DNA from: Streptomyces sp. CB09001
GTDB lineage: Bacteria; Actinomycetota; Actinomycetes; Streptomycetales; Streptomycetaceae
Reading direction: 5' to 3'
Assembly: GCF_003369795.1 (NCBI RefSeq)
Contig: NZ_CP026730.1
Span: 1,736,001-1,800,000 of the forward strand
DNA: 64,000 bases
A model generated the notes under the pieces. That model saw nothing but the letters and a program-made list of their open reading frames with translations. It made no database searches and was not told the origin of the DNA. This document shows positions 1-64,000 of this stretch, piece after piece; position 1 is the first letter of the stretch; the number at the start of each line of letters is the position of its first letter. The translations under genes were made by a program, and so were the position numbers.

Positions 1-666
1 GTAGCTGTACGCGGCGAAGAGCGCGCCGAAGCCCGCGACCGTCGTGCCGAGCGCCAGCCAGACCGGCAGGGAGCGCAGGGCGGCCAGTTCGCCGCGCAGG
101 CCGGTGGTGGGAGCGGGGGCGCTGTCTCGCGGGATCAGGAGGGCCAGCGCCGCGATCGCCGCCACGCCGATCACGCTCACGCCGAGGAAGGTGGCCCGCC
201 AGCCGAGCTGCTGGCCCATCGCGGTGGCGGCGGGGACGCCGACGATGTTCGCGACGGTGAGACCGAGGAACATCAGGGAGACGGAGCGGGCCCTGCGTTC
301 CGGCCCGACCATGCCGGTGGCGACGACCGCGCCGACGCCGAAGAAGGCGCCGTGCGGCAGGCCGCTGACGAAGCGGGCGGCCAGGAGGGAGACCTCGCCG
401 GGGGCGACGGCCGACAGGGCGTTGCCGAGGACGAAGAGCGCCATGAGGGCGATCAGGACGGTGCGGCGGGACATCCGGGCCGTGGCCGCCGCGAGCAGCG
501 GGGCGCCGACGACGACGCCGAGCGCGTAGGCGGAGACGAGGTGACCGGCGGTGGGGATGGAGATGCCCAGGTCGTCCGCGACGTCGGGCAGCAGGCCCAT
601 CATCACGAACTCGGTGGTACCGATGCCGAAGGCGCCCACGGCAAGGGCGAGCAGGGCCAGGGGCAT
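1..666 (-). CDS. MFS exporter, AraJ/YdhP-like (partial, C-terminus off the left edge)
   Basis: Proton-driven efflux permease of the major facilitator superfamily, inner membrane. Translation from the ATG at 666 begins MPLALLALAVGAFGIGTTEF, the first helix typical of the AraJ/YdhP/Cmx efflux group (GTTEF then LLPDVA). Several hydrophobic helices follow, with the inter-helix 2-3 basic loop (ATARMSRRTVL) and a GLPHGAFFGVG helix. 222 codons are visible; the family is usually near 400, so about the last 45% is missing. No strong ribosome binding site precedes the ATG. A 17-bp inverted repeat lies about 70 bp upstream and may be its operator. The substrate cannot be read from sequence. Confidence 0.85.
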   Translation of the reverse strand, partial: MPLALLALAVGAFGIGTTEFVMMGLLPDVADDLGISIPTAGHLVSAYALGVVVGAPLLAAATARMSRRTVLIALMALFVLGNALSAVAPGEVSLLAARFVSGLPHGAFFGVGAVVATGMVGPERRARSVSLMFLGLTVANIVGVPAATAMGQQLGWRATFLGVSVIGVAAIAALALLIPRDSAPAPTTGLRGELAALRSLPVWLALGTTVAGFGALFAAYSY

Positions 667-736
667 GAGGGGGTCTCGCCTTTCGAGAGCGGGGTCGCGT
701 ACGGGAGGCCGGGAGGGCCCGGCGGGGACGACTGTA

Positions 737-753
737 TGTTCCCGTACGGAACA
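737..753. promoter_or_regulatory. Inverted repeat, candidate operator of the MFS exporter
   Basis: Sequence TGTTCCCGTACGGAACA: 6-bp arms TGTTCC/GGAACA around a 5-bp centre. It lies between two minus-strand genes, upstream of the exporter. Size and symmetry fit a TetR- or MarR-type operator. No regulator gene is adjacent inside the window; it may lie beyond the left edge or elsewhere. Confidence 0.35.
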
Positions 754-787
754 AAGACTCTCAGGGCGGGTATTCCGCAGGCGAATT

Positions 788-1840
788 CTAGGAAGCCGTT
801 GTGTCGACCTTCACACGCGCGGCGATCGGCAGGTGGTCGCTGCCGGTCGCCGGGAGGGTCCAGCTGGTCATCGGCTCCACGCCGGTGACCAGGATCTGGT
901 CGATGCGGGCCATCGGGAAGGACGCCGGCCAGCTGAAGCCGAAGCCGCTGCCCACGGCGCCCTGCGGGGAGCGCAGCTGGGAGGTGATCGCGGTGAGCGC
1001 ACGGTCGTTCATGGTGCCGTTGAGGTCACCGAGGAGGATCTTGCGGGGCAGCTTCTCGTTCTCGATGGCCTCGCCCAGGGCGGCGGCGCTCTTGTCCCGC
1101 TGCCGGGCGGTGAATCCGGCCTCCAGCTTCACCCGTACGGAGGGCAGGTGGGCGACGTACACCGCGATCGGTCCGGACGGGGTGGCGACGGTGGCGCGCA
1201 TCGCGCGCTTCCAGCCCAGCTCGATGTCGACCGGCTTCACGTCGCTGACCGGGTACTTGCTCCACAGCCCGACGGTGCCGACGACCTCGTGGTGCGGGTA
1301 CTTCGCCGCCAGCGCCTTCTCGTACGTCGGTACGGCGGACGCCTTCAGTTCCTCCAGGGCCATCACGTCCGCACCGGCGGCGGCGACGGCACGGGCGGTG
1401 CCCGCCGGGTCGGCGTTGTCGGCGTTGACGTTGTGCGTGGCCACGGTGAGGTCGCCGCCGGAGCCGGTCTTGTCGAAGAGCAGGCCGCCGAAGAGGTTCA
1501 GCCACACGCTCACCGGCAGCACCAGCGCGATCAGCGCCGTCACCGACTTGCGGACCAGGGCGATCACCAGCAGGACCGGGATCAGCAGGCCGAACCACGG
1601 CAGGAAGGTCTCGGTGAGGCTGCCGAGGTTGCCGATGGCGTTCGGGATGTGCGAGTGGGCCGCCATGACCGCCGACAGGAGCAGTGCGACCACGGCCGTG
1701 ACCAGGCCACGGCTCCAGATCCGGCGGTCCCCGCGCCAGCCGCTGACCGCCCGGTCGAACAGGCGCCGAATCCGGTTCTCCCGGCGCTCGGGGTCCGAGC
1801 CGCCGCTGTCCGTCTCCGTCATGTACGCCTGCTGCGCCAT
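788..1840 (-). CDS. Membrane-anchored endonuclease/exonuclease/phosphatase (EEP) family protein
   Basis: 350 residues. The N-terminal 110 or so carry a basic cytoplasmic segment and three hydrophobic helices. The remainder is an EEP-fold domain, with the order THNVNADN, the LEEL glutamate, LGDLNGT (Asp/Asn pair) and a terminal SDHLPI. Those are the metal-binding and catalytic motifs shared by DNase I-like nucleases, sphingomyelinases and inositol phosphatases. The helices followed by an EEP domain suggest the catalytic part faces outside; the substrate is unknown. ATG at 1840 is preceded by GAGG at 7 nt spacing; an in-frame ATG 18 nt downstream (MTETD) is a less likely start. Confidence 0.8.
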   Translation of the reverse strand: MAQQAYMTETDSGGSDPERRENRIRRLFDRAVSGWRGDRRIWSRGLVTAVVALLLSAVMAAHSHIPNAIGNLGSLTETFLPWFGLLIPVLLVIALVRKSVTALIALVLPVSVWLNLFGGLLFDKTGSGGDLTVATHNVNADNADPAGTARAVAAAGADVMALEELKASAVPTYEKALAAKYPHHEVVGTVGLWSKYPVSDVKPVDIELGWKRAMRATVATPSGPIAVYVAHLPSVRVKLEAGFTARQRDKSAAALGEAIENEKLPRKILLGDLNGTMNDRALTAITSQLRSPQGAVGSGFGFSWPASFPMARIDQILVTGVEPMTSWTLPATGSDHLPIAARVKVDTTAS

Positions 1841-2158
1841 ACCGTTGCCTCACTGCCTGCTGTGCACACCGTCGCCCCCTGTGACTCAGCACCATAGGGG
1901 ATGATCGGTTCCGATCCCGCCGCCCCTGGACGGCCGTACGGCACGAGGACGTACGGGTCGCCCCGCCGAGTTCCACGCTGTGCCGGGACGGGCCGCTCTG
2001 TGACAGAACGGGCACATTTGACCCCATGGGCCGTACTCTGCCCCTCGGCGGGTACGTGACCGGGGTCCCCTAGCCGTCGGGGCGCCACAAGTGCCACCAT
2101 GGAAGGGATCCGGGGACGCCGTCAGGGCGCCTCGAGATGACATGAAGGAGCCGTTGCC
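1841..2158. other. Divergent intergenic region before panB
   Basis: About 320 bp without a gene between the EEP gene (minus) and panB (plus). It must hold both promoters. A TTGACC at 2018-2023 and a TACTCT at 2034-2039 are visible but only 10 bp apart, so they cannot form one promoter. No riboswitch or clear operator is recognised. Confidence 0.4.
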
Positions 2159-3034
2159 ATGACGCAGCTTCCGGCTGCCCAGACGCCGCAGCGCAAGCCC
2201 GCCGAGGGGAACAGGGCGCTGTACGGCGGCAAGATCAACCGCCGTATCACCGTCCGGGACATCACCGCCGCCAAGGAGCGCGGCGAGAAGTGGCCCATGC
2301 TCACCGCGTACGACGCGATGACCGCCTCCGTCTTCGACGAGTCCGGCATCCCGGTGATGCTGGTCGGCGACTCCGCGGGCAACTGCCACCTCGGCTACGA
2401 GACCACGGTGCCCGTCACGCTGGACGAGATGACGATGCTCTCGGCCGCGGTCGTCCGGGGCACCGGCCGCGCCCTGATCGTGGGCGACCTGCCCTTCGGT
2501 TCCTATCAGGAGGGCCCGGTGCAGGCGCTGCGCTCGGCGACCCGGCTGGTCAAGGAGGCCGGGGTCGGCGCGGTCAAGCTGGAGGGCGGCGAGCGCTCGC
2601 ACCGGCAGATCGAGCTGCTGGTGGAGTCCGGCATCCCGGTGATGGCGCACATCGGCCTCACCCCGCAGTCCGTCAACTCCATGGGCTACCGGGTGCAGGG
2701 CCGCGGCGAGGAGGCGGCCCAGCAGCTGCTGCGCGACGCCAAGGCGGTGCAGGACGCGGGCGCCTTCGCGGTCGTCCTGGAGCTGGTGCCGGCCGAGCTG
2801 GCCGCCGAGGTGACCCGGACGCTGCACATCCCGACGGTCGGCATCGGCGCGGGCCCGGACACCGACGCCCAGGTGCTGGTGTGGACCGACATGCTCGGGC
2901 TGACCGGCGGCCGGGTGCCCAAGTTCGTCAAGCAGTACGCCGACCTGCGCAAGGTCATGGGCGACGCGGCGAAGGCGTACGCCGAGGACGTCGTCGGCGG
3001 CACGTTCCCCGCGGACGAGCACTCGGTCCACTAG
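2159..3034 (+). CDS. panB: 3-methyl-2-oxobutanoate hydroxymethyltransferase
   Basis: First committed step of pantothenate (coenzyme A) synthesis: transfers a hydroxymethyl group from 5,10-methylene-THF to alpha-ketoisovalerate, giving ketopantoate; cytoplasmic, Mg-dependent. 291 residues against the usual 265-285; the first 25 or so residues are an extension before the TIM barrel. Visible motifs in order are LTAYDA, LVGDSAGN (metal-binding Asp), AVKLEGG, HIGLTPQ, the catalytic-Glu segment VLELVPAELA, and VGIGAG. ATG at 2159 has AAGGAG 8 nt upstream. It stands alone, with no panC or panD beside it, as is common in Streptomyces. Confidence 0.97.
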   Translation: MTQLPAAQTPQRKPAEGNRALYGGKINRRITVRDITAAKERGEKWPMLTAYDAMTASVFDESGIPVMLVGDSAGNCHLGYETTVPVTLDEMTMLSAAVVRGTGRALIVGDLPFGSYQEGPVQALRSATRLVKEAGVGAVKLEGGERSHRQIELLVESGIPVMAHIGLTPQSVNSMGYRVQGRGEEAAQQLLRDAKAVQDAGAFAVVLELVPAELAAEVTRTLHIPTVGIGAGPDTDAQVLVWTDMLGLTGGRVPKFVKQYADLRKVMGDAAKAYAEDVVGGTFPADEHSVH

Positions 3035-3105
3035 CTCCCGTCCACTAGCTCCCGTCCACCCAGCTCCGCCCACCAGCTCCGTCCACCAGCTCCGTCCACC
3101 AGTAG
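3026..3105. repeat. Short imperfect tandem repeat at the panB stop codon
   Basis: Five degenerate copies of a 13-16 bp unit (AGCTCCGTCCACC and variants). They begin at the stop codon itself and run to the terminator. Unit length varies, so it is not a coding repeat. It looks like slippage-generated 3'-UTR sequence. Confidence 0.7.
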
Positions 3106-3125
3106 GCCATCGCGGTACGGCCACC

Positions 3126-3166
3126 GGCCCCGCCGATCTTCCCCCGTCGGCGGGGCCCCTCTTTGC
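3126..3166 (+). terminator. Rho-independent-type terminator of panB
   Basis: Perfect 11-bp stem (GGCCCCGCCGA / TCGGCGGGGCC) with a 10-nt loop, followed by CCTCTTT. It lies about 90 bp after the panB stop. Confidence 0.8.
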
Positions 3167-3309
3167 GCCTAAACCGGCGCCGCTCTCGCGGACCTGGTTG
3201 CTCACCGTAGTGGTTGCTCAATTGATGGTTGCGGTGGTTGTCGGTGGGATATCGGGGCTGTCGGCGGACTGTCGGCGGTTTGTCGGTGGCCCCTGCCATC
3301 GTCTGGGGC

Positions 3310-4341
3310 ATGAAGCGAATCGACGACATCCCCCGGGCCGCGGACAGCGCGGTCACCGTGCGGGGGCTGGTCAAGCACTACGGCGAGACCAAGGCGCTGG
3401 ACGGCGTCGACCTGGATGTGCGCGAGGGCACCGTGATGGGCGTGCTCGGTCCGAACGGCGCGGGCAAGACCACCCTCGTACGCATCCTGTCCACCCTCAT
3501 CACCCCCGACTCGGGCCGGGCGCACGTCGTCGGGTACGACGTCGTACGGCAGCCGCGGCAGCTGCGCCGCGTCATAGGGCTGACCGGGCAGTACGCCTCC
3601 GTGGACGAGAAGCTCCCCGGCTGGGAGAACCTCTACATGATCGGCCGGCTGCTCGACCTGTCCCGCCGGGACGCGCGCAGCCGCGCCGACGAGCTGCTGG
3701 AGCGGTTCTCGCTCACCGAGGCCGGCAAGCGGCCCGCGTCCACCTACTCCGGCGGCATGCGGCGCCGGCTCGACCTGGCCGCCTCCATGATCGGGCGCCC
3801 GGCCGTGCTGTTCCTGGACGAGCCCACCACCGGTCTGGACCCGCGCACCCGCAACGAGGTGTGGGACGAGGTCAAGCGCATGGTCGGCGACGGCGTCACC
3901 GTGCTGCTCACCACCCAGTACATGGAGGAGGCCGAACAGCTCGCCTCCGAGCTGACCGTCGTGGACCGTGGCAAGGTCATCGCGAACGGCGGCATCGAGG
4001 AGCTGAAGGCCAAGGTCGGCGGCCGCACCCTGCGGGTCCGCCCGGCCGACCCGCTGCAACTGCGCCCGCTCGCCGCCTACCTGGACGAGCTGGGCATCAC
4101 CGGGCTCGCCAGTTCCACGGTGGACACCGAGCGCGGTGCCGTGCTGGTGCCGATCCTCAGCGACGAGCAGCTGACGGCCGTGGTCGGCGCGGTCACCGCG
4201 CGCGGCATCACCGTCTCCGCCGTCACCACCGAACTCCCCAGTCTGGACGAGGTCTTCCTGTCCCTCACCGGCCACCGCGCCAGTGCCCCGCAGGACCCCG
4301 CCCCGGCCACCGACGACACCCGCGAGGAGGTCGCCGTATGA
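3310..4341 (+). CDS. ABC transporter ATP-binding protein, DrrA-like
   Basis: ATPase subunit of a two-gene ABC exporter of the daunorubicin-resistance (DrrA) type, on the cytoplasmic face. 343 residues from ATG 3310 (MKRIDDIPRAAD). Longer in-frame starts upstream add a segment unlike the family. Motifs are Walker A GPNGAGKTT, signature YSGGMRRRLDL, Walker B VLFLDEPTTGLD, then the H-loop region (TTQYMEEAEQ, with Gln where His is usual). The DrrA-type C-terminal extension (about residues 235-330) is present. Its stop overlaps the permease start by 4 nt (ATGA), so the two are translationally coupled. The substrate is unknown. Confidence 0.93.
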   Translation: MKRIDDIPRAADSAVTVRGLVKHYGETKALDGVDLDVREGTVMGVLGPNGAGKTTLVRILSTLITPDSGRAHVVGYDVVRQPRQLRRVIGLTGQYASVDEKLPGWENLYMIGRLLDLSRRDARSRADELLERFSLTEAGKRPASTYSGGMRRRLDLAASMIGRPAVLFLDEPTTGLDPRTRNEVWDEVKRMVGDGVTVLLTTQYMEEAEQLASELTVVDRGKVIANGGIEELKAKVGGRTLRVRPADPLQLRPLAAYLDELGITGLASSTVDTERGAVLVPILSDEQLTAVVGAVTARGITVSAVTTELPSLDEVFLSLTGHRASAPQDPAPATDDTREEVAV

Positions 4342-5225
4342 GCGCCCGCCCGTCTCCCACCGCCACCCCGCCCGAGGCGCTTCGCGCCGCCCCCTCGGCC
4401 GCCACCGCTCCGGCCGCCACCACCCCTGCCGCGCTCGCTCCCGACGCTCGCATCTCGCTGCGCGCGCACGTGCGGCACACCGGCGCGCTGGTCCGCCGCA
4501 ACCTGCTGTGGATCCGGCAGGACCCGGAGTCGATGTTCGACGCGCTGCTGATGCCGATCGTCTTCACCCTGCTGTTCGTGTACGTCTTCGGCGGCTCGAT
4601 CGGCCAGGCCCTGGGCGGCGGGCAGGACGGCTATGTGCAGTACGTGATCCCCGGCATGATCGCGATGATGAGCATGACGCTGTCCCAGGGCGTCGGCACC
4701 GGCTTCAGCCAGGACTTCAACTCCGGTGTCATGGACCGCTTCCGGTCGCTGCCGATCGGGCGCGGCTCGGTGCTCTTCGCGAAGATCGCGGTCGAGATGG
4801 CCCGGATGCTGTTCGCCACCACGGTGCTGATGATCGTCGCCGTCCTGGTCGGCTTCGACATCGACCACTGGGCCGGGCTGTTCGCGGCGGTGGGCCTGTC
4901 CGCGGTGTTCGCCTCGTCGATCATGTGGGTGTTCCTCACCCTGGGCGTGGTCCTGAAGAACGCGCAGTCCGTGCAGGCGATGGGCTTCATGGTGCTGTTC
5001 CCGCTGCAGTTCGGCTCCTCGATCTTCGCGCCGACGCAGTCGATGCCGGGCTGGCTGCAGTCCTTCACCGACTACAACCCGCTGTCCACGCTCGCCGACG
5101 CGGCACGCGGACTGATGGTGGGCGGCCCGGTCGCGCACGACCTGTGGATCACGCTCGGCTGGTCGGCGGCGATCACCGCGGTGATGGCGCCGATCGCCGT
5201 CCACAAGTTCCGTACGAAGACCTGA
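4338..5225 (+). CDS. ABC transporter permease, DrrB-like (ABC-2 type)
   Basis: Membrane partner of the preceding ATPase. 295 residues: an Ala/Pro/Thr-rich N-terminal 40 residues, then six hydrophobic helices. The ABC-2 landmarks are RRNLLWIRQDPESMFDALL, the periplasmic loop after FVYVFGG, and DRFRSLPIGRGSVLFAK, the conserved DRFRSLP of DrrB-type permeases. GAGGAGG lies 8 nt before the ATG, inside the end of the ATPase gene. It probably exports a hydrophobic drug or lipid; nothing nearby identifies which. Confidence 0.92.
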   Translation: MSARPSPTATPPEALRAAPSAATAPAATTPAALAPDARISLRAHVRHTGALVRRNLLWIRQDPESMFDALLMPIVFTLLFVYVFGGSIGQALGGGQDGYVQYVIPGMIAMMSMTLSQGVGTGFSQDFNSGVMDRFRSLPIGRGSVLFAKIAVEMARMLFATTVLMIVAVLVGFDIDHWAGLFAAVGLSAVFASSIMWVFLTLGVVLKNAQSVQAMGFMVLFPLQFGSSIFAPTQSMPGWLQSFTDYNPLSTLADAARGLMVGGPVAHDLWITLGWSAAITAVMAPIAVHKFRTKT

Positions 5226-5246
5226 CCCGCGCACCTGCGGCACGCG

Positions 5247-8200
5247 TCAGACGAGGGCGACGGCCTCCTCGGGGGAGAGCCGGCCGCCCTCGGCGTACGC
5301 GGCGTCGTACGCCTCGGTGCCGAGCGCCCCGCGGACGCGTTCGACGGCCCGCCCGCGCGCGTCCCGCTCCATGCCCGTCGACACGTGCCCCGGCGGGAGC
5401 ATCGCCTCGGCGGCACCGAGGCACCGGGCGCCGTCCGCGGCCCGGCCGCCGCCGTCCAGGCGGGCCAGGGCCATCGCGGCGATGGTCAGGTACGCGGAGC
5501 GCATGTGCGGGGCGATGGCCGCGGACAGCGGGTCCTCGGCCCGTGCCAGCGACTTGCGGATCCCGGTCAGGCACTCCTCGTGCCGGTCCTCAAGCGTGGC
5601 GAGCCAGGCCTCGGCGGCGAGGATGAAGGCGTCGAAGACCACGAAGTGCGCGATGGAGAACTCCTCGCGCAGCAGCCGCAGTTGCTCGCCCGCCTCGGCC
5701 GTACGCCCGGTCATGCCCAGGTGTCCGGCGAGGAACAGCCGGGCGGCGGGCATCGCGCCGTTGTGCCCCGTCCCGGTCGTGCGGCCGATCACCCCGCGCA
5801 GCACCCGCTCGCCGTGCTCCGTGTCGCCCGCCTCGAGCAGCACGCTGCCGAGCCGGGCGTCGAGGATGTCCACCTGGGCGTGGGCACCGAGCCGCTCCGC
5901 GTGCTCCGCGGCGGCCCGGTAGTCGGCGGCGGCGCGCCGGTAGTCGCCGACGCGCTCGCGGGCCTCGGCCCGCCCGGAGAGCGCCTCGGCCATGCCCCAG
6001 GCGTCGCCGAGCCGGTGGTAGATCTCCAGCGACTCGTCGGCGTCGCGGACCGCGTCGCCCGCCCAGTCGGTGCGGTTGGCGAGCATGTTGGCGCGCATCT
6101 GCAGGCCGCCGGCCAGCTCCCACTCGTAGCCCGGGGTCTCGCGGGAGGTGCGCACGGTGGCGTCCATGATCTTGCGCAGCCGTTCCATGTCACCGGTGAG
6201 CATCACGGAGTAGAACCAGAGCAGGCCGGGGCTGGAGCAGGTCTGCGGCATCCCCGGCTCGTAGGTGTCCGCGATGACGCGCAGCTTGCGCTGGGCCGCC
6301 GGGTTCTGCCACGCGTCCAGCTCCGTGTCCATGCAGGCCAGATGGGCCAGGTGCACCCCGCGCCGGGCCTCGGCGAGGACCTCGCCGGTCATCGGGGGCG
6401 GGGCGGACGTGCACCGCTCCCACACCGGCCGGGCGGGGGTGCCCGGTTCGGCGAAGGGGTCCGGGCCGAGTGCCATCACCTCGACGAACCAGTTCCGGGC
6501 CTCCACCCGCAGGTCGCGCATCTGCCAGTACCAGACCAGCGACAGCGCCAGGCACAGCGCCTCCTGCTCGTCGCGCTCGGCGATCGCGTGGCGCAGGGCG
6601 GTGCGCAGGTTCTCGTACTCGCGCTCCAGCCGCTCGATGGCGGCGAGCTGCTGCGCACCGCGCAGCAACGGGTCGGTGGTGCGGGCGAGTTCGCGGTAGT
6701 ACGTCAGGTGGGCACGGGCGGCGGCGGCGCGTCCGCCGGCCTCGTCGAGGCGCTCGCCCGCGTATTCGGCGACGGTCTCCAGGAGCCGGTAGCGCATGCC
6801 GTCACCGGTCAGGCGGTCGGTCACCGGCGCGGCCACCACGAGGGACTTGTCGACCAGGGAGCCGAGGGCGTCCAGCGCGGCGGGCCCGCACACGGCCTCG
6901 GCGGCGGCGAGGTCGCAGCCGCCCGCGAAGACGGACAGCCGCCCCAGCACGTCGCGTTCCTCGGCGTCGAGGAGGTCCCAGGACCAGTCGACGACCGCGC
7001 GCAGTGTCTGCTGGCGGGGCAGGACGGTGCGGCTGCCCGAGGTGAGCAGGCGGAAGCGGTCGTCGAGCCGCTCGGCGATCTGGCGCGGGGTGAGCATCCG
7101 CAGCCGGGCGGCGGCCAGTTCGATGGCCAGCGGCAGGCCGTCCAGTCGGCGGCAGATCTCGGCGCAGGCGGCGGCGGTCTCCTCGTCGGCGTCGACGCGG
7201 AAGCCGGGGCGGGCGGCGGCGCCGCGGTCGGCGAGCAGCCGCAGCGCGGCGGGCTCGGGCAGCGGCTCCACGGGGCGCAGCGACTCTCCCGGCACGCCGA
7301 GGGGTTCGCGGCTGGTGGCGAGGACGGTCAGGTGGGGGCAGCGGGCGAGGAGTTCCTCGGTGAGGCGGGCGGCGGCGTCGACGACGTGCTCGCAGTTGTC
7401 GAGGACGATCAGCATGCGGCGCCGGCCGCAGTGCTCGACGAGCCGCTCGACGGCGGTGTCCTGCCCCTCGGAGGCGGTGACGGCCCGCATCTCCTCGGCA
7501 CCGGCGCGGTAGAGCACCGTCTCGCGGGCACCGACGGCGGTCAGCACGGCCTCCGGTACGTCGACGGGGTCGTCCACGGGGGCCAGCTCGGCCAGCCACA
7601 CCCCGTCGCGGGCCGCGTCCCCCACCCCTTCGGCGGCCTCCTGCGACAGCCGGGTCTTCCCGGCGCCGCCGGGTCCGAGGAGGGTGACGAGCCGGGTGGT
7701 CGCCAGGTCGGCACGGAGTGTCTCCACGTCACCGTCCCGGCCGACGAAGGAGGTGAGCCGGGCGCGCAGGTTGCCGCGGGGGCGGGAGCCGGTGGCGGGT
7801 GTGCGGGGTGCTTCGGCGGACTCGGACACCTCGGCCGACCTGGGCATCCCGGGCTTTTGGCGTCCCGGCGGGGCGTCGGCGGGCACGGGCCTCGCCGGGT
7901 CCGCGGGCGCCAGCAACCCGCCGTGCAGGGCCCGCAGCTCGGGCCCCGGGTCGGTGCCGAGGCGGTCGGCGAGGAGGCGGCGTACGGCCTCGTAGGCGGC
8001 CAGTGCCTCGGCGGTGCGGCCGGTGTCGCGCAGGGCGCGCAGGCGCAGCGCCTGGAGGGGCTCGTCCAGGGGGTGGCCGTCGCACAGGGCGGTCAGCTCG
8101 GGCAGGGCGTGCTCGGCCTGCCCGAGGTCCAGGGCGGCGGTGTGCCGGGCGCGCAGGGCGTCGAAGTGCCGGGTCTCCCAGCGCGCCGACTCGGCGGTGC

Positions 8201-8657
8201 GGTCGGGCAGGTCGGCGAGGACGGGGCCGTGCCACAGCGCGAGCGCGTCGTCGAGCACGACGGCCGCCTTGGCGGGGTCGCCGTCGGCGAGGGCGCGGGA
8301 GCCCTCACCGGCGAGCCGGTCGAAGCGGTGCAGGTCGACGTCGTCGGCGGCGGCGGCGAGCCGGTACCCGCCGTCGGCCGAGGCGACCGAATCGGCGCCC
8401 AGCGCCCGCCGCAGCCGCCCGACCAGGGCCTGCAGGGCACCCGTCGCGTCGGCGGGCGGGTCGCCGTCCCAGACCTCCTCCACCAGCAGTCCCGCGGGGA
8501 CGGCCCGGCCTGCCCTGAGGGCGAGCACGGTCAGCAGGGCGCGCAGCCGCGCCCCGCCGAGCGGGACGGCCGTGCCGTCGGGACGGAGTACCTGTGTGGT
8601 GCCGAGGATGCGATAGCGCACGGGACCATTGTCCCCGCTGCCGTCGGAGCCGGTCAC
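5247..8657 (-). CDS. SARP-type transcriptional regulator with NB-ARC and TPR-like regions (AfsR-like)
   Basis: Large AfsR-type regulator, 1136 residues. About 13-100 is an OmpR-type winged helix (VRYRILGTTQVLRPDG), about 100-250 is the bacterial transcriptional activation domain, then a variable linker. About 305-600 is an NB-ARC ATPase with P-loop LLGPGGAGKTRLS and a MLIVLDNCEHVV Walker B. The remainder is a helical, TPR-like sensor. ATP binding is expected to switch DNA binding. The GTG at 8657 is the outermost start; a GTG at 8621, reading straight into VRYRILG, is an equally good candidate, and neither has a clear SD. There is no biosynthetic cluster beside it, so the target is unknown. 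Confidence 0.9.
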   Translation of the reverse strand: MTGSDGSGDNGPVRYRILGTTQVLRPDGTAVPLGGARLRALLTVLALRAGRAVPAGLLVEEVWDGDPPADATGALQALVGRLRRALGADSVASADGGYRLAAAADDVDLHRFDRLAGEGSRALADGDPAKAAVVLDDALALWHGPVLADLPDRTAESARWETRHFDALRARHTAALDLGQAEHALPELTALCDGHPLDEPLQALRLRALRDTGRTAEALAAYEAVRRLLADRLGTDPGPELRALHGGLLAPADPARPVPADAPPGRQKPGMPRSAEVSESAEAPRTPATGSRPRGNLRARLTSFVGRDGDVETLRADLATTRLVTLLGPGGAGKTRLSQEAAEGVGDAARDGVWLAELAPVDDPVDVPEAVLTAVGARETVLYRAGAEEMRAVTASEGQDTAVERLVEHCGRRRMLIVLDNCEHVVDAAARLTEELLARCPHLTVLATSREPLGVPGESLRPVEPLPEPAALRLLADRGAAARPGFRVDADEETAAACAEICRRLDGLPLAIELAAARLRMLTPRQIAERLDDRFRLLTSGSRTVLPRQQTLRAVVDWSWDLLDAEERDVLGRLSVFAGGCDLAAAEAVCGPAALDALGSLVDKSLVVAAPVTDRLTGDGMRYRLLETVAEYAGERLDEAGGRAAAARAHLTYYRELARTTDPLLRGAQQLAAIERLEREYENLRTALRHAIAERDEQEALCLALSLVWYWQMRDLRVEARNWFVEVMALGPDPFAEPGTPARPVWERCTSAPPPMTGEVLAEARRGVHLAHLACMDTELDAWQNPAAQRKLRVIADTYEPGMPQTCSSPGLLWFYSVMLTGDMERLRKIMDATVRTSRETPGYEWELAGGLQMRANMLANRTDWAGDAVRDADESLEIYHRLGDAWGMAEALSGRAEARERVGDYRRAAADYRAAAEHAERLGAHAQVDILDARLGSVLLEAGDTEHGERVLRGVIGRTTGTGHNGAMPAARLFLAGHLGMTGRTAEAGEQLRLLREEFSIAHFVVFDAFILAAEAWLATLEDRHEECLTGIRKSLARAEDPLSAAIAPHMRSAYLTIAAMALARLDGGGRAADGARCLGAAEAMLPPGHVSTGMERDARGRAVERVRGALGTEAYDAAYAEGGRLSPEEAVALV

Positions 8658-8819
8658 GGGGTTTTGCCCGCACGGCGTGCCCGGCCCCCGCCGCCCCGCT
8701 CGTCCCGGGCGCGGAACCGTCCGCCCCGCACGAGACGTTCTCCCCGTGCGCCCGGTACGGTCGGGCAGTCCCGCACCCCGCGGGTGCCCGTCACGCGTGC
8801 CCGACAGTCAGGGAGTTCC

Positions 8820-9617
8820 ATGTCCACCGCCACCGCCCGCCCCAGCGACCGGAGGATCAGTCCCGTCTTCCTCGGGATCGTCGCCGTCGCCGCGGTCACG
8901 GGCTGGGCCACCTGGACCGGCTTCGCCGAGCAGCCGGGTCTCGCCGTGTTCCTCTTCGTCACGGCGGCGTGGGTCGTGTCGCTGTGCCTGCACGAGTACG
9001 CGCACGCCCGCACCGCGCTGCACAGCGGGGACATCTCGGTCGGCGCGAAGGGCTACCTCACGCTCAACCCGGTGAAGTACACGCATGCCCTGCTCAGCAT
9101 CGTCCTCCCCGTCCTCTTCGTGATCATGGGCGGGATCGGGCTGCCCGGCGGCGCCGTCTTCATCGAGCGCGGGCGGATCCGGGGGCGCTGGCGGCACAGT
9201 CTGATCTCGGCGGCGGGCCCGCTGACGAACGTGCTGTTCGCCGTCGTGTGCACGGCGCCGTTCTGGCTGGACGCGCTGGACGGCGTGCCGCGCGACTTCC
9301 GGCTGGCGCTGGCGTTCCTGGCGCTGCTCCAGGTCACGGCCGCGATCCTGAACTTCCTGCCGGTGCCGGGCCTGGACGGCTACGGCGTGATCGAGCCCTG
9401 GCTGTCGTACAACGTGCGGCGGCAGGTGGAGCCGCTCGCGCCGTTCGGGCTGCTGATCGTGTTCGCGCTGCTGTGGATCCCGGCGCTCAACGGCGTGTTC
9501 TTCGACGTGATCGACGCGTTGCTGCGGGGCCTGGGGATCGGCGAGGTCGACACGTACTGCGGCTTCGAGCTGTACCGCTTCTGGCAGACCGACCCGCTGT
9601 GCACGCCGGGCGGATGA
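8820..9617 (+). CDS. Site-2-protease-like (M50) membrane metalloprotease
   Basis: 265-residue polytopic membrane protein. Helix 2 carries LCLHEYAHA, the HExxH zinc motif of intramembrane S2P/M50 peptidases. A later helix carries NFLPVPGLDGYG, the matching (N)xxPxPxLDG motif that supplies the third zinc ligand. No PDZ domain, so this is the short 'site-2 protease family' form, as in many actinobacteria. It may cleave an anti-sigma factor or another membrane protein; no candidate substrate is adjacent. GGGAG lies 5 nt before the ATG. It diverges from the SARP gene. Confidence 0.87.
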   Translation: MSTATARPSDRRISPVFLGIVAVAAVTGWATWTGFAEQPGLAVFLFVTAAWVVSLCLHEYAHARTALHSGDISVGAKGYLTLNPVKYTHALLSIVLPVLFVIMGGIGLPGGAVFIERGRIRGRWRHSLISAAGPLTNVLFAVVCTAPFWLDALDGVPRDFRLALAFLALLQVTAAILNFLPVPGLDGYGVIEPWLSYNVRRQVEPLAPFGLLIVFALLWIPALNGVFFDVIDALLRGLGIGEVDTYCGFELYRFWQTDPLCTPGG

Positions 9618-9623
9618 GGCCGC

Positions 9624-9824
9624 TCAGCCGGTGACGGACGTGGACGAGGCGGCGCGGCGGGCGTCCCGGCCGCGCTTGGCGTAGTACCAGCACATGTTCG
9701 ACGACAGCCCCGACAGCAGCACCCACACGACGCCGATCACGACGCTGCCCTGCACGAAGGAGACGACGGCGGCGGCCACCGCGAGTACGCAGACGACCAG
9801 GGCGTAGAGGGCGAGGCGGGGCAT
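9624..9824 (-). CDS. Small two-helix membrane protein
   Basis: 66 residues: two hydrophobic helices (about 3-22 and 26-45), then a basic cytoplasmic tail (YYAKRGRDARRA). AGGAG sits 8 nt before the ATG at 9824. It is convergent with the metalloprotease gene, with a 6-nt gap. Function not recognised. Confidence 0.7.
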   Translation of the reverse strand: MPRLALYALVVCVLAVAAAVVSFVQGSVVIGVVWVLLSGLSSNMCWYYAKRGRDARRAASSTSVTG

Positions 9825-9877
9825 GGGAACGGCTCCTGTCGGGGGGACACTGGTACCGACCAGTGTCCCCCATCGCC

Positions 9878-10597
9878 TCATACGTCCGTGACGCGGAGCC
9901 CGGCGTGTGCCTTGTAGCGGCGGTTGACGGAGATCAGGTTGGCGACCAGCGACTCGACCTGGTGGGCGTTGCGCAGCCGCCCGGCGAAGACGCCGCGCAT
10001 GCCGGGGATGCGCCCGGCGAGGGCCTGCACGATCTCCACGTCGGCGCGCTCCTCGCCGAGCACCATCACGTCGGTGTCGATCTCGTCGGTCTCCGGGTCC
10101 TGGAGGAGGACCGCCGAGAGGTGGTGGAAGGCGGCGGCGACCCGGCTGTCCGGCAGCAGGGCGGCGGCCTGCTCGGCGGCGCTGCCCTCCTCGGGCTTGA
10201 GCGCGTAGGCGCCCTTCTTGTCGAAGCCGAGCGGGTTGACGCAGTCGACGACGAGCTTGCCGGACAGTTCCCCGCGCAGGGATTCGAGGGTCTTGCCGTG
10301 GCCGTCCCACGGTACGGCGACGATCACGACGTCGCTGCGGCGGGCGGTCTCGGCGTTGTCGGCACCCTCGACGCCGTGCCCGATCTCCTCGGCGGCGGCC
10401 GCGGCGCGCTCGGCGGCGCGGGAGCCGACGATCACCTTCTGGCCGGCCTTGGCGAGGCGGTACGCGAGGCCCTTGCCCTGCGGGCCGGTGCCGCCGAGCA
10501 CGCCGACGACCAGCCCGGAGACGTCGGGCAGGTCCCAGGGGTCCTTGGCCGGAGCCTTGGCGGGGGCCTTGTGTGCAGCACTGTCGGTAGAGGTCAT
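9878..10597 (-). CDS. npdG: NADPH-dependent F420 reductase (F420H2:NADP+ oxidoreductase)
   Basis: Hydride exchange between NADPH and deazaflavin coenzyme F420, supplying F420H2 to cytoplasmic F420-dependent enzymes. 239 residues, with an Ala/Lys/Pro-rich leader of about 25 residues that is usual in actinobacterial members. Rossmann motif VGVLGGTGPQGKGLAYRLA, NADPH-2'-phosphate contact region VIVGSRAAERA, then VIVAVPWDGHG and VDCVNPLGFDKKG, which match the archaeal FNO enzymes. A luciferase-like F420 enzyme candidate lies at 34.6-35.6 kb. ATG at 10597. Confidence 0.9.
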   Translation of the reverse strand: MTSTDSAAHKAPAKAPAKDPWDLPDVSGLVVGVLGGTGPQGKGLAYRLAKAGQKVIVGSRAAERAAAAAEEIGHGVEGADNAETARRSDVVIVAVPWDGHGKTLESLRGELSGKLVVDCVNPLGFDKKGAYALKPEEGSAAEQAAALLPDSRVAAAFHHLSAVLLQDPETDEIDTDVMVLGEERADVEIVQALAGRIPGMRGVFAGRLRNAHQVESLVANLISVNRRYKAHAGLRVTDV

Positions 10598-10728
10598 GGG
10601 CCGACCCTACGTCCGCGACGGCCGCCGCAGGGGTACGGGTCCCAGGCGGTGGGAGGCGGTCCCCGGGCCGGGTGAATCCGGGGCGAACGCCGGACCGCGC
10701 GCGGGGGGTTGCGGCAGGATGCGACCGC

Positions 10729-11343
10729 ATGGACGCCGTACGGGTCGCGCTGCTGCGGGAAGTGCTCGCCGGGACCGAGTGGCTGGGGGCCACCCGGCGG
10801 TTCGCGGGGGCGCTGCGGGGGTCGGTGGTCCCGCACGGGGGCGGTCTGCTGCTGGTGGGCACCCCCGAGTACGAGCCCTGGCACCTGGCGGCGCACCTGG
10901 TGGACGAGGCCGCCTGGTCGGGGACGCCGGAGCTGGCACCGACGCTGGTCCGGCACGGCGCGCGCCCCTCGGACCCGGCGCATCTCGCGGTCGGTCTCGG
11001 ACGGCTGGCGGCGGTCCGGCGCGGGGAGACGCTGCTGGTGGTCACGCCCGAGGACCCCGGTGCCCGGCTCCTGGAGCGGGTGCACGACGCCCGCCGGGCC
11101 GGTGCGACGGTGCTGGCGCTGGGTACCGGCCGCGCACCGGGCGAGCGGGAGCTGACGGCGATGGCGCACGAGACGCTGTCCGTCCCGGACGGTGCCGAGC
11201 TGGACCTGGACACGGTGCAGCACCTGGTCAGCGCGTCGGCCGGGGAGAACGCGGTGCCGCCGCCCCGGGGCCGCCGCCGCTTCCGCGACCGCCTGTCCCG
11301 CCTCGCCGACCACCTGACGGCACCGCCCCCGTCCGGCTGGTGA
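10729..11343 (+). CDS. Hypothetical protein with a sugar-isomerase-like alpha/beta pattern
   Basis: 204 residues, no signal peptide or membrane helix. The middle alternates strands and helices (ETLLVVTPEDPGARLLERV then GATVLALGTG), reminiscent of SIS-type folds but without a diagnostic motif. ATG 10729 is chosen because AGGA lies about 8 nt upstream and the upstream in-frame extension is low-complexity. Its last 17 nt are copy 1 of the 91-bp tandem repeat that follows, so the C-terminal residues PPSGW belong to the repeat. It diverges from the F420 reductase. Not recognised further. Confidence 0.7.
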   Translation: MDAVRVALLREVLAGTEWLGATRRFAGALRGSVVPHGGGLLLVGTPEYEPWHLAAHLVDEAAWSGTPELAPTLVRHGARPSDPAHLAVGLGRLAAVRRGETLLVVTPEDPGARLLERVHDARRAGATVLALGTGRAPGERELTAMAHETLSVPDGAELDLDTVQHLVSASAGENAVPPPRGRRRFRDRLSRLADHLTAPPPSGW

Positions 11344-11599
11344 CGACTGCTGACCGCCCCCGTTCAACCGGCGACGCCACACCCCGGCCCGACCCCCCGG
11401 CCAGCCATCGGCCGCGGCCCCGTCCGGCTCGTGACAACTGCTGACCGCCCCCGTTCAACCGGCGACGCCACACCCCGGCCCGACCCCCCGGCCAGCCATC
11501 GGCCGCGGCCCCGTCCGGCTCGTGACAACTGCTGACCGCCCCCGTTCAACCGGCGACGCCACCCCCCGGCCCGACCCCCCGTCCAGCCATCGGCCGCGG
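11327..11599. repeat. 91-bp tandem repeat, three near-identical copies
   Basis: Copies start at 11327, 11418 and 11509 (exact 91-bp period). The first and third differ from the second at only a few positions. Copy 1 begins inside the upstream gene, so its stop codon is repeated downstream as untranslated sequence. 91 is not a multiple of 3, so the array does not encode a protein repeat. There are no spacers, so it is not CRISPR. Confidence 0.93.
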
Positions 11600-11611
11600 C
11601 CCCCGACGGAC

Positions 11612-11811
11612 CAGCCGCGCCTTCCGCCCGGCGCCCTCCACACAGACCGCACCCCAACGACCAGCCGCGCCTTCCGCCCGGCGCCCTCCGCACGGACCGC
11701 ACCCCAACGACCAGCCACGCCCTCCGCACGGCGCCCTCCGCACGGACCGCGCCCCGACGACCAACCACGCCCTCCACCCGGCGCCCTCCCCACGGACCGC
11801 GCCTCGACGCC
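11612..11811. repeat. 50-bp tandem repeat, four copies
   Basis: Copies start at 11612, 11662, 11712 and 11762 (exact 50-bp period). The shared core is GGCGCCCTCC...CACGGACCGC. Divergence rises from left to right. It is unrelated in sequence to the adjacent 91-bp array. 50 is not divisible by 3 and there is no spacer structure. Confidence 0.92.
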
Positions 11812-12018
11812 TGCCGCCGCCGTCCGGCCGCCGTAACCGCCGCGCCCCGACACCCGACCGACCCGAGCCCGGCCCATGACGGCCACAGTCCCGCCCGCGG
11901 CTGCCGCCCCCCCCTGCCGACCACAACCCGGCCGGACGGGATCGGCGTGGGCCGGTCGTCCGTCGCCGTCGGAAAACCGGTTGCCCGTGCTCGTCCCGCC
12001 GACGGACGATGACCCTTC
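11812..12018. other. Gene-free leader before the MFS gene
   Basis: About 200 bp after the tandem arrays with no ORF of coding character. It should contain the promoter of the MFS exporter; no convincing -35/-10 pair or SD is visible. Long minus-strand open frames here are composition artefacts. Confidence 0.5.
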
Positions 12019-13362
12019 GTGACCGACACCTCCCCCTCCGACGCTCCCGTCGGCAAGGGCGCCGACGTGCCCGACGAGCCACCCGGCGGCCTGCGTGCCC
12101 TGCTGCCCGACCTGTCCCCCTGGCGGGCCTCCCCGGACTTCCGGCGGCTCTGGGTTTCGGGTCTGATCACGAACTTCGGCAGCTTCCTGACCTTCGTCGC
12201 GCTGCCGGTGCAGATCAAGGAGCTGACGGGCTCGGCGGCCGCGGTGGGCGCGATCGGTGCCGTGGAGCTGGTGCCGCTGGTGGTGTTCGGGCTGTACGGC
12301 GGGGCGCTGGCCGACGCCTGGGACAAACGGCGGCTGATCCTGTGGACGGAGGCCGGTCAGGGCGTGGCGTGCGTGGCGCTGCTGGTCAACGCGCTGATGC
12401 CGAGCCCGGCCGTGTGGCCGCTGTATGTGATCGCCGCGTTCACCTCGGCGCTGGGGGCGGTGCAGCGCCCGGCCCTGGACTCGCTGATCCCGCGGATAGT
12501 GGCCCACGAGCACCTGCCGGCGGCCGCCTCGCTGAACGCGCTGCGCTGGCAGGTCGGCGGAGTCGCCGGACCGGCGCTGGCGGGCGTGGTGGTGGCGTAC
12601 GCGGGTCTCGGCTGGGCGTACGCGGTGGACCTGGTCACCTTCGCCGCCTCGGTGGCGCTGGTGGCGGGGCTCGCCTCCTCGCCCGCCTCGCACGAGGCGC
12701 GCAGGCCGTCGTGGGCGGCGATCGCCGAGGGCGCCCGGTACGCGTGGAGCCGCAAGGAGTTGCTGGGCACCTACGCGGTCGACCTCGCGGCGATGCTCCT
12801 GGCGATGCCGCTCGCGGTGCTGCCGTTCCTGGCCGACGAGTTGGACGCGGAGTGGTCGCTCGGGCTGATGTACGCGGCGATTCCGGCGGGCTCGCTGCTG
12901 GTGAGCGTGAGCAGCGGGTGGACGTCGCGGGTGCACCGGCACGGGCGGATGGTGGTGCTCGCGGCGGCCGGGTGGGGCGCGGCGATCGCCGCCGCGGGCT
13001 TCGCCGGGAACGTGTGGCTGGTGCTGCTGTGCTTCGTGTTCGCCGGTGCCTGTGACATGGTCAGCGGCGTCTTCCGCAGCGCGATGTGGAACCAGACCAT
13101 CCCGGACGAGCTGCGCGGCCGGCTCGCCGGGATCGAGCTGCTGTCGTACTCGGTGGGTCCGCAGCTCGGCCAGGTCCGGGCGGGCGGCACGGCCGCGCTC
13201 GTCGGGGTGCGGGCGTCGGTGTGGTCGGGCGGGTTGCTGTGCGCGGGCGCGGTGGGGGTGCTGGCGCTGTGCCTGCCGACGATGATGACGTACGACGCGC
13301 GGACGAACGAGCACGCGGTGCGGCTGCGCGAGAAGCGCGCAGCCGACGCCGCGGGCGGCTGA
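12019..13362 (+). CDS. MFS exporter, EntS/macrolide-efflux-like
   Basis: 447-residue major facilitator of the enterobactin-exporter EntS/MefA-like group, inner membrane. A cytoplasmic leader of about 45 residues (LSPWRASPDFRRLW is the family entry motif) is followed by 10-12 helices. The loop 2-3 signature GGALADAWDKRRL is present, as is ALDSLIPRIVAHEHLPAAASL, conserved in this group. GTG start at 12019 without an obvious SD. Given the iron genes 1.3 kb downstream, a siderophore role is possible but not shown. Confidence 0.85.
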   Translation: MTDTSPSDAPVGKGADVPDEPPGGLRALLPDLSPWRASPDFRRLWVSGLITNFGSFLTFVALPVQIKELTGSAAAVGAIGAVELVPLVVFGLYGGALADAWDKRRLILWTEAGQGVACVALLVNALMPSPAVWPLYVIAAFTSALGAVQRPALDSLIPRIVAHEHLPAAASLNALRWQVGGVAGPALAGVVVAYAGLGWAYAVDLVTFAASVALVAGLASSPASHEARRPSWAAIAEGARYAWSRKELLGTYAVDLAAMLLAMPLAVLPFLADELDAEWSLGLMYAAIPAGSLLVSVSSGWTSRVHRHGRMVVLAAAGWGAAIAAAGFAGNVWLVLLCFVFAGACDMVSGVFRSAMWNQTIPDELRGRLAGIELLSYSVGPQLGQVRAGGTAALVGVRASVWSGGLLCAGAVGVLALCLPTMMTYDARTNEHAVRLREKRAADAAGG

Positions 13363-13605
13363 TCAGTCGTCCCGGTCGCCGTCGGAGCTTCCCGGGGCGG
13401 CGGCGTCGTGCCACCTGGGGTCGTTCTCCCACTCCAGGTTGCGCTCGCGGGCGGTCTGCATCGCGTGCTCGGCCTCGGCCCGGGTGGCATACGGTCCGAA
13501 GCGGTCCCTGCCCGGGCAGTCCGGGCCCTCCTCGACCTTCTGATGCTCCAGGCAGTAGTACCACTCGCCCGGTTTGCCGACCGTGCGCTTCTTGAACAGG
13601 GCCAT
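13363..13605 (-). CDS. Small conserved actinobacterial protein
   Basis: 80 residues, hydrophilic. MALFKKRTVGKPGEWYYC, then a single CLEHQKVEEGPDCPGRDRFGPYATRAEAEHAM segment containing two Cys and one His (EWYYCLEH, DCPG), then an acidic tail. AGGAG at 7 nt spacing supports the ATG at 13605. It is divergent from map and convergent with the MFS gene. Function not recognised; the Cys/His spacing could bind a metal, but this is inference. Confidence 0.75.
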   Translation of the reverse strand: MALFKKRTVGKPGEWYYCLEHQKVEEGPDCPGRDRFGPYATRAEAEHAMQTARERNLEWENDPRWHDAAAPGSSDGDRDD

Positions 13606-13650
13606 GGGCAGCTCCTCTCGCCACCGACATGTTCCCCCACGGCCGCTGGT

Positions 13651-13656
13651 TAGACT
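13651..13656 (+). promoter_or_regulatory. -10 element TAGACT of a leaderless map promoter
   Basis: TAGACT lies 6 nt before the map ATG, so transcription would start at or within a base or two of the start codon. No SD is present. The -35 at about 18 bp upstream is weak. Confidence 0.65.
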
Positions 13657-13662
13657 CGCTGC

Positions 13663-14520
13663 ATGTCTGGCCAGTCGCTGCTCGTACCAGGGGAGCTGTC
13701 TCCCACCCGTTCCGTGCCCGGAAACATCCGCCGGCCCGAGTACGTCGGCAAACCCGCGCCGACGCCGTACACCGGCCCCGAGGTGCAGACGCCCGAGACG
13801 GTCGAGGCGATGCGCGTGGCCGGGCGGATCGCGGCGCGGGCGATGGAGGAGGCCGCGAAGCACATCGCGCCCGGCGTGACGACGGACGAGCTGGACCGGG
13901 TGGCGCACGCGTACATGTGCGACCACGGCGCCTACCCCTCGACGCTCGGCTACCGGGGCTACCCCAAGTCCCTGTGCAGCTCGGTCAACGAGGTCATCTG
14001 CCACGGCATCCCCGACTCCACGGTGCTGCACGACGGCGACATCGTGAACCTGGACGTGACGGCGTACATCGGCGGGGTGCACGGCGACAACAACGCGACC
14101 TACCTGGTCGGCGACGTGGACGAGGAGAGCCGGCTGCTGGTCGAGCGGACCCGGGAGTCGCTGGCCCGCGCGATCAAGGCGGTCAGGCCGGGCCGGCAGA
14201 TCAACATCATCGGCCGCGTCATCGAGTCGTACGCGAAGCGGTTCGGCTACGGGGTGGTGCGGGACTTCACCGGCCACGGCATCAACTCGTCCTTCCACTC
14301 GGGGCTCATCGTCCCGCACTACGACAGCCCGCACGCGACGACCGTCATCCAGCCCGGGATGACCTTCACGATCGAGCCGATGCTGACGCTCGGCACCCAC
14401 GAGTACGACATGTGGGACGACGGCTGGACGGTCGTGACGAAGGACCGCAGGCGGACCGCGCAGTTCGAGCACACGCTGGTGGTGACGGACTCGGGCGCGG
14501 AGATCCTCACGCTGCCCTGA
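13663..14520 (+). CDS. map: Methionine aminopeptidase, type I
   Basis: Removes N-terminal Met from nascent proteins in the cytosol; dinuclear metallohydrolase. 285 residues. Metal ligands by position are D131 (NLDVT), D142 (HGDNN), H205 (TGHGIN), E238 (IEPM) and E269 (FEHT); H114 (CHGIP) is the substrate-side His. The N-terminal extension of about 40 residues with Pro-rich [11 protein letters not shown] matches the actinobacterial MetAP1c form thought to dock on the ribosome. The gene appears leaderless. A terminator at 14570 closes the unit. Streptomyces usually have more than one map paralogue. Confidence 0.97.
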
Positions 14521-14569
14521 CCCCTGACCCCTGACCCCTGGCCCCTGCCTCTGATCCGCGTCGCTCGAC

Positions 14570-14600
14570 GGCCCGCTCTCCCCGGAGGGCGGGCCGTTTC
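14570..14600 (+). terminator. Terminator after map
   Basis: GGCCCGC...GCGGGCC stem with an inner CTC/GAG extension, followed by GTTT. It comes after a short (CCCTGA)-type repeat at the map stop. Confidence 0.7.
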
Positions 14601-14651
14601 GCGTCGGGGTGGGTACGCTTTTACCGACAGCCCGTCGGTAAACCTATTGAC

Positions 14652-14670
14652 TTAGGTAAGCCTAACCACA
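14652..14670 (+). promoter_or_regulatory. Iron box (DmdR1/IdeR-type) before heme oxygenase
   Basis: TTAGGTAAGCCTAACCACA matches the 19-bp consensus TTAGGTTAGGCTAACCTAA at 15 of 19 positions. It lies 14 nt upstream of the heme oxygenase ATG, where a bound repressor would block the promoter. Predicts repression when iron is plentiful. Confidence 0.82.
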
Positions 14671-14683
14671 GAAACTCGTGCCC

Positions 14684-15331
14684 ATGGACTCCTTCTCGAC
14701 GCTCATCCGCACCGCCTCCCACGAGCAGCACGTGGAGGCGGAGACCTCGACGTTCATGAGCGACCTGCTGGGCGGACGGCTCGGTGTCGACGCCTACGCG
14801 CGCTACACCGAGCAGCTGTGGTTCGTCTACGAAGCCCTGGAGGCGGCCGCCGGACGGCTGGCGGCGGACCCGGTGGCCGGGCCGTTCGTCCGGCCAGAGC
14901 TGCTGCGGCTGGCCTCCCTGGAGCGGGACCTGGCACACCTGCGCGGCGCCGACTGGCGCGCGGGCCTGACCGCCCTGCCCGCGACCGAGGCGTACGCGGC
15001 CCGGGTGCGCGAGTGCGCCGAGGAGTGGCCGGCCGGCTACATCGCCCACCACTACACGCGCTACCTGGGCGACCTGTCGGGCGGGCAGATCATCCGGGAC
15101 AAGGCCGAGCGGACGTGGGGCTTCGCCAGGAAGGGCGACGGGGTCCGCTTCTACGTCTTCGAGGAGATCTCCAACCCGGCCGCGTTCAAGCGGGAGTACC
15201 GCGAACTGCTGGACGGCATCCGTGCGGACGACCTGGAGAAGCAGCGGGTCGTCGCCGAGTGCAAGCGTGCCTTCGCCCTGAACACGGCGGTGTTCCGGGC
15301 CCTGGGCGAGGAGTTCCCCCTGTCCGCCTGA
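14684..15331 (+). CDS. Heme oxygenase (biliverdin-producing)
   Basis: Cleaves heme to biliverdin, CO and Fe2+, releasing iron from host or environmental heme; cytoplasmic. 215 residues, normal for the HmuO/HO-1 family. Proximal His16 lies in HVEAE (family pattern HxxAE) and the distal-helix signature is RYLGDLSGGQII. ATG 14684 is preferred over the GTG 6 nt earlier. Its promoter region carries an iron box, so it is expected to be induced on iron starvation. No hemin ABC transporter is adjacent in the window. Convergent with the PhzF-like gene (1-nt gap). Confidence 0.95.
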   Translation: MDSFSTLIRTASHEQHVEAETSTFMSDLLGGRLGVDAYARYTEQLWFVYEALEAAAGRLAADPVAGPFVRPELLRLASLERDLAHLRGADWRAGLTALPATEAYAARVRECAEEWPAGYIAHHYTRYLGDLSGGQIIRDKAERTWGFARKGDGVRFYVFEEISNPAAFKREYRELLDGIRADDLEKQRVVAECKRAFALNTAVFRALGEEFPLSA

Positions 15332-15332
15332 G

Positions 15333-15977
15333 TCACCGCTCCAGGCGTACCCGCCCGCCGATCTCCACCCAGCCCTCGGGCTGCGGCGCGGTGAGGATCT
15401 GGGAGCCGGTTCCCTGCGTGATGTTGAGGGCGCGGCCCAGCCGTTCGGTGAGCAGCAGGGCCGCCGCCCCCGTCGCCTCGTCCTCGTCGATGCCGTCGTC
15501 GCGACCGGGGAAGGCGCGGGCCCGCACCCGTCCCGCCGCCTCGTCCTCCCACGCCCAGGCGTAGAGCCACTCGCCCTTCGGGGGCACCGCGAGGCCCTCG
15601 ACCTCGGCGACGGTGGCGTACTGGCGCAGGGTGCGCGGCGGCGCCCACTCGGGGCGGGCCTCGATCCAGCTGAACTCCCCGTCCAGCCGGGCACCCACCA
15701 CCCCGGCCGGCATGACGAGTTCGGGCACGTCGAGGAGCCAGGCGGTGCCGACGCAGGGGTGCCCGGCGAAGGGCAGGCGCAGGGTGGGCGTGTAGATGTC
15801 GACGACGCCGCGCTCCGGATCGTCGACGAACACGGTCTCGCTGAAGCCGAGTTTCGCGGCCAGCTCCTGCCGCCGCTCGGGCTCCGGCAGTACGGATCCG
15901 TCCCGGACGACGCCCAGTTCGTTGCCGTATCCACCGTTGGGCGCGCAGAAGACGCGGAGCACGTCGTAGTCGGTCAC
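15333..15977 (-). CDS. PhzF family isomerase/epimerase-like protein
   Basis: Diaminopimelate-epimerase fold of the PhzF family, which catalyses proton-shuffle isomerisations; the physiological substrate is unknown. 214 residues from GTG 15977 (MTDYDVLRVFC); a TTG 12 nt upstream is the alternative. Landmarks are GGYGNELGVV, the catalytic-Glu segment GFSETVFV, LRLPFAGHPCVGTAW, and DEATGAAALLL. At 214 it is shorter than typical PhzF (260-280); the deficit lies between the two half-domains. Convergent with heme oxygenase. Confidence 0.85.
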   Translation of the reverse strand: MTDYDVLRVFCAPNGGYGNELGVVRDGSVLPEPERRQELAAKLGFSETVFVDDPERGVVDIYTPTLRLPFAGHPCVGTAWLLDVPELVMPAGVVGARLDGEFSWIEARPEWAPPRTLRQYATVAEVEGLAVPPKGEWLYAWAWEDEAAGRVRARAFPGRDDGIDEDEATGAAALLLTERLGRALNITQGTGSQILTAPQPEGWVEIGGRVRLER

Positions 15978-16217
15978 CGGGGCATTCAAGCATCACCGAC
16001 GGGCTGTCCGGTCGTCCTCCCGCTCCGCTCACCATGACGTGCTCCGCCATCCGCCATCCGCCGGGCGCCGGGCGGATGGCGCCGATCGTCTTTGACGCAC
16101 CTTTGACCTCCCCATGGGCACCTCATTGAGCCACCGTGACCGGCCCGTGCTCATACACCGTCCATGAGATTCGGATCACCGTATGGACGGGTCGTACTTA
16201 GGAAATCCTTAGATACG

Positions 16218-16236
16218 TTAGGGCAGCCTCACCTTC
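16218..16236 (+). promoter_or_regulatory. Iron box before efeO
   Basis: TTAGGGCAGCCTCACCTTC matches the 19-bp iron-box consensus at 13 of 19 positions. An overlapping half-site TTAGGAAATCCTTAG lies at 16198-16212. It sits 48 nt before the efeO ATG, in promoter range. Confidence 0.75.
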
Positions 16237-16283
16237 CCCGTGAGGCCCGTCACGCGCACTTTCGGCCACCCTTGGAGCCCCGC

Positions 16284-17438
16284 ATGCGAGCCGCCAGACT
16301 CACCGCCGTCACCGCCGTCGCCACCGCCGCGGCCCTGGCCGCCGTCACGGGATGCACGGAGAAGAGCGGCGCCGAGGACGGCGAGCACGTCATCACGGTG
16401 ACGGCGACGGACGACAAGTGCGAGGTGTCGAAGGCCGAGTTCCCGGCCGGTCACGTCGAACTCGCCGTCGAGAACAAGGGCTCCAAGGTCACCGAGGTCT
16501 ACCTTCTCTTCCCCGACGACCGGGTGGTCACCGAGCGGGAGAACATCGGCCCCGGCACCAAGCAGCGGGTCACCGCCGAGGTGAAGGCGGGCGACTACCG
16601 GATCGCCTGCAAGCCCGGCATGAAGGGCAAGGGCATCCGCCAGGACGTGAAGGCCACCGGCGGCAAGGCCGCCGCCCGCGACCCGCGCCTCGACGAGGCC
16701 GTGGCCGCCTACCGCCAGTACGTGCAGCAGCAGGCCGACGAGACCCTGCCGAAGGCGGAGGCGTTCGCGAAGGCCGTCCGGGCCGGTGACCTTCAGGCCG
16801 CGAAGAAGGCGTACGCCCCCTCCCGTATCGGCTGGGAGCGCACCGAGCCGGTCGCGGAGTCCTTCGGCGACATCGACCCGAAGGTCGACGTCCGCGAGGA
16901 CGGCCTGGAGGACGGCCAGGACCCGGCGACCGACTGGACCGGCTGGCACCGCCTGGAGAAGGCGCTGTGGCAGGACGGGAAGATCGGCGACCGGGAGAAG
17001 GAGCTGGCCGCCACCCTGGTCACCGACCTGAAGGACTGGCAGAACCGGGTCGGCAAGGCCGAGATCACCCCCACCTCCATGGCCAACGGCGCCAAGGAGC
17101 TGCTCGACGAGGTCGCCACCGGCAAGGTCACCGGCGAGGAGGAGCGCTACTCGCACACCGACCTGGTCGACTTCAAGGCCAACGTGGAGGGCGCGCAGCA
17201 GTCGTACGCGCTGCTGAAGCCGGTCGCGAAGGAGAACGACGCGGCGCTGACGAAGGAACTGGACCGCCAGTTCGCGGGGCTGGACAAGCTGCTCGACCAG
17301 TACCGCCCGAACACCTCCTCCTACGAGTTCACCTCCTACGACAAGGTCGGCAAGGCGGACCGCAAGGAGCTGTCGGACGCGGTCAACGCGCTCGCGGAGC
17401 CGCTGTCCAAGCTGGCCGCGGCCGTGGTCACGAAGTAG
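16284..17438 (+). CDS. efeO: EfeO: periplasmic-side lipoprotein of the EfeUOB iron importer
   Basis: Extracytoplasmic iron-binding subunit. 384 residues from ATG 16284 (TTGGAGC SD; the longer frame upstream lacks a signal). Signal peptide MRAARLTAVTAVATAAALA with lipobox AVTGC, so a lipoprotein. Residues about 30-130 form a cupredoxin domain (VITVTATDDKCEVSKAEFPAG). Residues about 135-384 form an M75/imelysin-like domain with the iron-site motif HxxE in GWHRLEKALW. In the family EfeO presents ferrous or ferric iron to EfeB and EfeU. First gene of efeO-efeB-efeU, with an iron box upstream. Confidence 0.95.
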   Translation: MRAARLTAVTAVATAAALAAVTGCTEKSGAEDGEHVITVTATDDKCEVSKAEFPAGHVELAVENKGSKVTEVYLLFPDDRVVTERENIGPGTKQRVTAEVKAGDYRIACKPGMKGKGIRQDVKATGGKAAARDPRLDEAVAAYRQYVQQQADETLPKAEAFAKAVRAGDLQAAKKAYAPSRIGWERTEPVAESFGDIDPKVDVREDGLEDGQDPATDWTGWHRLEKALWQDGKIGDREKELAATLVTDLKDWQNRVGKAEITPTSMANGAKELLDEVATGKVTGEEERYSHTDLVDFKANVEGAQQSYALLKPVAKENDAALTKELDRQFAGLDKLLDQYRPNTSSYEFTSYDKVGKADRKELSDAVNALAEPLSKLAAAVVTK

Positions 17439-17452
17439 GAGTGGAGGGCGAG

Positions 17453-18721
17453 ATGACGGACACCGAGTCCCCCGCACCGGCCCCCGCCCCCTCCCCCTCC
17501 CGGCGGTCGCTGATCGGCTGGGGCGGCGCGGGCCTCGCGCTCGGCGCCGCCGCGGCGGCCGGCGGGGCGGTGGCGGTGGACCGCACCGGCGACGACGTGG
17601 ACCCGGCCGGCGCCGACGCGGGCTCCGCCGTGCCCTTCCACGGGGCGCATCAGGCGGGCATCGCCACGCCGGTGCAGGACCGCCTGCACTTCGCGGCGTT
17701 CGACGTGACGACCGAGGACCGTGCCGCCTTCGTGGCACTGCTCAAGGAGTGGACGGCGGCGGCCCGCCGGATGACCGCCGGTCACGCGGTGGGCGAGGGC
17801 GCCTACGGCGGCCTGCCCGAGGCCCCGCCGGACGACACCGGCGAGGCGCTGGGCCTCAGACCGTCCCGGCTGACCCTCACCATCGGCTTCGGGCCGTCCC
17901 TCTTCGCGAGGTTCGGCCTCGCCGGCCGGCGCCCCGAGGCCCTGGCCGACCTGCCCAAGTTCCCCGGGGACAACCTCGACAAGGCCCGCAGCGGCGGCGA
18001 CCTGTGCGTCCAGGCCTGCGCCGACGACCCCCAGGTCGCCGTGCACGCGATCCGCAACCTCGCCCGCATCGGCTTCGGCAAGGTCGTCGTGCGCTGGTCG
18101 CAGCTCGGCTTCGGCAAGACCTCGTCCACGACGCCCGACGAACAGACCCCGCGCAACCTGCTCGGCTTCAAGGACGGCACCCGCAACATCGCGGGCACGG
18201 AGAAGGACCGCCTGGAGAAGTTCGTCTGGGCCGCCGAGAAGGACGGACCGGCCTGGATGGCAGGCGGTTCGTACCTCGTCGCCCGGCGCATCCGCATGCA
18301 CATCGAGACCTGGGACCGTACCTCCCTCCAGGAGCAGGAGGACGTGTTCGGCCGGGACAAGGGCGAGGGCGCGCCGGTCGGCAAGGCCGAGGAACGCGAC
18401 GAGCCGTTCCTGAAGGCGATGAAGCCCGACGCGCACGTCCGGCTCGCGCACCCCGACTCCAACGGCGGGGCGACGCTGCTGCGCCGCGGCTACTCCTTCA
18501 CCGACGGCACGGACGGCCTGGGCCGCCTGGACGCCGGCCTGTTCTTCCTCGCCTACCAGCGCGACATCCGCACGGGCTTCGTCCCCGTGCAGCGCAGTCT
18601 GGCGACGGACGCGCTCAACGAGTACATCCAGCACGTGGGTTCGGCGGTCTTCGCCGTGCCGCCCGGGGTCCGCGACGCGGACGACTGGTGGGGCAGCACG
18701 CTGTTCGGCAAGGAGGCGTAA
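17453..18721 (+). CDS. efeB: EfeB: Tat-exported DyP-type heme peroxidase of the Efe iron system
   Basis: Dye-decolourising-type peroxidase that in the Efe system oxidises Fe2+ (and has been proposed to de-ferrate heme) outside the membrane. 422 residues. Twin-arginine signal SRRSLIGWGGAGLALG near residues 16-32, so it is exported folded with heme. DyP signature GFKDGTRN (catalytic Asp) and the later proximal-heme His region AHVRLAHPDSNGG. GGAGG precedes the ATG, 14 nt after efeO stops. The heme-handling theme links it with the iron-boxed heme oxygenase 1.6 kb upstream. Confidence 0.95.
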   Translation: MTDTESPAPAPAPSPSRRSLIGWGGAGLALGAAAAAGGAVAVDRTGDDVDPAGADAGSAVPFHGAHQAGIATPVQDRLHFAAFDVTTEDRAAFVALLKEWTAAARRMTAGHAVGEGAYGGLPEAPPDDTGEALGLRPSRLTLTIGFGPSLFARFGLAGRRPEALADLPKFPGDNLDKARSGGDLCVQACADDPQVAVHAIRNLARIGFGKVVVRWSQLGFGKTSSTTPDEQTPRNLLGFKDGTRNIAGTEKDRLEKFVWAAEKDGPAWMAGGSYLVARRIRMHIETWDRTSLQEQEDVFGRDKGEGAPVGKAEERDEPFLKAMKPDAHVRLAHPDSNGGATLLRRGYSFTDGTDGLGRLDAGLFFLAYQRDIRTGFVPVQRSLATDALNEYIQHVGSAVFAVPPGVRDADDWWGSTLFGKEA

Positions 18722-18723
18722 CC

Positions 18724-19596
18724 GTGTTCTCGAACTACCTGATCGGCCTGCGCGAGGGCCTGGAGGCTTCCCTCGTCGTCTGCATCCTCATCGCCTACCT
18801 GGTCAAGACGGACCGCCGGGACGCCCTGAAACCGATCTGGGCGGGCATCGGCGTCGCGATCGCCATCGCGCTCGGCTTCGGCTGCGCGCTGGAGTTCGGC
18901 TCGCAGGAGCTGACGTTCAAGGCGCAGGAGGCGCTGGGCGGTTCGCTCTCCGTCCTGGCCGTGGTCCTGGTGACGTGGATGGTCTTCTGGATGCGCCGCA
19001 CCGCCCGCCACCTCAAGACGGAGCTGCACGGCAGGCTGGACGCGGCCCTCGCCATGGGCACCGGGGCGCTGGTGGCCACCGCGTTCCTGGCGGTGGGCCG
19101 GGAGGGCCTGGAGACGGCGCTGTTCGTGTGGGCGTCGGTGCACGCGGCGAGCGACGGCACCCCGCGCCCGCTGATCGGCGTGGCCCTGGGACTGGCCACG
19201 GCGGTGCTGCTCGGCTGGCTGTTCTACCGGGGCGCGCTGCGTATCAACCTGGCCCGGTTCTTCACCTGGACCGGCGGCATGCTGGTGGTCGTGGCGGCGG
19301 GCGTCCTGGCCTACGGCGTGCACGACCTCCAGGAGGCCGACCTGGTGCCGGGCCTGACGAACCTGGCCTTCGACATCAGCAACACGGTCGACCCGGCCAG
19401 CTGGTACGGCACCCTGCTCAAGGGCGTGTTCAACTTCCAGCCCGACCCGACCGTCCTCCAGGTCACGGTGTGGCTGCTGTACCTGGTCCCGACGCTCGCG
19501 CTCTTCCTCGCCCCGGTAGGGTTCGCCTCCGGGAAGGGGAAGGTGAAGGAACCTGATGAGCCAGGATCGCGGCCCTCGAAGGCCCCGCAGGCTTGA
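18724..19596 (+). CDS. efeU: EfeU: FTR1-family iron permease
   Basis: Membrane channel of the Efe system, homologous to yeast Ftr1p. 290 residues, seven hydrophobic helices. Both iron-translocating REGLE motifs are intact: R10-E14 in helix 1 and R126-E130 in helix 4. GTG start 2 nt after the efeB stop, so tightly coupled. Gene order O-B-U differs from the enterobacterial U-O-B order. The 3' end overlaps the following lipoprotein gene by 41 nt. Confidence 0.95.
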   Translation: MFSNYLIGLREGLEASLVVCILIAYLVKTDRRDALKPIWAGIGVAIAIALGFGCALEFGSQELTFKAQEALGGSLSVLAVVLVTWMVFWMRRTARHLKTELHGRLDAALAMGTGALVATAFLAVGREGLETALFVWASVHAASDGTPRPLIGVALGLATAVLLGWLFYRGALRINLARFFTWTGGMLVVVAAGVLAYGVHDLQEADLVPGLTNLAFDISNTVDPASWYGTLLKGVFNFQPDPTVLQVTVWLLYLVPTLALFLAPVGFASGKGKVKEPDEPGSRPSKAPQA

Positions 19597-20545
19597 GAAG
19601 TACGCGCTCATATCCGCCTCGGCGACCGCTTTGTCGCTGACGGCGAGCGGCTGCGTGGTGGTGCACGGTGAGCGCGAGGTACTCCCCTCGGCAACCCGGG
19701 CGGAGGCCGCGAAGGCGCTGGAGCAGTTCACCACCGCCTACAACGCGGCCGACAAGGCGTACGACGCCTCCCTGGACGCCGACCACACCACCGGCGCCCT
19801 CGCCGCGATCGACTCGGCGCGGCTGAAGGCGGGGGCGGCCAACCACCCGGACGGCAATGCGGCGCACGAGCCGCTGGAGCTGACCGACGCGAAGTTCACG
19901 ATCCCGAAGAAGGCGGGCTGGCCGCGCTGGTTCGTCGCGGACACCGAGGCCAACAAGGGCGGCAAGGCACGCTGGTTGCTGGTCTTCACCCGGGGCGGCC
20001 TGGAGGAGACCTGGGAGGCGGCGTACCTGACGCTGGTGGCCCCCGGCAGGGTGCCCGAGTTCAAGACCGACCAGGACGGCTGGGCCGAGGCCGTGCCCGC
20101 GAACGCCACCGACGTGAGCGTCCCGCCGGCCGGCCTGAGCAAGGGCTACACGACGTATCTGCAGGACGGCGGGAAGACCTTCGCGGACGGTGTGCACACC
20201 AGCTCCTGGCGCGGGCTGCGCGAGAAGCGCTCGACCCGCCCCGGTCTGGTCACCCAGTACATCGACGAGCCGCTGACGAACGGCGACTACGCGCCGCTGG
20301 CACTGCGCACCAAGGACGGCGGCGCGCTGGTGTTCTTCACCTCGCGCCACTTCGAGAAGCAGACCGCGGCGCGGGGCGCGTCCGTGCCGACGCCGAACAA
20401 GGACGTGCTGGCGCTGACGGACGGCGAGATCAAGCAGTCGCTGACGATGGAGTTCGTCTCCAACGAGGTCGCGCTCGATCCGGCGGACGGGCAGGTGTCG
20501 GTGCTGGGCCGGGTCCAGGGCCTCACCTCGGGCAAGGGCGAATAG
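19556..20545 (+). CDS. Secreted lipoprotein, function unknown, in the efe operon
   Basis: 329 residues. A basic N-terminus (RRPRRLEKYALIS) and hydrophobic core end in lipobox LTASGC, so it is predicted to be anchored outside the membrane. The rest is soluble, with a helix of about 50 residues, then a beta-rich half (KARWLLVFTRGGLEETWEAAYL). It starts inside efeU (41-nt overlap) with GAAGGA before the ATG, indicating co-translation. Its place suggests an envelope function made under iron limitation, but no family motif is recognised. Confidence 0.8.
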   Translation: MSQDRGPRRPRRLEKYALISASATALSLTASGCVVVHGEREVLPSATRAEAAKALEQFTTAYNAADKAYDASLDADHTTGALAAIDSARLKAGAANHPDGNAAHEPLELTDAKFTIPKKAGWPRWFVADTEANKGGKARWLLVFTRGGLEETWEAAYLTLVAPGRVPEFKTDQDGWAEAVPANATDVSVPPAGLSKGYTTYLQDGGKTFADGVHTSSWRGLREKRSTRPGLVTQYIDEPLTNGDYAPLALRTKDGGALVFFTSRHFEKQTAARGASVPTPNKDVLALTDGEIKQSLTMEFVSNEVALDPADGQVSVLGRVQGLTSGKGE

Positions 20546-20560
20546 GAGAGCCCGGGGCAC

Positions 20561-21292
20561 TCAGCGGCGCAGCGGCCAGGAGGCTCCCTCGTGGTCGCCC
20601 TCCGCACCGGCGTGCCGGGCACAGGCGTCGGTGAGGGTCTCCAGCAGGGTCAGCGGGTCCGGCAGCGGATGCTCGGGGCCGCGCACCCAGTGCACCGTGC
20701 GGTGTTCCCCGGGCAGCCGGGCGGGCGGTACCAGCACGTAGGAACCGCGGCAGTGCCAGCGCAGTCCCGGGTGCTCGTCCATGGTCTCGGGGTGGCAGTC
20801 CAGCTCGCAGGGCCACCACTCGTCCTCGTCCTCGGGCGTGCCCCGGGTGAGGGTGAACAGCAGCAGGCGCCCGTCGTCGCTCTCGGCGACCGGCCCGACC
20901 TCGACACCGGCGGCGAGCAACCGCTCCACCGCCTCCCGACCGGCCTCCAGCGGCACGTCGAGCACATCGTGCACCATGCCGGTGGCGGTGATGAAGTTGG
21001 CCTCGGGCTGGTGCCGGGCCCAGCGCTCGATCTGACCACGGTCGGTGGTGGACTGCGTCTGCCAGGCGAACGACACCGGGTGCCGGGCGGGGGTGGGACA
21101 GCCCACGCGGTCGCAGGAGCAACGGTATCCGGCGGGGTGCGCGGCGGGCGCCAGGGGCAGTCCGGCACCGGCGGCGGCGAGCAGCAGATCCTCCCGGCCA
21201 CCGTCTCCGGCGGCCTCCTTGGGGCGGCGTCCGCGCAGCCACGAGGAGAGTTTGCCCTGCAGACCGCTCCGACCGCCGAACTCCGCGCTCAT
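20561..21292 (-). CDS. Bifunctional DNA primase/polymerase (prim-pol) N-terminal-like protein
   Basis: 243 residues, resembling the N-terminal prim-pol-like domain of plasmid and phage replication proteins, here as a stand-alone chromosomal gene. Features are LPLAPAAHPAGYRCSCDRVGCPTPARHP (Cys-x-Cys...Cys cluster of the family), WARHQPEANFITATG (domain core) and a C-terminal CRGSYVLVPPARLPG. No primase, helicase or integrase is adjacent, so a replication role is doubtful; the family is common and conserved in Streptomyces chromosomes. Convergent with the efe lipoprotein (15-nt gap). Confidence 0.75.
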   Translation of the reverse strand: MSAEFGGRSGLQGKLSSWLRGRRPKEAAGDGGREDLLLAAAGAGLPLAPAAHPAGYRCSCDRVGCPTPARHPVSFAWQTQSTTDRGQIERWARHQPEANFITATGMVHDVLDVPLEAGREAVERLLAAGVEVGPVAESDDGRLLLFTLTRGTPEDEDEWWPCELDCHPETMDEHPGLRWHCRGSYVLVPPARLPGEHRTVHWVRGPEHPLPDPLTLLETLTDACARHAGAEGDHEGASWPLRR

Positions 21293-21397
21293 CTATCCCC
21301 TTGCCTCGCCGTCGTGCGCACCAGCATGCCCTATCGTCGCACCATTGCGCGCTTCGGGGTCGTGAAGGGACAAACTTCCCTGGTCAGGCGTCTTCGG

Positions 21398-22072
21398 TCA
21401 CCGTGGGGCGAGCCCGTGCAGCGCGTAGTCGACGAGGGTGTCGGTGTAGGCGTAGGAGATCGGCGCGGTGTGCTGGAGCCAGCGCTGGGCGAGCGGCGAG
21501 ACGAAGAGTTCCAGCGCGATGCGCGGGTCGATCTCCGGCCGCACCTGTCCGGCCGCCTGTGCGGCCCGCAGACGGTCGACGTGGAGCTGGAGCGAGGGCT
21601 CCAGCAGCTTGGCGACGAACTCCCGGCCGAGCTGTTCGTTGACGAGCCCCTCGGCGGCCAGGGCACGGGACGGCGCCTCGAACTTCGGGTCGTACAGCTG
21701 GTCGACGGTGGCGCGCAGTACGGCCTTGAGGTCGGCGGCGATGTCACCCGTGTCCGGAATCGCGTAGGGCTCGCCCTGCCCCTGCCCCTGCCCCTGCCCC
21801 TGCCCCTGTACGGCCTGTTCACCGAGATCGAGGAAGGCCTCCAGCAGGACCTGCGCCTTCGAGGACCACCACCGGTAGATCGTCTGCTTGCCGACACCGG
21901 CGCGGGCCGCGATGCCCTCGATCGTGGTTTTGGGGTAGCCGACCTCGCCGACCAGGGCGAGGGCGGCGTCGTAGATGGCCTGGCGGGACCGCTGGCTGCG
22001 CCGGGTGGCGTCGGGGTGCGGCCGCTCGGCGGCGGAGGTCGTGGTGCGGGCGGATTTCCGGGTGGTGGCCAT
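21398..22072 (-). CDS. TetR family transcriptional regulator with Gln-Gly repeat
   Basis: 224 residues. Helix-turn-helix at about 28-75 (SRQAIYDAALALVGEVGYPKTTIEGIAARAGVGKQTIYRWW in two parts). The C-terminal ligand domain has the TetR_C pattern DLKAVLRATVDQLYDPKFE. Between helices 3 and 5 it carries a (Gln-Gly)6 run encoded by a hexanucleotide repeat, which is not a family feature. An AGACGGAACGTCT inverted repeat 24-36 nt upstream is a candidate self-operator. No divergent target gene; the ligand is unknown. Confidence 0.88.
   Translation of the reverse strand: MATTRKSARTTTSAAERPHPDATRRSQRSRQAIYDAALALVGEVGYPKTTIEGIAARAGVGKQTIYRWWSSKAQVLLEAFLDLGEQAVQGQGQGQGQGQGEPYAIPDTGDIAADLKAVLRATVDQLYDPKFEAPSRALAAEGLVNEQLGREFVAKLLEPSLQLHVDRLRAAQAAGQVRPEIDPRIALELFVSPLAQRWLQHTAPISYAYTDTLVDYALHGLAPR
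21774..21808. repeat. Hexanucleotide tandem repeat (CCCCTG)n inside the TetR gene
   Basis: About six copies of a 6-bp unit, coding for alternating Gln and Gly on the minus strand. Because the unit is 6 bp, gain or loss keeps the frame and only changes the length of a flexible loop. Confidence 0.9.
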
Positions 22073-22095
22073 GTCCCGAAGCTACCAGGCCGACA

Positions 22096-22108
22096 AGACG
22101 GAACGTCT
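22096..22108. promoter_or_regulatory. Inverted repeat, candidate TetR operator
   Basis: AGACG-GAA-CGTCT, 5-bp arms, between the TetR start and the end of the response-regulator gene. Arm size and sequence resemble TetR-family sites. Confidence 0.4.
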
Positions 22109-22142
22109 CGCGCCGACCGTGGGCGCCGTCCCCTCCCTCCGC

Positions 22143-22829
22143 TCAGTGGCGTGGCGCCCGCGCGTTCTCCAGGTAGTGCAGAACGGCCGCCACCCGCCGG
22201 TCGACCTGGTCGGCCGGGGACAGGTCGAGCTTGGCGAAGATGCTGCGGATGTGCTTGTGGACGGCTCCGTCGGTGACCACGAGCCGTCCGGCGATGGCAC
22301 TGTTGCCCAGGCCCTCGGCCATCAGACCGAGCACCTCCCGCTCCCGCGGACTGAGACGCTCCAGACGCGTGTCCTGGCGCGTCCGGGTGAACAACTGGGC
22401 GACGACCTCGGGGTCGATGGCGGTGCCGCCGCCCGCGACCCGCCCGAGCGCGTCCATGAACTCCTCGACCCGCCCCACGCGTTCCTTGAGCAGGTAGCCG
22501 AGGCCGCCCACTCCCCCGGTCAGCAGGTCGGTGGCGAAGGACTGCTCCACGTACGCGGACAGCACCAGAACGGCGAGTCCGGGGCGCCGCCGCCGTGCCT
22601 CGACGGCCGCGCGGACGCCTTCGTCGGTGTGGGTGGGCGGCATCCGCACATCGAGGATGGCCACGTCGGGCTCGTGCTCGCCGATGGCCGCGAGCACCGA
22701 CTCGGCGGTGTCCGCGGTGGCGACCACGTCCAGGCCCTCGGCCCGCAGCAGCAGGGCGAGACCCTCGCGCAGCAGCGGATCGTCCTCGGCGATCACGATC
22801 CGCAGGGCGCGGTGCACGTCACGTTCCAC
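22143..22829 (-). CDS. Orphan NarL/LuxR-type response regulator
   Basis: 228 residues. Receiver domain 8-125 with acidic pocket E15/D16/D17, phospho-acceptor D60 (VAILDVRMPP), and the Lys switch in LLKERV. The C-terminal LuxR HTH is RLSPREREVLGLMAEGLGNSAIAGRL. GTG 22829 is chosen from GGAGG 12 nt upstream; GTGs 12 nt further in are possible. It lies 7 nt after the Rsm22-type gene on the same strand, so it is co-transcribed, and there is no sensor kinase on either side. Confidence 0.9.
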   Translation of the reverse strand: MERDVHRALRIVIAEDDPLLREGLALLLRAEGLDVVATADTAESVLAAIGEHEPDVAILDVRMPPTHTDEGVRAAVEARRRRPGLAVLVLSAYVEQSFATDLLTGGVGGLGYLLKERVGRVEEFMDALGRVAGGGTAIDPEVVAQLFTRTRQDTRLERLSPREREVLGLMAEGLGNSAIAGRLVVTDGAVHKHIRSIFAKLDLSPADQVDRRVAAVLHYLENARAPRH

Positions 22830-22836
22830 TTCTTCG

Positions 22837-23817
22837 TCAGTCCTCCCCGGGCGGCCAGGAGTCGCCCCAGGCGGCGTCGCGGGCCGCCTTGTACAGGTCG
22901 CCGCGCCGCTTGGTGACCGTGCGCCGCCGCAACTGCTCGTCGGACTCGCAGAGGTCGAGCAGCACCTGTCCCTTGCGGATCTGCGGGCGCCGGACCACCC
23001 GGGAAGGGGCGGGCTCGGCAGGGATCCGGGTGGCGGCGACATAGCTGAACTTCTCGTCCTCGTAGGCGAGGGATCCGCTCTTGACCTGCCGGTGCAGGCT
23101 GGACCGGCTGACGCGGGCCGCGAAGTGGCACCAGTCCGTGCCGGGCACGATGGGGCAGGCGGCACTGTGCGGGCAGGGCGCGGCGACCCGGAACCCGGCG
23201 GCGACCAGCCGGTCGCGGGCCTCGATGACGCGGGCGTAACCGGCGGGGGTCCCGGCCTCGACGATCACGACGGCCCGCGCGGCGCCGACGGCGGTGTCGA
23301 CGAGGGCGGCGCGGTCGGCCGGGGCCAGCTCGTTGAGTACGTAGGACACCGTGACGAGGTCGGCGCTGTCGATGTCGAGCGCCGCTCCGATCCGCGAACG
23401 CCGCCAGTGGACCTCGCGCAGGGCGGGGAGCGAGGCGGCGATCTCCCGGCCGAGAGCAAGCGCGGGCTCGGCCCAGTCGAGCACGGTCACCGGTCGCGCC
23501 CCGCCCCAGGTGTCGCTGACGGCCCAGGTGGCGGCGCCGGTCCCGCCGCCGACGTCCACGTGGCTGCCGGGCACCCAGCCCGGCACGGCCGCGGCGAACG
23601 CGGCGAGCGCGGAGCGCACGGCGGCGAAGGTGGCGGGCATGCGGTAGGCGGCGTAGGCGACGACGTCGGCGCGGTCGCGCAGGATGGGGGCGTCGGTCGG
23701 CGTGTCCCCGCGGTAGTTGGCGATCAGCCGCTCCACGGCCTGGGCGGCCTGTCGGGGCGGCAGCCCGTCGACGAGGTCGGCGAGGGCGGCGCGCAGGGTG
23801 TCGGCGGGGTCGTTCAC
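22837..23817 (-). CDS. Rsm22-type small ribosomal subunit methyltransferase-like protein (METTL17 family)
   Basis: 326 residues. SAM-type Rossmann core starts at VDVGGGTGAATWAV (about 87-100). The second part carries four cysteines, C215, C221, C230 and C290, in the PCPH/CP/DWCHF...LLDLC arrangement that in mitochondrial METTL17/Rsm22 holds an iron-sulfur cluster needed for small-subunit assembly. GTG at 23817 is preceded by TACAAT with 6 nt between, so it looks leaderless; longer upstream frames are low-complexity. It leads an operon with the orphan response regulator. Whether it still methylates RNA is unknown for the family. Confidence 0.88.
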   Translation of the reverse strand: MNDPADTLRAALADLVDGLPPRQAAQAVERLIANYRGDTPTDAPILRDRADVVAYAAYRMPATFAAVRSALAAFAAAVPGWVPGSHVDVGGGTGAATWAVSDTWGGARPVTVLDWAEPALALGREIAASLPALREVHWRRSRIGAALDIDSADLVTVSYVLNELAPADRAALVDTAVGAARAVVIVEAGTPAGYARVIEARDRLVAAGFRVAAPCPHSAACPIVPGTDWCHFAARVSRSSLHRQVKSGSLAYEDEKFSYVAATRIPAEPAPSRVVRRPQIRKGQVLLDLCESDEQLRRRTVTKRRGDLYKAARDAAWGDSWPPGED

Positions 23818-23823
23818 CCGGAG

Positions 23824-23829
23824 ATTGTA
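23824..23829 (-). promoter_or_regulatory. -10 element TACAAT of a leaderless promoter
   Basis: Read on the minus strand, TACAAT lies 6 nt before the GTG of the Rsm22-type gene. It is a strong match to TANNNT and is the only AT-rich hexamer in the area. No SD precedes the gene. Confidence 0.7.
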
Positions 23830-24122
23830 CGAGGCACTCCGTGGGTTGCGGGGTGGGTGGGGCGGGGGCCCGGCGTTGTCCGTGCCCGGCGTGGCGCGGG
23901 GTGGGCCACGCGGCCCGGCGTGGTCTCGGCACCCGGGGTGGGTGCGGGCGCGAGGGGGACGCGGCCCGGCGTTGCGGGGTGCCGCTGCGCCCACCCGTGC
24001 CGCCCCAGCGGCACGACTGCCCGCAGCGGCGGCGGGGCGGCGGGGGGCAGCTGCGGCGGCGTGGCGGCGCGCAGCTGGCGGCGGCGTGGGGCGAGTGACG
24101 CGGCGGCGGAGGCGACGCGGCA

Positions 24123-24183
24123 GGAGAGCCGTGTACGGCGGGACGGGGCGCCGGAGGACGGCGGGAGAGCCGTGTACGGCGGG
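24123..24183. repeat. Two 20-bp direct repeats, 41-bp period
   Basis: Identical 20-mers at 24123 and 24164, each with an inverted core GCCGT-GT-ACGGC. They lie just downstream of the serine-hydrolase gene, so they may act as paired transcript-end hairpins. Confidence 0.6.
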
Positions 24184-24249
24184 GTGGGGCGCAACGCGCA
24201 CCCCCACCGCACCCGCGCGGGCCGCCGCAGGCATCCACCCCTCGGACGA

Positions 24250-25395
24250 TCAGGCCCGCACCGCCCGCGCCACCCGCGTGCACAGCGCCGCGCGGGCCCG
24301 GTTGTCCGGGGCGCGGCGGCGCGGGTGGACCGTGTTGGCGAGGAGGATCGCGAAGGTGTCCGTCGCCCGGTCGAGGACCAGCATCGTGCCGGTGAAACCG
24401 GTGTGCCCCGCCGCCCCGCGCCCCGCCAGCTCCCCCATGAACCACGGCTGGTCCAGGGCGAACCCGAGCCCCGGTTCGGCCAGGAGCAGTTCCACGAAGT
24501 CGGGCCCGAGGATGCGCGCGGGCCCGTGGGAGCCGCCCGCGAGCAGTGTCCGGCAGAAGACCGCCAGGTCCCGCCCCGTGGAGAACAGCCCCGCGTGACC
24601 GGCCACCCCGCCCAGCGCCCACGCGTTCTCGTCGTGGACGACCCCGCGCAGCATCCCCCGGTCCGCCTTGGCCCACGGCCGCCGCTGGTCCTCCGTGGCC
24701 GCGGCGCCCGGACACGGTCCGAAGCCCGTCGACGTCATGCCCAGCGGCCGGGTGATCCCGTCCCGGACGAGAACGTCGAGCCCCCGCCCGGTGATGCGCT
24801 CCAGCACCTGTTGCAGGAGCAGCATGTTCAGGTCCGAGTAGCAGTACGTGCCCGGCACCCCCACCGGCGGCTCCGCCCGCAGCCGCCGCAGCCGTTCGTC
24901 CTTGTCGGCGGAGTCGGCGGAGTCGGCGCAGTCGTACAGCGGGAGTTCGGGCCGCAGCCCGGAGGTGTGGGTGAGCAGCTGCCGTACGGTGATGCGGTGC
25001 TCGGCCGCGGCCCGGAAGTCCGGCAGGTAGGCGCCGACCTCCGCGTCGATGCCGAGCGTGCCCCGCTCGATCTGCTGCACGGCGGCCACCGCGGTGAACA
25101 GCTTCGTCAGCGAGGCGAGGTCGAAGGGCGTGTCCACGCTCATCGGCACCCGCGAGCGCTCCGGCAGCTCCACGCCCGTGTCGGTGTGCGGGTCGTAGGA
25201 GGCGTAGCGCACCGCCCAGCCCGCCGCGGCCTCGGCGGCGAGCACGGGCCCGCGTCCGACGGCCACGACGGCGCCCGCCGCCCAGGGTCGTTCGCCGGTG
25301 GTGAGGTCGTGCACCTGGGCGACCGCACGCCGGAGCTGCCCGGGGTCCAGTCCGGCCCGCTCGGGGCTGTCGCTGCGCAGTCTCGGAGCGCTCAG
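24250..25395 (-). CDS. Serine hydrolase, beta-lactamase/class C PBP-like, apparent CTG start
   Basis: 381 residues. Catalytic motifs are SLTK (SxxK) in DLASLTKLF, YSDLN (Tyr of YxN), and HTG in AGHTGFTGT. Family members hydrolyse beta-lactams, D-Ala peptides or esters; no signal peptide, so it is probably cytoplasmic. The conserved N-terminus SPERAGLDPGQL must be translated, yet no ATG, GTG or TTG lies close before it. A CTG at 25395 has GGGAG 7 nt upstream and overlaps the stop of the exporter gene (AACTGA), so CTG with coupling is the best start. A GTG at 25431 without an SD is the alternative. Confidence 0.85.
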   Translation of the reverse strand: MSAPRLRSDSPERAGLDPGQLRRAVAQVHDLTTGERPWAAGAVVAVGRGPVLAAEAAAGWAVRYASYDPHTDTGVELPERSRVPMSVDTPFDLASLTKLFTAVAAVQQIERGTLGIDAEVGAYLPDFRAAAEHRITVRQLLTHTSGLRPELPLYDCADSADSADKDERLRRLRAEPPVGVPGTYCYSDLNMLLLQQVLERITGRGLDVLVRDGITRPLGMTSTGFGPCPGAAATEDQRRPWAKADRGMLRGVVHDENAWALGGVAGHAGLFSTGRDLAVFCRTLLAGGSHGPARILGPDFVELLLAEPGLGFALDQPWFMGELAGRGAAGHTGFTGTMLVLDRATDTFAILLANTVHPRRRAPDNRARAALCTRVARAVRA

Positions 25396-26678
25396 TTGTC
25401 TTCTCCCTTGCCTGCTCTCCGCCCGCGGCACATGGTCACGAGGAAGCCGAGCGCCACCACCGCGGCCACCAACTGGACCACGGCCATCGGTACGGCGGTG
25501 TCGTCCCCCGCGATTCCGACCAGCGGCGAGGCGATCGCGCCGATGAGGAAGGAGGAGGTGCCGAGCAGCGCGGAGGCGGAACCGGCGGACTTCTTGACCC
25601 GCATCAGGGCCAGCGCCTGGGTGTTGGGCAGGCTGAGACCCATCGCCGACATCAGCACGAACAGCGCGGCGGCGACCGGCCCGAGCCCGACCTCGCCGAA
25701 GACGCCCAGGGACATCAGCAGCAGTACGGTCGCGGCGGCGATCACGACGACGAGGCCGAGACCGAGTACCCGGTCCAGTCTGACCCGCCCGACGAGAATC
25801 TTGCCGTTGATCTGCCCGACCACGACGAGCCCGACGGAGTTGAGGCCGAACAGCAGGCTGAACGTCTGCGCGGAGGCTCCGTAGATCTCCTGCATGACGA
25901 ACGGCGACGCCGCGACGTAGGCGAACAGCGAGGCGAAGGCGAAGCCGCCCGCGAGCATGTACCCGGTGAAGGCCCGGTCGGCGAGCAGGCCGCGCATCGC
26001 GCGCAGGGTGTCGCCGACACCGCCCGCGTGCCGCTCCTCGACGGGCAGCGTCTCCGGCAGCCGGGCCCACACGACGACGCCCAGCACCACCCCGACCACC
26101 ACGAGGACGACGAACACGCCCCGCCAGTCCGTCACCCGCAGGATCTGCCCGCCGATGAGCGGCGCGACGACCGGCGCGACGCCGGAGATCAGCATGAGGG
26201 TGGAGAAGAAGCGGGCCATGGCCACGCCGTCGTACAGGTCGCGCACGACGGCCCGGGCGATGACGATCCCGGCGGCGCCCGCGAGACCCTGGACCAGCCG
26301 GAAGGCGACGAGGAGTTCCACGTTCGGCGCGACGGCGCACAGCGCGGTGGCGACGACGTAGACGGCGAGCCCGGCCAGCAGCGGACGCCGGCGCCCCCAC
26401 TTGTCGCTCATCGGGCCGACCACGATCTGACCGAGGGCCATGCCGGCCAGGCAGGCGGTGAGCGTGAGCTGGACGGTCGCGGCCGGTGCGCCCAGGGACC
26501 GGGTGACCTCCGGGAGCGCGGGGAGGTACATGTCCATGGCCAGCGGCGGCGTGGCGGTCAGGCTGCCGAGGATGAGGGTGACGAGAAGACTGACGCGCCG
26601 GACGGCGGGCAGCTTTTGCGATATTTGCGATGAATGAGACGTTTGCGGCATGTGCGTGGACGGCCCGCGCTCGGGCAT
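25392..26678 (-). CDS. MFS drug exporter, Bcr/CflA family
   Basis: 428 residues, twelve helices. Bcr/CflA landmarks are LTATPPLAMDMYLPALPEV in helix 1, GQIVVGPMSDKWGRRRPLL in loop 2-3, and the motif C region GVAPVVAPLIGGQIL. ATG 26678 has GGGAGGGG 8 nt upstream; a longer frame exists without an SD. The stop codon overlaps the CTG start of the downstream serine hydrolase, so export and hydrolysis may act on related compounds (inference). Divergent from the Gfo/Idh/MocA gene. Confidence 0.92.
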   Translation of the reverse strand: MPERGPSTHMPQTSHSSQISQKLPAVRRVSLLVTLILGSLTATPPLAMDMYLPALPEVTRSLGAPAATVQLTLTACLAGMALGQIVVGPMSDKWGRRRPLLAGLAVYVVATALCAVAPNVELLVAFRLVQGLAGAAGIVIARAVVRDLYDGVAMARFFSTLMLISGVAPVVAPLIGGQILRVTDWRGVFVVLVVVGVVLGVVVWARLPETLPVEERHAGGVGDTLRAMRGLLADRAFTGYMLAGGFAFASLFAYVAASPFVMQEIYGASAQTFSLLFGLNSVGLVVVGQINGKILVGRVRLDRVLGLGLVVVIAAATVLLLMSLGVFGEVGLGPVAAALFVLMSAMGLSLPNTQALALMRVKKSAGSASALLGTSSFLIGAIASPLVGIAGDDTAVPMAVVQLVAAVVALGFLVTMCRGRRAGKGEDN

Positions 26679-26740
26679 GTGATGTGCCCCTCCCTCTTCT
26701 GCAGATCCGCCACCTATGCTCTCAGCTCGTACGGACTTGA

Positions 26741-26798
26741 ACGAACAATCTCGAACGACGCACGAACGACGCACGAGCGACGAACGAGCCTGAACGAG
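26741..26798. repeat. Degenerate ACGAACGACGC repeats in a divergent promoter
   Basis: About five copies of a 9-12 bp unit around (C)GAACGA(CGCA) in the 130-bp gap between the Bcr/CflA exporter and the oxidoreductase. The last copies reach the SD of the oxidoreductase. They could be iterated binding sites or simple slippage. Confidence 0.6.
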
Positions 26799-26809
26799 GG
26801 TGGGGCAGG

Positions 26810-27868
26810 GTGTCAGCGGTGACCGGACAGAAGGTGCGCTGGGGGATTCTCGCGACCGGCGGAATGGCGGCGCGATTCACGGCGGATCTGGTCGATCTGC
26901 CGGACGCGGAGGTCGTGGCGGTGGCGTCGCGGACCGAGGCGTCGGCGAAGGCGTTCGCCGAGCGGTTCGGCATACCGCGGGCGTACGGCGGCTGGGAGAC
27001 GCTGGCGCGGGACGAGGACGTCGACGTGGTGTACGTCGCGACCCCGCACTCGGCGCACCGGACCGCGGCCGGCCTGTGCCTGGAGGCGGGCCGGAACGTG
27101 CTGTGCGAGAAGCCGTTCACGCTGAACGCGCGCGAGGCCGGGGAACTGGTCGCGCTCGCCCGTGAACGGGGCGTCTTCCTCATGGAAGCGATGTGGATGT
27201 ACTGCAACCCGCTGGTGCGGCGCCTGAAAGAACTGGTCGGCAGCGGCGCGATCGGCGAAGTCCGCAGCCTCCAGGCCGACTTCGGCCTCGCGGGCCCCTT
27301 CCCGCCCGCGCACCGGCTGCGCGACCCCGCGCAGGGCGGCGGCGCGCTGCTGGACCTGGGCGTGTACCCGGTGTCGTTCGCGCAGCTGCTGCTCGGTGAG
27401 CCCTCGGACGTCGCCGCGCGAGCGGTGCTCTCCGAGGAGGGCGTCGATCTCCAGACGGGCGCGCTGCTGTCCTACGAGAGCGGCGCGCTCGCCTCGGTGC
27501 ACTGCTCCATCACCGGCGGTACGCCCAACTCGGCGTCGATCACCGGCTCCGAGGGCCGCATCGACGTCCCGAACGGCTTCTTCTTCCCGGACCACTTCGT
27601 GCTGCACCGGACCGGCCAGGACCCGCAGGAGTTCCGCGCCGACCCGGCCGACGGCCCCCGCGAGAGCCTGCGGCACGAGGCCGAGGAGGTGATGCGGGCC
27701 CTGCGCGCCGGGGAGACCGAGTCACCGCTGGTCCCCCTGGACGGCACGCTGGCCGTGATGCGGACGCTCGACGCGATCCGGGACCGCGTCGGCGTCCGCT
27801 ACCCGGGAGAACCGGCAGGAACGGGAGAGACAGGAGACGCGGCGGAGCCGGTCGTCACGCCGGCGTGA
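26810..27868 (+). CDS. Gfo/Idh/MocA family NAD(P)-dependent oxidoreductase
   Basis: 352 residues. N-terminal Rossmann motif GILATGGMAARFTADL, nucleotide-ribose contact AVASRTEASA, the catalytic family motif CEKPFTLNAREA (Lys), and the C-terminal substrate domain with GGGALLDLGVYPVSFA. It resembles sugar and polyol dehydrogenases, close to the trans-1,2-dihydrobenzene-1,2-diol dehydrogenase branch; the substrate is not identifiable. GTG 26810 follows GGTGGGGCAGG. The 3' end overlaps phoD by 14 nt, tail to tail. Confidence 0.9.
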   Translation: MSAVTGQKVRWGILATGGMAARFTADLVDLPDAEVVAVASRTEASAKAFAERFGIPRAYGGWETLARDEDVDVVYVATPHSAHRTAAGLCLEAGRNVLCEKPFTLNAREAGELVALARERGVFLMEAMWMYCNPLVRRLKELVGSGAIGEVRSLQADFGLAGPFPPAHRLRDPAQGGGALLDLGVYPVSFAQLLLGEPSDVAARAVLSEEGVDLQTGALLSYESGALASVHCSITGGTPNSASITGSEGRIDVPNGFFFPDHFVLHRTGQDPQEFRADPADGPRESLRHEAEEVMRALRAGETESPLVPLDGTLAVMRTLDAIRDRVGVRYPGEPAGTGETGDAAEPVVTPA

Positions 27869-29537
27869 GCCCCGGCTCCCCCGCCCGGGTCACGAACGAC
27901 CCGGCGGTCGTGAGCGGCGCGCCCTCGGTGCTGACGTGGGACACCGTCTTGAAGTCGGCGCGCGCCGACTCGCGGCCCAGGGACACCGTGGCGTAGCCGC
28001 GCCGGCCGTTGAAGAACTTCAGGTGCGGGTTGGCGGTCATGAGGGTGTCCCAGTTGGACGGCTTCTCCGCGCCGTCGCCGCCGCTGGTGACGGACGTGGT
28101 GACGATCTCCGTACCCAGGGTCCGGGAGTCCGGGTCGTCGAAGTCGCGCTTGATGTCGAAGCCGTAGGAGACGTGCACGTCGCCGGTGAGGACCATGAGG
28201 TTCTCGATCCCGGCGGCCTGCGCGCCGGCCAGCACCCGTTCGCGGGAGGCCGGGTAGCCGTCCCAGGAGTCCATGGAGACCTTGGACGGCGTACTCGTGG
28301 AGTTGTACCGCTGCGAGAAGGTGACCTGCTGGGGCAGCACGTTCCACAGGGCGTTCGACCGGTGCCAGCCGTTGATCAGCCAGCGCTCCTGGGCGTCGCC
28401 GGTGAGCGTGCGGCTCGGGTCCTCGGAGTCGGGGCCGGGGAACTGCCAGCCGTCGCCGTAGGCCTGGTTGGAGCGGTACTGCCGGGTGTCGAGGACGTCG
28501 AACTGGGCGAGCCGCCCCCAGTGCAGGCGGCGGTAGAGCTTCAGGTCCGGGCCGTCGGGCAGCTGCGGGCGCCGCAGCGGCATGTTCTCCCAGTAGGCGC
28601 GGTAGGCGGCGGCCCGGCGGATGAGGAACTCCTCGGGCGGGACGCTGTTCTCCGGTGTGTCGTCGGCGTAGTTGTTCTCGGTCTCGTGGTCGTCCCAGGT
28701 GACGACGAAGGGGTGCGCGGCGTGCGCGGCCCGCAGGTCGGGGTCCGACTTGTAGAGGGCGTACCGCAGCCGGTAGTCCTCCAGCGTCACCGTCTCGTGG
28801 TTGAAGTGGGCGGGCAGGGTGCCCGCGGGGTAGGCGCGGGAGCCGCCGGTGGCGTTGACGGCGTACTCGTAGAGGTAGTCGCCGAGGTGGAAGACGACGT
28901 CCACGTCCTCCTGGGCCAGGTGCTTGTAGGCGGTGTAGTACCCCTGGTCGTACTTCTGGCAGGAGACGAGGCCGAAGGTGAGGCCGGCGACCCGGCTGTG
29001 CTGCGCGGGCGCGGTGCGGGTGCGTCCGACGGGGCTGACGTACCGGCCGGCGCGGAAGCGGTAGTGGTAGACGTGGCCGGGCGCGAGGTGGTCGACCTCG
29101 ACGTGCACGGCGTGGTGGAACTCGGGGTGGCCGGTGGTCCGGCCCCTTCTGACGACGCGGCGGAACCGTTCGTCCAGGGCCAGCTCCCAGCTCACCTCGA
29201 CGCGTTTGGCGGGCAGTCCGCTGTCGGCCTGGTACGGCACCGGGGCAAGACGGGTCCACAGCAGCACCGAGCCGGGCTGCGGGTCGCCCGAGGCGACGCC
29301 GAGCGTGAAGGGGTCGGCGGTCAGCTGCGCGGCGTCCAGCTCGGCGGCGCTCGCGGTGCCGGCGGCCGGCAGGTTGACGGAGAAGGCGAGCGCGGCGGCG
29401 GCGCCGGTGACGGTCAGGAAGCGACGGCGGCCCAGGCTGCGGGCGGCGGCGCGGAGTTCGGGCGCGTGCGAGGACTGCGACTGGGCCGGGACCCGGGTGG
29501 GGGCCGGGGTCGGGGCCTGGTGGTTCGCGGGTGTCAT
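27855..29537 (-). CDS. phoD: Alkaline phosphatase D (secreted phosphodiesterase/phosphatase)
   Basis: Releases phosphate from diesters and monoesters outside the cell; PhoD uses Fe3+ and Ca2+. 560 residues. Twin-arginine signal LGRRRFLTVTGAAAALAF near residue 35. N-terminal Ig-like domain with PFTLGVASGDPQPGSVLLWTR, then the metallophosphatase core: FGLVSCQKY (Cys ligand), FHLGDYLYEY, VTWDDHETENNY, and LTGDVHVSYGF. GGAGGA lies 5 nt before the ATG, but a hairpin covers part of it. Usually PhoP-controlled; I could not see convincing PHO-box repeats. Confidence 0.95.
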   Translation of the reverse strand: MTPANHQAPTPAPTRVPAQSQSSHAPELRAAARSLGRRRFLTVTGAAAALAFSVNLPAAGTASAAELDAAQLTADPFTLGVASGDPQPGSVLLWTRLAPVPYQADSGLPAKRVEVSWELALDERFRRVVRRGRTTGHPEFHHAVHVEVDHLAPGHVYHYRFRAGRYVSPVGRTRTAPAQHSRVAGLTFGLVSCQKYDQGYYTAYKHLAQEDVDVVFHLGDYLYEYAVNATGGSRAYPAGTLPAHFNHETVTLEDYRLRYALYKSDPDLRAAHAAHPFVVTWDDHETENNYADDTPENSVPPEEFLIRRAAAYRAYWENMPLRRPQLPDGPDLKLYRRLHWGRLAQFDVLDTRQYRSNQAYGDGWQFPGPDSEDPSRTLTGDAQERWLINGWHRSNALWNVLPQQVTFSQRYNSTSTPSKVSMDSWDGYPASRERVLAGAQAAGIENLMVLTGDVHVSYGFDIKRDFDDPDSRTLGTEIVTTSVTSGGDGAEKPSNWDTLMTANPHLKFFNGRRGYATVSLGRESARADFKTVSHVSTEGAPLTTAGSFVTRAGEPGLTPA

Positions 29538-29545
29538 CCGTTCCT

Positions 29546-29568
29546 CCCCTTGCGGTGGTTGCAAGGGG
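29546..29568 (-). promoter_or_regulatory. Hairpin overlapping the phoD ribosome binding site
   Basis: On the minus strand CCCCTTGC-AACCACC-GCAAGGGG: perfect 8-bp stem, 7-nt loop. The last GGGG of the stem is the first part of the SD (GGGGAGGA), so folding would partly hide the ribosome site. Confidence 0.6.
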
Positions 29569-29669
29569 CATTCGAAGCGCCGGGAACGACCCCGGTTTGG
29601 CACGGACATGGCGATCGCGTGTCGGACGGATGAGTTCCGCATGTTCCCCGACCCGTACGCTGCCGAGTC

Positions 29670-30521
29670 ATGAACACCGCGAGAACCCCCGACGTGGAAA
29701 ACACCGCCGAGGAAGGCGCCGCCGAGGAACGCACCAGCGAAGAACACACCGGCGAAGAGCGCGCCGTCGTGCGGAAGGTCGCCGTCGTCACGGGCGCCGG
29801 ATCCGGCATCGGCCGGGCGGTCGCCGTCGAACTGCTCACCGCCGGCTGGTCGGTGGCCCTGGCAGGCCGCCGTCCCGAGCCCCTGGCCGAGACCGCCGCG
29901 GCGGCGCCGGCGGGTGGCGGCACGGCACTCACCGTGCGCGCCGACGTGTCGCGCCCGGAGGACGTGGCGGCTCTGTTCGGCGCCGTGCGCGACCGGTTCG
30001 GGCGACTGGACCTGCTGTTCAACAACGCCGGGACGTTCGGTCCGGGCGGCGTGCCGGTCGAGGACCTTCCCTACGAGGCCTGGCGGCACGTGGTGGACAC
30101 CAACCTCAACGGGGCGTTCCTGTGCGCGCAGGCGGCGTACCGGCAGATGAAGGAACAGGCCCCCCGCGGCGGCCGGATCATCAACAACGGCTCGATCTCG
30201 GCACACACGCCGCGTCCGCACTCGGTGGCGTACACCGCGACCAAGCACGCGCTGACGGGCCTGACCAAGTCGCTGTCGCTGGACGGCCGTCCCTACGGCA
30301 TCGCGGTCGGCCAGATCGACATCGGCAACGCGGCGACCGACATGACGGCCGGCATGCGGACCGGCGCGCTCCAGGCCAACGGGGAGACGGCACCCGAGCC
30401 CGTGATGGACGTCGCCGACGTGGCGCGCACGGTGCGGCACATGGCCGAACTGCCCCTGGAGGCCAACGTGCAGTTCGTGACGGTCATGGCGACGGCGATG
30501 CCGTACGTGGGGCGCGGCTGA
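29670..30521 (+). CDS. Short-chain dehydrogenase/reductase (SDR)
   Basis: 283 residues. An acidic leader of 33 residues (repeated [13 protein letters not shown]) precedes the Rossmann core. Cofactor motif [14 protein letters not shown] at [10 protein letters not shown], catalytic Ser in NGSISAHT, and YTATK (Tyr/Lys). Classical SDR; substrate unknown. Probably leaderless: TACGCT ends 8 nt before the ATG and no SD is present. Divergent from phoD and terminated by the long hairpin at 30682. Confidence 0.9.
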
Positions 30522-30681
30522 GCGCAGGCCGCCGACACACACGCGGATTCATACAATCGGAATTTCAAGGTCCGCCATATTGCGGCCGGTGGAGGACGTA
30601 TGCTCCAATCTCCTTCACCAGAACTTCACACTTGAAGCGTTGGTCTTCCACAACGCTCCACGGGCCACACCGAGGGGGGAG

Positions 30682-30733
30682 GCGGCAGCCGTTCCACCAC
30701 ACCGGTCACACCGGTGGGCGGAACGGCTGCCGC
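30682..30733. terminator. Bidirectional terminator between SDR and SnoaL-like genes
   Basis: Perfect 14-bp stem (GCGGCAGCCGTTCC / GGAACGGCTGCCGC), with the loop itself able to pair (ACACCGG/CCGGTG). It lies between convergent genes. Confidence 0.8.
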
Positions 30734-30758
30734 ACCATTGCCCGGTTACGTCTGCCCG

Positions 30759-31085
30759 TTACGCCTGTCCGGTCTCGAAGCGGGCGATCCGCCCGTCCTC
30801 GTCGACGGTGAAGTCCCACCGGGTGCGCATCTCGCCCCAGGTGTCGTTGCGGTAGCGGGCGATGAGGGCGCGACCGTTGTTCGACTCGTTGTCGACCTCC
30901 ATGTGGCCGTTGGAGGAGAAGATCTCCTGGTCGACCCACTGGTCGAGGTTCCGGTCGTCTCCGTCGTCGGCCATGGTGGCGTCCGGCGCGAGCAGCGCGC
31001 GGAAGGCCTCGCGGTCGTGGGCGTTGACGGCGGCGACGAAGGCGCGGACGGCCGGGTCGCTGAGTCGCGTGGTCTGAATGGTCAT
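30759..31085 (-). CDS. SnoaL/NTF2-like small protein
   Basis: 108 residues with the NTF2-like cone-fold pattern: AVRAFVAAVNAHDREAFRALLAPDATM, then WVDQEIFSSNGHMEVD, and a final antiparallel sheet ending RIARFETGQA. Members are small enzymes or ligand-binding proteins; no catalytic His/Asp set is certain. Start taken at ATG 31085. It stands alone between two terminator-like hairpins and a divergent DoxX gene. Confidence 0.8.
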   Translation of the reverse strand: MTIQTTRLSDPAVRAFVAAVNAHDREAFRALLAPDATMADDGDDRNLDQWVDQEIFSSNGHMEVDNESNNGRALIARYRNDTWGEMRTRWDFTVDEDGRIARFETGQA

Positions 31086-31238
31086 GGCGGCAGCGTCACA
31101 CCGGCTCCGCACCCCCGCCACCGGGCGTACCGCCCGCCGTGGCCCGCCACCACCCGAACGGCGCCCGGTGACGGGCCCGGACCCCGCGGACGGGCGACGG
31201 TGGGCAGATGAGCCCACACCGTCCCCGAGGGAGTCGAC

Positions 31239-31781
31239 GTGAAGCGCTGTGACCGGCGGGATCTAGGACTGCTGCTGCTCCGCCTGGGGACCGGCGGGGT
31301 CCTGGCGGCGCACGGCACGCAGAAGCTGCTCGGCTGGTTCGGCGGCGGCGGCCTCGGAGAGACCGGTCGGGCCATGGAGGCCATGGGCTACGCGCCGGGC
31401 CGGGCCAGCGCCACCGCGGCGGGTCTCGCGGAGGCGGGTGGCGGGACGCTGCTGGCGCTGGGACTGGCCACTCCGGCGGCGGGCGCGGCCGCGGTCGGCG
31501 CGATGACGGGTGCCGCGGCGGTGCACGCCCCGAACGGCTTCTTCGCGCAGGCGGGCGGCTACGAGCACGCCGTCTCCCTCGGCCTGACGGCCGCGGGCCT
31601 CGCGGTCTCGGGCCCCGGCCGGCTCTCCCTCGACCACGCCCTCGGTCACGCGGTCAACCGGAACTGGATGGTCCCGGCCGCCTTCGCGGTGACCGCGGCG
31701 GTCACGACGGTGGTCGTGGGGGCACGGAACAGGCGGCTGCGCAGGGCGGCCGAGGGGCGGCAGGAGACACTGTTCGACTGA
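31239..31781 (+). CDS. DoxX family membrane protein
   Basis: 180 residues, four hydrophobic helices. The DoxX hallmark LLLLRLGTGGVLAAHGTQKLLGWFGGGGL opens the protein and EAGGGTLLALGL marks helix 2. In mycobacteria DoxX works with superoxide dismutase and a thiosulfate sulfurtransferase; none is present here. GTG 31239 has GAGGGAG at 7 nt. Followed 30 nt later by the MazG-like gene, probably one transcript. Confidence 0.87.
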   Translation: MKRCDRRDLGLLLLRLGTGGVLAAHGTQKLLGWFGGGGLGETGRAMEAMGYAPGRASATAAGLAEAGGGTLLALGLATPAAGAAAVGAMTGAAAVHAPNGFFAQAGGYEHAVSLGLTAAGLAVSGPGRLSLDHALGHAVNRNWMVPAAFAVTAAVTTVVVGARNRRLRRAAEGRQETLFD

Positions 31782-31811
31782 CGCCCGCGGGAACGTGGCA
31801 CGCTGCTCCAC

Positions 31812-32153
31812 ATGAGCGACAACCCGGACGGCGCGCGGGCCGACGACCTCTGGAACACCGTCGACGCCCTGTGGACGTGGCTGGAGGCGGACCAGCCCGT
31901 CGGCGGCAGGGAGGGCCTGCTGCTGCGCATGCTGAAGCTGTCGGAGGAGGTCGGCGAGGTCGCCGAGGCGGTCATCGGGGCGACCGACCAGAACCCGAGG
32001 AAGGGTGTCACGCACACCTGGGACGACGTGGAGGCGGAGCTGTGCGACGTCGTGATCACGGCGATGGTGGCCCTGCGGACGCTGACGCCCGAGGCGCGCG
32101 AGGTGTTCGGGCGGCATCTGGCGCGGGTCGCGGGGCGGTCGCTGGGTGAGTGA
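31812..32153 (+). CDS. MazG-like nucleotide pyrophosphohydrolase domain protein
   Basis: 113 residues, all helical, with the MazG/dUTPase-zeta metal motif EExxE...ExxD: KLSEEVGEVAEAV, then VEAELCDVVITA. Such single-domain proteins hydrolyse non-canonical NTPs or dNTPs (house-cleaning); the substrate cannot be told. ATG 31812. Ends at a strong terminator. Confidence 0.85.
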   Translation: MSDNPDGARADDLWNTVDALWTWLEADQPVGGREGLLLRMLKLSEEVGEVAEAVIGATDQNPRKGVTHTWDDVEAELCDVVITAMVALRTLTPEAREVFGRHLARVAGRSLGE

Positions 32154-32160
32154 CCGAGGA

Positions 32161-32197
32161 GGTCCGTACCCGTGAGCTTCGGTCACGGGTACGGACC
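32161..32197. terminator. Bidirectional terminator, 15-bp perfect stem
   Basis: GGTCCGTACCCGTGA / TCACGGGTACGGACC with a 7-nt loop, 7 bp after the MazG-like stop and 15 bp before the end of the esterase gene on the other strand. Confidence 0.88.
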
Positions 32198-32211
32198 GGG
32201 GTGCGGGTCGG

Positions 32212-33219
32212 TCAGCCCGCGCTGCAGGACACGCTGGGCCAGGTCCAGTTGCCGTTGGCCTGGATGGTGGCGCCCCAGTTGTTGCCGCTGCCGTTCGACT
32301 TGGCGGTCAGCGTCTGCGCGCCGGGATAGCTCGCGTTGACGTTCCAGGTCGACATGACCTTGGCCGGGGACGGCACGTTCATCGTCACCGTCCAGTCGTC
32401 GGTCCCGCTCACCGAGACGTTGAGGTTGTAGCGGTCACCCCAGCGCTGCCCGGCGGACAGCGTCGCGGTACAGGCGCCGCCGCCCCCGCCGCCGTCTCCG
32501 CCCCCGCCGCCGCTGCCGTCGGGAGCGACCGCGCGGCCGGTCTGCGGCGAGATCATGCCGGAGCACAGCCCCTTGTTCGCCAGGGTCTGGGCGATGCGCG
32601 GTATGGCGGCGAGCGTGTTGGCGGGCCAGTCGTGCATGAGGATGACCTGGCCGTTGCCGAGCCGTGAGACGGCCTGCACGATCGCGTCGGTACTGGCGTT
32701 GTTCCAGTCCTGGGAGTCGACGTCCCAGATCACCTCGGTCAGTCCGTACCTGGCCTCGACCGACCGGAGCGTCGCGTTGGTCTCGCCGTACGGCGGCCGG
32801 AACAGCTTGGGCGTCCCGCCGCCCGCGCCCGCGATCGCCTGCTGGGTCCGGGAGATCTCCGAGTCCATCTGGGCCTGGCTGAGCTGGGTCATGTGCGGGT
32901 GGGTGTAGCTGTGGTTGGCGACCCACATGCCCGCGTCGACCTGGGCCCGGACCAGGGACGGGTTCTGGGCGGCGTACTGGCCCTGGTTGAACATGGTGGC
33001 CCGCAGCCCGTTCTGCCTGAGCGCGTTGAGCAGGGACTGGGTGGTGCCGGAGGGGCCGTCGTCGAAGGTGAGCCCGACGTAGCCGTTGCAGGCCGCGGCC
33101 TGGGACGGGGCGGCGCCGGCCGCCACCGTGCCCGCGGCGGCGAGCGCGGTGACGGCGACGCCGGAAGCCAGGGTGCGCAGGGTGCGCGAGGAAGCGCGTG
33201 GTCCGGTACTGGTGCGCAT
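32212..33219 (-). CDS. axeA: Secreted acetylxylan esterase/polysaccharide deacetylase (CE4) with CBM2
   Basis: Removes acetyl groups from xylan, helping the neighbouring xylanase. 335 residues. Signal peptide to about residue 41 (ending SQAAA). NodB/CE4 domain about 43-230 with all five motifs: [28 protein letters not shown] and LMHDWP. A poly-Gly linker (about 238-250) leads to a C-terminal family 2 xylan-binding module closed by a Cys pair. The architecture and the position downstream of a GH11 xylanase match the S. lividans axeA-xlnB pair. Only 37 bp separate it from xlnB, so co-transcription is likely. Confidence 0.93.
32215..32470. repeat. CBM2-coding direct repeat, copy 1 (in axeA)
   Basis: About 250 bp coding for the CBM2. 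It is nearly identical at the DNA level to 33259-33514 in xlnB, same orientation, about 1.04 kb apart. Identity drops outside the module, indicating recent duplication or gene conversion. Confidence 0.85.
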
Positions 33220-33256
33220 ACGAGTGATTCCTCCTCTCCGCTGGTGGGGTGGTGGG

Positions 33257-34321
<1,065 letters not shown>

Positions 34322-34343
34322 TCAAGCGTCAACAGTTTCGGTA

Positions 34344-34360
34344 GAAGTTTCGAAACCTTC
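34344..34360. promoter_or_regulatory. TTTCGAAA palindrome upstream of xlnB
   Basis: GAAGTTTCGAAACCTTC: perfect 10-bp palindrome GTTTCGAAAC flanked by GAA and TTC. A further TTTCG lies 8 bp away. It resembles the CGAAA/TTTCG elements reported upstream of Streptomyces xylanase genes. Confidence 0.5.
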
Positions 34361-34578
34361 GACGCGTCGGACGGCGACTCCGGTGTGTCGAACCCGCAGA
34401 TCAACCCGCACTCACCCCAGGTATGCGTGCGGCAAGCAGGACCCCCTCACCAGGTCCTTCAGAAAGAGGGATGCACACCACCGAAAATTTCGACGTATCG
34501 CTCCCTGGACAGACCCGCCCTGGGCTCACATCCTCGGTGGAGGCAGAGCACCGTTCCCCGCAACGGAGGTTGGCGCTC

Positions 34579-35628
34579 GTGAAGTTCAGTTACGCGATGC
34601 TCCCCGACTACCCCCTGGCCGAGTCCCTGGAGTCGATCCGGCTCGCCGACGAACTCGGCTTCCACGCCTGTTACGCCGCCGACGAGACCTGGCACAAGGA
34701 CCTCTGGCTCCTCTTCGCGGCGGCCGCGGGCCGTACCGACCGCATCCGCCTCGGCCCCAGCGTCTCCCCGGTGACGCTGCGCGAGCCGACTCTGATCGCC
34801 CAGGCCCTCGCCACCCTCGACGAACTCTCGGGTGGTCGCGCCGAAGGCGTCCTGTCCAGCGGCAACTTCGGCCTGCTGGCCCAGTACCGCATCGACTGGA
34901 CGCGCACCAGGCCGCTGTCCCGCGTCAAGGAAGCCCTGCACGTGATGCGCACCTTCCTCGACGAGGGCGCCCTCACGTACGAGGGCGAGTTCTTCTCGTA
35001 CGACGGTCTGTTCACGTTCGCCCGGCCCGTCCAGGACCGGCTGCCGCTGAAGCTCGGCGCGATGCGCGGGCCCAAGTCCTTCGAGGTGGCCGGGGAGTTG
35101 TCGGACGGCTGCCACCACGCCCTGAGCTACACGCGCGAGGCCTACGACTACGCGGTGCGGCACATCAGGGCGGGCGCGGAGCGGGCCGGCAAGGACTGGC
35201 GCTCGCTGGACATCGGGGCCTGGGTGGTCTTCGCCACGGGCCCCGACTCGGCGGCCGCCAAGGAGGCCGCGCGCAGCATGGTCGGCATCTACGCCTCCTC
35301 GATGCCCGAGGAGCAGCTGCGCCGCAACGGCGTCGACCCGGCGGAACTGAAGCCGGTCATCGACGCGATCGGCGCCGGCGACCTGGCCCGCGGCATCGAA
35401 CTGACCTCCCCGGAGGTCACCGACCGCCTCTCGGTCGCGGGCACGCCCGAGGAGTGCCGCGAGAAGATCGAACGGGACATCGCACCCAGCGGCGTCAACC
35501 ACATGATCTGCGCGATCACCGACCGCACCCTGGTGAGGACGTTCACGGGCCGAGACCTCGCAGAGGCGGCGGACGTGGACACCCAGCTGCGGCTGATCGC
35601 GGAGCGGGTGATGCCGGGGTTCGGGTGA
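34579..35628 (+). CDS. Luciferase-like (LLM class) F420-dependent oxidoreductase candidate
   Basis: 349 residues, TIM-barrel of the bacterial luciferase superfamily, of the glucose-6-phosphate dehydrogenase (FGD)/methylene-H4MPT reductase branch. The order is VKFSYAMLPDYPLAESLESI, RIRLGPSVSPVTLREPTLIAQALATLDELSGGR (typical LLM segment), and a late VAGTPEECREKIERDI. The FGD-like branch prefers F420 over FMN, and an F420 reductase gene is in the window. GTG 34579 is selected by GGAGG 9 nt upstream; in-frame Mets upstream lack an SD. Substrate unknown. Confidence 0.85.
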   Translation: MKFSYAMLPDYPLAESLESIRLADELGFHACYAADETWHKDLWLLFAAAAGRTDRIRLGPSVSPVTLREPTLIAQALATLDELSGGRAEGVLSSGNFGLLAQYRIDWTRTRPLSRVKEALHVMRTFLDEGALTYEGEFFSYDGLFTFARPVQDRLPLKLGAMRGPKSFEVAGELSDGCHHALSYTREAYDYAVRHIRAGAERAGKDWRSLDIGAWVVFATGPDSAAAKEAARSMVGIYASSMPEEQLRRNGVDPAELKPVIDAIGAGDLARGIELTSPEVTDRLSVAGTPEECREKIERDIAPSGVNHMICAITDRTLVRTFTGRDLAEAADVDTQLRLIAERVMPGFG

Positions 35629-35950
35629 GGGCGCGTGCCGAGGCAACGGTGGCTGAGAACGGTCCCGCGGCAGGGACGCGCCTTGTGGCCGCCGTGCACG
35701 CCGAGGCGGCTTCCCGGTACCGCGCCGACGGATTCCCGGTGGGCCTTTCGGACCAGGGCCGTTGCACAACCGCTCGACCATCGGACTCTGCCGGTCAGCC
35801 ACCGTCAAACGTTGCGGGAGCCTTGTCGGAACGGGTGGTCAAACACTCCAGGGCCCCCACGGCCGCCGCGGTCACCGTACCCGCGGGGTCGGCGTTGCGC
35901 GGGTACCCGAGCGTCCGCATAGGCCGTGGGTGCAACCTGGCAAAGCCGGG
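35629..35950. other. Gene-free stretch between LLM gene and rnpB
   Basis: About 320 bp with no convincing ORF on either strand. The only structure recognised is the hairpin at 35877-35906, probably the end of the rnpB transcript. Confidence 0.5.
35877..35906 (-). terminator. Hairpin downstream of rnpB
   Basis: GTACCCGCG / CGCGGGTAC, 9-bp perfect stem, 12-nt loop, about 50 nt past the rnpB 3' end. No T tract, as usual in Streptomyces. Confidence 0.5.
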
Positions 35951-35956
35951 GATGGC

Positions 35957-36363
35957 GGCAGACGAGTCGGGCTGTACGCCGGGTTCTGTTCCGACGGGGC
36001 CTCGCGGTCCCGTCGGTGACGGCCATCCATCTAGGACCGGCGTTGCCACCGGCCTCCAGCGGTCTACCCGCGGACTCGGGCGGGCAGCCCTCGATCGTCC
36101 GCGCAGAAGCACCGGGGTGCTTCCTTCTTGACCTTGCTCCGGGTGGGGTTTACCTAGCTGCCCAGGTCGCCCTGGGCACTGGTGGTCTCTTACACCACCG
36201 TTTCACCCTTACCGGGGGCCGAGGCCTCCGGCGGTCTGTTTTCTGTGGCACTGTCCCGCGGGTCACCCCGGGTGGCCGTTAGCCATCACCCTGCCCTGTG
36301 GAGCCCGGACGTTCCTCGGGAAGTCCCGTGAAGGACTCCACGCGGCCGCCCGCCCGGCTCGTC
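35957..36363 (-). ncRNA. rnpB: RNase P RNA, type A (actinobacterial)
   Basis: Catalytic RNA of RNase P, which cuts 5' leaders from pre-tRNAs. On the minus strand the universally conserved blocks appear in order: GAGGAACGTCCGGGCTCC near the 5' end, ACAGAAAACAGACCGCC, GGTAAGGGTGAAACGG, the AGATGGATGGCC region, and ACAGAACCCGGC with the GCCCGACTCGTC tail. P1 is GACGAGCCGGGC (36363-36352) paired with GCCCGACTCGTC (35972-35961) with one mismatch. Size near 400 nt fits Streptomyces. Ends are placed to within a few bases. Confidence 0.95.
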
Positions 36364-36547
36364 TGCCGTGTGGACCATGGTACCCGGCGGGCCTCCCGCC
36401 CCGGACCGTCGGCCGCCGTCGCGAGGACCGGGCCGGCCAGGATCAGGGTGAAGGCGACGCCTGGAAACAGCGGGCGCGAAGGTGCCGTCAGGGATCACAT
36501 GGTCTGCCAGGAGCGCCGTCGCTGTCCGGAAGGCGAACCCGTCGCGC

Positions 36548-36578
36548 TTGACCCTGTCGCAACGTCAACGTTTCTACT
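36548..36578 (+). promoter_or_regulatory. MerR-type promoter with 19-bp spacer, leaderless
   Basis: -35 TTGACC (36548-36553) and -10 TCTACT (36573-36578) are 19 bp apart, the over-long spacing MerR-family activators correct by DNA distortion. The -10 ends 6 nt before the ATG of the MerR gene, so the transcript is leaderless and autoregulated. Confidence 0.75.
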
Positions 36579-36584
36579 GGGGCC

Positions 36585-37346
36585 ATGCGGATCGGAGAAC
36601 TCGCCGACGCCGTCGGCGTCACCACGCGGACGGTGCGGCACTACCACCATCAGGGCCTGCTGCCCGAGCCGGAGCGGCTGGCCAACGGGTACCGGACGTA
36701 CACCCTGCGGCACGTCGTCGTACTGGCCCGGATCAGGCGGCTGACCGAGCTGGGACTCGGGCTCGCGGAGGTGCGGGACGTGCTGGCTGACGACGCCGGG
36801 AAGGATCTCGCCGAGGTGCTGGAGGAGCTGGACGCGGATCTCGCGCGGCAGGAGGCGGCGATCCGGGACCGCCGGGCGCGGTTGCGGGCGCTGCTGGAGG
36901 CGGAGGGCGGGGTGCCGGCCGAGGGGCCGGTGTCGCCGGAGCTGGCGGGGCTGTTCGCCGGGATGGGGGACGTGTCCGGTTCGCCGATGGCGCTGCGGGA
37001 CCGGGAGATGCTGGCGTTCATGGAGGGCGCGGTGGGACCGGAGGAGCGGGAGGGGATGCTGACCACGCTGCGCGGTGCGTTCGAGTCGCCGGAGGCGGTG
37101 GCACGCGCCCACCAGGCGTACGCCCTGCTGGACGAGCTGGCGGACGCCGGAGCCGACGATCCCCGGGTGGCCGGGGCCGCGCGGGCGCTCGCCGACTGCA
37201 TCCCGGCGGAGCTGCTGCCCGCGGAGGGCGTCGATCTCGATTCCGACCACGGCGTCCTGCGCGCCATGTACGCCGACTTCGCGCCGGGGCAGGCGGAGGC
37301 GGTGCGGCAGGCGCTCGCCATCGTGTCGCAGGAGCGGCGGTCATGA
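36585..37346 (+). CDS. MerR family transcriptional regulator
   Basis: 253 residues. N-terminal winged [32 protein letters not shown], followed by [21 protein letters not shown] and a coiled dimerisation helix (about 78-108). The C-terminal 140 residues form a helical domain without the Cys cluster of metal sensors or a TipAS/GyrI signature, so the ligand is unknown. It sits at a 19-bp-spacer promoter and overlaps the next gene by 4 nt (ATGA), so the membrane protein downstream is the likely co-regulated partner. Confidence 0.92.
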
Positions 37347-37969
37347 CGGGCCCGGGTCCTGGCCCCTCCCTCGTCGCGCTCCCGCACCTCCTGATCCGGC
37401 ACGAGCTGCGGCTGCTGGCCAGCCTGTGGCTGTGGGCGGTCCGGCGGACCCACGGCGCGGTGGCCGGCGGGACCGTCTTCGGGTACGCGCGGGGGCAGGG
37501 CGCGATGATGTCCGGGTTCGCGTTCGTGTGTGCCGTCGAGTCCGTGATGATGTCGGTGCTGCTGCGGGACTGGCCCACGGTGCACCACGTGGTGCTGGTC
37601 CTGGACGTGTACACGGTCGTGATCGTGGTCGGACTGCACGCCGCCTCCGTGGTCCGCCCGCACGTCCTGGACCCGGCCGCCGGCACGCTGCGGATCCGCC
37701 GTGCCGTCCACGTCGACGTACGGATACCGCTGGAGCGGATCGCCTCCGTCCGGCGCGAGCTGCGCACGACGCACGAGCCTGCCGACGGGGAACTCGCCCT
37801 CGCCGTGGGGTCCCAGACCTCCGTCACCGTCGAGCTCGCCGAGCCCGTCACCCACGTCTCCTTCTTCGGGCGCCGGCGCGAGGTGCGCGTGGTGCGGTGT
37901 CACGCCGACGATCCCGGGGCGCTGGTACGGGCCGTCGAGCGGGCGCGGGCGGGGGACGCCGTACCCTGA
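37343..37969 (+). CDS. Membrane protein with PH-like C-terminal domain, unknown function
   Basis: 208 residues. N-terminal cytoplasmic helix with [10 protein letters not shown], two hydrophobic segments (about 52-72 and 82-104), then a beta-rich domain of about 90 residues ([31 protein letters not shown]), the pattern seen in bacterial PH-like membrane proteins. Coupled to the MerR gene by ATGA overlap. No known family is certain. Confidence 0.75.
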
Positions 37970-38008
37970 CCGGGGGCTGGGGAGCCGGCTCGATGCGAAG
38001 GAGTACGT

Positions 38009-38791
38009 GTGCTTGTCCTGCTGCCGCCGTCCGAGGGGAAGGCCGCGTCCGGCCGGGGTGCCCCGCTGAAGACCGGGTCGCTGTCCCTGCCGGGGCTCAC
38101 CGCGGCCCGGGAGGCCGTCCTCGGCGAGCTGGTGGAGCTGTGCGCGGGCGACGCGGAGAAGGCGCGCGAGGTGCTCGGGCTGAGCGAGGGGCTGCGCGGC
38201 GAGGTCGCCAAGAACGTGGAGCTGCTGACGGCGGGTGCGCGTCCGGCCGGGGAGATCTACACCGGTGTGCTGTACGACGCGCTGGACCTGGCCTCGCTGG
38301 ACGCCGCCGCCAAGCGGCGGGCGGCCAGGTCGCTGCTGGTGTTCTCGGGACTGTGGGGTGCCGTGCGGGTGACCGACCGGATCCCGTCCTACCGGTGCTC
38401 GATGGGCGTGAGGCTGCCCGGTCTCGGGGCGCTGGGCGCGCACTGGCGGGCGCCGATGGCCGAGGTGCTGCCGGAGGCGGCCGGGGGCGGGCTGGTGCTC
38501 GACCTGCGGTCGGCGGCGTACGCGGCGGCGTGGAAGCCGACGGGCGAGGTCGCCCCGCGGACGGCGACCGTGCGGGTGCTGCACGCGCCGACCCGGAAGG
38601 TGGTCAGCCACTTCAACAAGGCGACCAAGGGGCGCATCGTACGGAGTCTGCTGGCGTCCGGGACCGCGCCCGAGGGCCCGGCGGAGCTGGTGGAGGCGCT
38701 GCGGGACCTGGGGTACGAGGTGGAGGCGGAGGCGCCCGCGAGGGCCGGGCGGCCGTGGTCGCTGGACGTACTCGTGCACGAGGTCCACTGA
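38009..38791 (+). CDS. yaaA: YaaA family (UPF0246) peroxide-stress protein
   Basis: 260 residues. Family opening [15 protein letters not shown] (conserved PSEGK), the [28 protein letters not shown] block, and [12 protein letters not shown] near the C-terminus. In E. coli YaaA lowers free iron during H2O2 stress and binds DNA; the mechanism in actinobacteria is unstudied. GTG 38009 has AAGGAG at 5 nt. Stand-alone transcript. Confidence 0.9.
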
Positions 38792-38805
38792 ACCGTCGCC
38801 CACAG

Positions 38806-38826
38806 TCGTTGCGTCTGCTGCAACGA
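38806..38826. promoter_or_regulatory. TCGTTGC-N7-GCAACGA palindrome before KDPG aldolase
   Basis: Perfect 7-bp arms with a 7-nt centre, 39 nt before the aldolase ATG, with another TTGCA just downstream. It fits a LacI/GntR-type operator, or less likely the terminator of yaaA. Confidence 0.5.
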
Positions 38827-38864
38827 TGATTGCAGGGAGTGCGTTTCGGCGGCACGATGAGGGC

Positions 38865-39527
38865 ATGAGTTCTCCGCTGCCCTCCTCCCCCGCCGCCGCC
38901 TCGGTGCTGGATCTCGCGCCCGTCGTGCCCGTCGTGGTCGTCGACGACCTCGCCGACGCCGTGCCGCTCGCCAAGGCGCTCGTCGCCGGCGGGCTGCCCG
39001 CGATCGAGGTGACGCTGCGGACGCCGGTCGCCCTCGACGCGATCCGGGCGATCGCCGCCGAGGTGCCCGGCGCGGTGGTCGGGGCGGGCACGGTCGTCAC
39101 GGCGGGGCAGGTCGCGGAGGTGGTGGCGGCCGGAGCACGGTTCCTGGTCAGCCCGGGGTGGACGGACGCGCTGCTGGAGGCGATGCGGACGTCCGGGGTG
39201 CCGTTCCTGCCGGGGGTGTCGACCACGTCCGAGGTGGTGGCGCTGCTGGAGCGCGGGGTGCGGGAGATGAAGTTCTTCCCGGCCGAGGCCGCGGGCGGCA
39301 CCGCCTATCTCAAGGCGCTCGCCGCGCCGTTGCCCCAGGCGCGCTTCTGCCCGACCGGCGGCATCACCCCGGCCTCCGCGCCGAAGTACCTGGCGCTGCC
39401 CAACGTCGGCTGCGTCGGGGGCAGTTGGATGCTGCCCAAGGACGCGGTGAGCGGCCGGGACTGGGGGCGCGTGGCGGCGCTGGCCCGCGAGGCGGCCGGA
39501 CTCAGCGCAGGTGGGACGTCTCGTTGA
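38865..39527 (+). CDS. eda: 2-dehydro-3-deoxy-phosphogluconate (KDPG/KHG) aldolase
   Basis: Splits KDPG into pyruvate and glyceraldehyde-3-phosphate (Entner-Doudoroff or hexuronate catabolism). 220 residues. Class I aldolase barrel with E48 and R52 (AIEVTLRTP), the GAGTV and SPGWTD segments, Schiff-base K136 ([12 protein letters not shown]) and phosphate loop PTGGI. ATG 38865. No kdgK, dehydratase or transporter is adjacent, so it is an isolated aldolase gene. Its 3' end overlaps the RNase H gene by 26 nt, tail to tail. Confidence 0.94.
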
Positions 39528-40986
39528 ACAGGCGCACGCTGGCGCCGCCGTCCGCGTAGTACGCCACCGCCGACAGCGACGCCGCCGACAGTTCCATCCG
39601 GAACAGCGACTCGGGCGGGGCGCCCAGGGCGAGGCGCACGAACGTCTTGATCGGCGTGACGTGGGAGACCAGCAGCACCGTGCGGCCCGCATACGCCGCG
39701 ACGAGCCTGTCGCGGGTGGCGGCGATCCGGGCGCCGGTGGCCGCGAAACTCTCGCCGCCGCCGGTCGGTTCCGCGTCCGGGGAGGCCAGCCAGGCGTCCA
39801 GGTCCGCGGGGTGGCGCTCGCGCACCTCGCCGAAGGTGAGTCCCTCCCACGCGCCGAAGTCGGTCTCGCGCAGCCCCTCCTCGACCGTCACCTCCAGACC
39901 CAGGCGGGCGGCGACGATGCCGGCGGTCTCCCGGGTGCGGGCCAGGGGCGAGGCGACGATCGCCTCGATCGTGCCGCGCCGGGCCAGGCTCTCGGCGACC
40001 CGCTCGGCCTGCTCGCGGCCGACGGGCGACAGGGCCGGATCGCTGCCGCCGCTCCCGGAGAACCGCTTCTGCGGGGTGAGCGGCGTCTCCCCGTGCCGCA
40101 GGAGGACGAAGGTGGCTGGGGCACCCATGTCGGGCGCTCCCCAGCCGGGCGAGGCCACGGTCTTCGCCGCCCGCACGTCGGCCGCCGCCGAGGCCTCGGC
40201 GGCACGGGACACCGCGCTCGCGCCCCCGGCCCGGGCCGCCCGCGCGACCCGCTCACCCGCGGCCGCAGGCTCATCGCCGGCGGCGGCCTCCCCACGGCCA
40301 CCGTCTTCGGTACCGGCAGGCGCGACGATCGCCCCGCCCCCACGGCGGGCCCCTGCCGCACGACCGGTGCCGGCGGCCCGCCCCGGCACGACTGACTCCG
40401 ACCCGGCCCCGGCCGCCCGCGCCAGACGCTCACCCGCGGCCGCAGGCGCATCGCCGGCGGCGGCCTGCGTCCCGGTGCCGGGACCGGCGGTGCGGCCGTC
40501 CGCGGCGGCCGCGTCCAGCTCCGCCGTCGACTCGGACGGCGACCAGCGTTCGCCGCGGGCGCCCGCGTCCATCGCCTCGTTGGCCAGGCGGTCGGCGTGC
40601 TTGTTCTGCGCGCGGGGGATCCACTCGTAGGTCACGCGGCCGGGCGGGAAGACGCGGGCCGCCTCCGCCGCCAGCGGCTTCATGTCGGGGTGCTTGATCT
40701 TCCAGCGCCCCGACATCTGCTCGACGACGAGTTTGGAGTCCATGCGGACGTGCACGGTGGCGTCCGGGTCCAGTGCCGCGGCCGCGCGCAGGCCGGCCAG
40801 CAGACCCCGGTACTCGGCCACGTTGTTCGTGACGACGCCGAGGTACTCGGCGGCCTCCACCAGGGCCTCTCCCGTCGCCGGGTCGAGGACCACCGCGCCG
40901 TAGCCCGCGGGCCCCGGGTTGCCCCGCGACCCGCCGTCGGCCTCGACGACGAACTCCCGCGCGGAACGCGGCGCCTGGTCAGCCAC
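39502..40986 (-). CDS. Bifunctional RNase HI / histidine (alpha-ribazole-type) phosphatase
   Basis: 494 residues, the actinobacterial fusion known from M. tuberculosis Rv2228c. Residues 1-140: RNase HI with acidic residues D17 (ADGGSRGNPG), E58 (AEYRG), D83 (MDSKL) and D132 (KHADRLAN). Residues about 290-494: histidine phosphatase with LLRHGET (H298) and LLVSHVTPI. Between them an Ala-rich linker of about 145 residues contains two near-identical 21-residue blocks (175-195 and 234-254). The CobC-like half could serve cobalamin synthesis. Last gene of the NIF3-zinc ribbon-RNase H operon. Confidence 0.93.
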   Translation of the reverse strand: MADQAPRSAREFVVEADGGSRGNPGPAGYGAVVLDPATGEALVEAAEYLGVVTNNVAEYRGLLAGLRAAAALDPDATVHVRMDSKLVVEQMSGRWKIKHPDMKPLAAEAARVFPPGRVTYEWIPRAQNKHADRLANEAMDAGARGERWSPSESTAELDAAAADGRTAGPGTGTQAAAGDAPAAAGERLARAAGAGSESVVPGRAAGTGRAAGARRGGGAIVAPAGTEDGGRGEAAAGDEPAAAGERVARAARAGGASAVSRAAEASAAADVRAAKTVASPGWGAPDMGAPATFVLLRHGETPLTPQKRFSGSGGSDPALSPVGREQAERVAESLARRGTIEAIVASPLARTRETAGIVAARLGLEVTVEEGLRETDFGAWEGLTFGEVRERHPADLDAWLASPDAEPTGGGESFAATGARIAATRDRLVAAYAGRTVLLVSHVTPIKTFVRLALGAPPESLFRMELSAASLSAVAYYADGGASVRLFNETSHLR

Positions 40987-40996
40987 CGGACCGCCC

Positions 40997-41740
40997 CTAC
41001 AGCCCGGAGTCGGCCGTACGCACCAGGATGCGGCGGCAGTTCTCGCAGCGTACGACCGTGTCGGGCGCCGAGGAGCGGATCTCGCTCAGCTCGGTGATGG
41101 CCAGCTCCTGGCGGCACCCCTGGCAGCTGCGCTGGTACAGCTTGGCCGCGCCGACGCCGCCCTGCTGCTCGCGCAGCTTGTCGTAGAGCTTCAGCAGGTC
41201 CTCGGGGACGGAGCCCGCGATGACCTCGCGCTCCTTGGTCACCGAGGACACCTCGCCGTCCAGCTCCTCGACGGCCGCGTCCCGGCGCGCGGTGGCGTCG
41301 TCGATCTTGCCCTGGACCGCGCCGACCCGCTCGGTCAGCTCGGCGACCCGCTCCTGCGCGGACTCGCGGCGCTCCATCACCTCCAGGACGACGTCCTCGA
41401 GGTCGCCCTGGCGCTTGGCGAGGGAGGCGATCTCGCGCTGGAGGTTCTCCAGGTCCTTCGGGGAGGTGACGGCGCCGGAGTCCAGGCGCTGCTGGTCGCG
41501 GCCGGCGCGCTGGCGCACCTGGTCGACGTCCTGCTCGGCCTTCGTCTGCTCGCGGGCGCAGTCGCTCTCCTCGGTCTGCGCGGCCACGAGCAGGTCGCGC
41601 AGCTGGGTGTGGTCCTTGGTCAGCGACTCGATCTCGGCGTGCTCGGGCAGGGACCGGCGCTTGTGCGCGAGCTGCTGGAGCCGCGTGTCGAGGCCCTGGA
41701 CGTCGAGGAGTCGGATCTGGTCGGCGGGCGCGGCTTTCAG
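40997..41740 (-). CDS. Coiled-coil protein with C-terminal C4 zinc ribbon, apparent CTG start
   Basis: 247 residues. About 10-180 is a long antiparallel coiled coil. The C-terminus has CQGC...RCENCRRILV, a C4 zinc ribbon, as in the CdsZ/CT398 family. The N-terminal KAAPADQIRLLDVQGLDTR is conserved in this family, but no ATG, GTG or TTG precedes it. The only candidate is CTG at 41740, with GGGAG 7 nt upstream, overlapping the NIF3 stop in AACTGA. Starting at the internal GTG 41587 would lose 51 residues of the coil. Middle gene of a three-gene operon. Confidence 0.88.
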   Translation of the reverse strand: MKAAPADQIRLLDVQGLDTRLQQLAHKRRSLPEHAEIESLTKDHTQLRDLLVAAQTEESDCAREQTKAEQDVDQVRQRAGRDQQRLDSGAVTSPKDLENLQREIASLAKRQGDLEDVVLEVMERRESAQERVAELTERVGAVQGKIDDATARRDAAVEELDGEVSSVTKEREVIAGSVPEDLLKLYDKLREQQGGVGAAKLYQRSCQGCRQELAITELSEIRSSAPDTVVRCENCRRILVRTADSGL

Positions 41741-42606
41741 TTGGGGGCTCCCATTGCGCTAGAGGTCGGGGCGGACGCCACGTGGGCGGTCCAGGGGTCG
41801 GTGACCGTCTTCGAGACGTGGACCCTGAGGTCCCAGCCGTTGCGGTCGGAGATCTCGTCGAGCTGGGCGGCGCCCAGCTCGCACCAGGGCCACTCGGTGG
41901 CCCAGTGCGCCGCGTCGAGCAGCGCGAGGGGACGACGGGCCGCGCGGTCCGCGGAGAACTCGGAGGCGGGGTGGTGGCGCAGGTCCGCGGTGAGGAAGGC
42001 GTCGACACCGGCCGCCCGCACGTGGTCGAAGAGGCTGTCGCCGGAGCCGCCGCTGACGGCGACGGTGCGCACGGTCGCCTCCGGGTCGCCGGCGACGCGG
42101 ATGCCCTGCGCCGTGGCGGGCAGCCGCTCGGCGGCGCGGGCGGCCAGCTCGCGGACGGTCAGGGGGTGCGTCAGCTCGCACACCCGGCCCAGGCCCCGGC
42201 GCCCCTCGGGGTCGCCCGGGTCCGGTACCAGGGGCCCTACGACGTTCAGGTCGAGGGCACCGGCCAGCGCGTCGGAGACGCCCGGGTCGGCGGTGTCGGC
42301 ATTGGTGTGGGCGACGTGCAGGGCGATGTCGTTCTTGATGAGCGTGTGCACCACGCGGCCCTTGAAGGTGGACGCCGCGACCGTCGTCGTCCCGCGCAGA
42401 TACAGCGGGTGGTGGGTGACGAGCAGGTCGGCGCCGAGCTTCACGGCCTCGTCGACGGTCTCCTGGACGGGGTCCACCGCGAACAGGACGCGGGAGACGT
42501 CCTGGTCGGGCTCGCCCACGACGGTGCCGACCGCGTCCCAGGCCTCGGCCCGCTCGGCGGGCCACAGGTTGTCCAGCGCGGCGATGACTTCTGACAGACG
42601 GGGCAC
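41737..42606 (-). CDS. NIF3/YbgI-type dinuclear metal-centre protein (GTP cyclohydrolase I type 2-like)
   Basis: 289 residues from GTG 42606 (PRLSEVIAALDNLWP); the upstream extension is Gly/Glu-rich and unlikely. Metal motifs are LLVTHHPLYL, HVAHTNADTA, and DAAHWATEW near the end. The family hydrolyses nucleotides in some members; its cellular role is unsettled. First gene of the operon with the zinc ribbon and RNase H genes, an arrangement conserved in actinobacteria. Confidence 0.92.
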   Translation of the reverse strand: MPRLSEVIAALDNLWPAERAEAWDAVGTVVGEPDQDVSRVLFAVDPVQETVDEAVKLGADLLVTHHPLYLRGTTTVAASTFKGRVVHTLIKNDIALHVAHTNADTADPGVSDALAGALDLNVVGPLVPDPGDPEGRRGLGRVCELTHPLTVRELAARAAERLPATAQGIRVAGDPEATVRTVAVSGGSGDSLFDHVRAAGVDAFLTADLRHHPASEFSADRAARRPLALLDAAHWATEWPWCELGAAQLDEISDRNGWDLRVHVSKTVTDPWTAHVASAPTSSAMGAPN

Positions 42607-42651
42607 GCGTGCAAGGCTACCTGGAGGTTCTGCGCCGTTGTACCCGCGGAC

Positions 42652-42688
42652 ACCCTCCCCGCCGCCCTCCCCGCCGCCCTCCCCGCCC
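42652..42688. repeat. 12-bp tandem repeat CCCTCCCCGCCG, three copies
   Basis: In the divergent promoter region of the NIF3 gene, flanked by CCGCGG on both sides. Polypyrimidine-rich; may form unusual structure. Not coding. Confidence 0.75.
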
Positions 42689-42838
42689 GCGGCTCCGACC
42701 GGCCGGTCCGGCGCAGCACACACCGTGCCCTTCCCTCAGGCGAATCGTTCCTGTGACACACGTATGTGTGATGAGGGCCGCTCCGGTCCCCCGCCCGTGC
42801 GTACGAAAACTAGCTTCGTCGCCGGAGGTGACCGAACG

Positions 42839-44119
42839 ATGACGGCCTGTGCGATCGAGCCCTCGGCGGACCCCGGTAACAGTGGGGCCCCGCGGGCGGG
42901 CTGCAGCATCACCGCGGCGGGTGCCTACGGCGCGCGTCTCGCCCGGAGCGGGCAGGACGGCGACTCCTGGTACCCGGAGCGCTGGACCCTGGACGGCCCC
43001 GAGCCGTACGCGGTGCCGCTGCCGGGCAACCAGCCCGAGGAGGCGGGCACCGAGGTGCAGCCGATGGGCGACGGGCGGGTCCTGGTCCATCGCGTCGCCG
43101 CCGGCCGGCACGTCTTCGCGCTGCTGTACCCGACCGGGCCCGGCACCGGCGAGCTGCCGCTCGGCGCGGTCGAGAACCCGCCGGACGGCGCCGGGCTGCG
43201 GTTGCTGCCGCCGGCCCCGGGCGGCGAGCGGGCGTACGCCCTCGCGGCCGGTCCGCGTTCGACGGTGCTCTGGGAGGTGGCGGGCGGCGCCTTCGGCCCG
43301 GAGCGGGTGGTGGAGATCCCCGGCCGCTGCTCGGGCGGGGTCTGGCTGGACCGCGCCGGCCGGATGCTGGCGGTGGACCGGGAGACCGGCGGGCGCACCA
43401 AGGCGGTCGTGCTGGACCTGGAGCGGGGCGGCGAGGTCTCGCCGCTGCTGCAGATCGCCGCCGACAGCGACGACCGGCTCCTGCTGGCCGACCCCGACAG
43501 CGGGCTGGTGCTGATCGGCTCGGACGCCCCCTCGCCGGGGCGGGAGCGGCTCGGCTGGGGTGTCCTCGGCAGCACGCTGCCGGTGCGCTTCCCGGAGTGC
43601 CTGCGCATGCCGGACTGCGTCGTGACGCCGTTCGCGATCCAGCCGGGGCAGGTGCTGACCCCGGAACGCTGCGCGGTGGCCCTGCGGGTGGACGGCGCGT
43701 TCGGCAGCTGGGTCGGAGTGTGGCGGCCCGCCGAACGGCAGGTGCGGCATCTCCCCGCGCCCGAGGGCTGGTTGACGGGCGCCGGGCTGTGGACCCCGGA
43801 CGGGGAACTGCGGCTGCCCTGCTCCACACCGCAGTCGCCGTGCGGCGTGGCCCGGCTGGCCGTACCCGACGCGGGGGACACGGGAACCAGGGCGACCGTG
43901 GAGGACCCCGAGGGCCCCGAGGGCCCTGAGGACGCGGAGGACGCGGAGGACGCGGAGGACGCGGAGGACGCGGAGGGCCCGGGGAATGCGGAGGAATCGG
44001 CTCCGGACGAGTCCGGCGGCCCCGGCGGGACGGACCCGTCGACGCGCGCTTCCACACCCGCTCGGCCTTGCCCCGTACCCCTGCAACAGGCCCCGCTGGC
44101 ACGGCTTGTAACGAAGTAG
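42839..44119 (+). CDS. Beta-propeller-like hypothetical protein with acidic repeat tail
   Basis: 426 residues. Residues about 20-350 are repeated beta-hairpin blades (GRVLVHRVAAGRHVFALLYP, STVLWEVAGG, GGVWLDRAGRMLAVDRETGG), a propeller-like pattern with no identified family. Residues about 364-380 form an (Glu-Asp-Ala)5 run from a 9-bp DNA repeat, then a disordered Ser/Pro tail. No signal peptide, so probably cytoplasmic. ATG has GGAGGTGA 8 nt upstream. A TGTGACACACGTATGTGTG inverted repeat lies about 90 nt upstream. Confidence 0.8.
   Translation: MTACAIEPSADPGNSGAPRAGCSITAAGAYGARLARSGQDGDSWYPERWTLDGPEPYAVPLPGNQPEEAGTEVQPMGDGRVLVHRVAAGRHVFALLYPTGPGTGELPLGAVENPPDGAGLRLLPPAPGGERAYALAAGPRSTVLWEVAGGAFGPERVVEIPGRCSGGVWLDRAGRMLAVDRETGGRTKAVVLDLERGGEVSPLLQIAADSDDRLLLADPDSGLVLIGSDAPSPGRERLGWGVLGSTLPVRFPECLRMPDCVVTPFAIQPGQVLTPERCAVALRVDGAFGSWVGVWRPAERQVRHLPAPEGWLTGAGLWTPDGELRLPCSTPQSPCGVARLAVPDAGDTGTRATVEDPEGPEGPEDAEDAEDAEDAEDAEGPGNAEESAPDESGGPGGTDPSTRASTPARPCPVPLQQAPLARLVTK
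43928..43975. repeat. 9-bp tandem repeat GAGGACGCG, five copies
   Basis: In frame, coding Glu-Asp-Ala. Perfect copies imply recent expansion; the length may vary between strains without frameshift. Confidence 0.9.
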
Positions 44120-44216
44120 TGCCGGTTGGCGTGGCCGCCTGGATTCGGACCGAGGTGTGCCGGTTAAACTCGCCCGGTTGTAGGAAAGATCATGTTGACG
44201 GGGTGAATTCCTTCCG

Positions 44217-44384
44217 ATGAACGACGCCAGCACGACCCAGCCGATGCAGGCCGCCGGTGCCGACGTTTCCGAGACCGACACCGGCCACGGCAAGCACCGT
44301 GGACCGTTCTCCAGCCAGGAGGGCGTGGCGACTCCACAGGGCCGCCACCGCAAGCCGGCCGAGGAGTCCGAGACGGCCGCCTGA
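44217..44384 (+). CDS. Small 55-residue hydrophilic protein
   Basis: Starts MNDASTTQPMQAAGADVSET and ends GRHRKPAEESETAA. Charged, with two HGKHRGP/GRHRKP basic patches and an acidic end; no membrane segment. Third-position GC is high and a terminator follows 70 nt later, so it looks like a real short gene. GGGGTGA lies 10 nt before the ATG. I recognise the type as a conserved small Streptomyces protein of unknown role, from general impression only. Confidence 0.65.
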   Translation: MNDASTTQPMQAAGADVSETDTGHGKHRGPFSSQEGVATPQGRHRKPAEESETAA

Positions 44385-44455
44385 CGGCCCGCGCAGGACA
44401 AGCACGGGCACAGCCAAAGCCAGAGGCACAGGCACACACGAAAGCAAGCGGCTCC

Positions 44456-44492
44456 GGCCCCGTTCGTCGCATCCGGCGGACGGGGCCTTGTC
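44456..44492 (+). terminator. Terminator after the small protein gene
   Basis: GGCCCCGT / ACGGGGCC 8-bp stem with a 16-nt loop, followed by TTGTC. It lies just before the convergent hot-dog gene ends. Confidence 0.7.
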
Positions 44493-44507
44493 GTCATCCG
44501 GTTGCCG

Positions 44508-45392
44508 TCACCCGTACCGGACGACCGTGTCGGCGAGGACGGGCACGTCGTCACGCTCCACGGCGCTCACCGCCACCCGAACCTCCCCCGTCCCGGCACC
44601 GCCGGTCCCGGCGGTCCGCCACATCCGCACCCGCAGCGTCTCCCCCGGGTACACCACTCCGGCGAACCGCGTGCGGTAGTCGCGCACCCGGGTCACGTCG
44701 CCGTCCAGCAGCGTGTCGACGACCGCCTTGAGCGTGGCGCCGTAGGTGCACAGGCCGTGCAGCACGGGCCGTTCGAAGCCGGCCCGCGCCGCGAACTCCG
44801 GGTCGGCGTGCAGGGGGTTCCAGTCGCCGGAGAGCCGGTAGAGCAGCGCCTGGTCCTCGCGCAGGGCCCGTTCGACGACCTGGTCCGGCGGGTGGTCGGC
44901 GGGCGGTGGCGAGGGGCGTCCGGACGGGCCCCGGTCGCCGCCCCAGCCGCCTTCCCCGCGTACGAAGACCTCGGCCTCGTCGGTCCACAGCGGCCCGTCC
45001 GCGTCGGTGACCTCGGTGCGCAGTACGAGGACGGCCGCCGTTCCCTTGTCGTGCACGGCGACGACGCGTGAGGCCGCGCTCGCCCGGCCCCGCACCGGGA
45101 CGGGCCGGTGCAGGCGCAGCTGCTGCCCGCCGTGCAGGACGCGGGCGAGGTCGACGTCGACGCCGGGCGCGGACAGGGTGCCGATCACCCCGGGGGCGCC
45201 GCCGCCGGCCACCGTCGCGAAGCTCGGCAGGACGTGCAGCCGGGACTCCAGGGTGTAGCGCAGCTCGCGCGGGTCGGTGGCGGGCCGTCCGGCGCCGATG
45301 CCCAGGTGGTAGAGCTGGACGTCCTTGTGGTCCCAGGCGATCTCACGGACCCGGGGTGCGGCGGCGAGCGCCCCGGCTGCGTCGATGGGCAT
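44508..45392 (-). CDS. MaoC-like double hot-dog dehydratase/hydratase
   Basis: 294 residues, resembling actinobacterial 2-enoyl-CoA hydratase 2/MaoC proteins. N-terminal hot-dog half contains DVQLYHLGIGAG. The C-terminal half has the hydratase-2 motif RLSGDWNPLHADPEFAARAGFERPVLHGL (catalytic Asp/His pair D-x4-H). Probably hydrates enoyl-CoA in fatty-acid or polyketide beta-oxidation. ATG 45392 is preceded by GGAGGG. Monocistronic. Confidence 0.9.
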   Translation of the reverse strand: MPIDAAGALAAAPRVREIAWDHKDVQLYHLGIGAGRPATDPRELRYTLESRLHVLPSFATVAGGGAPGVIGTLSAPGVDVDLARVLHGGQQLRLHRPVPVRGRASAASRVVAVHDKGTAAVLVLRTEVTDADGPLWTDEAEVFVRGEGGWGGDRGPSGRPSPPPADHPPDQVVERALREDQALLYRLSGDWNPLHADPEFAARAGFERPVLHGLCTYGATLKAVVDTLLDGDVTRVRDYRTRFAGVVYPGETLRVRMWRTAGTGGAGTGEVRVAVSAVERDDVPVLADTVVRYG

Positions 45393-45525
45393 GGCCCTCC
45401 TGCTCCTCCCGGGCACGACGGCCCGGGCACTAGGACCCGGGTACGACCACCCGGGTACGACCACCCGGTCGCGCCGACGATCACGGACAGCCCGACCGTA
45501 CGGGACGGCGGGACGACGGTCACCC

Positions 45526-45539
45526 ATGACATTTGTCAT
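45526..45539. promoter_or_regulatory. ATGACA-TT-TGTCAT operator
   Basis: Perfect 6-bp inverted repeat with a 2-bp centre, 61 nt before the ABC ATPase start and 48 nt from its -10. This is the type of site bound by NarL-class regulators such as DesR. Confidence 0.6.
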
Positions 45540-45586
45540 CAGCAACTCCGGACAACCGCATCTGCCGCCCGTCCGGGCCGGCTCCG

Positions 45587-45592
45587 TAGCGT
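45587..45592 (+). promoter_or_regulatory. -10 element TAGCGT, leaderless ABC operon
   Basis: It ends 7 nt before the ATG; no SD is present. No good -35, consistent with dependence on an activator at the upstream inverted repeat. Confidence 0.5.
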
Positions 45593-45599
45593 CACCGGT

Positions 45600-46526
45600 A
45601 TGAGACCGACAGAGGGCACCACCCCCGCCGTAGCCTTCACGGGCGCGGCCAAGGCCTACGGCGACGTCCGCGCCGTCGACGGCGTGGACCTGCGCATCGA
45701 GGGCGGCGAGACGGTCGCGCTGCTCGGCCGCAACGGAGCGGGCAAGTCGACGACGATCGCACTGCTGCTCGGGCTGTGCCCGCCGGACGCGGGCACCGTG
45801 GAGCTGTTCGGCGGGTCTCCGGAGCACGCCGTGCGCGCCGGCCGGGTGGGCGCCATGCTCCAGGAGGCGCGGGCGGTGCCCCGGGTCACCGTGGGCGAGC
45901 TGGTCGCCTTCGTCGCCGGCCGCTACCCGGCGCCGATGCCGGTCGGGCAGGTCCTGGAGCTGGCCGGGATCGAGCGGTTGGCCGGGCGGCGCGTGGACCG
46001 GCTGTCCGGCGGGCAGACCCAGCGGGTGCGGTTCGCGCTCGCCCTGGCCGGCCGCCCCGACCTGCTGGTCCTGGACGAACCGACGGCGGCCCTGGACGTG
46101 GAGGCCCGGCACGCCTTCTGGCAGTCGATGCGGGCGTACGCCCGGCGCGGCAGCACGGTCCTGTTCTCCACCCACTACCTGGAGGAGGCCGAGGCGCACG
46201 CCGACCGGATCCTGGTCGTCGACCGGGGCCGGATCGTCGCGGACGGCACCGGTGACGAGCTGCGCCGGGCGGCGGGCGGCAGCCGCGTCTCCTTCGACCT
46301 GGCCGGGCGGGCCACCGAGGACCTGACGCTGCTGCCCGGGGTCCGCTCGCTGGAGGTCCGCGGGGACCGCGCGCTGCTGCGCACCGAGGACTCCGACGCG
46401 ACCGTGATCGCCCTCGCGCGGCTCGGCGCGATACGCGGCCTGGAGGTCGCCCCCGCGTCCCTGGACGACGCGTTCCTGGCCCTGACGACGGCGGCACCGG
46501 TGCCGGAGAAGGAGAGTGTGCGATGA
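45600..46526 (+). CDS. ABC transporter ATP-binding protein (drug/antibiotic efflux type)
   Basis: 308 residues. Walker A LLGRNGAGKSTT, Q-loop in GAMLQEARAVPRV, signature LSGGQTQRVRFAL, Walker B LLVLDEPTAALD, H-loop STHYLEEAEAH. The C-terminal 90 residues form the regulatory extension found in CcmA/YhfQ-like exporters. Coupled to the permease by ATGA overlap and followed by a DesK/DesR-like pair, the YvfR-YvfS-YvfT-YvfU-type arrangement of B. subtilis in which the two-component system controls the exporter. Confidence 0.92.
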   Translation: MRPTEGTTPAVAFTGAAKAYGDVRAVDGVDLRIEGGETVALLGRNGAGKSTTIALLLGLCPPDAGTVELFGGSPEHAVRAGRVGAMLQEARAVPRVTVGELVAFVAGRYPAPMPVGQVLELAGIERLAGRRVDRLSGGQTQRVRFALALAGRPDLLVLDEPTAALDVEARHAFWQSMRAYARRGSTVLFSTHYLEEAEAHADRILVVDRGRIVADGTGDELRRAAGGSRVSFDLAGRATEDLTLLPGVRSLEVRGDRALLRTEDSDATVIALARLGAIRGLEVAPASLDDAFLALTTAAPVPEKESVR

Positions 46527-47239
46527 GGGACTACCTGATCCTGGAAACGCGCCGCACCCTGCGCGACCCCGGCTTCGTCGTCGGCGGGGTCGCCATGCCG
46601 GTGCTGATGTACCTGCTGTTCACCAACCTCGGGGGCGACGCGGGCGAGTGGAAGACGGGCGCGATGGTCGGCATGGCCGCGTACGGCGCGGTCGGCTCCG
46701 CCCTCAACACCGGCGGCGGGGTCGCCGAGGACCGTGCCATCGGCTGGCTGCGGCAGTTGCGGGTGACTCCGATGCGTCCGCACCAGGTGGTCGTGGGCCG
46801 CGCCCTGACCGCCTCGGTCACCGTACTGCCCGCGATCACGGCCGTGCTCGCCGCGGGCGGTCTGCTCAACGGTGTGCGGCTGGACGCCTGGCAGTGGGCG
46901 GCGCTGGCGCTGCTGCTGTGGCTCGGGTCGGTGCCGTTCACGCTGCTGGGGCTCGGCAACGGCTACCGGCTGACCGGGCAGACCACGGGCGTGGCGAACA
47001 TGGTGGCCAACCTGGGTCTGGCGGTGCTCGGCGGGCTGTGGTTCCCGCTGGTGCTGTTCCCGGAGTGGCTGCGCACGGTGTCGGCGTACACCCCGACCAA
47101 CCGCTTCGCGCAGCTGGGCACCTCGGTCGCCACGGGCCACGCGCCTCCCGCGGGTGCCATTCTCGTCCTGACGGGGTGGCTGCTGGCCTTCGGCGCGTAC
47201 GCCGTCCTGTCCTACCGCCGCGGCGCGGCGAACGGTTGA
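46523..47239 (+). CDS. ABC-2 type permease
   Basis: 238 residues, six hydrophobic helices: MRDYLILETRRTLRDPGFVVGGVAMPVLMYLLF opens in typical ABC-2 fashion, and the conserved WLRQLRVTPMRPHQVV loop follows helix 2. Partner of the preceding ATPase; probably exports a membrane-active compound or responds to membrane state. 37 nt before the sensor kinase gene. Confidence 0.9.
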   Translation: MRDYLILETRRTLRDPGFVVGGVAMPVLMYLLFTNLGGDAGEWKTGAMVGMAAYGAVGSALNTGGGVAEDRAIGWLRQLRVTPMRPHQVVVGRALTASVTVLPAITAVLAAGGLLNGVRLDAWQWAALALLLWLGSVPFTLLGLGNGYRLTGQTTGVANMVANLGLAVLGGLWFPLVLFPEWLRTVSAYTPTNRFAQLGTSVATGHAPPAGAILVLTGWLLAFGAYAVLSYRRGAANG

Positions 47240-47276
47240 GCGCCCCCGGCGCACGAGTGGAAGGGAGCCGACACCC

Positions 47277-48491
47277 ATGACCGGGACCCGAGGGCGCCTG
47301 CGCAGGATGTCGTACCGTCTGGACGCGTGGCAGCTGGCACGGCAGTCCGATCCGGGCGAGGCGGGCGAGCGGTCGGAGCGGATGGGGCCGCCGCCCTCCG
47401 GTTTCACGCTGTTGCCGTGGCTGCTGATGGGCTTGGGCAGCCTGGCGAACATCTTCCAGGGGAACAGCTCGAACCCCTGGGTCGGTGGCCTCGGTCTCTT
47501 CGTCTTCAACTCGCTCTACATCTACGTGGCCTTCCGCTCCTTCGACAAGGAGTTGCGCGAGTCGCCGTCCACGCGGCTGGCGCTGGCCGCCATGGCGCTG
47601 GTGACCTGTGGTCTGGCGCTGGCCTACGGGGGCAGTTGGCTGCTCTTCTTCCCGCTGCTCGGCCTGGCCGCGGGGGCGGCGCTGCGCGGTCGGTGGCTGG
47701 GCCGGTGGGGCTGGTCGCTCGCGGTGGTGGCCGGTGCGGTGGCGGGCGTCAAGGACGGCTGGACGGGCCTGAACATCGCCTACGGGACCTTCCTGTCGAC
47801 GATGGTGACGGCCGCGATCCTGAGCCTGTCCGACGCCGTACGGCAGTTGCGGGCCGCCCGGGAGGAACTGGCCACGCGGGCAGTGGCGGAGGAGCGGCTG
47901 CGGTTCTCGCGGGACCTGCACGACCTGCTGGGACACACGCTGTCGGTGATCGTGGTCAAGTCGGAGGCCGCCCGCCGGCTGGCGCCCCGCGACCTGGACG
48001 CGGCGCTGACCCAGATCACGGACATCGAGTCGGTCGGCCGCCAGGCGCTGACCGAGGTCCGCGAGGCGGTCACCGGCTACCGGGAGGGCAGCCTCGGCAC
48101 CGAGCTGGACCGGGCGCGCTCCGCGCTGAGCGCGGCGGACGTGGCCCCGGTGGTGCGCCGCTCCGGCCCACCGCTGCCCCCGCAGGCGGAGGCGCTGCTG
48201 GGGTGGGTGGTGCGGGAGGCGGTCACCAACGTCGTACGGCACAGCGGGGCGAGCCGGTGCGAGATCGCGGTCGCGGGCAGCGCGGACCGGGTCCGGCTGA
48301 CGGTCACGGACAACGGCACGGGCGCCGCCCCCTCCACCCAGGGGCCGGGCACCGGTCTGACCGGGCTCAGGGAACGCCTCGCCACGGCGGGCGGGTCGCT
48401 GACGGCGGGGGTGGACCCGCGGGGCGGGTTCTCGGTGACGGCGGAGCTGCCGGTTTTGGCGGAGGGGAAACCGGTGGGCGCACCGGCGTAG
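47277..48491 (+). CDS. Sensor histidine kinase, DesK-like (HisKA_3)
   Basis: 404 residues. About 45-185 holds five to six hydrophobic helices and little extracellular loop, so sensing is probably within the membrane. Dimerisation/phospho-acceptor helix with H215 in RFSRDLHDLLGHTLSVI, the DesK/LiaS hallmark. HATPase at about 315-395 (VREAVTNVVRHS N-box, DNGTG, GTGLTGLRERL). It probably signals to the regulator gene 85 bp downstream and, through it, to the ABC operon. Confidence 0.92.
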   Translation: MTGTRGRLRRMSYRLDAWQLARQSDPGEAGERSERMGPPPSGFTLLPWLLMGLGSLANIFQGNSSNPWVGGLGLFVFNSLYIYVAFRSFDKELRESPSTRLALAAMALVTCGLALAYGGSWLLFFPLLGLAAGAALRGRWLGRWGWSLAVVAGAVAGVKDGWTGLNIAYGTFLSTMVTAAILSLSDAVRQLRAAREELATRAVAEERLRFSRDLHDLLGHTLSVIVVKSEAARRLAPRDLDAALTQITDIESVGRQALTEVREAVTGYREGSLGTELDRARSALSAADVAPVVRRSGPPLPPQAEALLGWVVREAVTNVVRHSGASRCEIAVAGSADRVRLTVTDNGTGAAPSTQGPGTGLTGLRERLATAGGSLTAGVDPRGGFSVTAELPVLAEGKPVGAPA

Positions 48492-48564
48492 CACGCGTGC
48501 CGGGCGAGCCCTCGACTCTCCGGTGCGCCTGCCCTCCGACGCCTGCTCCTCGGCGCCTGCCCTC

Positions 48565-48570
48565 TACCCT
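48565..48570 (+). promoter_or_regulatory. -10 element TACCCT before the response regulator
   Basis: It ends 6 nt before the GTG start; no SD. Suggests the regulator is also made from its own leaderless transcript, besides read-through from the kinase gene. Confidence 0.45.
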
Positions 48571-48576
48571 TTCCCC

Positions 48577-49209
48577 GTGACCGACGAGACGCCCCGCGCC
48601 CACCCCGTTCGCGTCCTCCTCGCCGAGGACCAGGGCATGATGCGGGGCGCGCTCGCGCTGCTGCTCGGGATGGAGGACGACATCGAGGTCGTCGCGCAGG
48701 TGGCGGCCGGGGACGAGATCGTCGCCGCCGCGCTCACGCACCGCCCCGACGTCGCCCTCCTCGACATCGAACTGCCGGGCCTGAGCGGCCTGGACGCCGC
48801 CGCCGAGCTGCGGGAGCGGATGCCCGGCTGCCGGGTGCTGATCCTGACCACGTTCGGCCGCCCCGGGTACCTCCGGCGGGCCATGGAGGCGGGCGCCGCC
48901 GGTTTCCTGGTCAAGGACGGCCCGGTGGAGGAGCTGGCCGGGGCGATCCGCCGGGTGCTGGACGGCGAGACGGTGGTCGACCCGGCGCTCGCCGCCGCCG
49001 CGCTCAGCGCCGGTCCGAGCCCGCTCACCGCGCGGGAGTGCGACGTCCTGCGGGCGTCGGCGGACGGCGCGACGGTCGCCGACATCGCCGCGGCCCTGCA
49101 CCTGTCCGAGTCCACGGTCCGCAACTACCTCTCCGCCGCCATCGGCAAGACCGCCACCCGCAACCGCACGGAGGCGCTCCGCGCGGCGCGGGGACAGGGG
49201 TGGCTCTGA
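48577..49209 (+). CDS. NarL/DesR-type response regulator
   Basis: 210 residues. Receiver with E17/D18 pocket, phospho-acceptor D63 (VALLDIELPG) and Lys in FLVKDGPVEE. LuxR HTH at about 145-195 (SPLTARECDVLRASADGATVADIAAALHLSESTVRNYL). Cognate partner of the kinase upstream. Likely binds ATGACA-TT-TGTCAT before the ABC operon. GTG 48577 is chosen because it directly follows a -10 element and yields the normal receiver N-terminus. Confidence 0.93.
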   Translation: MTDETPRAHPVRVLLAEDQGMMRGALALLLGMEDDIEVVAQVAAGDEIVAAALTHRPDVALLDIELPGLSGLDAAAELRERMPGCRVLILTTFGRPGYLRRAMEAGAAGFLVKDGPVEELAGAIRRVLDGETVVDPALAAAALSAGPSPLTARECDVLRASADGATVADIAAALHLSESTVRNYLSAAIGKTATRNRTEALRAARGQGWL

Positions 49210-49229
49210 CCGCCCCCGGTGCGGCTTGT

Positions 49230-49270
49230 CGGCCCCGGGCCAGTTCGTCGGCCGCGGCCGGGGCCGTTCG
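49230..49270 (+). terminator. Terminator after the two-component system
   Basis: CGGCCCCGG / CCGGGGCCG 9-bp stem; the loop contains a further GGCC-GGCC pairing. It lies 21 nt after the stop. Confidence 0.65.
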
Positions 49271-49393
49271 TCGGGGAACGGGGATGACGCAAGCTGCTCG
49301 CGCCCCCGCGGCGGAGCCGCGCATGGACACCGCCCCGCGCCCTTTTGGGGCGCTGCACCGACCCGGTGACAGAGAAGTGTGCCCTTGGGGCGC

Positions 49394-50869
49394 TCAGTCC
49401 GTGCTGTGGGCCTTCGGCTCGGGCTTCGGGCGGCCTGCCGGGAGCCAGGTCCACATCAGGAGGGCGGCGGCGACCAGGACCACCGCCGCCGTGCGGAAGA
49501 CCAGCGCGTAGCCGTCCGTCAGGGCCACCGGGCCCGCGTCCTCGCCCCCGGCCCGGGTGGCCGCGATCGTCGACATCACCGCGAGTCCCAGTGAACCGCC
49601 CATCGTCCGGGAGGTGTTGATCAGTCCGGAGACCAGTCCGGCGTCCCCGGGCGCCGCGCCCGAGATGGCCAGCGAGGCCAGCGGGGTCGCCGCGATGCCC
49701 GCGCCCAGCATCATCAGCACGCCGGGAATCATGATCGCGGTCAGATAGCCGCCGTCCGCGGTCATCGTCGACTGCCAGCCGAAGCCGACCGCCGCGACGA
49801 GCGTGCCGAGCGCGGCAACGTTCCGGGCCCCGAGCACCGGCAGGAACCGCGGGGCCGCCTTCGAGCCGAGGATCACCGCGAGGGAGCTGGGCACCAGGGC
49901 CACCCCGGCCTCCAGCGGCGAGTAGCCCAGCACGTTCTGCGCGTACAGGGTCATGAAGAACCACATCGAGAACATCGACGAGCCGGACACCAGCATCGCC
50001 ACGTTCGCCGACGCCACCGACCGCAGCCGCAGCAGGCCGAGCGGCATCAGCGGCGCCGCCGTCCGCGCCTCGACGAGGAGGAAGAGCCCGAGCAGCGCGA
50101 GTCCGGCCGACAGCGGCACCAGGGCCGCCGACGCCGCCCACCCCTCGGACTCGGTCTGCGAGATGCCGTAGGCCAGCGTGGCGAGACCGGCCGTCACCAG
50201 CAGCGCGCCCGGCAGGTCGAGCCGGCGCCGCGGGCCGCCCCTGCTCTCGGCCAGCCACAGCGCGGCACCCGCCAGTACGACCGCGCCCACCGGCACGTTG
50301 ATCAGCAGTACCCAGCGCCAGGACAGCCCGTCCACCAGGGCGCCACCCACCAGACCGCCCGCGGCACCGCCACCCGCGCCCACGGCCGTCCAGGTCGCGA
50401 TCGCGCGGGCCCGCGCCGCGCCCTCCGGCACCGCGGCGGTGAGGATCGTCAGCGTCGAGGGGGCGAGTACGGCCGCGCCGAGCCCCTGGAGGGCGCGGGC
50501 GAGCAGCAGCTGCCAGCCCTCCTGGGCGAGGCCGCCGCCCAGCGAGGCCAGCGTGAAGAGACCGAGCCCGACCAGGAACATCCGCTTGCGCCCGTAGAGG
50601 TCGCCGGTCCGCCCGCCGAGCAGCATGAACCCGGCGAAGGCGATGGCGTAGGCGTTGACCACCCACTGGAGCCCCTGGGCGCTCAGGCCGAGGTCGGCCC
50701 GCATCGAGGGCAGGGCGACGTTGACGACGGACACGTCGAGCACGACCAGGAACTGTCCGGCGCAGGCGAGCGCCACGACCAGCCAGGTGGGCGGGGTACG
50801 GCGCGGGGATATCCGCACGGCGGCGGAGGCGGAGGCGGCGGAACCGGTGGCTTCGAGCATGGGTGTCAT
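49394..50869 (-). CDS. MFS drug exporter, DHA2 (EmrB/QacA) family
   Basis: 491 residues, 14 helices. QFLVVLDVSVVNVALPSM is the DHA2 helix-1 signature; loop 2-3 is GGRTGDLYGRKRMF; motif C is in [34 protein letters not shown]. Exports amphiphilic drugs by proton antiport. ATG 50869 has only a weak SD. Divergent from a second DHA2 gene across a region with a perfect CTAGGTC palindrome. Confidence 0.92.
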   Translation of the reverse strand: MTPMLEATGSAASASAAVRISPRRTPPTWLVVALACAGQFLVVLDVSVVNVALPSMRADLGLSAQGLQWVVNAYAIAFAGFMLLGGRTGDLYGRKRMFLVGLGLFTLASLGGGLAQEGWQLLLARALQGLGAAVLAPSTLTILTAAVPEGAARARAIATWTAVGAGGGAAGGLVGGALVDGLSWRWVLLINVPVGAVVLAGAALWLAESRGGPRRRLDLPGALLVTAGLATLAYGISQTESEGWAASAALVPLSAGLALLGLFLLVEARTAAPLMPLGLLRLRSVASANVAMLVSGSSMFSMWFFMTLYAQNVLGYSPLEAGVALVPSSLAVILGSKAAPRFLPVLGARNVAALGTLVAAVGFGWQSTMTADGGYLTAIMIPGVLMMLGAGIAATPLASLAISGAAPGDAGLVSGLINTSRTMGGSLGLAVMSTIAATRAGGEDAGPVALTDGYALVFRTAAVVLVAAALLMWTWLPAGRPKPEPKAHSTD

Positions 50870-50920
50870 GGTCTCAACGCGGGCCTGCCCCTTGCATCGG
50901 TATTTCGGCCCCGGACCGGC

Positions 50921-50938
50921 CTAGGTCTCGCGACCTAG
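50921..50938. promoter_or_regulatory. CTAGGTC-TCGC-GACCTAG palindrome between two exporters
   Basis: Perfect 7-bp arms, 4-bp centre, 52 nt upstream of the leftward exporter start. TetR/MarR-type operator geometry. Confidence 0.6.
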
Positions 50939-51032
50939 CCTTCCCGCCTCCTCTCCCCTTCCTGCCTCCTCTCCCTCCGGCCCCTCTCTCCTGAACGCCA
51001 AGAGAAGGTCAAGAATTAGTTAGGGACTCGAA

Positions 51033-51048
51033 GCAACGGAATAGTTGC
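51033..51048. promoter_or_regulatory. GCAAC-N6-GTTGC inverted repeat before the second exporter
   Basis: 5-bp arms, about 80 nt before the ATG of the rightward exporter, in an AT-richer patch (AATTAGTTAG) likely to hold its promoter. Confidence 0.4.
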
Positions 51049-51126
51049 CCGGGCGCACGAGGTTCAGCCTGCACGTATCACGATCACGCACCGCACCCGC
51101 CATCTCCGGCCTGGAGGCCCCACCCC

Positions 51127-52884
51127 ATGTCCCACACGACGACCGACGAGCCCGCGCGGCGAGCGAGCGGGGCCACCGTCCCGGTGCTGGCGTTCGCGGG
51201 CATCGTCGTCGCGGTGATGCAGACCCTGCTGGTCCCGGTCATCAAGGACCTGCCCCGACTTCTGGACACCTCACCCAGCAACGCCAGCTGGGTCCTGACC
51301 TCCACGCTCCTGTCCGGAGCCGTGGCCACGCCGATCATGGGCCGGCTCGGCGACCTGTTCGGCAAGCGCCGCATGCTGATCGCCAGCCTGTCGGTGATGG
51401 TCGTCGGCGCGCTGCTCAGCGCGCTCACCGACGCCCTGATCCCGATGATCGTCGGCCGTACGCTCCAGGGCGTCGCGATGGGCGCGATACCCCTCGGCAT
51501 CGGCCTGATGCGCGACATGCTGCCCCGCGAGCGGCTCGGCTCGGCGATGGCCCTGATGAGTTCCTCGATCGGCGTCGGCGGCGGCCTCGCGCTGCCCGCC
51601 GCGGCCCTGGTCGCACAGAACACCGACTGGCACGCCCTGTACTACGGCGCCGCCGGCCTCGGTGTCGTCTCCATCGTCCTGACCCTGCTGGTCGTACCCG
51701 AGTCCCCGCTGCGCGCCAAGGGCTCGTTCGACGTACCGGGCGCGATCGGCCTGACCGCCGGTCTGATCCTCTTCCTGCTGCCGATCAGCAAGGGCAGCGA
51801 CTGGGGCTGGTCGTCACCCACCACGCTCGGCCTGTTCGCCGCCGCCGTCGTGGTGCTGCTCCTGTGGGGCCTGATGGAGCTGCGCGTCGCCGCCCCGCTG
51901 GTCGACCTGCGCACCACGGCCCGCCGCGAGGTGCTGCTCACCAACCTCGCCTCGATCATGGTCGGTGTCTCCTTCTTCGTCATCTCCCTCGTCCTGCCGC
52001 AGCTCCTCCAGCTGCCCTCGGAGACCGGCTACGGCCTCGGTCAGTCGATGGTCGTCGCGGGTCTGTGCGTGGCCCCGCTGGGCCTGACGATGATGTTCAC
52101 CGCGCCGGTCTACGCCCGCCTGTCCGCCCGCTACGGCCCGCGCACCACCCTCATCATCGGCCTGGTGATCATCGGGATCGGTTACGCCGGCGGCCTCGGC
52201 CTGATGAGCGCCGCCTGGCAGACCGTCGTCACCTCGGTGCTGATCGGCGCGGGCATCGGCCTGGCCTACTCCTCCCTGCCCGCCCTGATCATCGGTGCGG
52301 TCCCGGCCTCCGAGACGGGCGCCGCCAACGGCCTCAACACGCTGATGCGGTCCATCGGTACGTCGGTGTCGAGCGCCGTCATCGGCATGGTGCTGGCCAA
52401 CACGGCGAACGACGTGGGCGGCGTCGCCGTACCCACCCTGCACGGCTTCCGCGTCTCCTTCATGATCGCGGCGGGCGCCGTCGCCGTCGGCCTGGTCCTG
52501 GCCTTCTTCCTCCCCCGCCGCACTCCGGCGACGGTCTCGCAGCTGCGCGCGAGCAGCGAGGAGGACGCGAACCTGGCCCGCGCCGAGCAGGCGCTCGCCG
52601 GGACCGGGCAGCCGCCGCACGGCTTCCGGGGCCGGGTGCTGGCCGCCGACGGCGCCCCCGTCGCCCGCGCCAAGGTCACCCTGATCGACCGGCACGGACG
52701 GCAGGCGGGCGCGACCCTCTCCGCGGGCGACGGCAGCTACGCGCTCGCCGTCCCCGCCCAGGGCCCGTACGTCCTGGCCGCCCGTGCCGCGGGCCACGCC
52801 CCGCTGGCCCACGCGGCCACCCACGGCGGTGACCGCCCGGTCGACCTGGACCTGTCCCTGCCGGGCGAGACGGTCCCCGCCTGA
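51127..52884 (+). CDS. MFS exporter (DHA2-like) with C-terminal carboxypeptidase-regulatory-like domain
   Basis: 585 residues. About 1-480 is a 14-helix exporter: motif GRLGDLFGKRRML in loop 2-3, GIGLMRDMLPRERLGSAMALMSSSIGVGGGLALP in helix 5. About 515-585 is an added soluble domain: FRGRVLAADGAPVARAKVTLIDRHGRQAGATLSAGDGSYALAVPAQGPYVLAARA, the carboxypeptidase-regulatory-like/SpaA Ig fold usually seen on secreted proteins. After 14 helices this tail should face the cytoplasm, an unusual place for it. GGAGG lies 10 nt before the ATG. Confidence 0.9.
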   Translation: MSHTTTDEPARRASGATVPVLAFAGIVVAVMQTLLVPVIKDLPRLLDTSPSNASWVLTSTLLSGAVATPIMGRLGDLFGKRRMLIASLSVMVVGALLSALTDALIPMIVGRTLQGVAMGAIPLGIGLMRDMLPRERLGSAMALMSSSIGVGGGLALPAAALVAQNTDWHALYYGAAGLGVVSIVLTLLVVPESPLRAKGSFDVPGAIGLTAGLILFLLPISKGSDWGWSSPTTLGLFAAAVVVLLLWGLMELRVAAPLVDLRTTARREVLLTNLASIMVGVSFFVISLVLPQLLQLPSETGYGLGQSMVVAGLCVAPLGLTMMFTAPVYARLSARYGPRTTLIIGLVIIGIGYAGGLGLMSAAWQTVVTSVLIGAGIGLAYSSLPALIIGAVPASETGAANGLNTLMRSIGTSVSSAVIGMVLANTANDVGGVAVPTLHGFRVSFMIAAGAVAVGLVLAFFLPRRTPATVSQLRASSEEDANLARAEQALAGTGQPPHGFRGRVLAADGAPVARAKVTLIDRHGRQAGATLSAGDGSYALAVPAQGPYVLAARAAGHAPLAHAATHGGDRPVDLDLSLPGETVPA

Positions 52885-52909
52885 CCTTCGCCCCGTCCTC
52901 CCGGCCCCC

Positions 52910-52942
52910 GTACCCCCTGTCGCGGCACGCGGCAGGGGGTAC
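52910..52942 (+). terminator. Terminator after the DHA2-fusion exporter
   Basis: GTACCCCCTG / CAGGGGGTAC, 10-bp perfect stem; the loop can pair further (CGCG). Confidence 0.8.
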
Positions 52943-53013
52943 GGCAGCATGGGCGCCGGCACACCCCCCGCACCACCCCCGCACCACCCCCGCACGACCA
53001 CCGAAAGGCCCCC

Positions 53014-53682
53014 ATGACCGCGGCCCCCGCCTCCGCCCCCAGCCCCTCCCCCGAAGTCCTGGCCGCCTTCGAGGCCGCGAAGGGGTTCATGCCCGCGCAC
53101 GAGGGCCGCGCGCTGTACGCCGCCGCCGTGGAGGCGGGCGGGCTCGGGCTGCCGCTGCTGGAGGTCGGCACGTACTGCGGGCGCTCCACCCTCCTGCTCG
53201 CCGACGCGGCCCGCCGGGCCGGGGTCACCGCGCTCACCGTCGACCACCACCGGGGCAGCGAGGAGCAGCAGCCGGGCTGGGACTACCACGACCCCGAGAC
53301 GGTCGACCCGGAACTGGGCGTGATGGACACCCTGCCCACCTTCCGCCGCACCCTGCACCGGGCCGGTCTGGAAGAGCGGGTGATCGCGCTCGTCGGCCGC
53401 TCCCCCCAGGTCGCCGCGGTCTGGAACTCGCCCCTCGGCCTGGTCTTCGTCGACGGCGGCCACACCGACGAGCACGCGAACGCCGACTACGAGGGCTGGG
53501 CCCCGCACGTGGCCGACGGCGGCCTGCTGGTCATCCACGACGTCTTCCCGGACCCGGCCGACGAGTTCACCGGCCAGGCCCCGTACCGCGTCCACCTGAG
53601 GGCGCTGGCGTCCGGCGCGTTCACCGAGGTCTCCGCGACCGACTCGCTGCGCGTCCTGCGGCGAACCGGCACGGGGATCTGA
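53014..53682 (+). CDS. Class I SAM-dependent methyltransferase
   Basis: 222 residues of the Methyltransf_24-like group: LLEVGTYCGRSTLLLADAARRAG (SAM loop), TVDHHRGSEEQQPGWDY, LGLVFVDGGHTDEHANADYEGWAPHVADGGLLVIHDVFPDP (metal-like Asp/His region of catechol-type methyltransferases). Substrate unknown. GAAAGG precedes the ATG. The amidase gene follows after 22 bp but has its own -10. Confidence 0.87.
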   Translation: MTAAPASAPSPSPEVLAAFEAAKGFMPAHEGRALYAAAVEAGGLGLPLLEVGTYCGRSTLLLADAARRAGVTALTVDHHRGSEEQQPGWDYHDPETVDPELGVMDTLPTFRRTLHRAGLEERVIALVGRSPQVAAVWNSPLGLVFVDGGHTDEHANADYEGWAPHVADGGLLVIHDVFPDPADEFTGQAPYRVHLRALASGAFTEVSATDSLRVLRRTGTGI

Positions 53683-53691
53683 GGCCCCGGT

Positions 53692-53697
53692 TAGAGT
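53692..53697 (+). promoter_or_regulatory. -10 element TAGAGT, leaderless amidase promoter
   Basis: It ends 7 nt before the GTG of the amidase gene; no SD. Lies in the 22-bp gap after the methyltransferase. Confidence 0.55.
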
Positions 53698-53704
53698 CGC
53701 TGAC

Positions 53705-54691
53705 GTGTCGTACACAGGCCCGGACTTCGAACCTCCCCAGCCCCGCCGCTCCCCGCTGCGCCGCCCGCTGACCGTGGCGGTCGCCGCGCTGGTGCCGGGG
53801 GCGCTGCTCGGGTGGGGGGTGTACGCGGCGGTGGGCGGCCCGGACGACGGAGGCGGGAGCGGCGCCGACCGGGCGGGCGCCGTAGGGACGTCGGCGGCAC
53901 CGTCGTCCTCCGGTGCTCGCGCGTCCGAGGGCGGCGAGGCCAGGAAGCCCGCGGGTTCGTCACCGGCCCCCACGTCGAAGGCGCCGTCGGCGTCCGCCTC
54001 CGGACTCCCCGCCTCCGGGCCTCTCAAGGGCAAGGTCGTCGTCATCGACCCCGGCCACAACCCCGCCAACTTCCAGCACGCGTCCGAGATCAACCGCAAG
54101 GTGAACGTCGGCACGCACTGGAAGGAGTGCGACACGACGGGCACGGCCACCAACGCGGGCTGGCCCGAGGCGAAGTTCACCCTCGACGTGGCCCACCGGC
54201 TGCGCACCCTCCTGGAGGAGCGGGGCGCGACCGTGCGGCTGACGCAGGACGGCGACCGTTCGTTCGGTCCCTGCGTGGACGAGCGGGCCCGGATCGGCAA
54301 CGAGGCGAAGGCCGACGCCGCGATCTCGATCCACGCCGACGGGTCGGGGGCGGGCAACCGGGGCTTCCACGTGATCATGCCCGGCCCGGTGCACGACGGG
54401 GCGGCCGACACCCGCGCGATCGTGGCGCCCTCCGCCGAACTGGGCGAGCGCGTCGCGGGCGCCTTCGTGCGCGTCACGGGCACCGCGCCCTCGAACTACC
54501 TCGGCGACGGCACCGGTCTGGTCACGCGCACCGACCTGGGCGGTCTCAATCTGTCAACGGTTCCCAAGGTGTTCATCGAGTGCGGCAACATGCGCGACAG
54601 CAAGGACGCGGCCCTGCTGACCAGCGGCAGTTGGCGGCAGAAGGCGGCGCAAGGGATGTCTGAGGGAATCGTGAGTTTCCTGCGCGGGTAG
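53705..54691 (+). CDS. N-acetylmuramoyl-L-alanine amidase (Amidase_3), membrane-anchored
   Basis: Cuts the bond between MurNAc and the stem peptide in peptidoglycan. 328 residues: cytoplasmic start, one helix (about 22-43), a disordered Gly/Ser/Ala linker to about 105, then Amidase_3. Zinc ligands and catalysis: VVIDPGHNPAN (His), the Glu in GWPEAKFTLD, ISIHADGS (His), and the terminal VFIECGNMRD (Glu). The insertion with CDTTGTA is typical for actinobacterial members. Located outside, facing the wall. Confidence 0.93.
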   Translation: MSYTGPDFEPPQPRRSPLRRPLTVAVAALVPGALLGWGVYAAVGGPDDGGGSGADRAGAVGTSAAPSSSGARASEGGEARKPAGSSPAPTSKAPSASASGLPASGPLKGKVVVIDPGHNPANFQHASEINRKVNVGTHWKECDTTGTATNAGWPEAKFTLDVAHRLRTLLEERGATVRLTQDGDRSFGPCVDERARIGNEAKADAAISIHADGSGAGNRGFHVIMPGPVHDGAADTRAIVAPSAELGERVAGAFVRVTGTAPSNYLGDGTGLVTRTDLGGLNLSTVPKVFIECGNMRDSKDAALLTSGSWRQKAAQGMSEGIVSFLRG

Positions 54692-54849
54692 TGATCGGCG
54701 TCCCGATCCCTGCGGACAGCCCCGAGGTCCGGACGATAGTGTCGTCCGTACGATGAGGGGCCACCCCCGCGCTTCACACCGGAACCTTTCGGCGCCATCG
54801 TGACAGCGACGCCTCTACCGACGACGAGACGACCTACGAAGGACCTGAA

Positions 54850-55734
54850 GTGAATATCCGCTCGCTCACTCGAGGCGACGGCGTGGTGATCGGAGCAGCG
54901 GTGTTGCTGTTGATCGCGTCGTTCCTCGACATCTACTCGATCGACGGTGCGCCGGACAGCGCCGACATTCCCAGCCTGTGGGGCAGCGGCTCGGTCGTGC
55001 TCGGTGTCGTCCTGGCGGGCGTCATCGGCGCCGCGCTCGTCGTCGTGAATCGCGCCATGCCGCAGCCCAGGAAGGTGGCCGGTCTCGACCTCGGCCAGTT
55101 CGGCATCGCGTTCACGGTCTTCGCCGCGTGGTCCGCGCTCGGCAACATCTTCGACCCGGCGGGCGCCTTCGACAACGACGGGGGTGCGAGCGGCATCGGT
55201 GCCGGGACGGGCCTGATCCTCGCTCTCGTCGCCACGCTGGTCATGGCCGCCGCGGCCGTGGCCACACCGCTGCTCCCGGCCCTCAAGGGCACCCTGATCC
55301 CGGCCGCCCGTCCGGCCGCGCCGCAGCCCTACGGCGGCCAGCCCCAGGGTGGTTACGGCTACCCGGGCGCCCAGCAGCAGCCGTACGGCGGTCAGCCGGG
55401 CCAGCCCGGACAGCCGGGTCAGCCCGGTCCGTCCTTCGGCGGCCAGCCGCAGCCGGGGCAGCCGCAGCCCGGCCAGCCCCAGCCCGGCCAGCCGCAGGCC
55501 CCGCAGCAGGCGCAGGCACAGGCGCAGCCGGCCGGGGACTTCTCCCCGTTCTGGTTCGCCGTGCCGGTGCCGCGTCCGCTGTTCGCGGAGGACGGCTCCC
55601 CGACGCCGATCGCCGAGCTGGCGCCGGGTACCTGGTACCTGGCCGTCGAGCAGCGCGGCGCCAACCTGGTCGCGCAGACCCAGGACGGGCGCCGCGGCGT
55701 CCTCCAGGACACCTCGGGCATCCAGCGCGGCTGA
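54850..55734 (+). CDS. Four-helix membrane protein with Pro/Gln/Gly-rich tail (DUF5336-like)
   Basis: 294 residues. Four hydrophobic helices at about 13-30, 45-65, 78-95 and 115-140, then GGQPQGGYGYP and a (Gly-Gln-Pro)n low-complexity region to about 225, then a compact C-terminal domain of about 55 residues (FWFAVPVPRPLFAEDGSPTPIAELAPGTWYLA), possibly a small beta domain. GAAGGA lies 7 nt before the GTG. Function unknown. Confidence 0.75.
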   Translation: MNIRSLTRGDGVVIGAAVLLLIASFLDIYSIDGAPDSADIPSLWGSGSVVLGVVLAGVIGAALVVVNRAMPQPRKVAGLDLGQFGIAFTVFAAWSALGNIFDPAGAFDNDGGASGIGAGTGLILALVATLVMAAAAVATPLLPALKGTLIPAARPAAPQPYGGQPQGGYGYPGAQQQPYGGQPGQPGQPGQPGPSFGGQPQPGQPQPGQPQPGQPQAPQQAQAQAQPAGDFSPFWFAVPVPRPLFAEDGSPTPIAELAPGTWYLAVEQRGANLVAQTQDGRRGVLQDTSGIQRG

Positions 55735-55758
55735 CCGGCCCCGCTCGCCTTCACCTCA

Positions 55759-55798
55759 ACGGCCCCTCGCCCACCGGTACTTCCGGGCGAGGGGCCGT
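55759..55798 (+). terminator. Terminator, 14-bp stem
   Basis: ACGGCCCCTCGCCC / GGGCGAGGGGCCGT with a 12-nt loop, 25 nt after the preceding stop. Confidence 0.85.
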
Positions 55799-55834
55799 AG
55801 GTTTCGAACGCGCATTCCGGGCCAGACGGAAGGC

Positions 55835-56128
55835 ATGTCCCCTCGAACGCGCAGTGGCTCCCACTCCGCAGGAACGGCCGTCGCGGTGATCGCGGACATC
55901 ATGGCCTTCATCCTCGGACTGTGGATCCTGATGTATCTGCTGGACGCCAACCGGGCCAACGACCTGGTGCGGTTCGTCCATGACGCGGCCGACTGGCTGG
56001 CCGGCTGGTCGCACGACCTCTTCACCTTCGACGAGGCCTGGGCCCGCGTGGTCGCCGGGTACGGACTCGCGGCGGTCGTCTACCTCTTCGTCGGCCACGC
56101 CGTCGCCAACCGCCTCCACCGGGGCTGA
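55835..56128 (+). CDS. Small two-helix membrane protein
   Basis: 97 residues. Helices at about 15-37 (VAVIADIMAFILGLWILMYLL) and 72-90 (VVAGYGLAAVVYLFVGHAV), with an amphipathic WLAGWSHDLFTF loop. ATG 55835 has GGAAGG unusually close. Convergent with the toroid gene (13-nt gap). Not recognised. Confidence 0.7.
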   Translation: MSPRTRSGSHSAGTAVAVIADIMAFILGLWILMYLLDANRANDLVRFVHDAADWLAGWSHDLFTFDEAWARVVAGYGLAAVVYLFVGHAVANRLHRG

Positions 56129-56141
56129 CGCCGGGCGGCCC

Positions 56142-57239
56142 TCAGACGCAGCAGTCGGGGTCCAGGCCCCGGGGCAGCCGCTCGCCCGCGAAGACCTGGC
56201 AGGTGGCCTCGTGGCCGCCGAGCGCGGCGACGGCCAGGAGCAGGGAACCGGCCGTCCACGCGGTCAGTTCGCGGGGCCAGACCGTCTCGTCCTCGAAGAC
56301 GTAGCCCGTCCAGTACAGGCCGCTGTCCGGATCCCGCAGGTGCTGGATGGACTGGAGGATCTCCAGGGCGTGGTCGGACTCGCCCACCGCCCACAGGGCG
56401 AGCGCGAGTTCGGCCGACTCGCCGCCCGTCACCCACGGGTTGGGGACGACGCAGCGCACGCCGAGGCCCGGGACCACGAAACGGTCCCAGCTCTCCTGGA
56501 TGCGGGACCTGGCCTCCGTGCCGGTCAGCGCGCCGCCGAGCACCGGGTAGTACCAGTCCATCGAATAGCGGCCCTTGTCCAGGAAGCGCTCCGGGTGGCG
56601 GCGGATGGCATGCCGCAGCGCGCCCGCCGCCAACTCCCAGTCGGGCTGCGGCTCTTCGCGCTGCTCGGCGATGGCGAGCGCACAGCGCAGGGCGTGGTGG
56701 ACGGAGGAACTGCCGGTCAGCAGCGCGTCGGTGGTGTCGGTGCCGTCGTCGCCCCGGCGCCAGCCGATCTGCCCGCCGGGCTGCTGGAGGCGCAGCACGA
56801 ACTCGACGGCCGCGTGGACGACGGGCCACATCCTGTCCAGGAACACGTCGTCGCCGGTGGCGAGGTAGTGGTGCCAGACGCCGACCGCGACGTACGCGAC
56901 GAAGTTGGTCTCCCGCCCTCGGTCGGTGACGTCGGCGAAGTCCCCGTCGGCGTAGGCGGCGTACCAGGAGCCGTCCTGGTTCTGGTGCCGGGCCAGCCAC
57001 GCGTAGGCCCGCTCGGCGGCCTCGTGCTCGTCGGCCGTGTCCAGGGCCATCGCGGCCTCGACGTGGTCCCACGGGTCGAGGTGGTGCCCGCGGAACCACG
57101 GGATGGCGCCGTCCTCGCGCTGGACGGCGAGGATGCCCCGGACGGTCGCGGCGGCCTCGTCGGCGGTGAGGACGCCGGGCAGGACGAGGTGTTCGGTACG
57201 CGGGGTGCGGGGTGTGCCGGGGGTGCGGGGCGCGGTCAC
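56142..57239 (-). CDS. Alpha/alpha-toroid (prenyltransferase/squalene-cyclase-like) protein
   Basis: 365 residues of repeated helix pairs with QxDG-type turns: VQREDGAIPWFRG, ARHQNQDGSWYAAY, RLQQPGGQIGWRRG, ILQSIQHLRDPDSGLYWTGY. The fold is that of terpene cyclases and glycosidases; no DXDD cyclase motif is visible, so a sugar-processing or binding role is as likely. C-terminus ends PDCCV. The GTG start overlaps the methyltransferase stop (GTGA), so it is the last gene of a GT-MT-toroid operon controlled by a KstR-type site. Confidence 0.8.
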   Translation of the reverse strand: MTAPRTPGTPRTPRTEHLVLPGVLTADEAAATVRGILAVQREDGAIPWFRGHHLDPWDHVEAAMALDTADEHEAAERAYAWLARHQNQDGSWYAAYADGDFADVTDRGRETNFVAYVAVGVWHHYLATGDDVFLDRMWPVVHAAVEFVLRLQQPGGQIGWRRGDDGTDTTDALLTGSSSVHHALRCALAIAEQREEPQPDWELAAGALRHAIRRHPERFLDKGRYSMDWYYPVLGGALTGTEARSRIQESWDRFVVPGLGVRCVVPNPWVTGGESAELALALWAVGESDHALEILQSIQHLRDPDSGLYWTGYVFEDETVWPRELTAWTAGSLLLAVAALGGHEATCQVFAGERLPRGLDPDCCV

Positions 57240-57970
57240 GCGGCGTCCACCGTCGGCAGGTGCGGCTTGGTCGCGTAGGCGACGAAGCTCTTGCCGATCA
57301 GCGGGTTCAGCGCCTGCTCGGCGACCCGCGTCGCCAGCGGCTTCTTCATGATGTCCCACACCAGCAGCTTGTGGTACGCCCGCACCGGCAGCGCCTTGTC
57401 GTTGTCGACACCGAACGCGCACTTCAGCCACCAGTACGGCGAGTGCAGCGCGTGCGCGTGGTGGGTGCCGTACGGCTTGAGTCCGGCCTCGCGGATGCGG
57501 GCGAGGAGCTGGTCGGCCCGGTAGATGCGGATGTGGCCGCCCTCGACCTCGTGGTAGGCGTCGGAGAGGGTCCAGCAGACCTTCTCGGGGCCGTAGCGCG
57601 GCACGGTGATCGCGATGCGTCCGCCGGGCTTGAGGACGCGGACCATCTCGGCGAGGACGCCCTTGTCGTCGGGGATGTGCTCCATCACCTCGGAGATGAT
57701 GACGACGTCGAAGGACTCGTCGGGGAAGGGCAGGGCGAGCGCGTCGCCCTCCATGGCGGTGGCGGTGGCGCCGGCCGGGGCCTCACCGGCCTCCTCCATC
57801 GCCGCGAACCACTTGGCGACCTCGCGGATTTCCTCCGCGTTCTGGTCCAGCGCGACGACCTGGGCCCCGCGCCGGTAGCACTCGAACGCGTGCCGGCCGG
57901 CGCCGCAGCCGAGGTCCAGGACGCGATCGCCGGGGGCGAGCGGGAACCGGGAGAAGTCGACGGTCAGCAC
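57236..57970 (-). CDS. Class I SAM-dependent methyltransferase (Methyltransf_11)
   Basis: 244 residues. Motif I VLDLGCGAGRHAFEC, acidic loop VVALDQNAEEI, post-I AMEGDALALPFPDESFDVVIISEVMEHI, and VLKPGGRIAITVPRYGPE. Resembles ubiquinone/menaquinone- or sugar-lipid-type methyltransferases. The C-terminal third (YHEVEGGHIRIYRADQLLARI) is typical of members acting on large or lipid substrates. GTG 57970 overlaps the end of the glycosyltransferase gene by 7 nt. Middle gene of the operon. Confidence 0.92.
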   Translation of the reverse strand: MLTVDFSRFPLAPGDRVLDLGCGAGRHAFECYRRGAQVVALDQNAEEIREVAKWFAAMEEAGEAPAGATATAMEGDALALPFPDESFDVVIISEVMEHIPDDKGVLAEMVRVLKPGGRIAITVPRYGPEKVCWTLSDAYHEVEGGHIRIYRADQLLARIREAGLKPYGTHHAHALHSPYWWLKCAFGVDNDKALPVRAYHKLLVWDIMKKPLATRVAEQALNPLIGKSFVAYATKPHLPTVDAA

Positions 57971-59457
57971 GTGGCCCTGCTTTCGGGATAGACGCCGGTG
58001 TCACTGGTGGTCGGGGCCGGGGCTGGGGCCGGGGTCGGTTTCTGGCCCGCGGGCACGGCCCCCGGGGCACTCGCGACGCTCGGCGCACTCCCGGCGCTGG
58101 GGGTGCTCGTACTCGTGTCCGTTCTCGTGCTCGTGCTCGTGCCGGGGGGACGGTGGCCGATGGCCTCGCGGTAGCGGGCGACGGTGCCCTCGGCGGCGCG
58201 GGCCCAGGTGAAGTGGCGCAGCACACGCTCCCGTCCGGCGGCGCCGAGCCTGGCCCGCAGTTCGCGGTCGCCGAGCAGCCGGTTCAGCCCGGCGGCCAGC
58301 GCGTCCGCGTCGCCCGGCGGCACCGCGAGGCAGGTCTCCCCGTCGGGTCCGGCGACCTCGGGGACGGCCCCGCCGGTGGTGGCGAGCAGTGCCGTGCCGG
58401 TCGCCATGGCCTCGGCGGCGGGCAGCGAGAACCCCTCGTACAGCGAGGGCACGCACGCGACCTCGGCGGACCGCACGAGGTCGACCAGTTCGGCGTCCGA
58501 GATGCCCTTGACGAACTCGACGGCGTCTTCGAGGCCGTACCGCTCGACCGCCTGGGCGACGGGCCCCTCGGCGGGCCGCTTGCCGACGACGACGAGGTGG
58601 GCCCGCGGATGTTCCGTACGCGCCTTGGCCAGCGCCTCGACGAGGAAGACGAGGCCCTTGAGCGGTACGTCCGCGCTGGACGTCGTCACGATCCGGCCCG
58701 GCACCCGCGGCACCGACGGGTCGGGCGAGAACAGGTCGGTGTCGGCACCGATGTGGACGACGTGGATGCGGTCGCCCCCTACGCCGAGGTGGTCGACGAT
58801 CTCCTGGCGGGAGGTGCCGGAGACGGTGAGCACGGCGGGCAGGCGGCGGGCGACGCGCTTCTGCATCCGGGTGAAGGCGTACCAGCGGCGCACGGAGTAA
58901 CGGCGCTTGCGGCTGTCGGCGGCGTCCAGCTCCAGCTGCCGGTCGACGGTGATGGGGTGGTGGATGGTGGTGACAAGCGGCGCGCCCACGTCGCCCAAAA
59001 GCCCGTACCCGAGGGTCTGGTTGTCGTGCACGACGTCGAAGTCGCCGCGGCGGGCCCGCAGATGGCGGCGGGCGCGCAGCGAGAAGGTGAGGGGCTCGGG
59101 GAAGCCGCCGGTCCACATCGTGCCGACCTCGAGCGCGTCGATCCAGTCCCGGTACTCGCCTCCCTTCGGGGTGCGGAAGGGGTCGGGCTGGCGGTAGAGG
59201 TCGAGGCTGGGCAGCTCGGTGAGCGAGAGCCGGTCGCCGACGAGGGGCCCGTCGTCCAGGACGGGGTACGGCTGGGAGCCGATGACCTCGACGCGGTGGC
59301 CGAGGCGGGCCAGTTCGCGGGAGAGGTGGCGGACGTAGACGCCCTGGCCGCCGCAGAACGGGTTCCCCTTGTAGGTGAGGAGGGCGATGCGCAGCGGTGG
59401 CAAGCCGTCGGCGGCTGGCTCCGGACGGGGACCCGTCTGACTGGCCTCGGCGGTCAC
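57964..59457 (-). CDS. Glycosyltransferase family 4
   Basis: 497 residues from GTG 59457 (GGAGGGGG at 6 nt; a GTG 36 nt earlier lacks an SD). GT-B fold: acceptor domain with LLTYKGNPFCGGQGVYVRHLSRELA, donor domain with TTSSADVPLKGLVFLVEALA and the EX7E motif in PSLYEGFSLPAAEAMATG. The last 65 residues are a Ser/Thr/Pro/Ala-rich tail encoded by near-repetitive sequence, probably disordered. First gene of the cluster; the divergent promoter carries a perfect KstR-type operator. The glycosylated product is unknown. Confidence 0.92.
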   Translation of the reverse strand: MTAEASQTGPRPEPAADGLPPLRIALLTYKGNPFCGGQGVYVRHLSRELARLGHRVEVIGSQPYPVLDDGPLVGDRLSLTELPSLDLYRQPDPFRTPKGGEYRDWIDALEVGTMWTGGFPEPLTFSLRARRHLRARRGDFDVVHDNQTLGYGLLGDVGAPLVTTIHHPITVDRQLELDAADSRKRRYSVRRWYAFTRMQKRVARRLPAVLTVSGTSRQEIVDHLGVGGDRIHVVHIGADTDLFSPDPSVPRVPGRIVTTSSADVPLKGLVFLVEALAKARTEHPRAHLVVVGKRPAEGPVAQAVERYGLEDAVEFVKGISDAELVDLVRSAEVACVPSLYEGFSLPAAEAMATGTALLATTGGAVPEVAGPDGETCLAVPPGDADALAAGLNRLLGDRELRARLGAAGRERVLRHFTWARAAEGTVARYREAIGHRPPGTSTSTRTDTSTSTPSAGSAPSVASAPGAVPAGQKPTPAPAPAPTTSDTGVYPESRATC

Positions 59458-59511
59458 TCTGGGCCCCCTCCTCACTGCGCTGTCCCGCGACACTACGTCG
59501 GGAGGTTAATC

Positions 59512-59525
59512 TAGAACAAGTTTCA
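59512..59525. promoter_or_regulatory. KstR-type operator
   Basis: TAGAACAAGTTTCA fits TNNAACNNGTTNNA at every fixed position and is close to the mycobacterial KstR site TAGAACNNGTTCTA. It lies between the glycosyltransferase (54 nt away) and the KstR-like TetR gene. Confidence 0.82.
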
Positions 59526-59659
59526 GACTTGATCGTCAGAGGCTCCGAATCTACCGGCAGGTAGAGACCCTGTGCCGAGTGGATCAGGTGATTCACGCCA
59601 CGGCGCGGCACACGGTCGCACGGGCTCGGGGGATCCGGACGCGGGACCCGGGGAGGTAG

Positions 59660-60322
59660 GTGACCAAGGTGGACAACCCGGTGGCGAAGGCGCCCGGTTC
59701 GGCGCACCGCTCCACCGCCCCGCCCCTCACCGAGCGCCAGCGGGAGCGCCGCCGCCGCATCCTGCACGCGACCGCCCAGCTGGCCTGCCGGGGCGGCTTC
59801 GAGGCGGTGCAGATGCGGGAGGTCGCGGAGTCCTCGCAGGTGGCCCTCGGCACGCTGTACCGGTACTTCCCGTCCAAGGTGCATCTGCTGGTCGCGACGA
59901 TGCACGACCAGCTGGAGCGGTTGCACGGCACCCTGCGCAAGAGCCCGCCCACCGGCGAGACGGCCGCGGACCGGGTGGCGCAGACCCTGATGCGGGCCTT
60001 CGGCGCGTTGCAGCGCGAGCCGCGGCTGGCCGAGGCGATGGCCCGCGCCCTGACCTTCGCCGACCGCAGCGTCTCCCCGGAGGTCGACCAGGTCTCCCGG
60101 CAGACCACGGCGATCATCCTGGACGCGATGGGCGGCCTGGCGAACCCGACGCCCGCGCAGCTGTCGGCGGTCCGGGTCGTCGAGCACACCTGGCTCTCGA
60201 CCCTGATCACCTGGCTGGCCGGCCGCACCTCCCTCGCCCAGGTGCGGGTGGACATCGAGACGGTGTGCCGGCTGATCGACCTGACGGAGGCCGGGACCGG
60301 AGAGGCGGCGGAGCGCCCCTGA
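59660..60322 (+). CDS. KstR-like TetR family regulator
   Basis: 220 residues. The HTH region ERRRRILHATAQLACRGGFEAVQMREVAESSQVALGTLYRYFPSKVHLL (quoted in part) closely follows mycobacterial KstR, including the GTLYRYFPSKVHLL recognition helix and the RQRERRRRI lead-in. The C-terminal ligand domain also follows KstR (ARALTFADRSVSPEVD). KstR senses 3-oxo-4-cholestenoyl-type CoA esters in mycobacteria. Here the divergent operon is not sterol catabolism, so ligand and targets probably differ. GTG 59660; GTG 59669 is an alternative start. Confidence 0.9.
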   Translation: MTKVDNPVAKAPGSAHRSTAPPLTERQRERRRRILHATAQLACRGGFEAVQMREVAESSQVALGTLYRYFPSKVHLLVATMHDQLERLHGTLRKSPPTGETAADRVAQTLMRAFGALQREPRLAEAMARALTFADRSVSPEVDQVSRQTTAIILDAMGGLANPTPAQLSAVRVVEHTWLSTLITWLAGRTSLAQVRVDIETVCRLIDLTEAGTGEAAERP

Positions 60323-60334
60323 GCGCCCCGCCGT

Positions 60335-61006
60335 TCAGTCCAGGCGGGAGCGGATCAGCGCCTCCGCGACGGGCAGCAGCTCCACCTCGTCCCGGCTCAT
60401 GGTCGGGTTGGCCGCCCGGCGCCGCAGCGCCTCGGCGAGACCGTCCGGCGTGAGCGCACGGGGATCGGCGAGCAGCGCGGCCAGCGCGCCCTGGACGGGC
60501 CCGGACGTCGGTCCGCCGGCGGCCGCCACCTGGGCGAGGATCACCGCGGACATGCCCCAGTCCAGTCCGGGATCGCCCTCCTCGGTGTTCGACCAGTCGA
60601 TCACCCGGGGCCCGTCCGCCGTGAGGATCACGTTGTCCGGGTGCAGGTCCAGGTGGAGAACGCGCGCGCCCGGGTCGGCGGAGCGGTACGCGGGTACCCG
60701 GTGCAGGCGTCGCAGCAGCCCGGCGAGCATGCCGCCCACCTCCTGGGGCGTCAACGCCCCGTCCTGCCAAGCCCGCAGCATCGTCGGCCCGGTCAGTCGC
60801 TCCATGACCAGGTCCGTGCGCGGGGACTCCGTGGTCCCGGGCCACACCCGTGGCACGGGGTAGCCGTGCCTCCGCACGTGTTCCATCACCGCGCCCTCGG
60901 CCACCGCGTCCCCGACGCCCTCCCGGTCGCGCCGCAGCACCCGTCCCGCGTCCGCCTCGTACACGTCGGCCGAACGCCCCGCCCCGATCAGTCTCCCCGT
61001 CCGCAT
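60335..61006 (-). CDS. Phosphotransferase of the aminoglycoside/choline kinase fold
   Basis: 223 residues, small for the APH family (260-300). RLIGAGRSADVYEADAGRVLRR nucleotide loop, Lys replaced by Arg-rich VLRRDRE, VMERLTGPTML hinge. The catalytic loop VLHLDLHPDNVILT (HxDxxxxN) and metal-binding IDWSN are intact. Substrate unknown. The ATG at 61006 follows TACGTT by 7 nt with no SD, so probably leaderless. Convergent with the TetR gene (12-nt gap). Confidence 0.87.
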   Translation of the reverse strand: MRTGRLIGAGRSADVYEADAGRVLRRDREGVGDAVAEGAVMEHVRRHGYPVPRVWPGTTESPRTDLVMERLTGPTMLRAWQDGALTPQEVGGMLAGLLRRLHRVPAYRSADPGARVLHLDLHPDNVILTADGPRVIDWSNTEEGDPGLDWGMSAVILAQVAAAGGPTSGPVQGALAALLADPRALTPDGLAEALRRRAANPTMSRDEVELLPVAEALIRSRLD

Positions 61007-61013
61007 GCCCGGG

Positions 61014-61019
61014 AACGTA
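61014..61019 (-). promoter_or_regulatory. -10 element TACGTT, leaderless
   Basis: Minus-strand TACGTT, 7 nt before the phosphotransferase ATG; no SD. Confidence 0.45.
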
Positions 61020-61084
61020 TCGCCCGGCCGCCGCTCCCGTCCCCGGCCGCCCCTCGGCCCGGACCCCGGGGACGGGTAAAGTGG

Positions 61085-61205
61085 CGGCGTCGTCATCACC
61101 CGTACGGGGGGAAGCCGGTGCAATTCCGGCGCTGACCCGCAACCGTGAGCCGCCCGCCGAGCCTCCCCCGAGGCTCCCGGACGGTGAGCCGGACTGCCCC
61201 GCACG
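61085..61205 (+). ncRNA. Cobalamin (adenosylcobalamin-type) riboswitch
   Basis: It contains the class core GGGGAAGCCGGTGCAATTCC, then GGCGCTGACCCGCAACCGTGAGCC, a variable GAGCCTC/GAGGCTC arm, and the closing GAGCCGGACTGCC B12-box-like segment. Order and spacing match Streptomyces B12 riboswitches such as those before cobalamin synthesis and uptake genes. It lies in the 5' leader of the toroid-EcfT operon, so high B12 should turn the operon off. Boundaries are approximate to 10 nt at the 5' side. Confidence 0.93.
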
Positions 61206-61221
61206 GATGTGACCGGCTCAC

Positions 61222-61250
61222 GTGCCCGGCGCCCGCCGGCGCACGGGCAC
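61222..61250 (+). terminator. Expression-platform hairpin after the riboswitch
   Basis: GTGCCCG / CGGGCAC outer stem plus GCGCC / GGCGC inner stem with one bulge. Very stable; ends 79 nt before the ATG. Either an intrinsic-type terminator or part of the switch. Confidence 0.6.
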
Positions 61251-61328
61251 CGTCGAGGCATACGGGGCCGAGCCGCCGGGGGTGCCCCGTGCTGCCGGAC
61301 CCCGCACAGGGAAAGGCACCCGCCGATC

Positions 61329-62588
61329 ATGAACGTCCGCCGTCGCAGCAGCGCCGCGGCTCTGGCCGCCATAGCCGTGATCGGCGCCGCCACCGCGCCC
61401 GCGGTCGCCGCCGATCCGTCGCCGTCCTCCGCCCCGTCCAAGACCGCACCCGCCGGGCTGTACGGGAGCACCGACCCCCAGTACGACGGTGTCTGGCGCC
61501 AGTCCCTCGCGCTGCTCGCGCAGGACACGGCGGGCGTGGTCCCGTCCTCGACGGCCGTGAAGTGGCTCACGGACCAGCAGTGCGCGAACGGCGCCTTCGC
61601 CCCGTTCCGCGCCGACCCGGCCAAGGCCTGCGACGCCAAGACGCCGGTCGACACCAACAACACGGCCGCCGCCGTCCAGGCCCTGTGGGCCGTCGGCGGG
61701 CACGGCGACGTGATCGAGGAAGCCCTCGGCTGGCTGAAGTCCGTACAGAACGAGGACGGCGGCTGGGGCTACGTCCCCGGCACCCCCAGCGACGCCAACT
61801 CCACCTCCGTCGTCATCGGGGCGCTGGCGGCCACGGAGACGAACCCCGAGGACGTCGAGAAGGGCGGCAAGTCCCCCTACGACGCCCTGCTGACGTTCGC
61901 CCTGCCCTGCGCGAAGGACAAGGGCGCGGGCGCCTTCGCCTTCCAGCCGGACAAGGACGGCAAGCTGCTCCCCAACGCGGACGCGACCGCCGCGGGTGTC
62001 CTCGGCGCGCTCGGCGAGGGCCTGGTCGCCGAGGCGGGCAAGAAGACCGGTGCCGCGTCCTGTGCCGACGCGGACCAGCCCGACCGCGGGCGCGCCGCCG
62101 CCAACGCCGCCGCGTATCTCACCGACACGCTCGCCAAGGACGGCCACCTCGTCTCCGCCCTCGGCGGCTCCGCCGACCAGCCCGACTACGGCAACACCGC
62201 CGACGCGGTCGTCGCCCTCGCCGCACAGGGCGGCGCGGACAAGGTGGCCGAGCCGCTGGCCTGGCTGAAGAAGAACGCCGCGAAGTGGGCCGGGGAGAGC
62301 GGTCCGGCCGCCTACGCCCAGCTGATCTTCGCCGCCCACGCCACGGGCACCGACCCGCGTGAATTCGGCGGCACGGACCTGGTCGCGAAGCTGAACGCGA
62401 CGGGACCCGCTCCGCAGGGCACGACGGCCAAGGACACCGCGACCGCGAACGACGACGAGAAGACGAAGGACGAGAAGAACGACGACGACTCCCCCTTCGG
62501 CGTCTGGTGGTTCGTCGGCGTCTGCCTGCTCTTCGGCGTCGGCATCGGCTTCCTGCTCAGCAACCGCAACAAGAAGCAGCAGCCGTGA
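61329..62588 (+). CDS. Secreted, membrane-anchored alpha/alpha-toroid protein (candidate cobalamin-binding)
   Basis: 419 residues. Signal peptide MNVRRRSSAAALAAIAVIGA...AVAA (cleavage near 27). About 45-355: prenyltransferase/squalene-oxidase-type helical repeats (WLTDQQCANGAFAPF, WLKSVQNEDGGWGYVPG, NTADAVVALAAQGG). Charged, disordered stretch (about 365-390), C-terminal helix SPFGVWWFVGVCLLFGVGIGFLL and a basic stop-transfer, so it is anchored outside. The same alpha6/alpha6 barrel forms the first domain of human intrinsic factor and transcobalamin. GGGAAAGG lies 10 nt before the ATG. First gene after the B12 riboswitch; GTGA overlap with the next gene. Confidence 0.88.
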   Translation: MNVRRRSSAAALAAIAVIGAATAPAVAADPSPSSAPSKTAPAGLYGSTDPQYDGVWRQSLALLAQDTAGVVPSSTAVKWLTDQQCANGAFAPFRADPAKACDAKTPVDTNNTAAAVQALWAVGGHGDVIEEALGWLKSVQNEDGGWGYVPGTPSDANSTSVVIGALAATETNPEDVEKGGKSPYDALLTFALPCAKDKGAGAFAFQPDKDGKLLPNADATAAGVLGALGEGLVAEAGKKTGAASCADADQPDRGRAAANAAAYLTDTLAKDGHLVSALGGSADQPDYGNTADAVVALAAQGGADKVAEPLAWLKKNAAKWAGESGPAAYAQLIFAAHATGTDPREFGGTDLVAKLNATGPAPQGTTAKDTATANDDEKTKDEKNDDDSPFGVWWFVGVCLLFGVGIGFLLSNRNKKQQP

Positions 62589-63244
62589 CGCCCCGCCGCC
62601 TCGTCCCTCTGCTCCTGGCCGCGTTCCTGCTGATCGGGACCGCGGGCCAGGCGCAGGCCGCCGGTTACCGCTACTGGTCCTTCTGGGACCGCGACGGCGC
62701 GCAGTGGGTCTACGCCACCCAGGGGCCGTCCATGGCCCACCCCTCCGACGGAGACGTCCAGGGCTTCCGCTTCGCGGTGAGCGAGAACTCGGGCGACGCG
62801 GCCCAGCCGCGCGGCACGGCGGACTTCGCGTCGATCTGCGCGAAGACCCCGGCCGAGGACGGCACCAAGCGGGTGGCACTGGTCCTCGACTTCGGCACGG
62901 CCCCCGACGCCCCGTCCGGCGAGACCCCGCCCGCCCCGCGCACGGCCTGCGCCCAGGTCTCCCCCGACGCGACCACGGCCGACGCCCTGGCCGCCGTCGC
63001 AGACCCCCTCCGCTACAACACCAACGCCCTGCTGTGCGCGATAGCGGGCTACCCGAAGTCGGGCTGCGGCGAACAGGTGTCGCAGCGGGAGAACCGGACG
63101 ACCACGGCAGCCCCGGAGGCAACGGCTGACCAGGGAGACGAGAACGGCCCGTCGATCGGCCTTTACGCGGGCATAGCGGTGGTGGCAGCCCTGGCAGGCG
63201 CGGCAACCTGGCAAGCAAGGCGGCGCAGGAATGCAACCCGCTGA
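62585..63244 (+). CDS. Secreted anchored protein of the SCO2322 family
   Basis: 219 residues. Signal peptide RRLVPLLLAAFLLIGTAGQAQA. Extracellular domain AGYRYWSFWDRDGAQWVYATQGPS, then a beta-rich region and two Cys pairs (about SICAK/TACAQ and LLCAI/GCGEQ) that may form disulfides. C-terminal helix GLYAGIAVVAALAGAATWQ with RRRR stop-transfer. I recall this family being named after an S. coelicolor locus next to an ECF transporter; role unassigned. GTG overlaps the toroid stop; its end overlaps ecfT by 14 nt. Confidence 0.85.
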   Translation: MTPRRLVPLLLAAFLLIGTAGQAQAAGYRYWSFWDRDGAQWVYATQGPSMAHPSDGDVQGFRFAVSENSGDAAQPRGTADFASICAKTPAEDGTKRVALVLDFGTAPDAPSGETPPAPRTACAQVSPDATTADALAAVADPLRYNTNALLCAIAGYPKSGCGEQVSQRENRTTTAAPEATADQGDENGPSIGLYAGIAVVAALAGAATWQARRRRNATR

Positions 63245-64000
63245 GACTGCGGGCAATCGTGCCGCTGGGGCGGCACGGGTGGGCGCAGGCGGCACCCTGT
63301 CAGCGCCGGGAAGCGCCCGCACCCCCGCCCGCCACCAGCGCCGGGGCGCCCTGCACCCCGGCGCCTGGTGGCTCTGGGCGCTAACCCTCGGCACCGCCGC
63401 CACCCGCACCACCAACCCCCTCCTCCTCACCCTCCTCATCACCGTCTCCGCGTACGTCGTGGTCACCCGCCGCCCCCACGCCCCCTGGTCCCGCTCCTAC
63501 GGCGCCTTCGTCAAGCTCGCCCTCGCCGTCCTCCTCATCCGCCTCCTCTTCACCACCCTCCTCGGCTCCCCCATCCCCGGCACCCACACCCTCCTCACCC
63601 TCCCCGAAGTCCCCCTCCCCGACTGGGCGCAGGGCATCCGCCTCGGCGGCCGGGTCACCGCGGAGGGCCTCACCTTCGCGCTGTACGACGCGATGAAGCT
63701 GGCCACCCTGCTCATCTGCGTCGGCGCCGCGAACGCCCTCGCCAACCCCTCCCGCCTCCTCAAGTCCCTCCCCGGCGCCCTGTACGAGATGGGCGTCGCC
63801 GTCGTCGTGGCCCTCACCTTCGCGCCAAACCTCATCGCCGACGTCCAGCGCCTGCGCGCCGCCCGCCGCCTGCGCGGCCGCCCGGACCGCGGCATACGGG
63901 GCCTGCTCCAGGTGGGGCTCCCCGTCCTGGAGGGCGCCCTGGAGCGCTCCGTCGCCCTCGCCGCCGCGATGGACGCCCGCGGCTACGGCCGTACCGCACA
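63231..64000 (+). CDS. ecfT: EcfT: transmembrane coupling subunit of an ECF importer (partial, runs off the right edge)
   Basis: CbiQ/EcfT-family membrane subunit that couples a substrate-binding S component to two ATPases. 256 codons visible. An Ala/Gly-rich leader of about 40 residues precedes HPGAWWLWALTLGTAATRTTNPLLLTLLI (helix 1-2 start). FRKLALAV-like helices follow (FVKLALAVLLIRLLFTTLL), then a late cytoplasmic coupling region RLRAARRLRGRPD and AAAMDARGYGR, the two Arg-containing EcfT signatures that contact the ATPases. Starts inside the previous gene. EcfA ATPases and an S component are expected just beyond the window. Confidence 0.9.
   Translation, partial: MQPAETAGNRAAGAARVGAGGTLSAPGSARTPARHQRRGALHPGAWWLWALTLGTAATRTTNPLLLTLLITVSAYVVVTRRPHAPWSRSYGAFVKLALAVLLIRLLFTTLLGSPIPGTHTLLTLPEVPLPDWAQGIRLGGRVTAEGLTFALYDAMKLATLLICVGAANALANPSRLLKSLPGALYEMGVAVVVALTFAPNLIADVQRLRAARRLRGRPDRGIRGLLQVGLPVLEGALERSVALAAAMDARGYGRTA

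Follow-up and report, generated by a model that had tools for sequence, protein, structure and literature searches.

A cobalamin-riboswitch operon in Streptomyces predicted to encode a split, circularly permuted transcobalamin-like receptor and an ECF importer

In Streptomyces sp. CB09001, five overlapping genes lie behind a cobalamin-clan riboswitch and encode a toroid, an SCO2322-family protein, EcfT, an EcfA-EcfA fusion and an S component. We consider it likely that this operon specifies a split, doubly permuted transcobalamin-like receptor feeding an importer of the ECF-CbrT type, for B12-repressed scavenging of a ligand that we infer to be a corrinoid. With less assurance, though still on balance, we propose that both transcobalamin-like lobes have been permuted in step, on two genes, in Streptomyces and many Actinomycetes, that the split clamp loads the ECF transporter, and that an unpermuted version exists elsewhere in the genus.

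In the proposed mechanism, corrinoid scarcity would lead the riboswitch leader to permit expression, and the two anchored ectodomains would clamp a single corrinoid between the toroid cavity and the beta-grasp, in the manner of transcobalamin's two domains. The receptor pair would hand the corrinoid to a CbrT-like S component, which would deliver it through the ECF motor with ATP hydrolysis. Where a lineage has no toroid, capture or hand-over would fall to the beta-grasp protein by itself.

The operon and its leader

The window, i.e., the whole stretch of DNA analysed, comprises 64,000 nucleotides (contig NZ_CP026730.1, positions 1,736,001 to 1,800,000 of the forward strand), and the operon extends 2.97 kb beyond its end. 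Its features are as follows, in window positions unless genome positions are given.

61100-61206, + strand: predicted cobalamin-clan riboswitch aptamer (RF00174 match; covariation in 48 leaders)
61100-61109 with 61197-61206, + strand: long helix of the aptamer
61114-61118 with 61126-61130, + strand: hairpin of the aptamer
61150-61155 with 61179-61184, + strand: variable helix of the aptamer
61329-62588, + strand: SCO2321-family secreted alpha/alpha toroid, permuted order, with C-terminal anchor (NF053823 SCO2321_fam, E 2.9e-184)
61455-62381, + strand: toroid domain, about residues 43-351 (AF2 helices; VIA alignment range)
62499-62561, + strand: hydrophobic C-terminal anchor of the toroid protein (sequence reading; tail hydrophobicity 2.32)
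62585-63244, + strand: SCO2322-family secreted anchored protein (NF040672 SCO2322_fam, E 3.4e-70; GPS-CTERM, E 2.4e-9)
62651-63079, + strand: predicted circularly permuted transcobalamin-type (DUF4430-like) beta-grasp domain (rotation test, hhalign, AF2 pLDDT 85.3)
63155-63211, + strand: hydrophobic C-terminal anchor of SCO2322 (sequence reading; GPS-CTERM model)
63231-64000 in the window, continuing to genome position 1800430, + strand: EcfT, 399 aa (Pfam CbiQ)
Genome 1800427-1802118, beyond the window: fused EcfA-EcfA (two ABC_tran domains)
Genome 1802115-1802966, beyond the window: S component (ECF_trnsprt)

The toroid and SCO2322 genes, whose start codons were picked by homology and spacing, overlap by 4 bases, and SCO2322 and EcfT by 14 bases. 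Both surface proteins carry signal-like N-termini and hydrophobic C-terminal stretches, as read from sequence, and both passed the curated cut-offs of their families (612.6 vs 300 bits for NF053823 SCO2321_fam; 235 vs 85 bits for NF040672 SCO2322_fam). EcfT matched Pfam CbiQ with E 1.3e-8 in one search and 3.7e-8 in another. These matches and the coordinates bear out the initial annotation, made from the window alone, which had described three overlapping genes, for a secreted anchored toroid, a secreted anchored protein of the SCO2322 family, and EcfT. It had also suggested extending the sequence rightward in search of EcfA1/A2 and an S component, and this recovered the EcfA-EcfA fusion (two ABC_tran domains, E 9.3e-54) and an S component (ECF_trnsprt exactly at the cut-off of 30.7, E 3.9e-7). 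The ECF transporter set is complete in one unit, in the order EcfT, two ATPase domains and S component.

The leader matched Rfam RF00174 (clan CL00101) at 61109-61214 (+) with E 1.2e-4 for the 501 bases searched and 4.5e-4 for the whole genome, at a score below Rfam's gathering score (25.7 vs 31.5 bits), and this copy is absent from the default window scan. The RNAalifold consensus of the leader alignment (the window plus 47 Streptomyces records) drew most helices at other positions, its covariation term being only -0.4, and was replaced by a three-helix structure. This structure pairs in 92.5% of cells over the 48 leaders and in 40-54% when slid, in a test that was not blind, as the structure was derived from the same leader sequences. 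Changes on both sides occur in 10 of 20 base pairs, where shuffling gave a mean of 5.1 and reached 10 in 0/500 shuffles.

Outside the alignment stood 13 of 61 leaders, seven with an insert within the aptamer and four with a divergent core. Across 80 loci, at least 8 of the 10 pairs of the long helix are present in 40/47 aligned and 21/33 unaligned leaders, as raw counts with no chance level, and no riboswitch core was found in 8 of the 33 unaligned leaders. Among relatives, cobalamin-clan riboswitches at or above the Rfam gathering score occur in 21 of 39 loci, not all of which have the operon; by reading of coordinates, 20 of the 21 share the strand of the genes and either precede the first gene or coincide with it, whereas that of L049 is on the opposite strand. 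The identity of the riboswitch is supported because the core is conserved and the helices covary in relatives. The earlier claim that such a switch leads these genes was upheld by the sub-threshold RF00174 match and the leader covariation, which together support a predicted cobalamin-clan riboswitch that would place the operon under B12-switch control.

The SCO2322 beta-grasp, the importer and its ligand

With its halves swapped, the SCO2322 profile aligned over 98 columns (E 2.5e-27) to actinobacterial relatives that are unpermuted, and unswapped over 41 columns. These relatives matched the Pfam DUF4430 profile (E 6.3e-6), and DUF4430 in turn gave a weak match to transcobalamin-1 (4kki residues 353-427; E 0.0025), which ranks behind the putative metal-binding protein 3u7z (7.4e-4) and ahead of the seemingly unrelated SUI1 (0.0086). 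The N half of SCO2322 corresponds to strands 4-5, and the C half to strands 1-2-helix-3. From this chain of matches, the last link of which is weak, SCO2322 is therefore predicted to be a circular permutant of the transcobalamin/DUF4430-type beta-grasp.

More direct routes gave little. A Streptomyces-only profile (A4) met DUF4430 at 0.0044, no better than shuffled controls, and Pfam found DUF4430 neither in SCO2322 nor in 10 unpermuted relatives nor anywhere in the source genome. A search of the PDB by Foldseek with the SCO2322 model, its strands in their own order, gave zero matches at E 0.001, aligning the model by VIA on the 383 candidates from Foldseek left a single row (Z 2.3), and profile A2 against the PDB gave chance-like rows only. 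Missing carrier rows for SCO2322 and the toroid are expected if strand order matters, but prove nothing. A permuted and diverged member of a known domain family can in this way be lost to profile libraries.

The S component reaches a known transporter in two steps. The profile of its own type (A7) matched a second profile, A8 (Prob 99.2, E 2.5e-19), and two of the four A8 proteins, the two searched, both matched 6fnp_A (CbrT; E 8.9e-14 and 2.5e-14); neither the operon's own S component nor profile A7 matched 6fnp directly. The S component is thus linked by profile, through A8, to CbrT-type S components. According to passages of PMC5997447, 6FNP is ECF-CbrT, a transporter measured to carry cobalamin and cobinamide. 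The initial annotation had combined surface proteins with an ECF importer for B12, a corrinoid or cobalt; the combination is supported, and a corrinoid is the likely ligand.

In the source genome, further cobalamin switches stand at genes identified by sequence reading as those of CbiM/CbiQ and CobD/CbiB, and the strain therefore probably makes B12 itself and need not import it. The importer might carry not cobalamin itself but an incomplete corrinoid, for instance cobinamide, or a different cobamide, feeding the strain's own B12 synthesis. We regard this as unlikely, but it draws on those switches at cobalt-import and CobD/CbiB genes and on the uptake of cobinamide by CbrT (passages of PMC5997447), although nothing in the sequence tells these ligands apart. 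Less likely still is that the operon takes up some other nutrient, one required under B12 shortage, with the switch as a sensor of scarcity, as at B12-independent isoenzymes. Another of the strain's switches does precede a gene read by eye as a ribonucleotide reductase large subunit, and CbrT is not matched directly by the own-type S component; however, the profile link to CbrT-type S components and that of the surface protein SCO2322 to a transcobalamin-type domain both speak against this reading.

The toroid and the coupled permutation

The AF2 model of the toroid is confident (pLDDT 91.3, pTM 0.91), and by computation its order is circularly permuted relative to that of other toroids from actinobacteria. 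Among the structures listed, its closest solved neighbours are squalene-hopene cyclase (Z 23.9) and drimenyl diphosphate synthase (Z about 23), which are also the nearest by sequence. Intrinsic factor and transcobalamin are absent among the structure rows listed, although such rows do not exclude these carriers. The initial annotation had called the toroid specifically intrinsic-factor-like, a claim that finds no support in that form, the closest structures listed being terpene cyclases; the resemblance to transcobalamin and intrinsic factor that it placed there is detectable in SCO2322, where it had been missed.

The catalytic acid motif of type II terpene cyclases is DxDD. DxDD[T/S] was found in none of 72 SCO2321-family toroids, four of which contain D.DD without it. 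The initial annotation had held that a cyclase-like structure with an intact active site would count against its view: the toroid is indeed closer to the cyclases, but the active-site motif is missing in 72/72. In one more relative, L130, which is not among the 72, the C-terminal tail contains DKDDT.

All 80 loci found via EcfT, the best 80 of 583 (79 Streptomyces records and one Kitasatospora record), hold both toroid and SCO2322, which lie upstream of EcfT among the loci whose positions were listed. In a second set of 51 loci, chosen by SCO2322-type matches with one per other genus of the sampled genomes, EcfT, EcfA and S component occur together in 39 and all five parts in 27, with several of the incomplete loci on short contigs. 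Matches to one of SCO2321_fam and SCO2322_fam occur in 104 of the 246 sampled genomes of the class. In three loci (L038, L055 and L057) the S component and toroid share one open frame. The operon also occurs in eight genomes where a profile search (positive control 6/6) found no toroid; the idea that the toroid is essential to the system is rejected, and it looks optional. That the toroid is a secreted enzyme related to terpene cyclases and outside the capture step is very improbable: its nearest listed neighbours in structure and sequence are cyclases and some operons have no adjoining toroid, but the motif is missing, the protein is secreted and anchored, and it is fused to the S component in those three loci and present throughout the Streptomyces-type set.

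The order states of the toroid and SCO2322 go together: 27 loci are permuted/permuted and 17 canonical/canonical, with one clear exception (L042), in which the toroid is permuted and the SCO2322-type protein is not. On an EcfA tree of 59 loci the permutation label needs 5 changes, of which well-supported branches force only 1. With one forced change and too few independent pairs, the coupling may reflect one historical event. A single tandem duplication of the gene pair would not, by reasoning, yield the observed order. Nor was a tie between toroid permutation and a gained C-terminal anchor supported by counts of anchor-like tails, present in 18/31 toroid frames adjoining a permuted beta-grasp and 11/25 others, with five loci excluded from the count. 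Two adjacent genes whose permutations go together, along with the L042 exception, offer a rare and testable case of coupled fold rearrangement.

Comparison with known systems

The NCBIfam titles of NF053823 and NF040672 name no function, and our reading proposes one for both families, with a concrete prediction of corrinoid scavenging by many Actinomycetes, small-genome lineages included. In the open-licence literature searched, we found no mention of SCO2322-SCO2325; SCO2321 appears, in passages of PMC9237094, as a 'hypothetical protein' of S. coelicolor whose signal sequence is the source of a skin-delivery peptide.

The general idea is not new. In the available portions of their text, Burroughs et al. 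2007 (PMC1796856) describe bacterial transcobalamin-like SLBB (DUF4430-type) domains and alpha/alpha-toroids with CbiQ/CbiO operons as proposed B12 scavengers. The initial annotation had offered a distinct capture mechanism, which in principle had already been proposed there. Both systems share a secreted toroid and a transcobalamin-type beta-grasp encoded alongside CbiO/CbiQ-like genes. Here, in contrast to the systems as portrayed in those portions, each of the two domains is a protein of its own, both are circular permutants outside the reach of Pfam DUF4430, and they belong to an operon that has the complete EcfT-EcfAA-S set and is led by a cobalamin switch; the same portions do not mention circular permutation, Streptomyces or riboswitches. 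While the combination of toroid, beta-grasp and CbiQ/CbiO has been known as an idea since 2007, we found no report of the split and the permutations in the open-licence literature searched.

Other known systems share parts of this arrangement. The acI bacteria do not make B12, and an ECF module preceded by cobalamin/AdoCbl riboswitches has been proposed as their cobalamin transporter (PMC5301498); riboswitch and ECF module are common to both, and the parts of that text available mention no surface protein or fold. Locus L088, on a 1.34-Mb contig that may, as a guess, be acI, has an AdoCbl riboswitch followed by SCO2322-EcfT-EcfA-S. ECF-CbrT of Lactobacillus delbrueckii (6FNP; passages of PMC5997447) shares the ECF motor and a profile-linked S lineage, whereas the present operon encodes a motor of its own along with surface proteins. 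With mammalian transcobalamin, intrinsic factor and haptocorrin it shares the pairing of a toroid fold with a beta-grasp, the DUF4430 profile weakly meeting transcobalamin-1 (4kki). The animal carriers are one unpermuted two-domain chain, whereas here a split, permuted pair is encoded on two genes, which, if our reading is true, would be a prokaryotic counterpart of intrinsic factor with its internal order rearranged.

Operon layout and importer

At the right edge of the window (positions 1736001-1800000 of G000:C1, a 7.79-Mb single-contig genome), a leader with a cobalamin-riboswitch core precedes three overlapping genes, the features being as follows.

61100-61206, cobalamin-riboswitch core of the leader
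61329-62588 (+), secreted, anchored toroid protein (SCO2321 family)
62585-63244 (+), second secreted, anchored protein (SCO2322 family)
63231-64000 (+), EcfT, continuing past the window

Each operon gene starts in overlap with the preceding stop, given the start codons we chose. The initial annotation had proposed looking rightward for EcfA and an S component, and both a fused EcfA-EcfA and an S component are indeed present beyond the window. The operon is shown by computation. Downstream, after a gap, lies an aggregation-promoting-factor-like protein, and at locus L002 (7297-13101, minus strand), also downstream of the operon, a protein of very large size was named by eye as a YD-repeat (Rhs-like) protein that includes a Hint-like stretch.

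The S component just reaches the ECF_trnsprt cut-off of Pfam, and its family profile had no match in the PDB. The same profile matches a type of S component that three loci (L038, L055 and L057) encode as a fusion with a toroid, and two members of this type match CbrT (6fnp), the solved B12 S component, at 1e-13 to 1e-14; by way of this type, computation shows the S component to be kin of CbrT-type S components at the profile level. The strongest indication that the toroid acts together with the S component comes from these fusions. Another locus, L117, encodes a single 1228-aa surface-protein frame (8733-12419, minus strand) in which a canonical beta-grasp precedes two toroids, with an anchor after them.

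The riboswitch leader

The default Rfam scan of the window did not report the leader riboswitch, and under a lax threshold RF00174 scored 25.7 bits against a cut-off of 31.5. The reading of the leader as a cobalamin riboswitch is supported by its conservation among relatives, which computation on aligned sequences shows. The core AAGCCGGTGxxA..CCGGCxCTGAC is common to all 48 aligned leaders (the window and 47 Streptomyces records), in which 92.5% of cells keep our three-helix structure and both sides of a pair have changed 45 times, versus 10.8 in shuffles; 13 of 61 leaders were left out of this alignment, including seven with an insert in the aptamer and four with a divergent core. Across 80 loci, at least 8 of the 10 pairs of the long helix are retained by 40 of the 47 leaders in the alignment and by 21 of the 33 outside it, and 8 of these 33 gave no core. 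Homologous genes of other genera carry RF00174, AdoCbl or AdoCbl-II at gathering score in 5/10, 4/10, 7/9 and 5/10 loci, not all of these 39 loci containing the operon. Judged by their coordinates, 20 of the 21 riboswitches share the strand of the genes and lie at the first gene or in front of it (that of L038 by about 1.4 kb); that of L049 is the sole case on the opposite strand.

After the aptamer (61217-61290, and the equivalent place in the aligned leaders) there is a conserved CCGGCTC with two possible pairing partners, AGCCGG in the aptamer and a GAGCCG further downstream, close to a GTCGAGGxATACGG motif that is conserved as well; this region appears to be where the leader switches. Seven Streptomyces leaders (L155, L162, L181, L189, L192, L204, L211) have a hairpin-like insert of a few dozen bases inside the aptamer (CCCCA...TCGACTTCGCTCGA...GGGG), directly after CTGACC, and the leaders of L162 and L178 are near-identical except for it. 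In L044 (G204:C1:670000-688000), one ECF set and a toroid/beta-grasp pair present in duplicate are surrounded by four RF00174 matches spread over about 12 kb. In L039 a cobalamin switch precedes a toroid gene (6726-8212, plus strand), and no ECF genes were detected within the 15-kb stretch. The window also holds a class A RNase P RNA (35959-36361, minus strand; RF00010, 288.7 bits). Elsewhere in the same genome, cobalamin switches exceed the cut-off at G000:C1:5780153, 1293410 and 4956444, with a weak one at 6987044 (loci L003, L004, L005 and L007); inspecting the genes beside the first three by eye, we take them to be CbiM/CbiQ, CobD/CbiB and a ribonucleotide reductase large subunit.

Permuted beta-grasp and toroid domains

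SCO2322 has no match in Pfam. In the permuted kind, found in Streptomyces and many genera, YRYWSFW...GDVQGFRF comes first, followed by VALVLDFG...TTADALAAV...LLCAIAGYP; read beside relatives, the canonical kind has the same two blocks in opposite order. The permuted-kind model matches several canonical relatives as two swapped pieces (in L083, model 67-141 at residues 33-100, E 2.7e-9, and model 7-67 at residues 104-162, E 3.8e-7), with only one piece reaching significance in many others. Between the two profiles, swapping the halves took the match from E 1.3e-14 over 41 columns to 2.5e-27 over 98 (best of 60 column-shuffled controls, 0.009). Along its whole length, the canonical profile aligns with actinomycetotal members of the Pfam family DUF4430 (Prob 85, E 6.3e-6, 92 columns; best of 60 shuffled controls, 4.4e-4). 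For the permuted profile after rotation, the alignment covers 78 columns at 7.9e-5 (best control 0.008); a Streptomyces-only profile stayed within the range of the shuffled controls even when rotated (E 0.0044). At the profile level, computation shows both the permutation and the kinship to DUF4430. The onward link from the DUF4430 profile to transcobalamin is weak on its own (E 0.0025 for residues 353-427 of transcobalamin-1, 1.7 for transcobalamin-2), because the same ranking includes 3u7z at 7.4e-4, putatively a metal-binding protein, and SUI1 at 0.0086.

The AlphaFold2 model of SCO2322 has a confident domain (pLDDT 85.3, pTM 0.82) which, from the swap point, runs strand, strand, helix, short strand, strand and a pair of long strands separated by a short one. 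In our reading, made by element order and not by superposition, this would correspond to the transcobalamin-type order of strands 1-2, helix, insert and strands 3-4-5 (PMC1949818). P-L-R-Y at 119-122 is invariant in 71 Streptomyces-type sequences, and its Arg alone stays invariant across genera.

For the toroid, the possibility of a cyclase with an intact active site, raised by the initial annotation, held in fold only: the structure ranked closest to its AlphaFold2 model (pLDDT 91.3, pTM 0.91) is that of squalene-hopene cyclase (Z 23.9, with rmsd 2.7 over 254 aligned), followed by drimenyl diphosphate synthase (Z about 23), but the acid motif DxDD[T/S] is absent from all 72 toroids searched. 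Against other actinobacterial toroids, the match falls into two pieces that cross each other when the profile is left unrotated (scores 341 and 153), and rotation turns it into a single 308-column alignment (484); the sets were chosen by order, so this comparison shows the nature of the difference and not an unbiased frequency. On this profile evidence, the toroid is computationally shown to be permuted as well. A weak toroid-profile match (E 3e-5) at about 56928-57056 (minus strand) falls within a 546-aa frame, perhaps another prenyltransferase/cyclase-like protein. A synthetic peptide for skin delivery was taken from the signal sequence of S. coelicolor SCO2321 (compare window 61329-61412; PMC9237094).

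The two orders are coupled. Among 61 toroid frames, 27 pair a permuted toroid with a permuted beta-grasp (10 in Streptomyces) and 17 pair canonical with canonical (L044 counted twice); four canonical toroids have no beta-grasp call, one of which, L082, has a canonical beta-grasp by reading, and 11 frames were left unassigned. Two combine a permuted-order toroid with a canonical beta-grasp, namely L117, the protein with two toroids, and L042, a real exception. Three Streptomyces genomes have both versions at separate loci (L048/L049, L134/L135, L136/L137), L135 being included without an assigned toroid order. Canonical-order loci are deepest in the midpoint-rooted EcfA tree, which cannot count origins of the permutation.

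Distribution and relation to known systems

Toroid-family matches occur in 84 of 246 sampled genomes of the phylum, exceeding the cut-off in eight, all Streptomyces, and SCO2322-family matches in 104 of 246 genomes sampled from the class, 83 of them exceeding the cut-off. DUF4430 matches 42 of 246 genomes of the phylum and gives no match in this genome. Of the 51 loci in the census of operon parts, chosen by SCO2322-type hits, 39 have EcfT, EcfA and S and 27 have every one of the five parts, several of the others being on short contigs. Genome-wide searches of eight genomes with the operon and no toroid nearby found a toroid in none (positive control 6/6), and a missing toroid in L079, L080, L081, L085 and L086, which begin at contig ends, may reflect truncation.

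We propose that the ligand of this system would be a corrinoid, bound jointly by the toroid and SCO2322 ectodomains and handed over to the S component, and that B12 would repress the operon. ECF-CbrT is by experiment a cobalamin and cobinamide importer (PMC5997447), and in acI genomes, which are without B12 synthesis, cobalamin and AdoCbl riboswitches precede an ECF module (PMC5301498). Toroid and transcobalamin-like proteins encoded with CbiO/CbiQ genes were proposed as B12 scavengers of Gram-positive bacteria and some archaea (Burroughs et al. 2007, PMC1796856). The present analysis goes further in identifying SCO2322 as a permuted beta-grasp encoded apart from the toroid, in showing the toroid to be permuted too and the two permutations to be coupled, and in recording fusions of S component and toroid; none of this was found in the literature searched, mostly outside subscription papers. 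What is shared with the proposed scavengers is the pairing of a toroid and a transcobalamin-like protein with CbiO/CbiQ-like genes.
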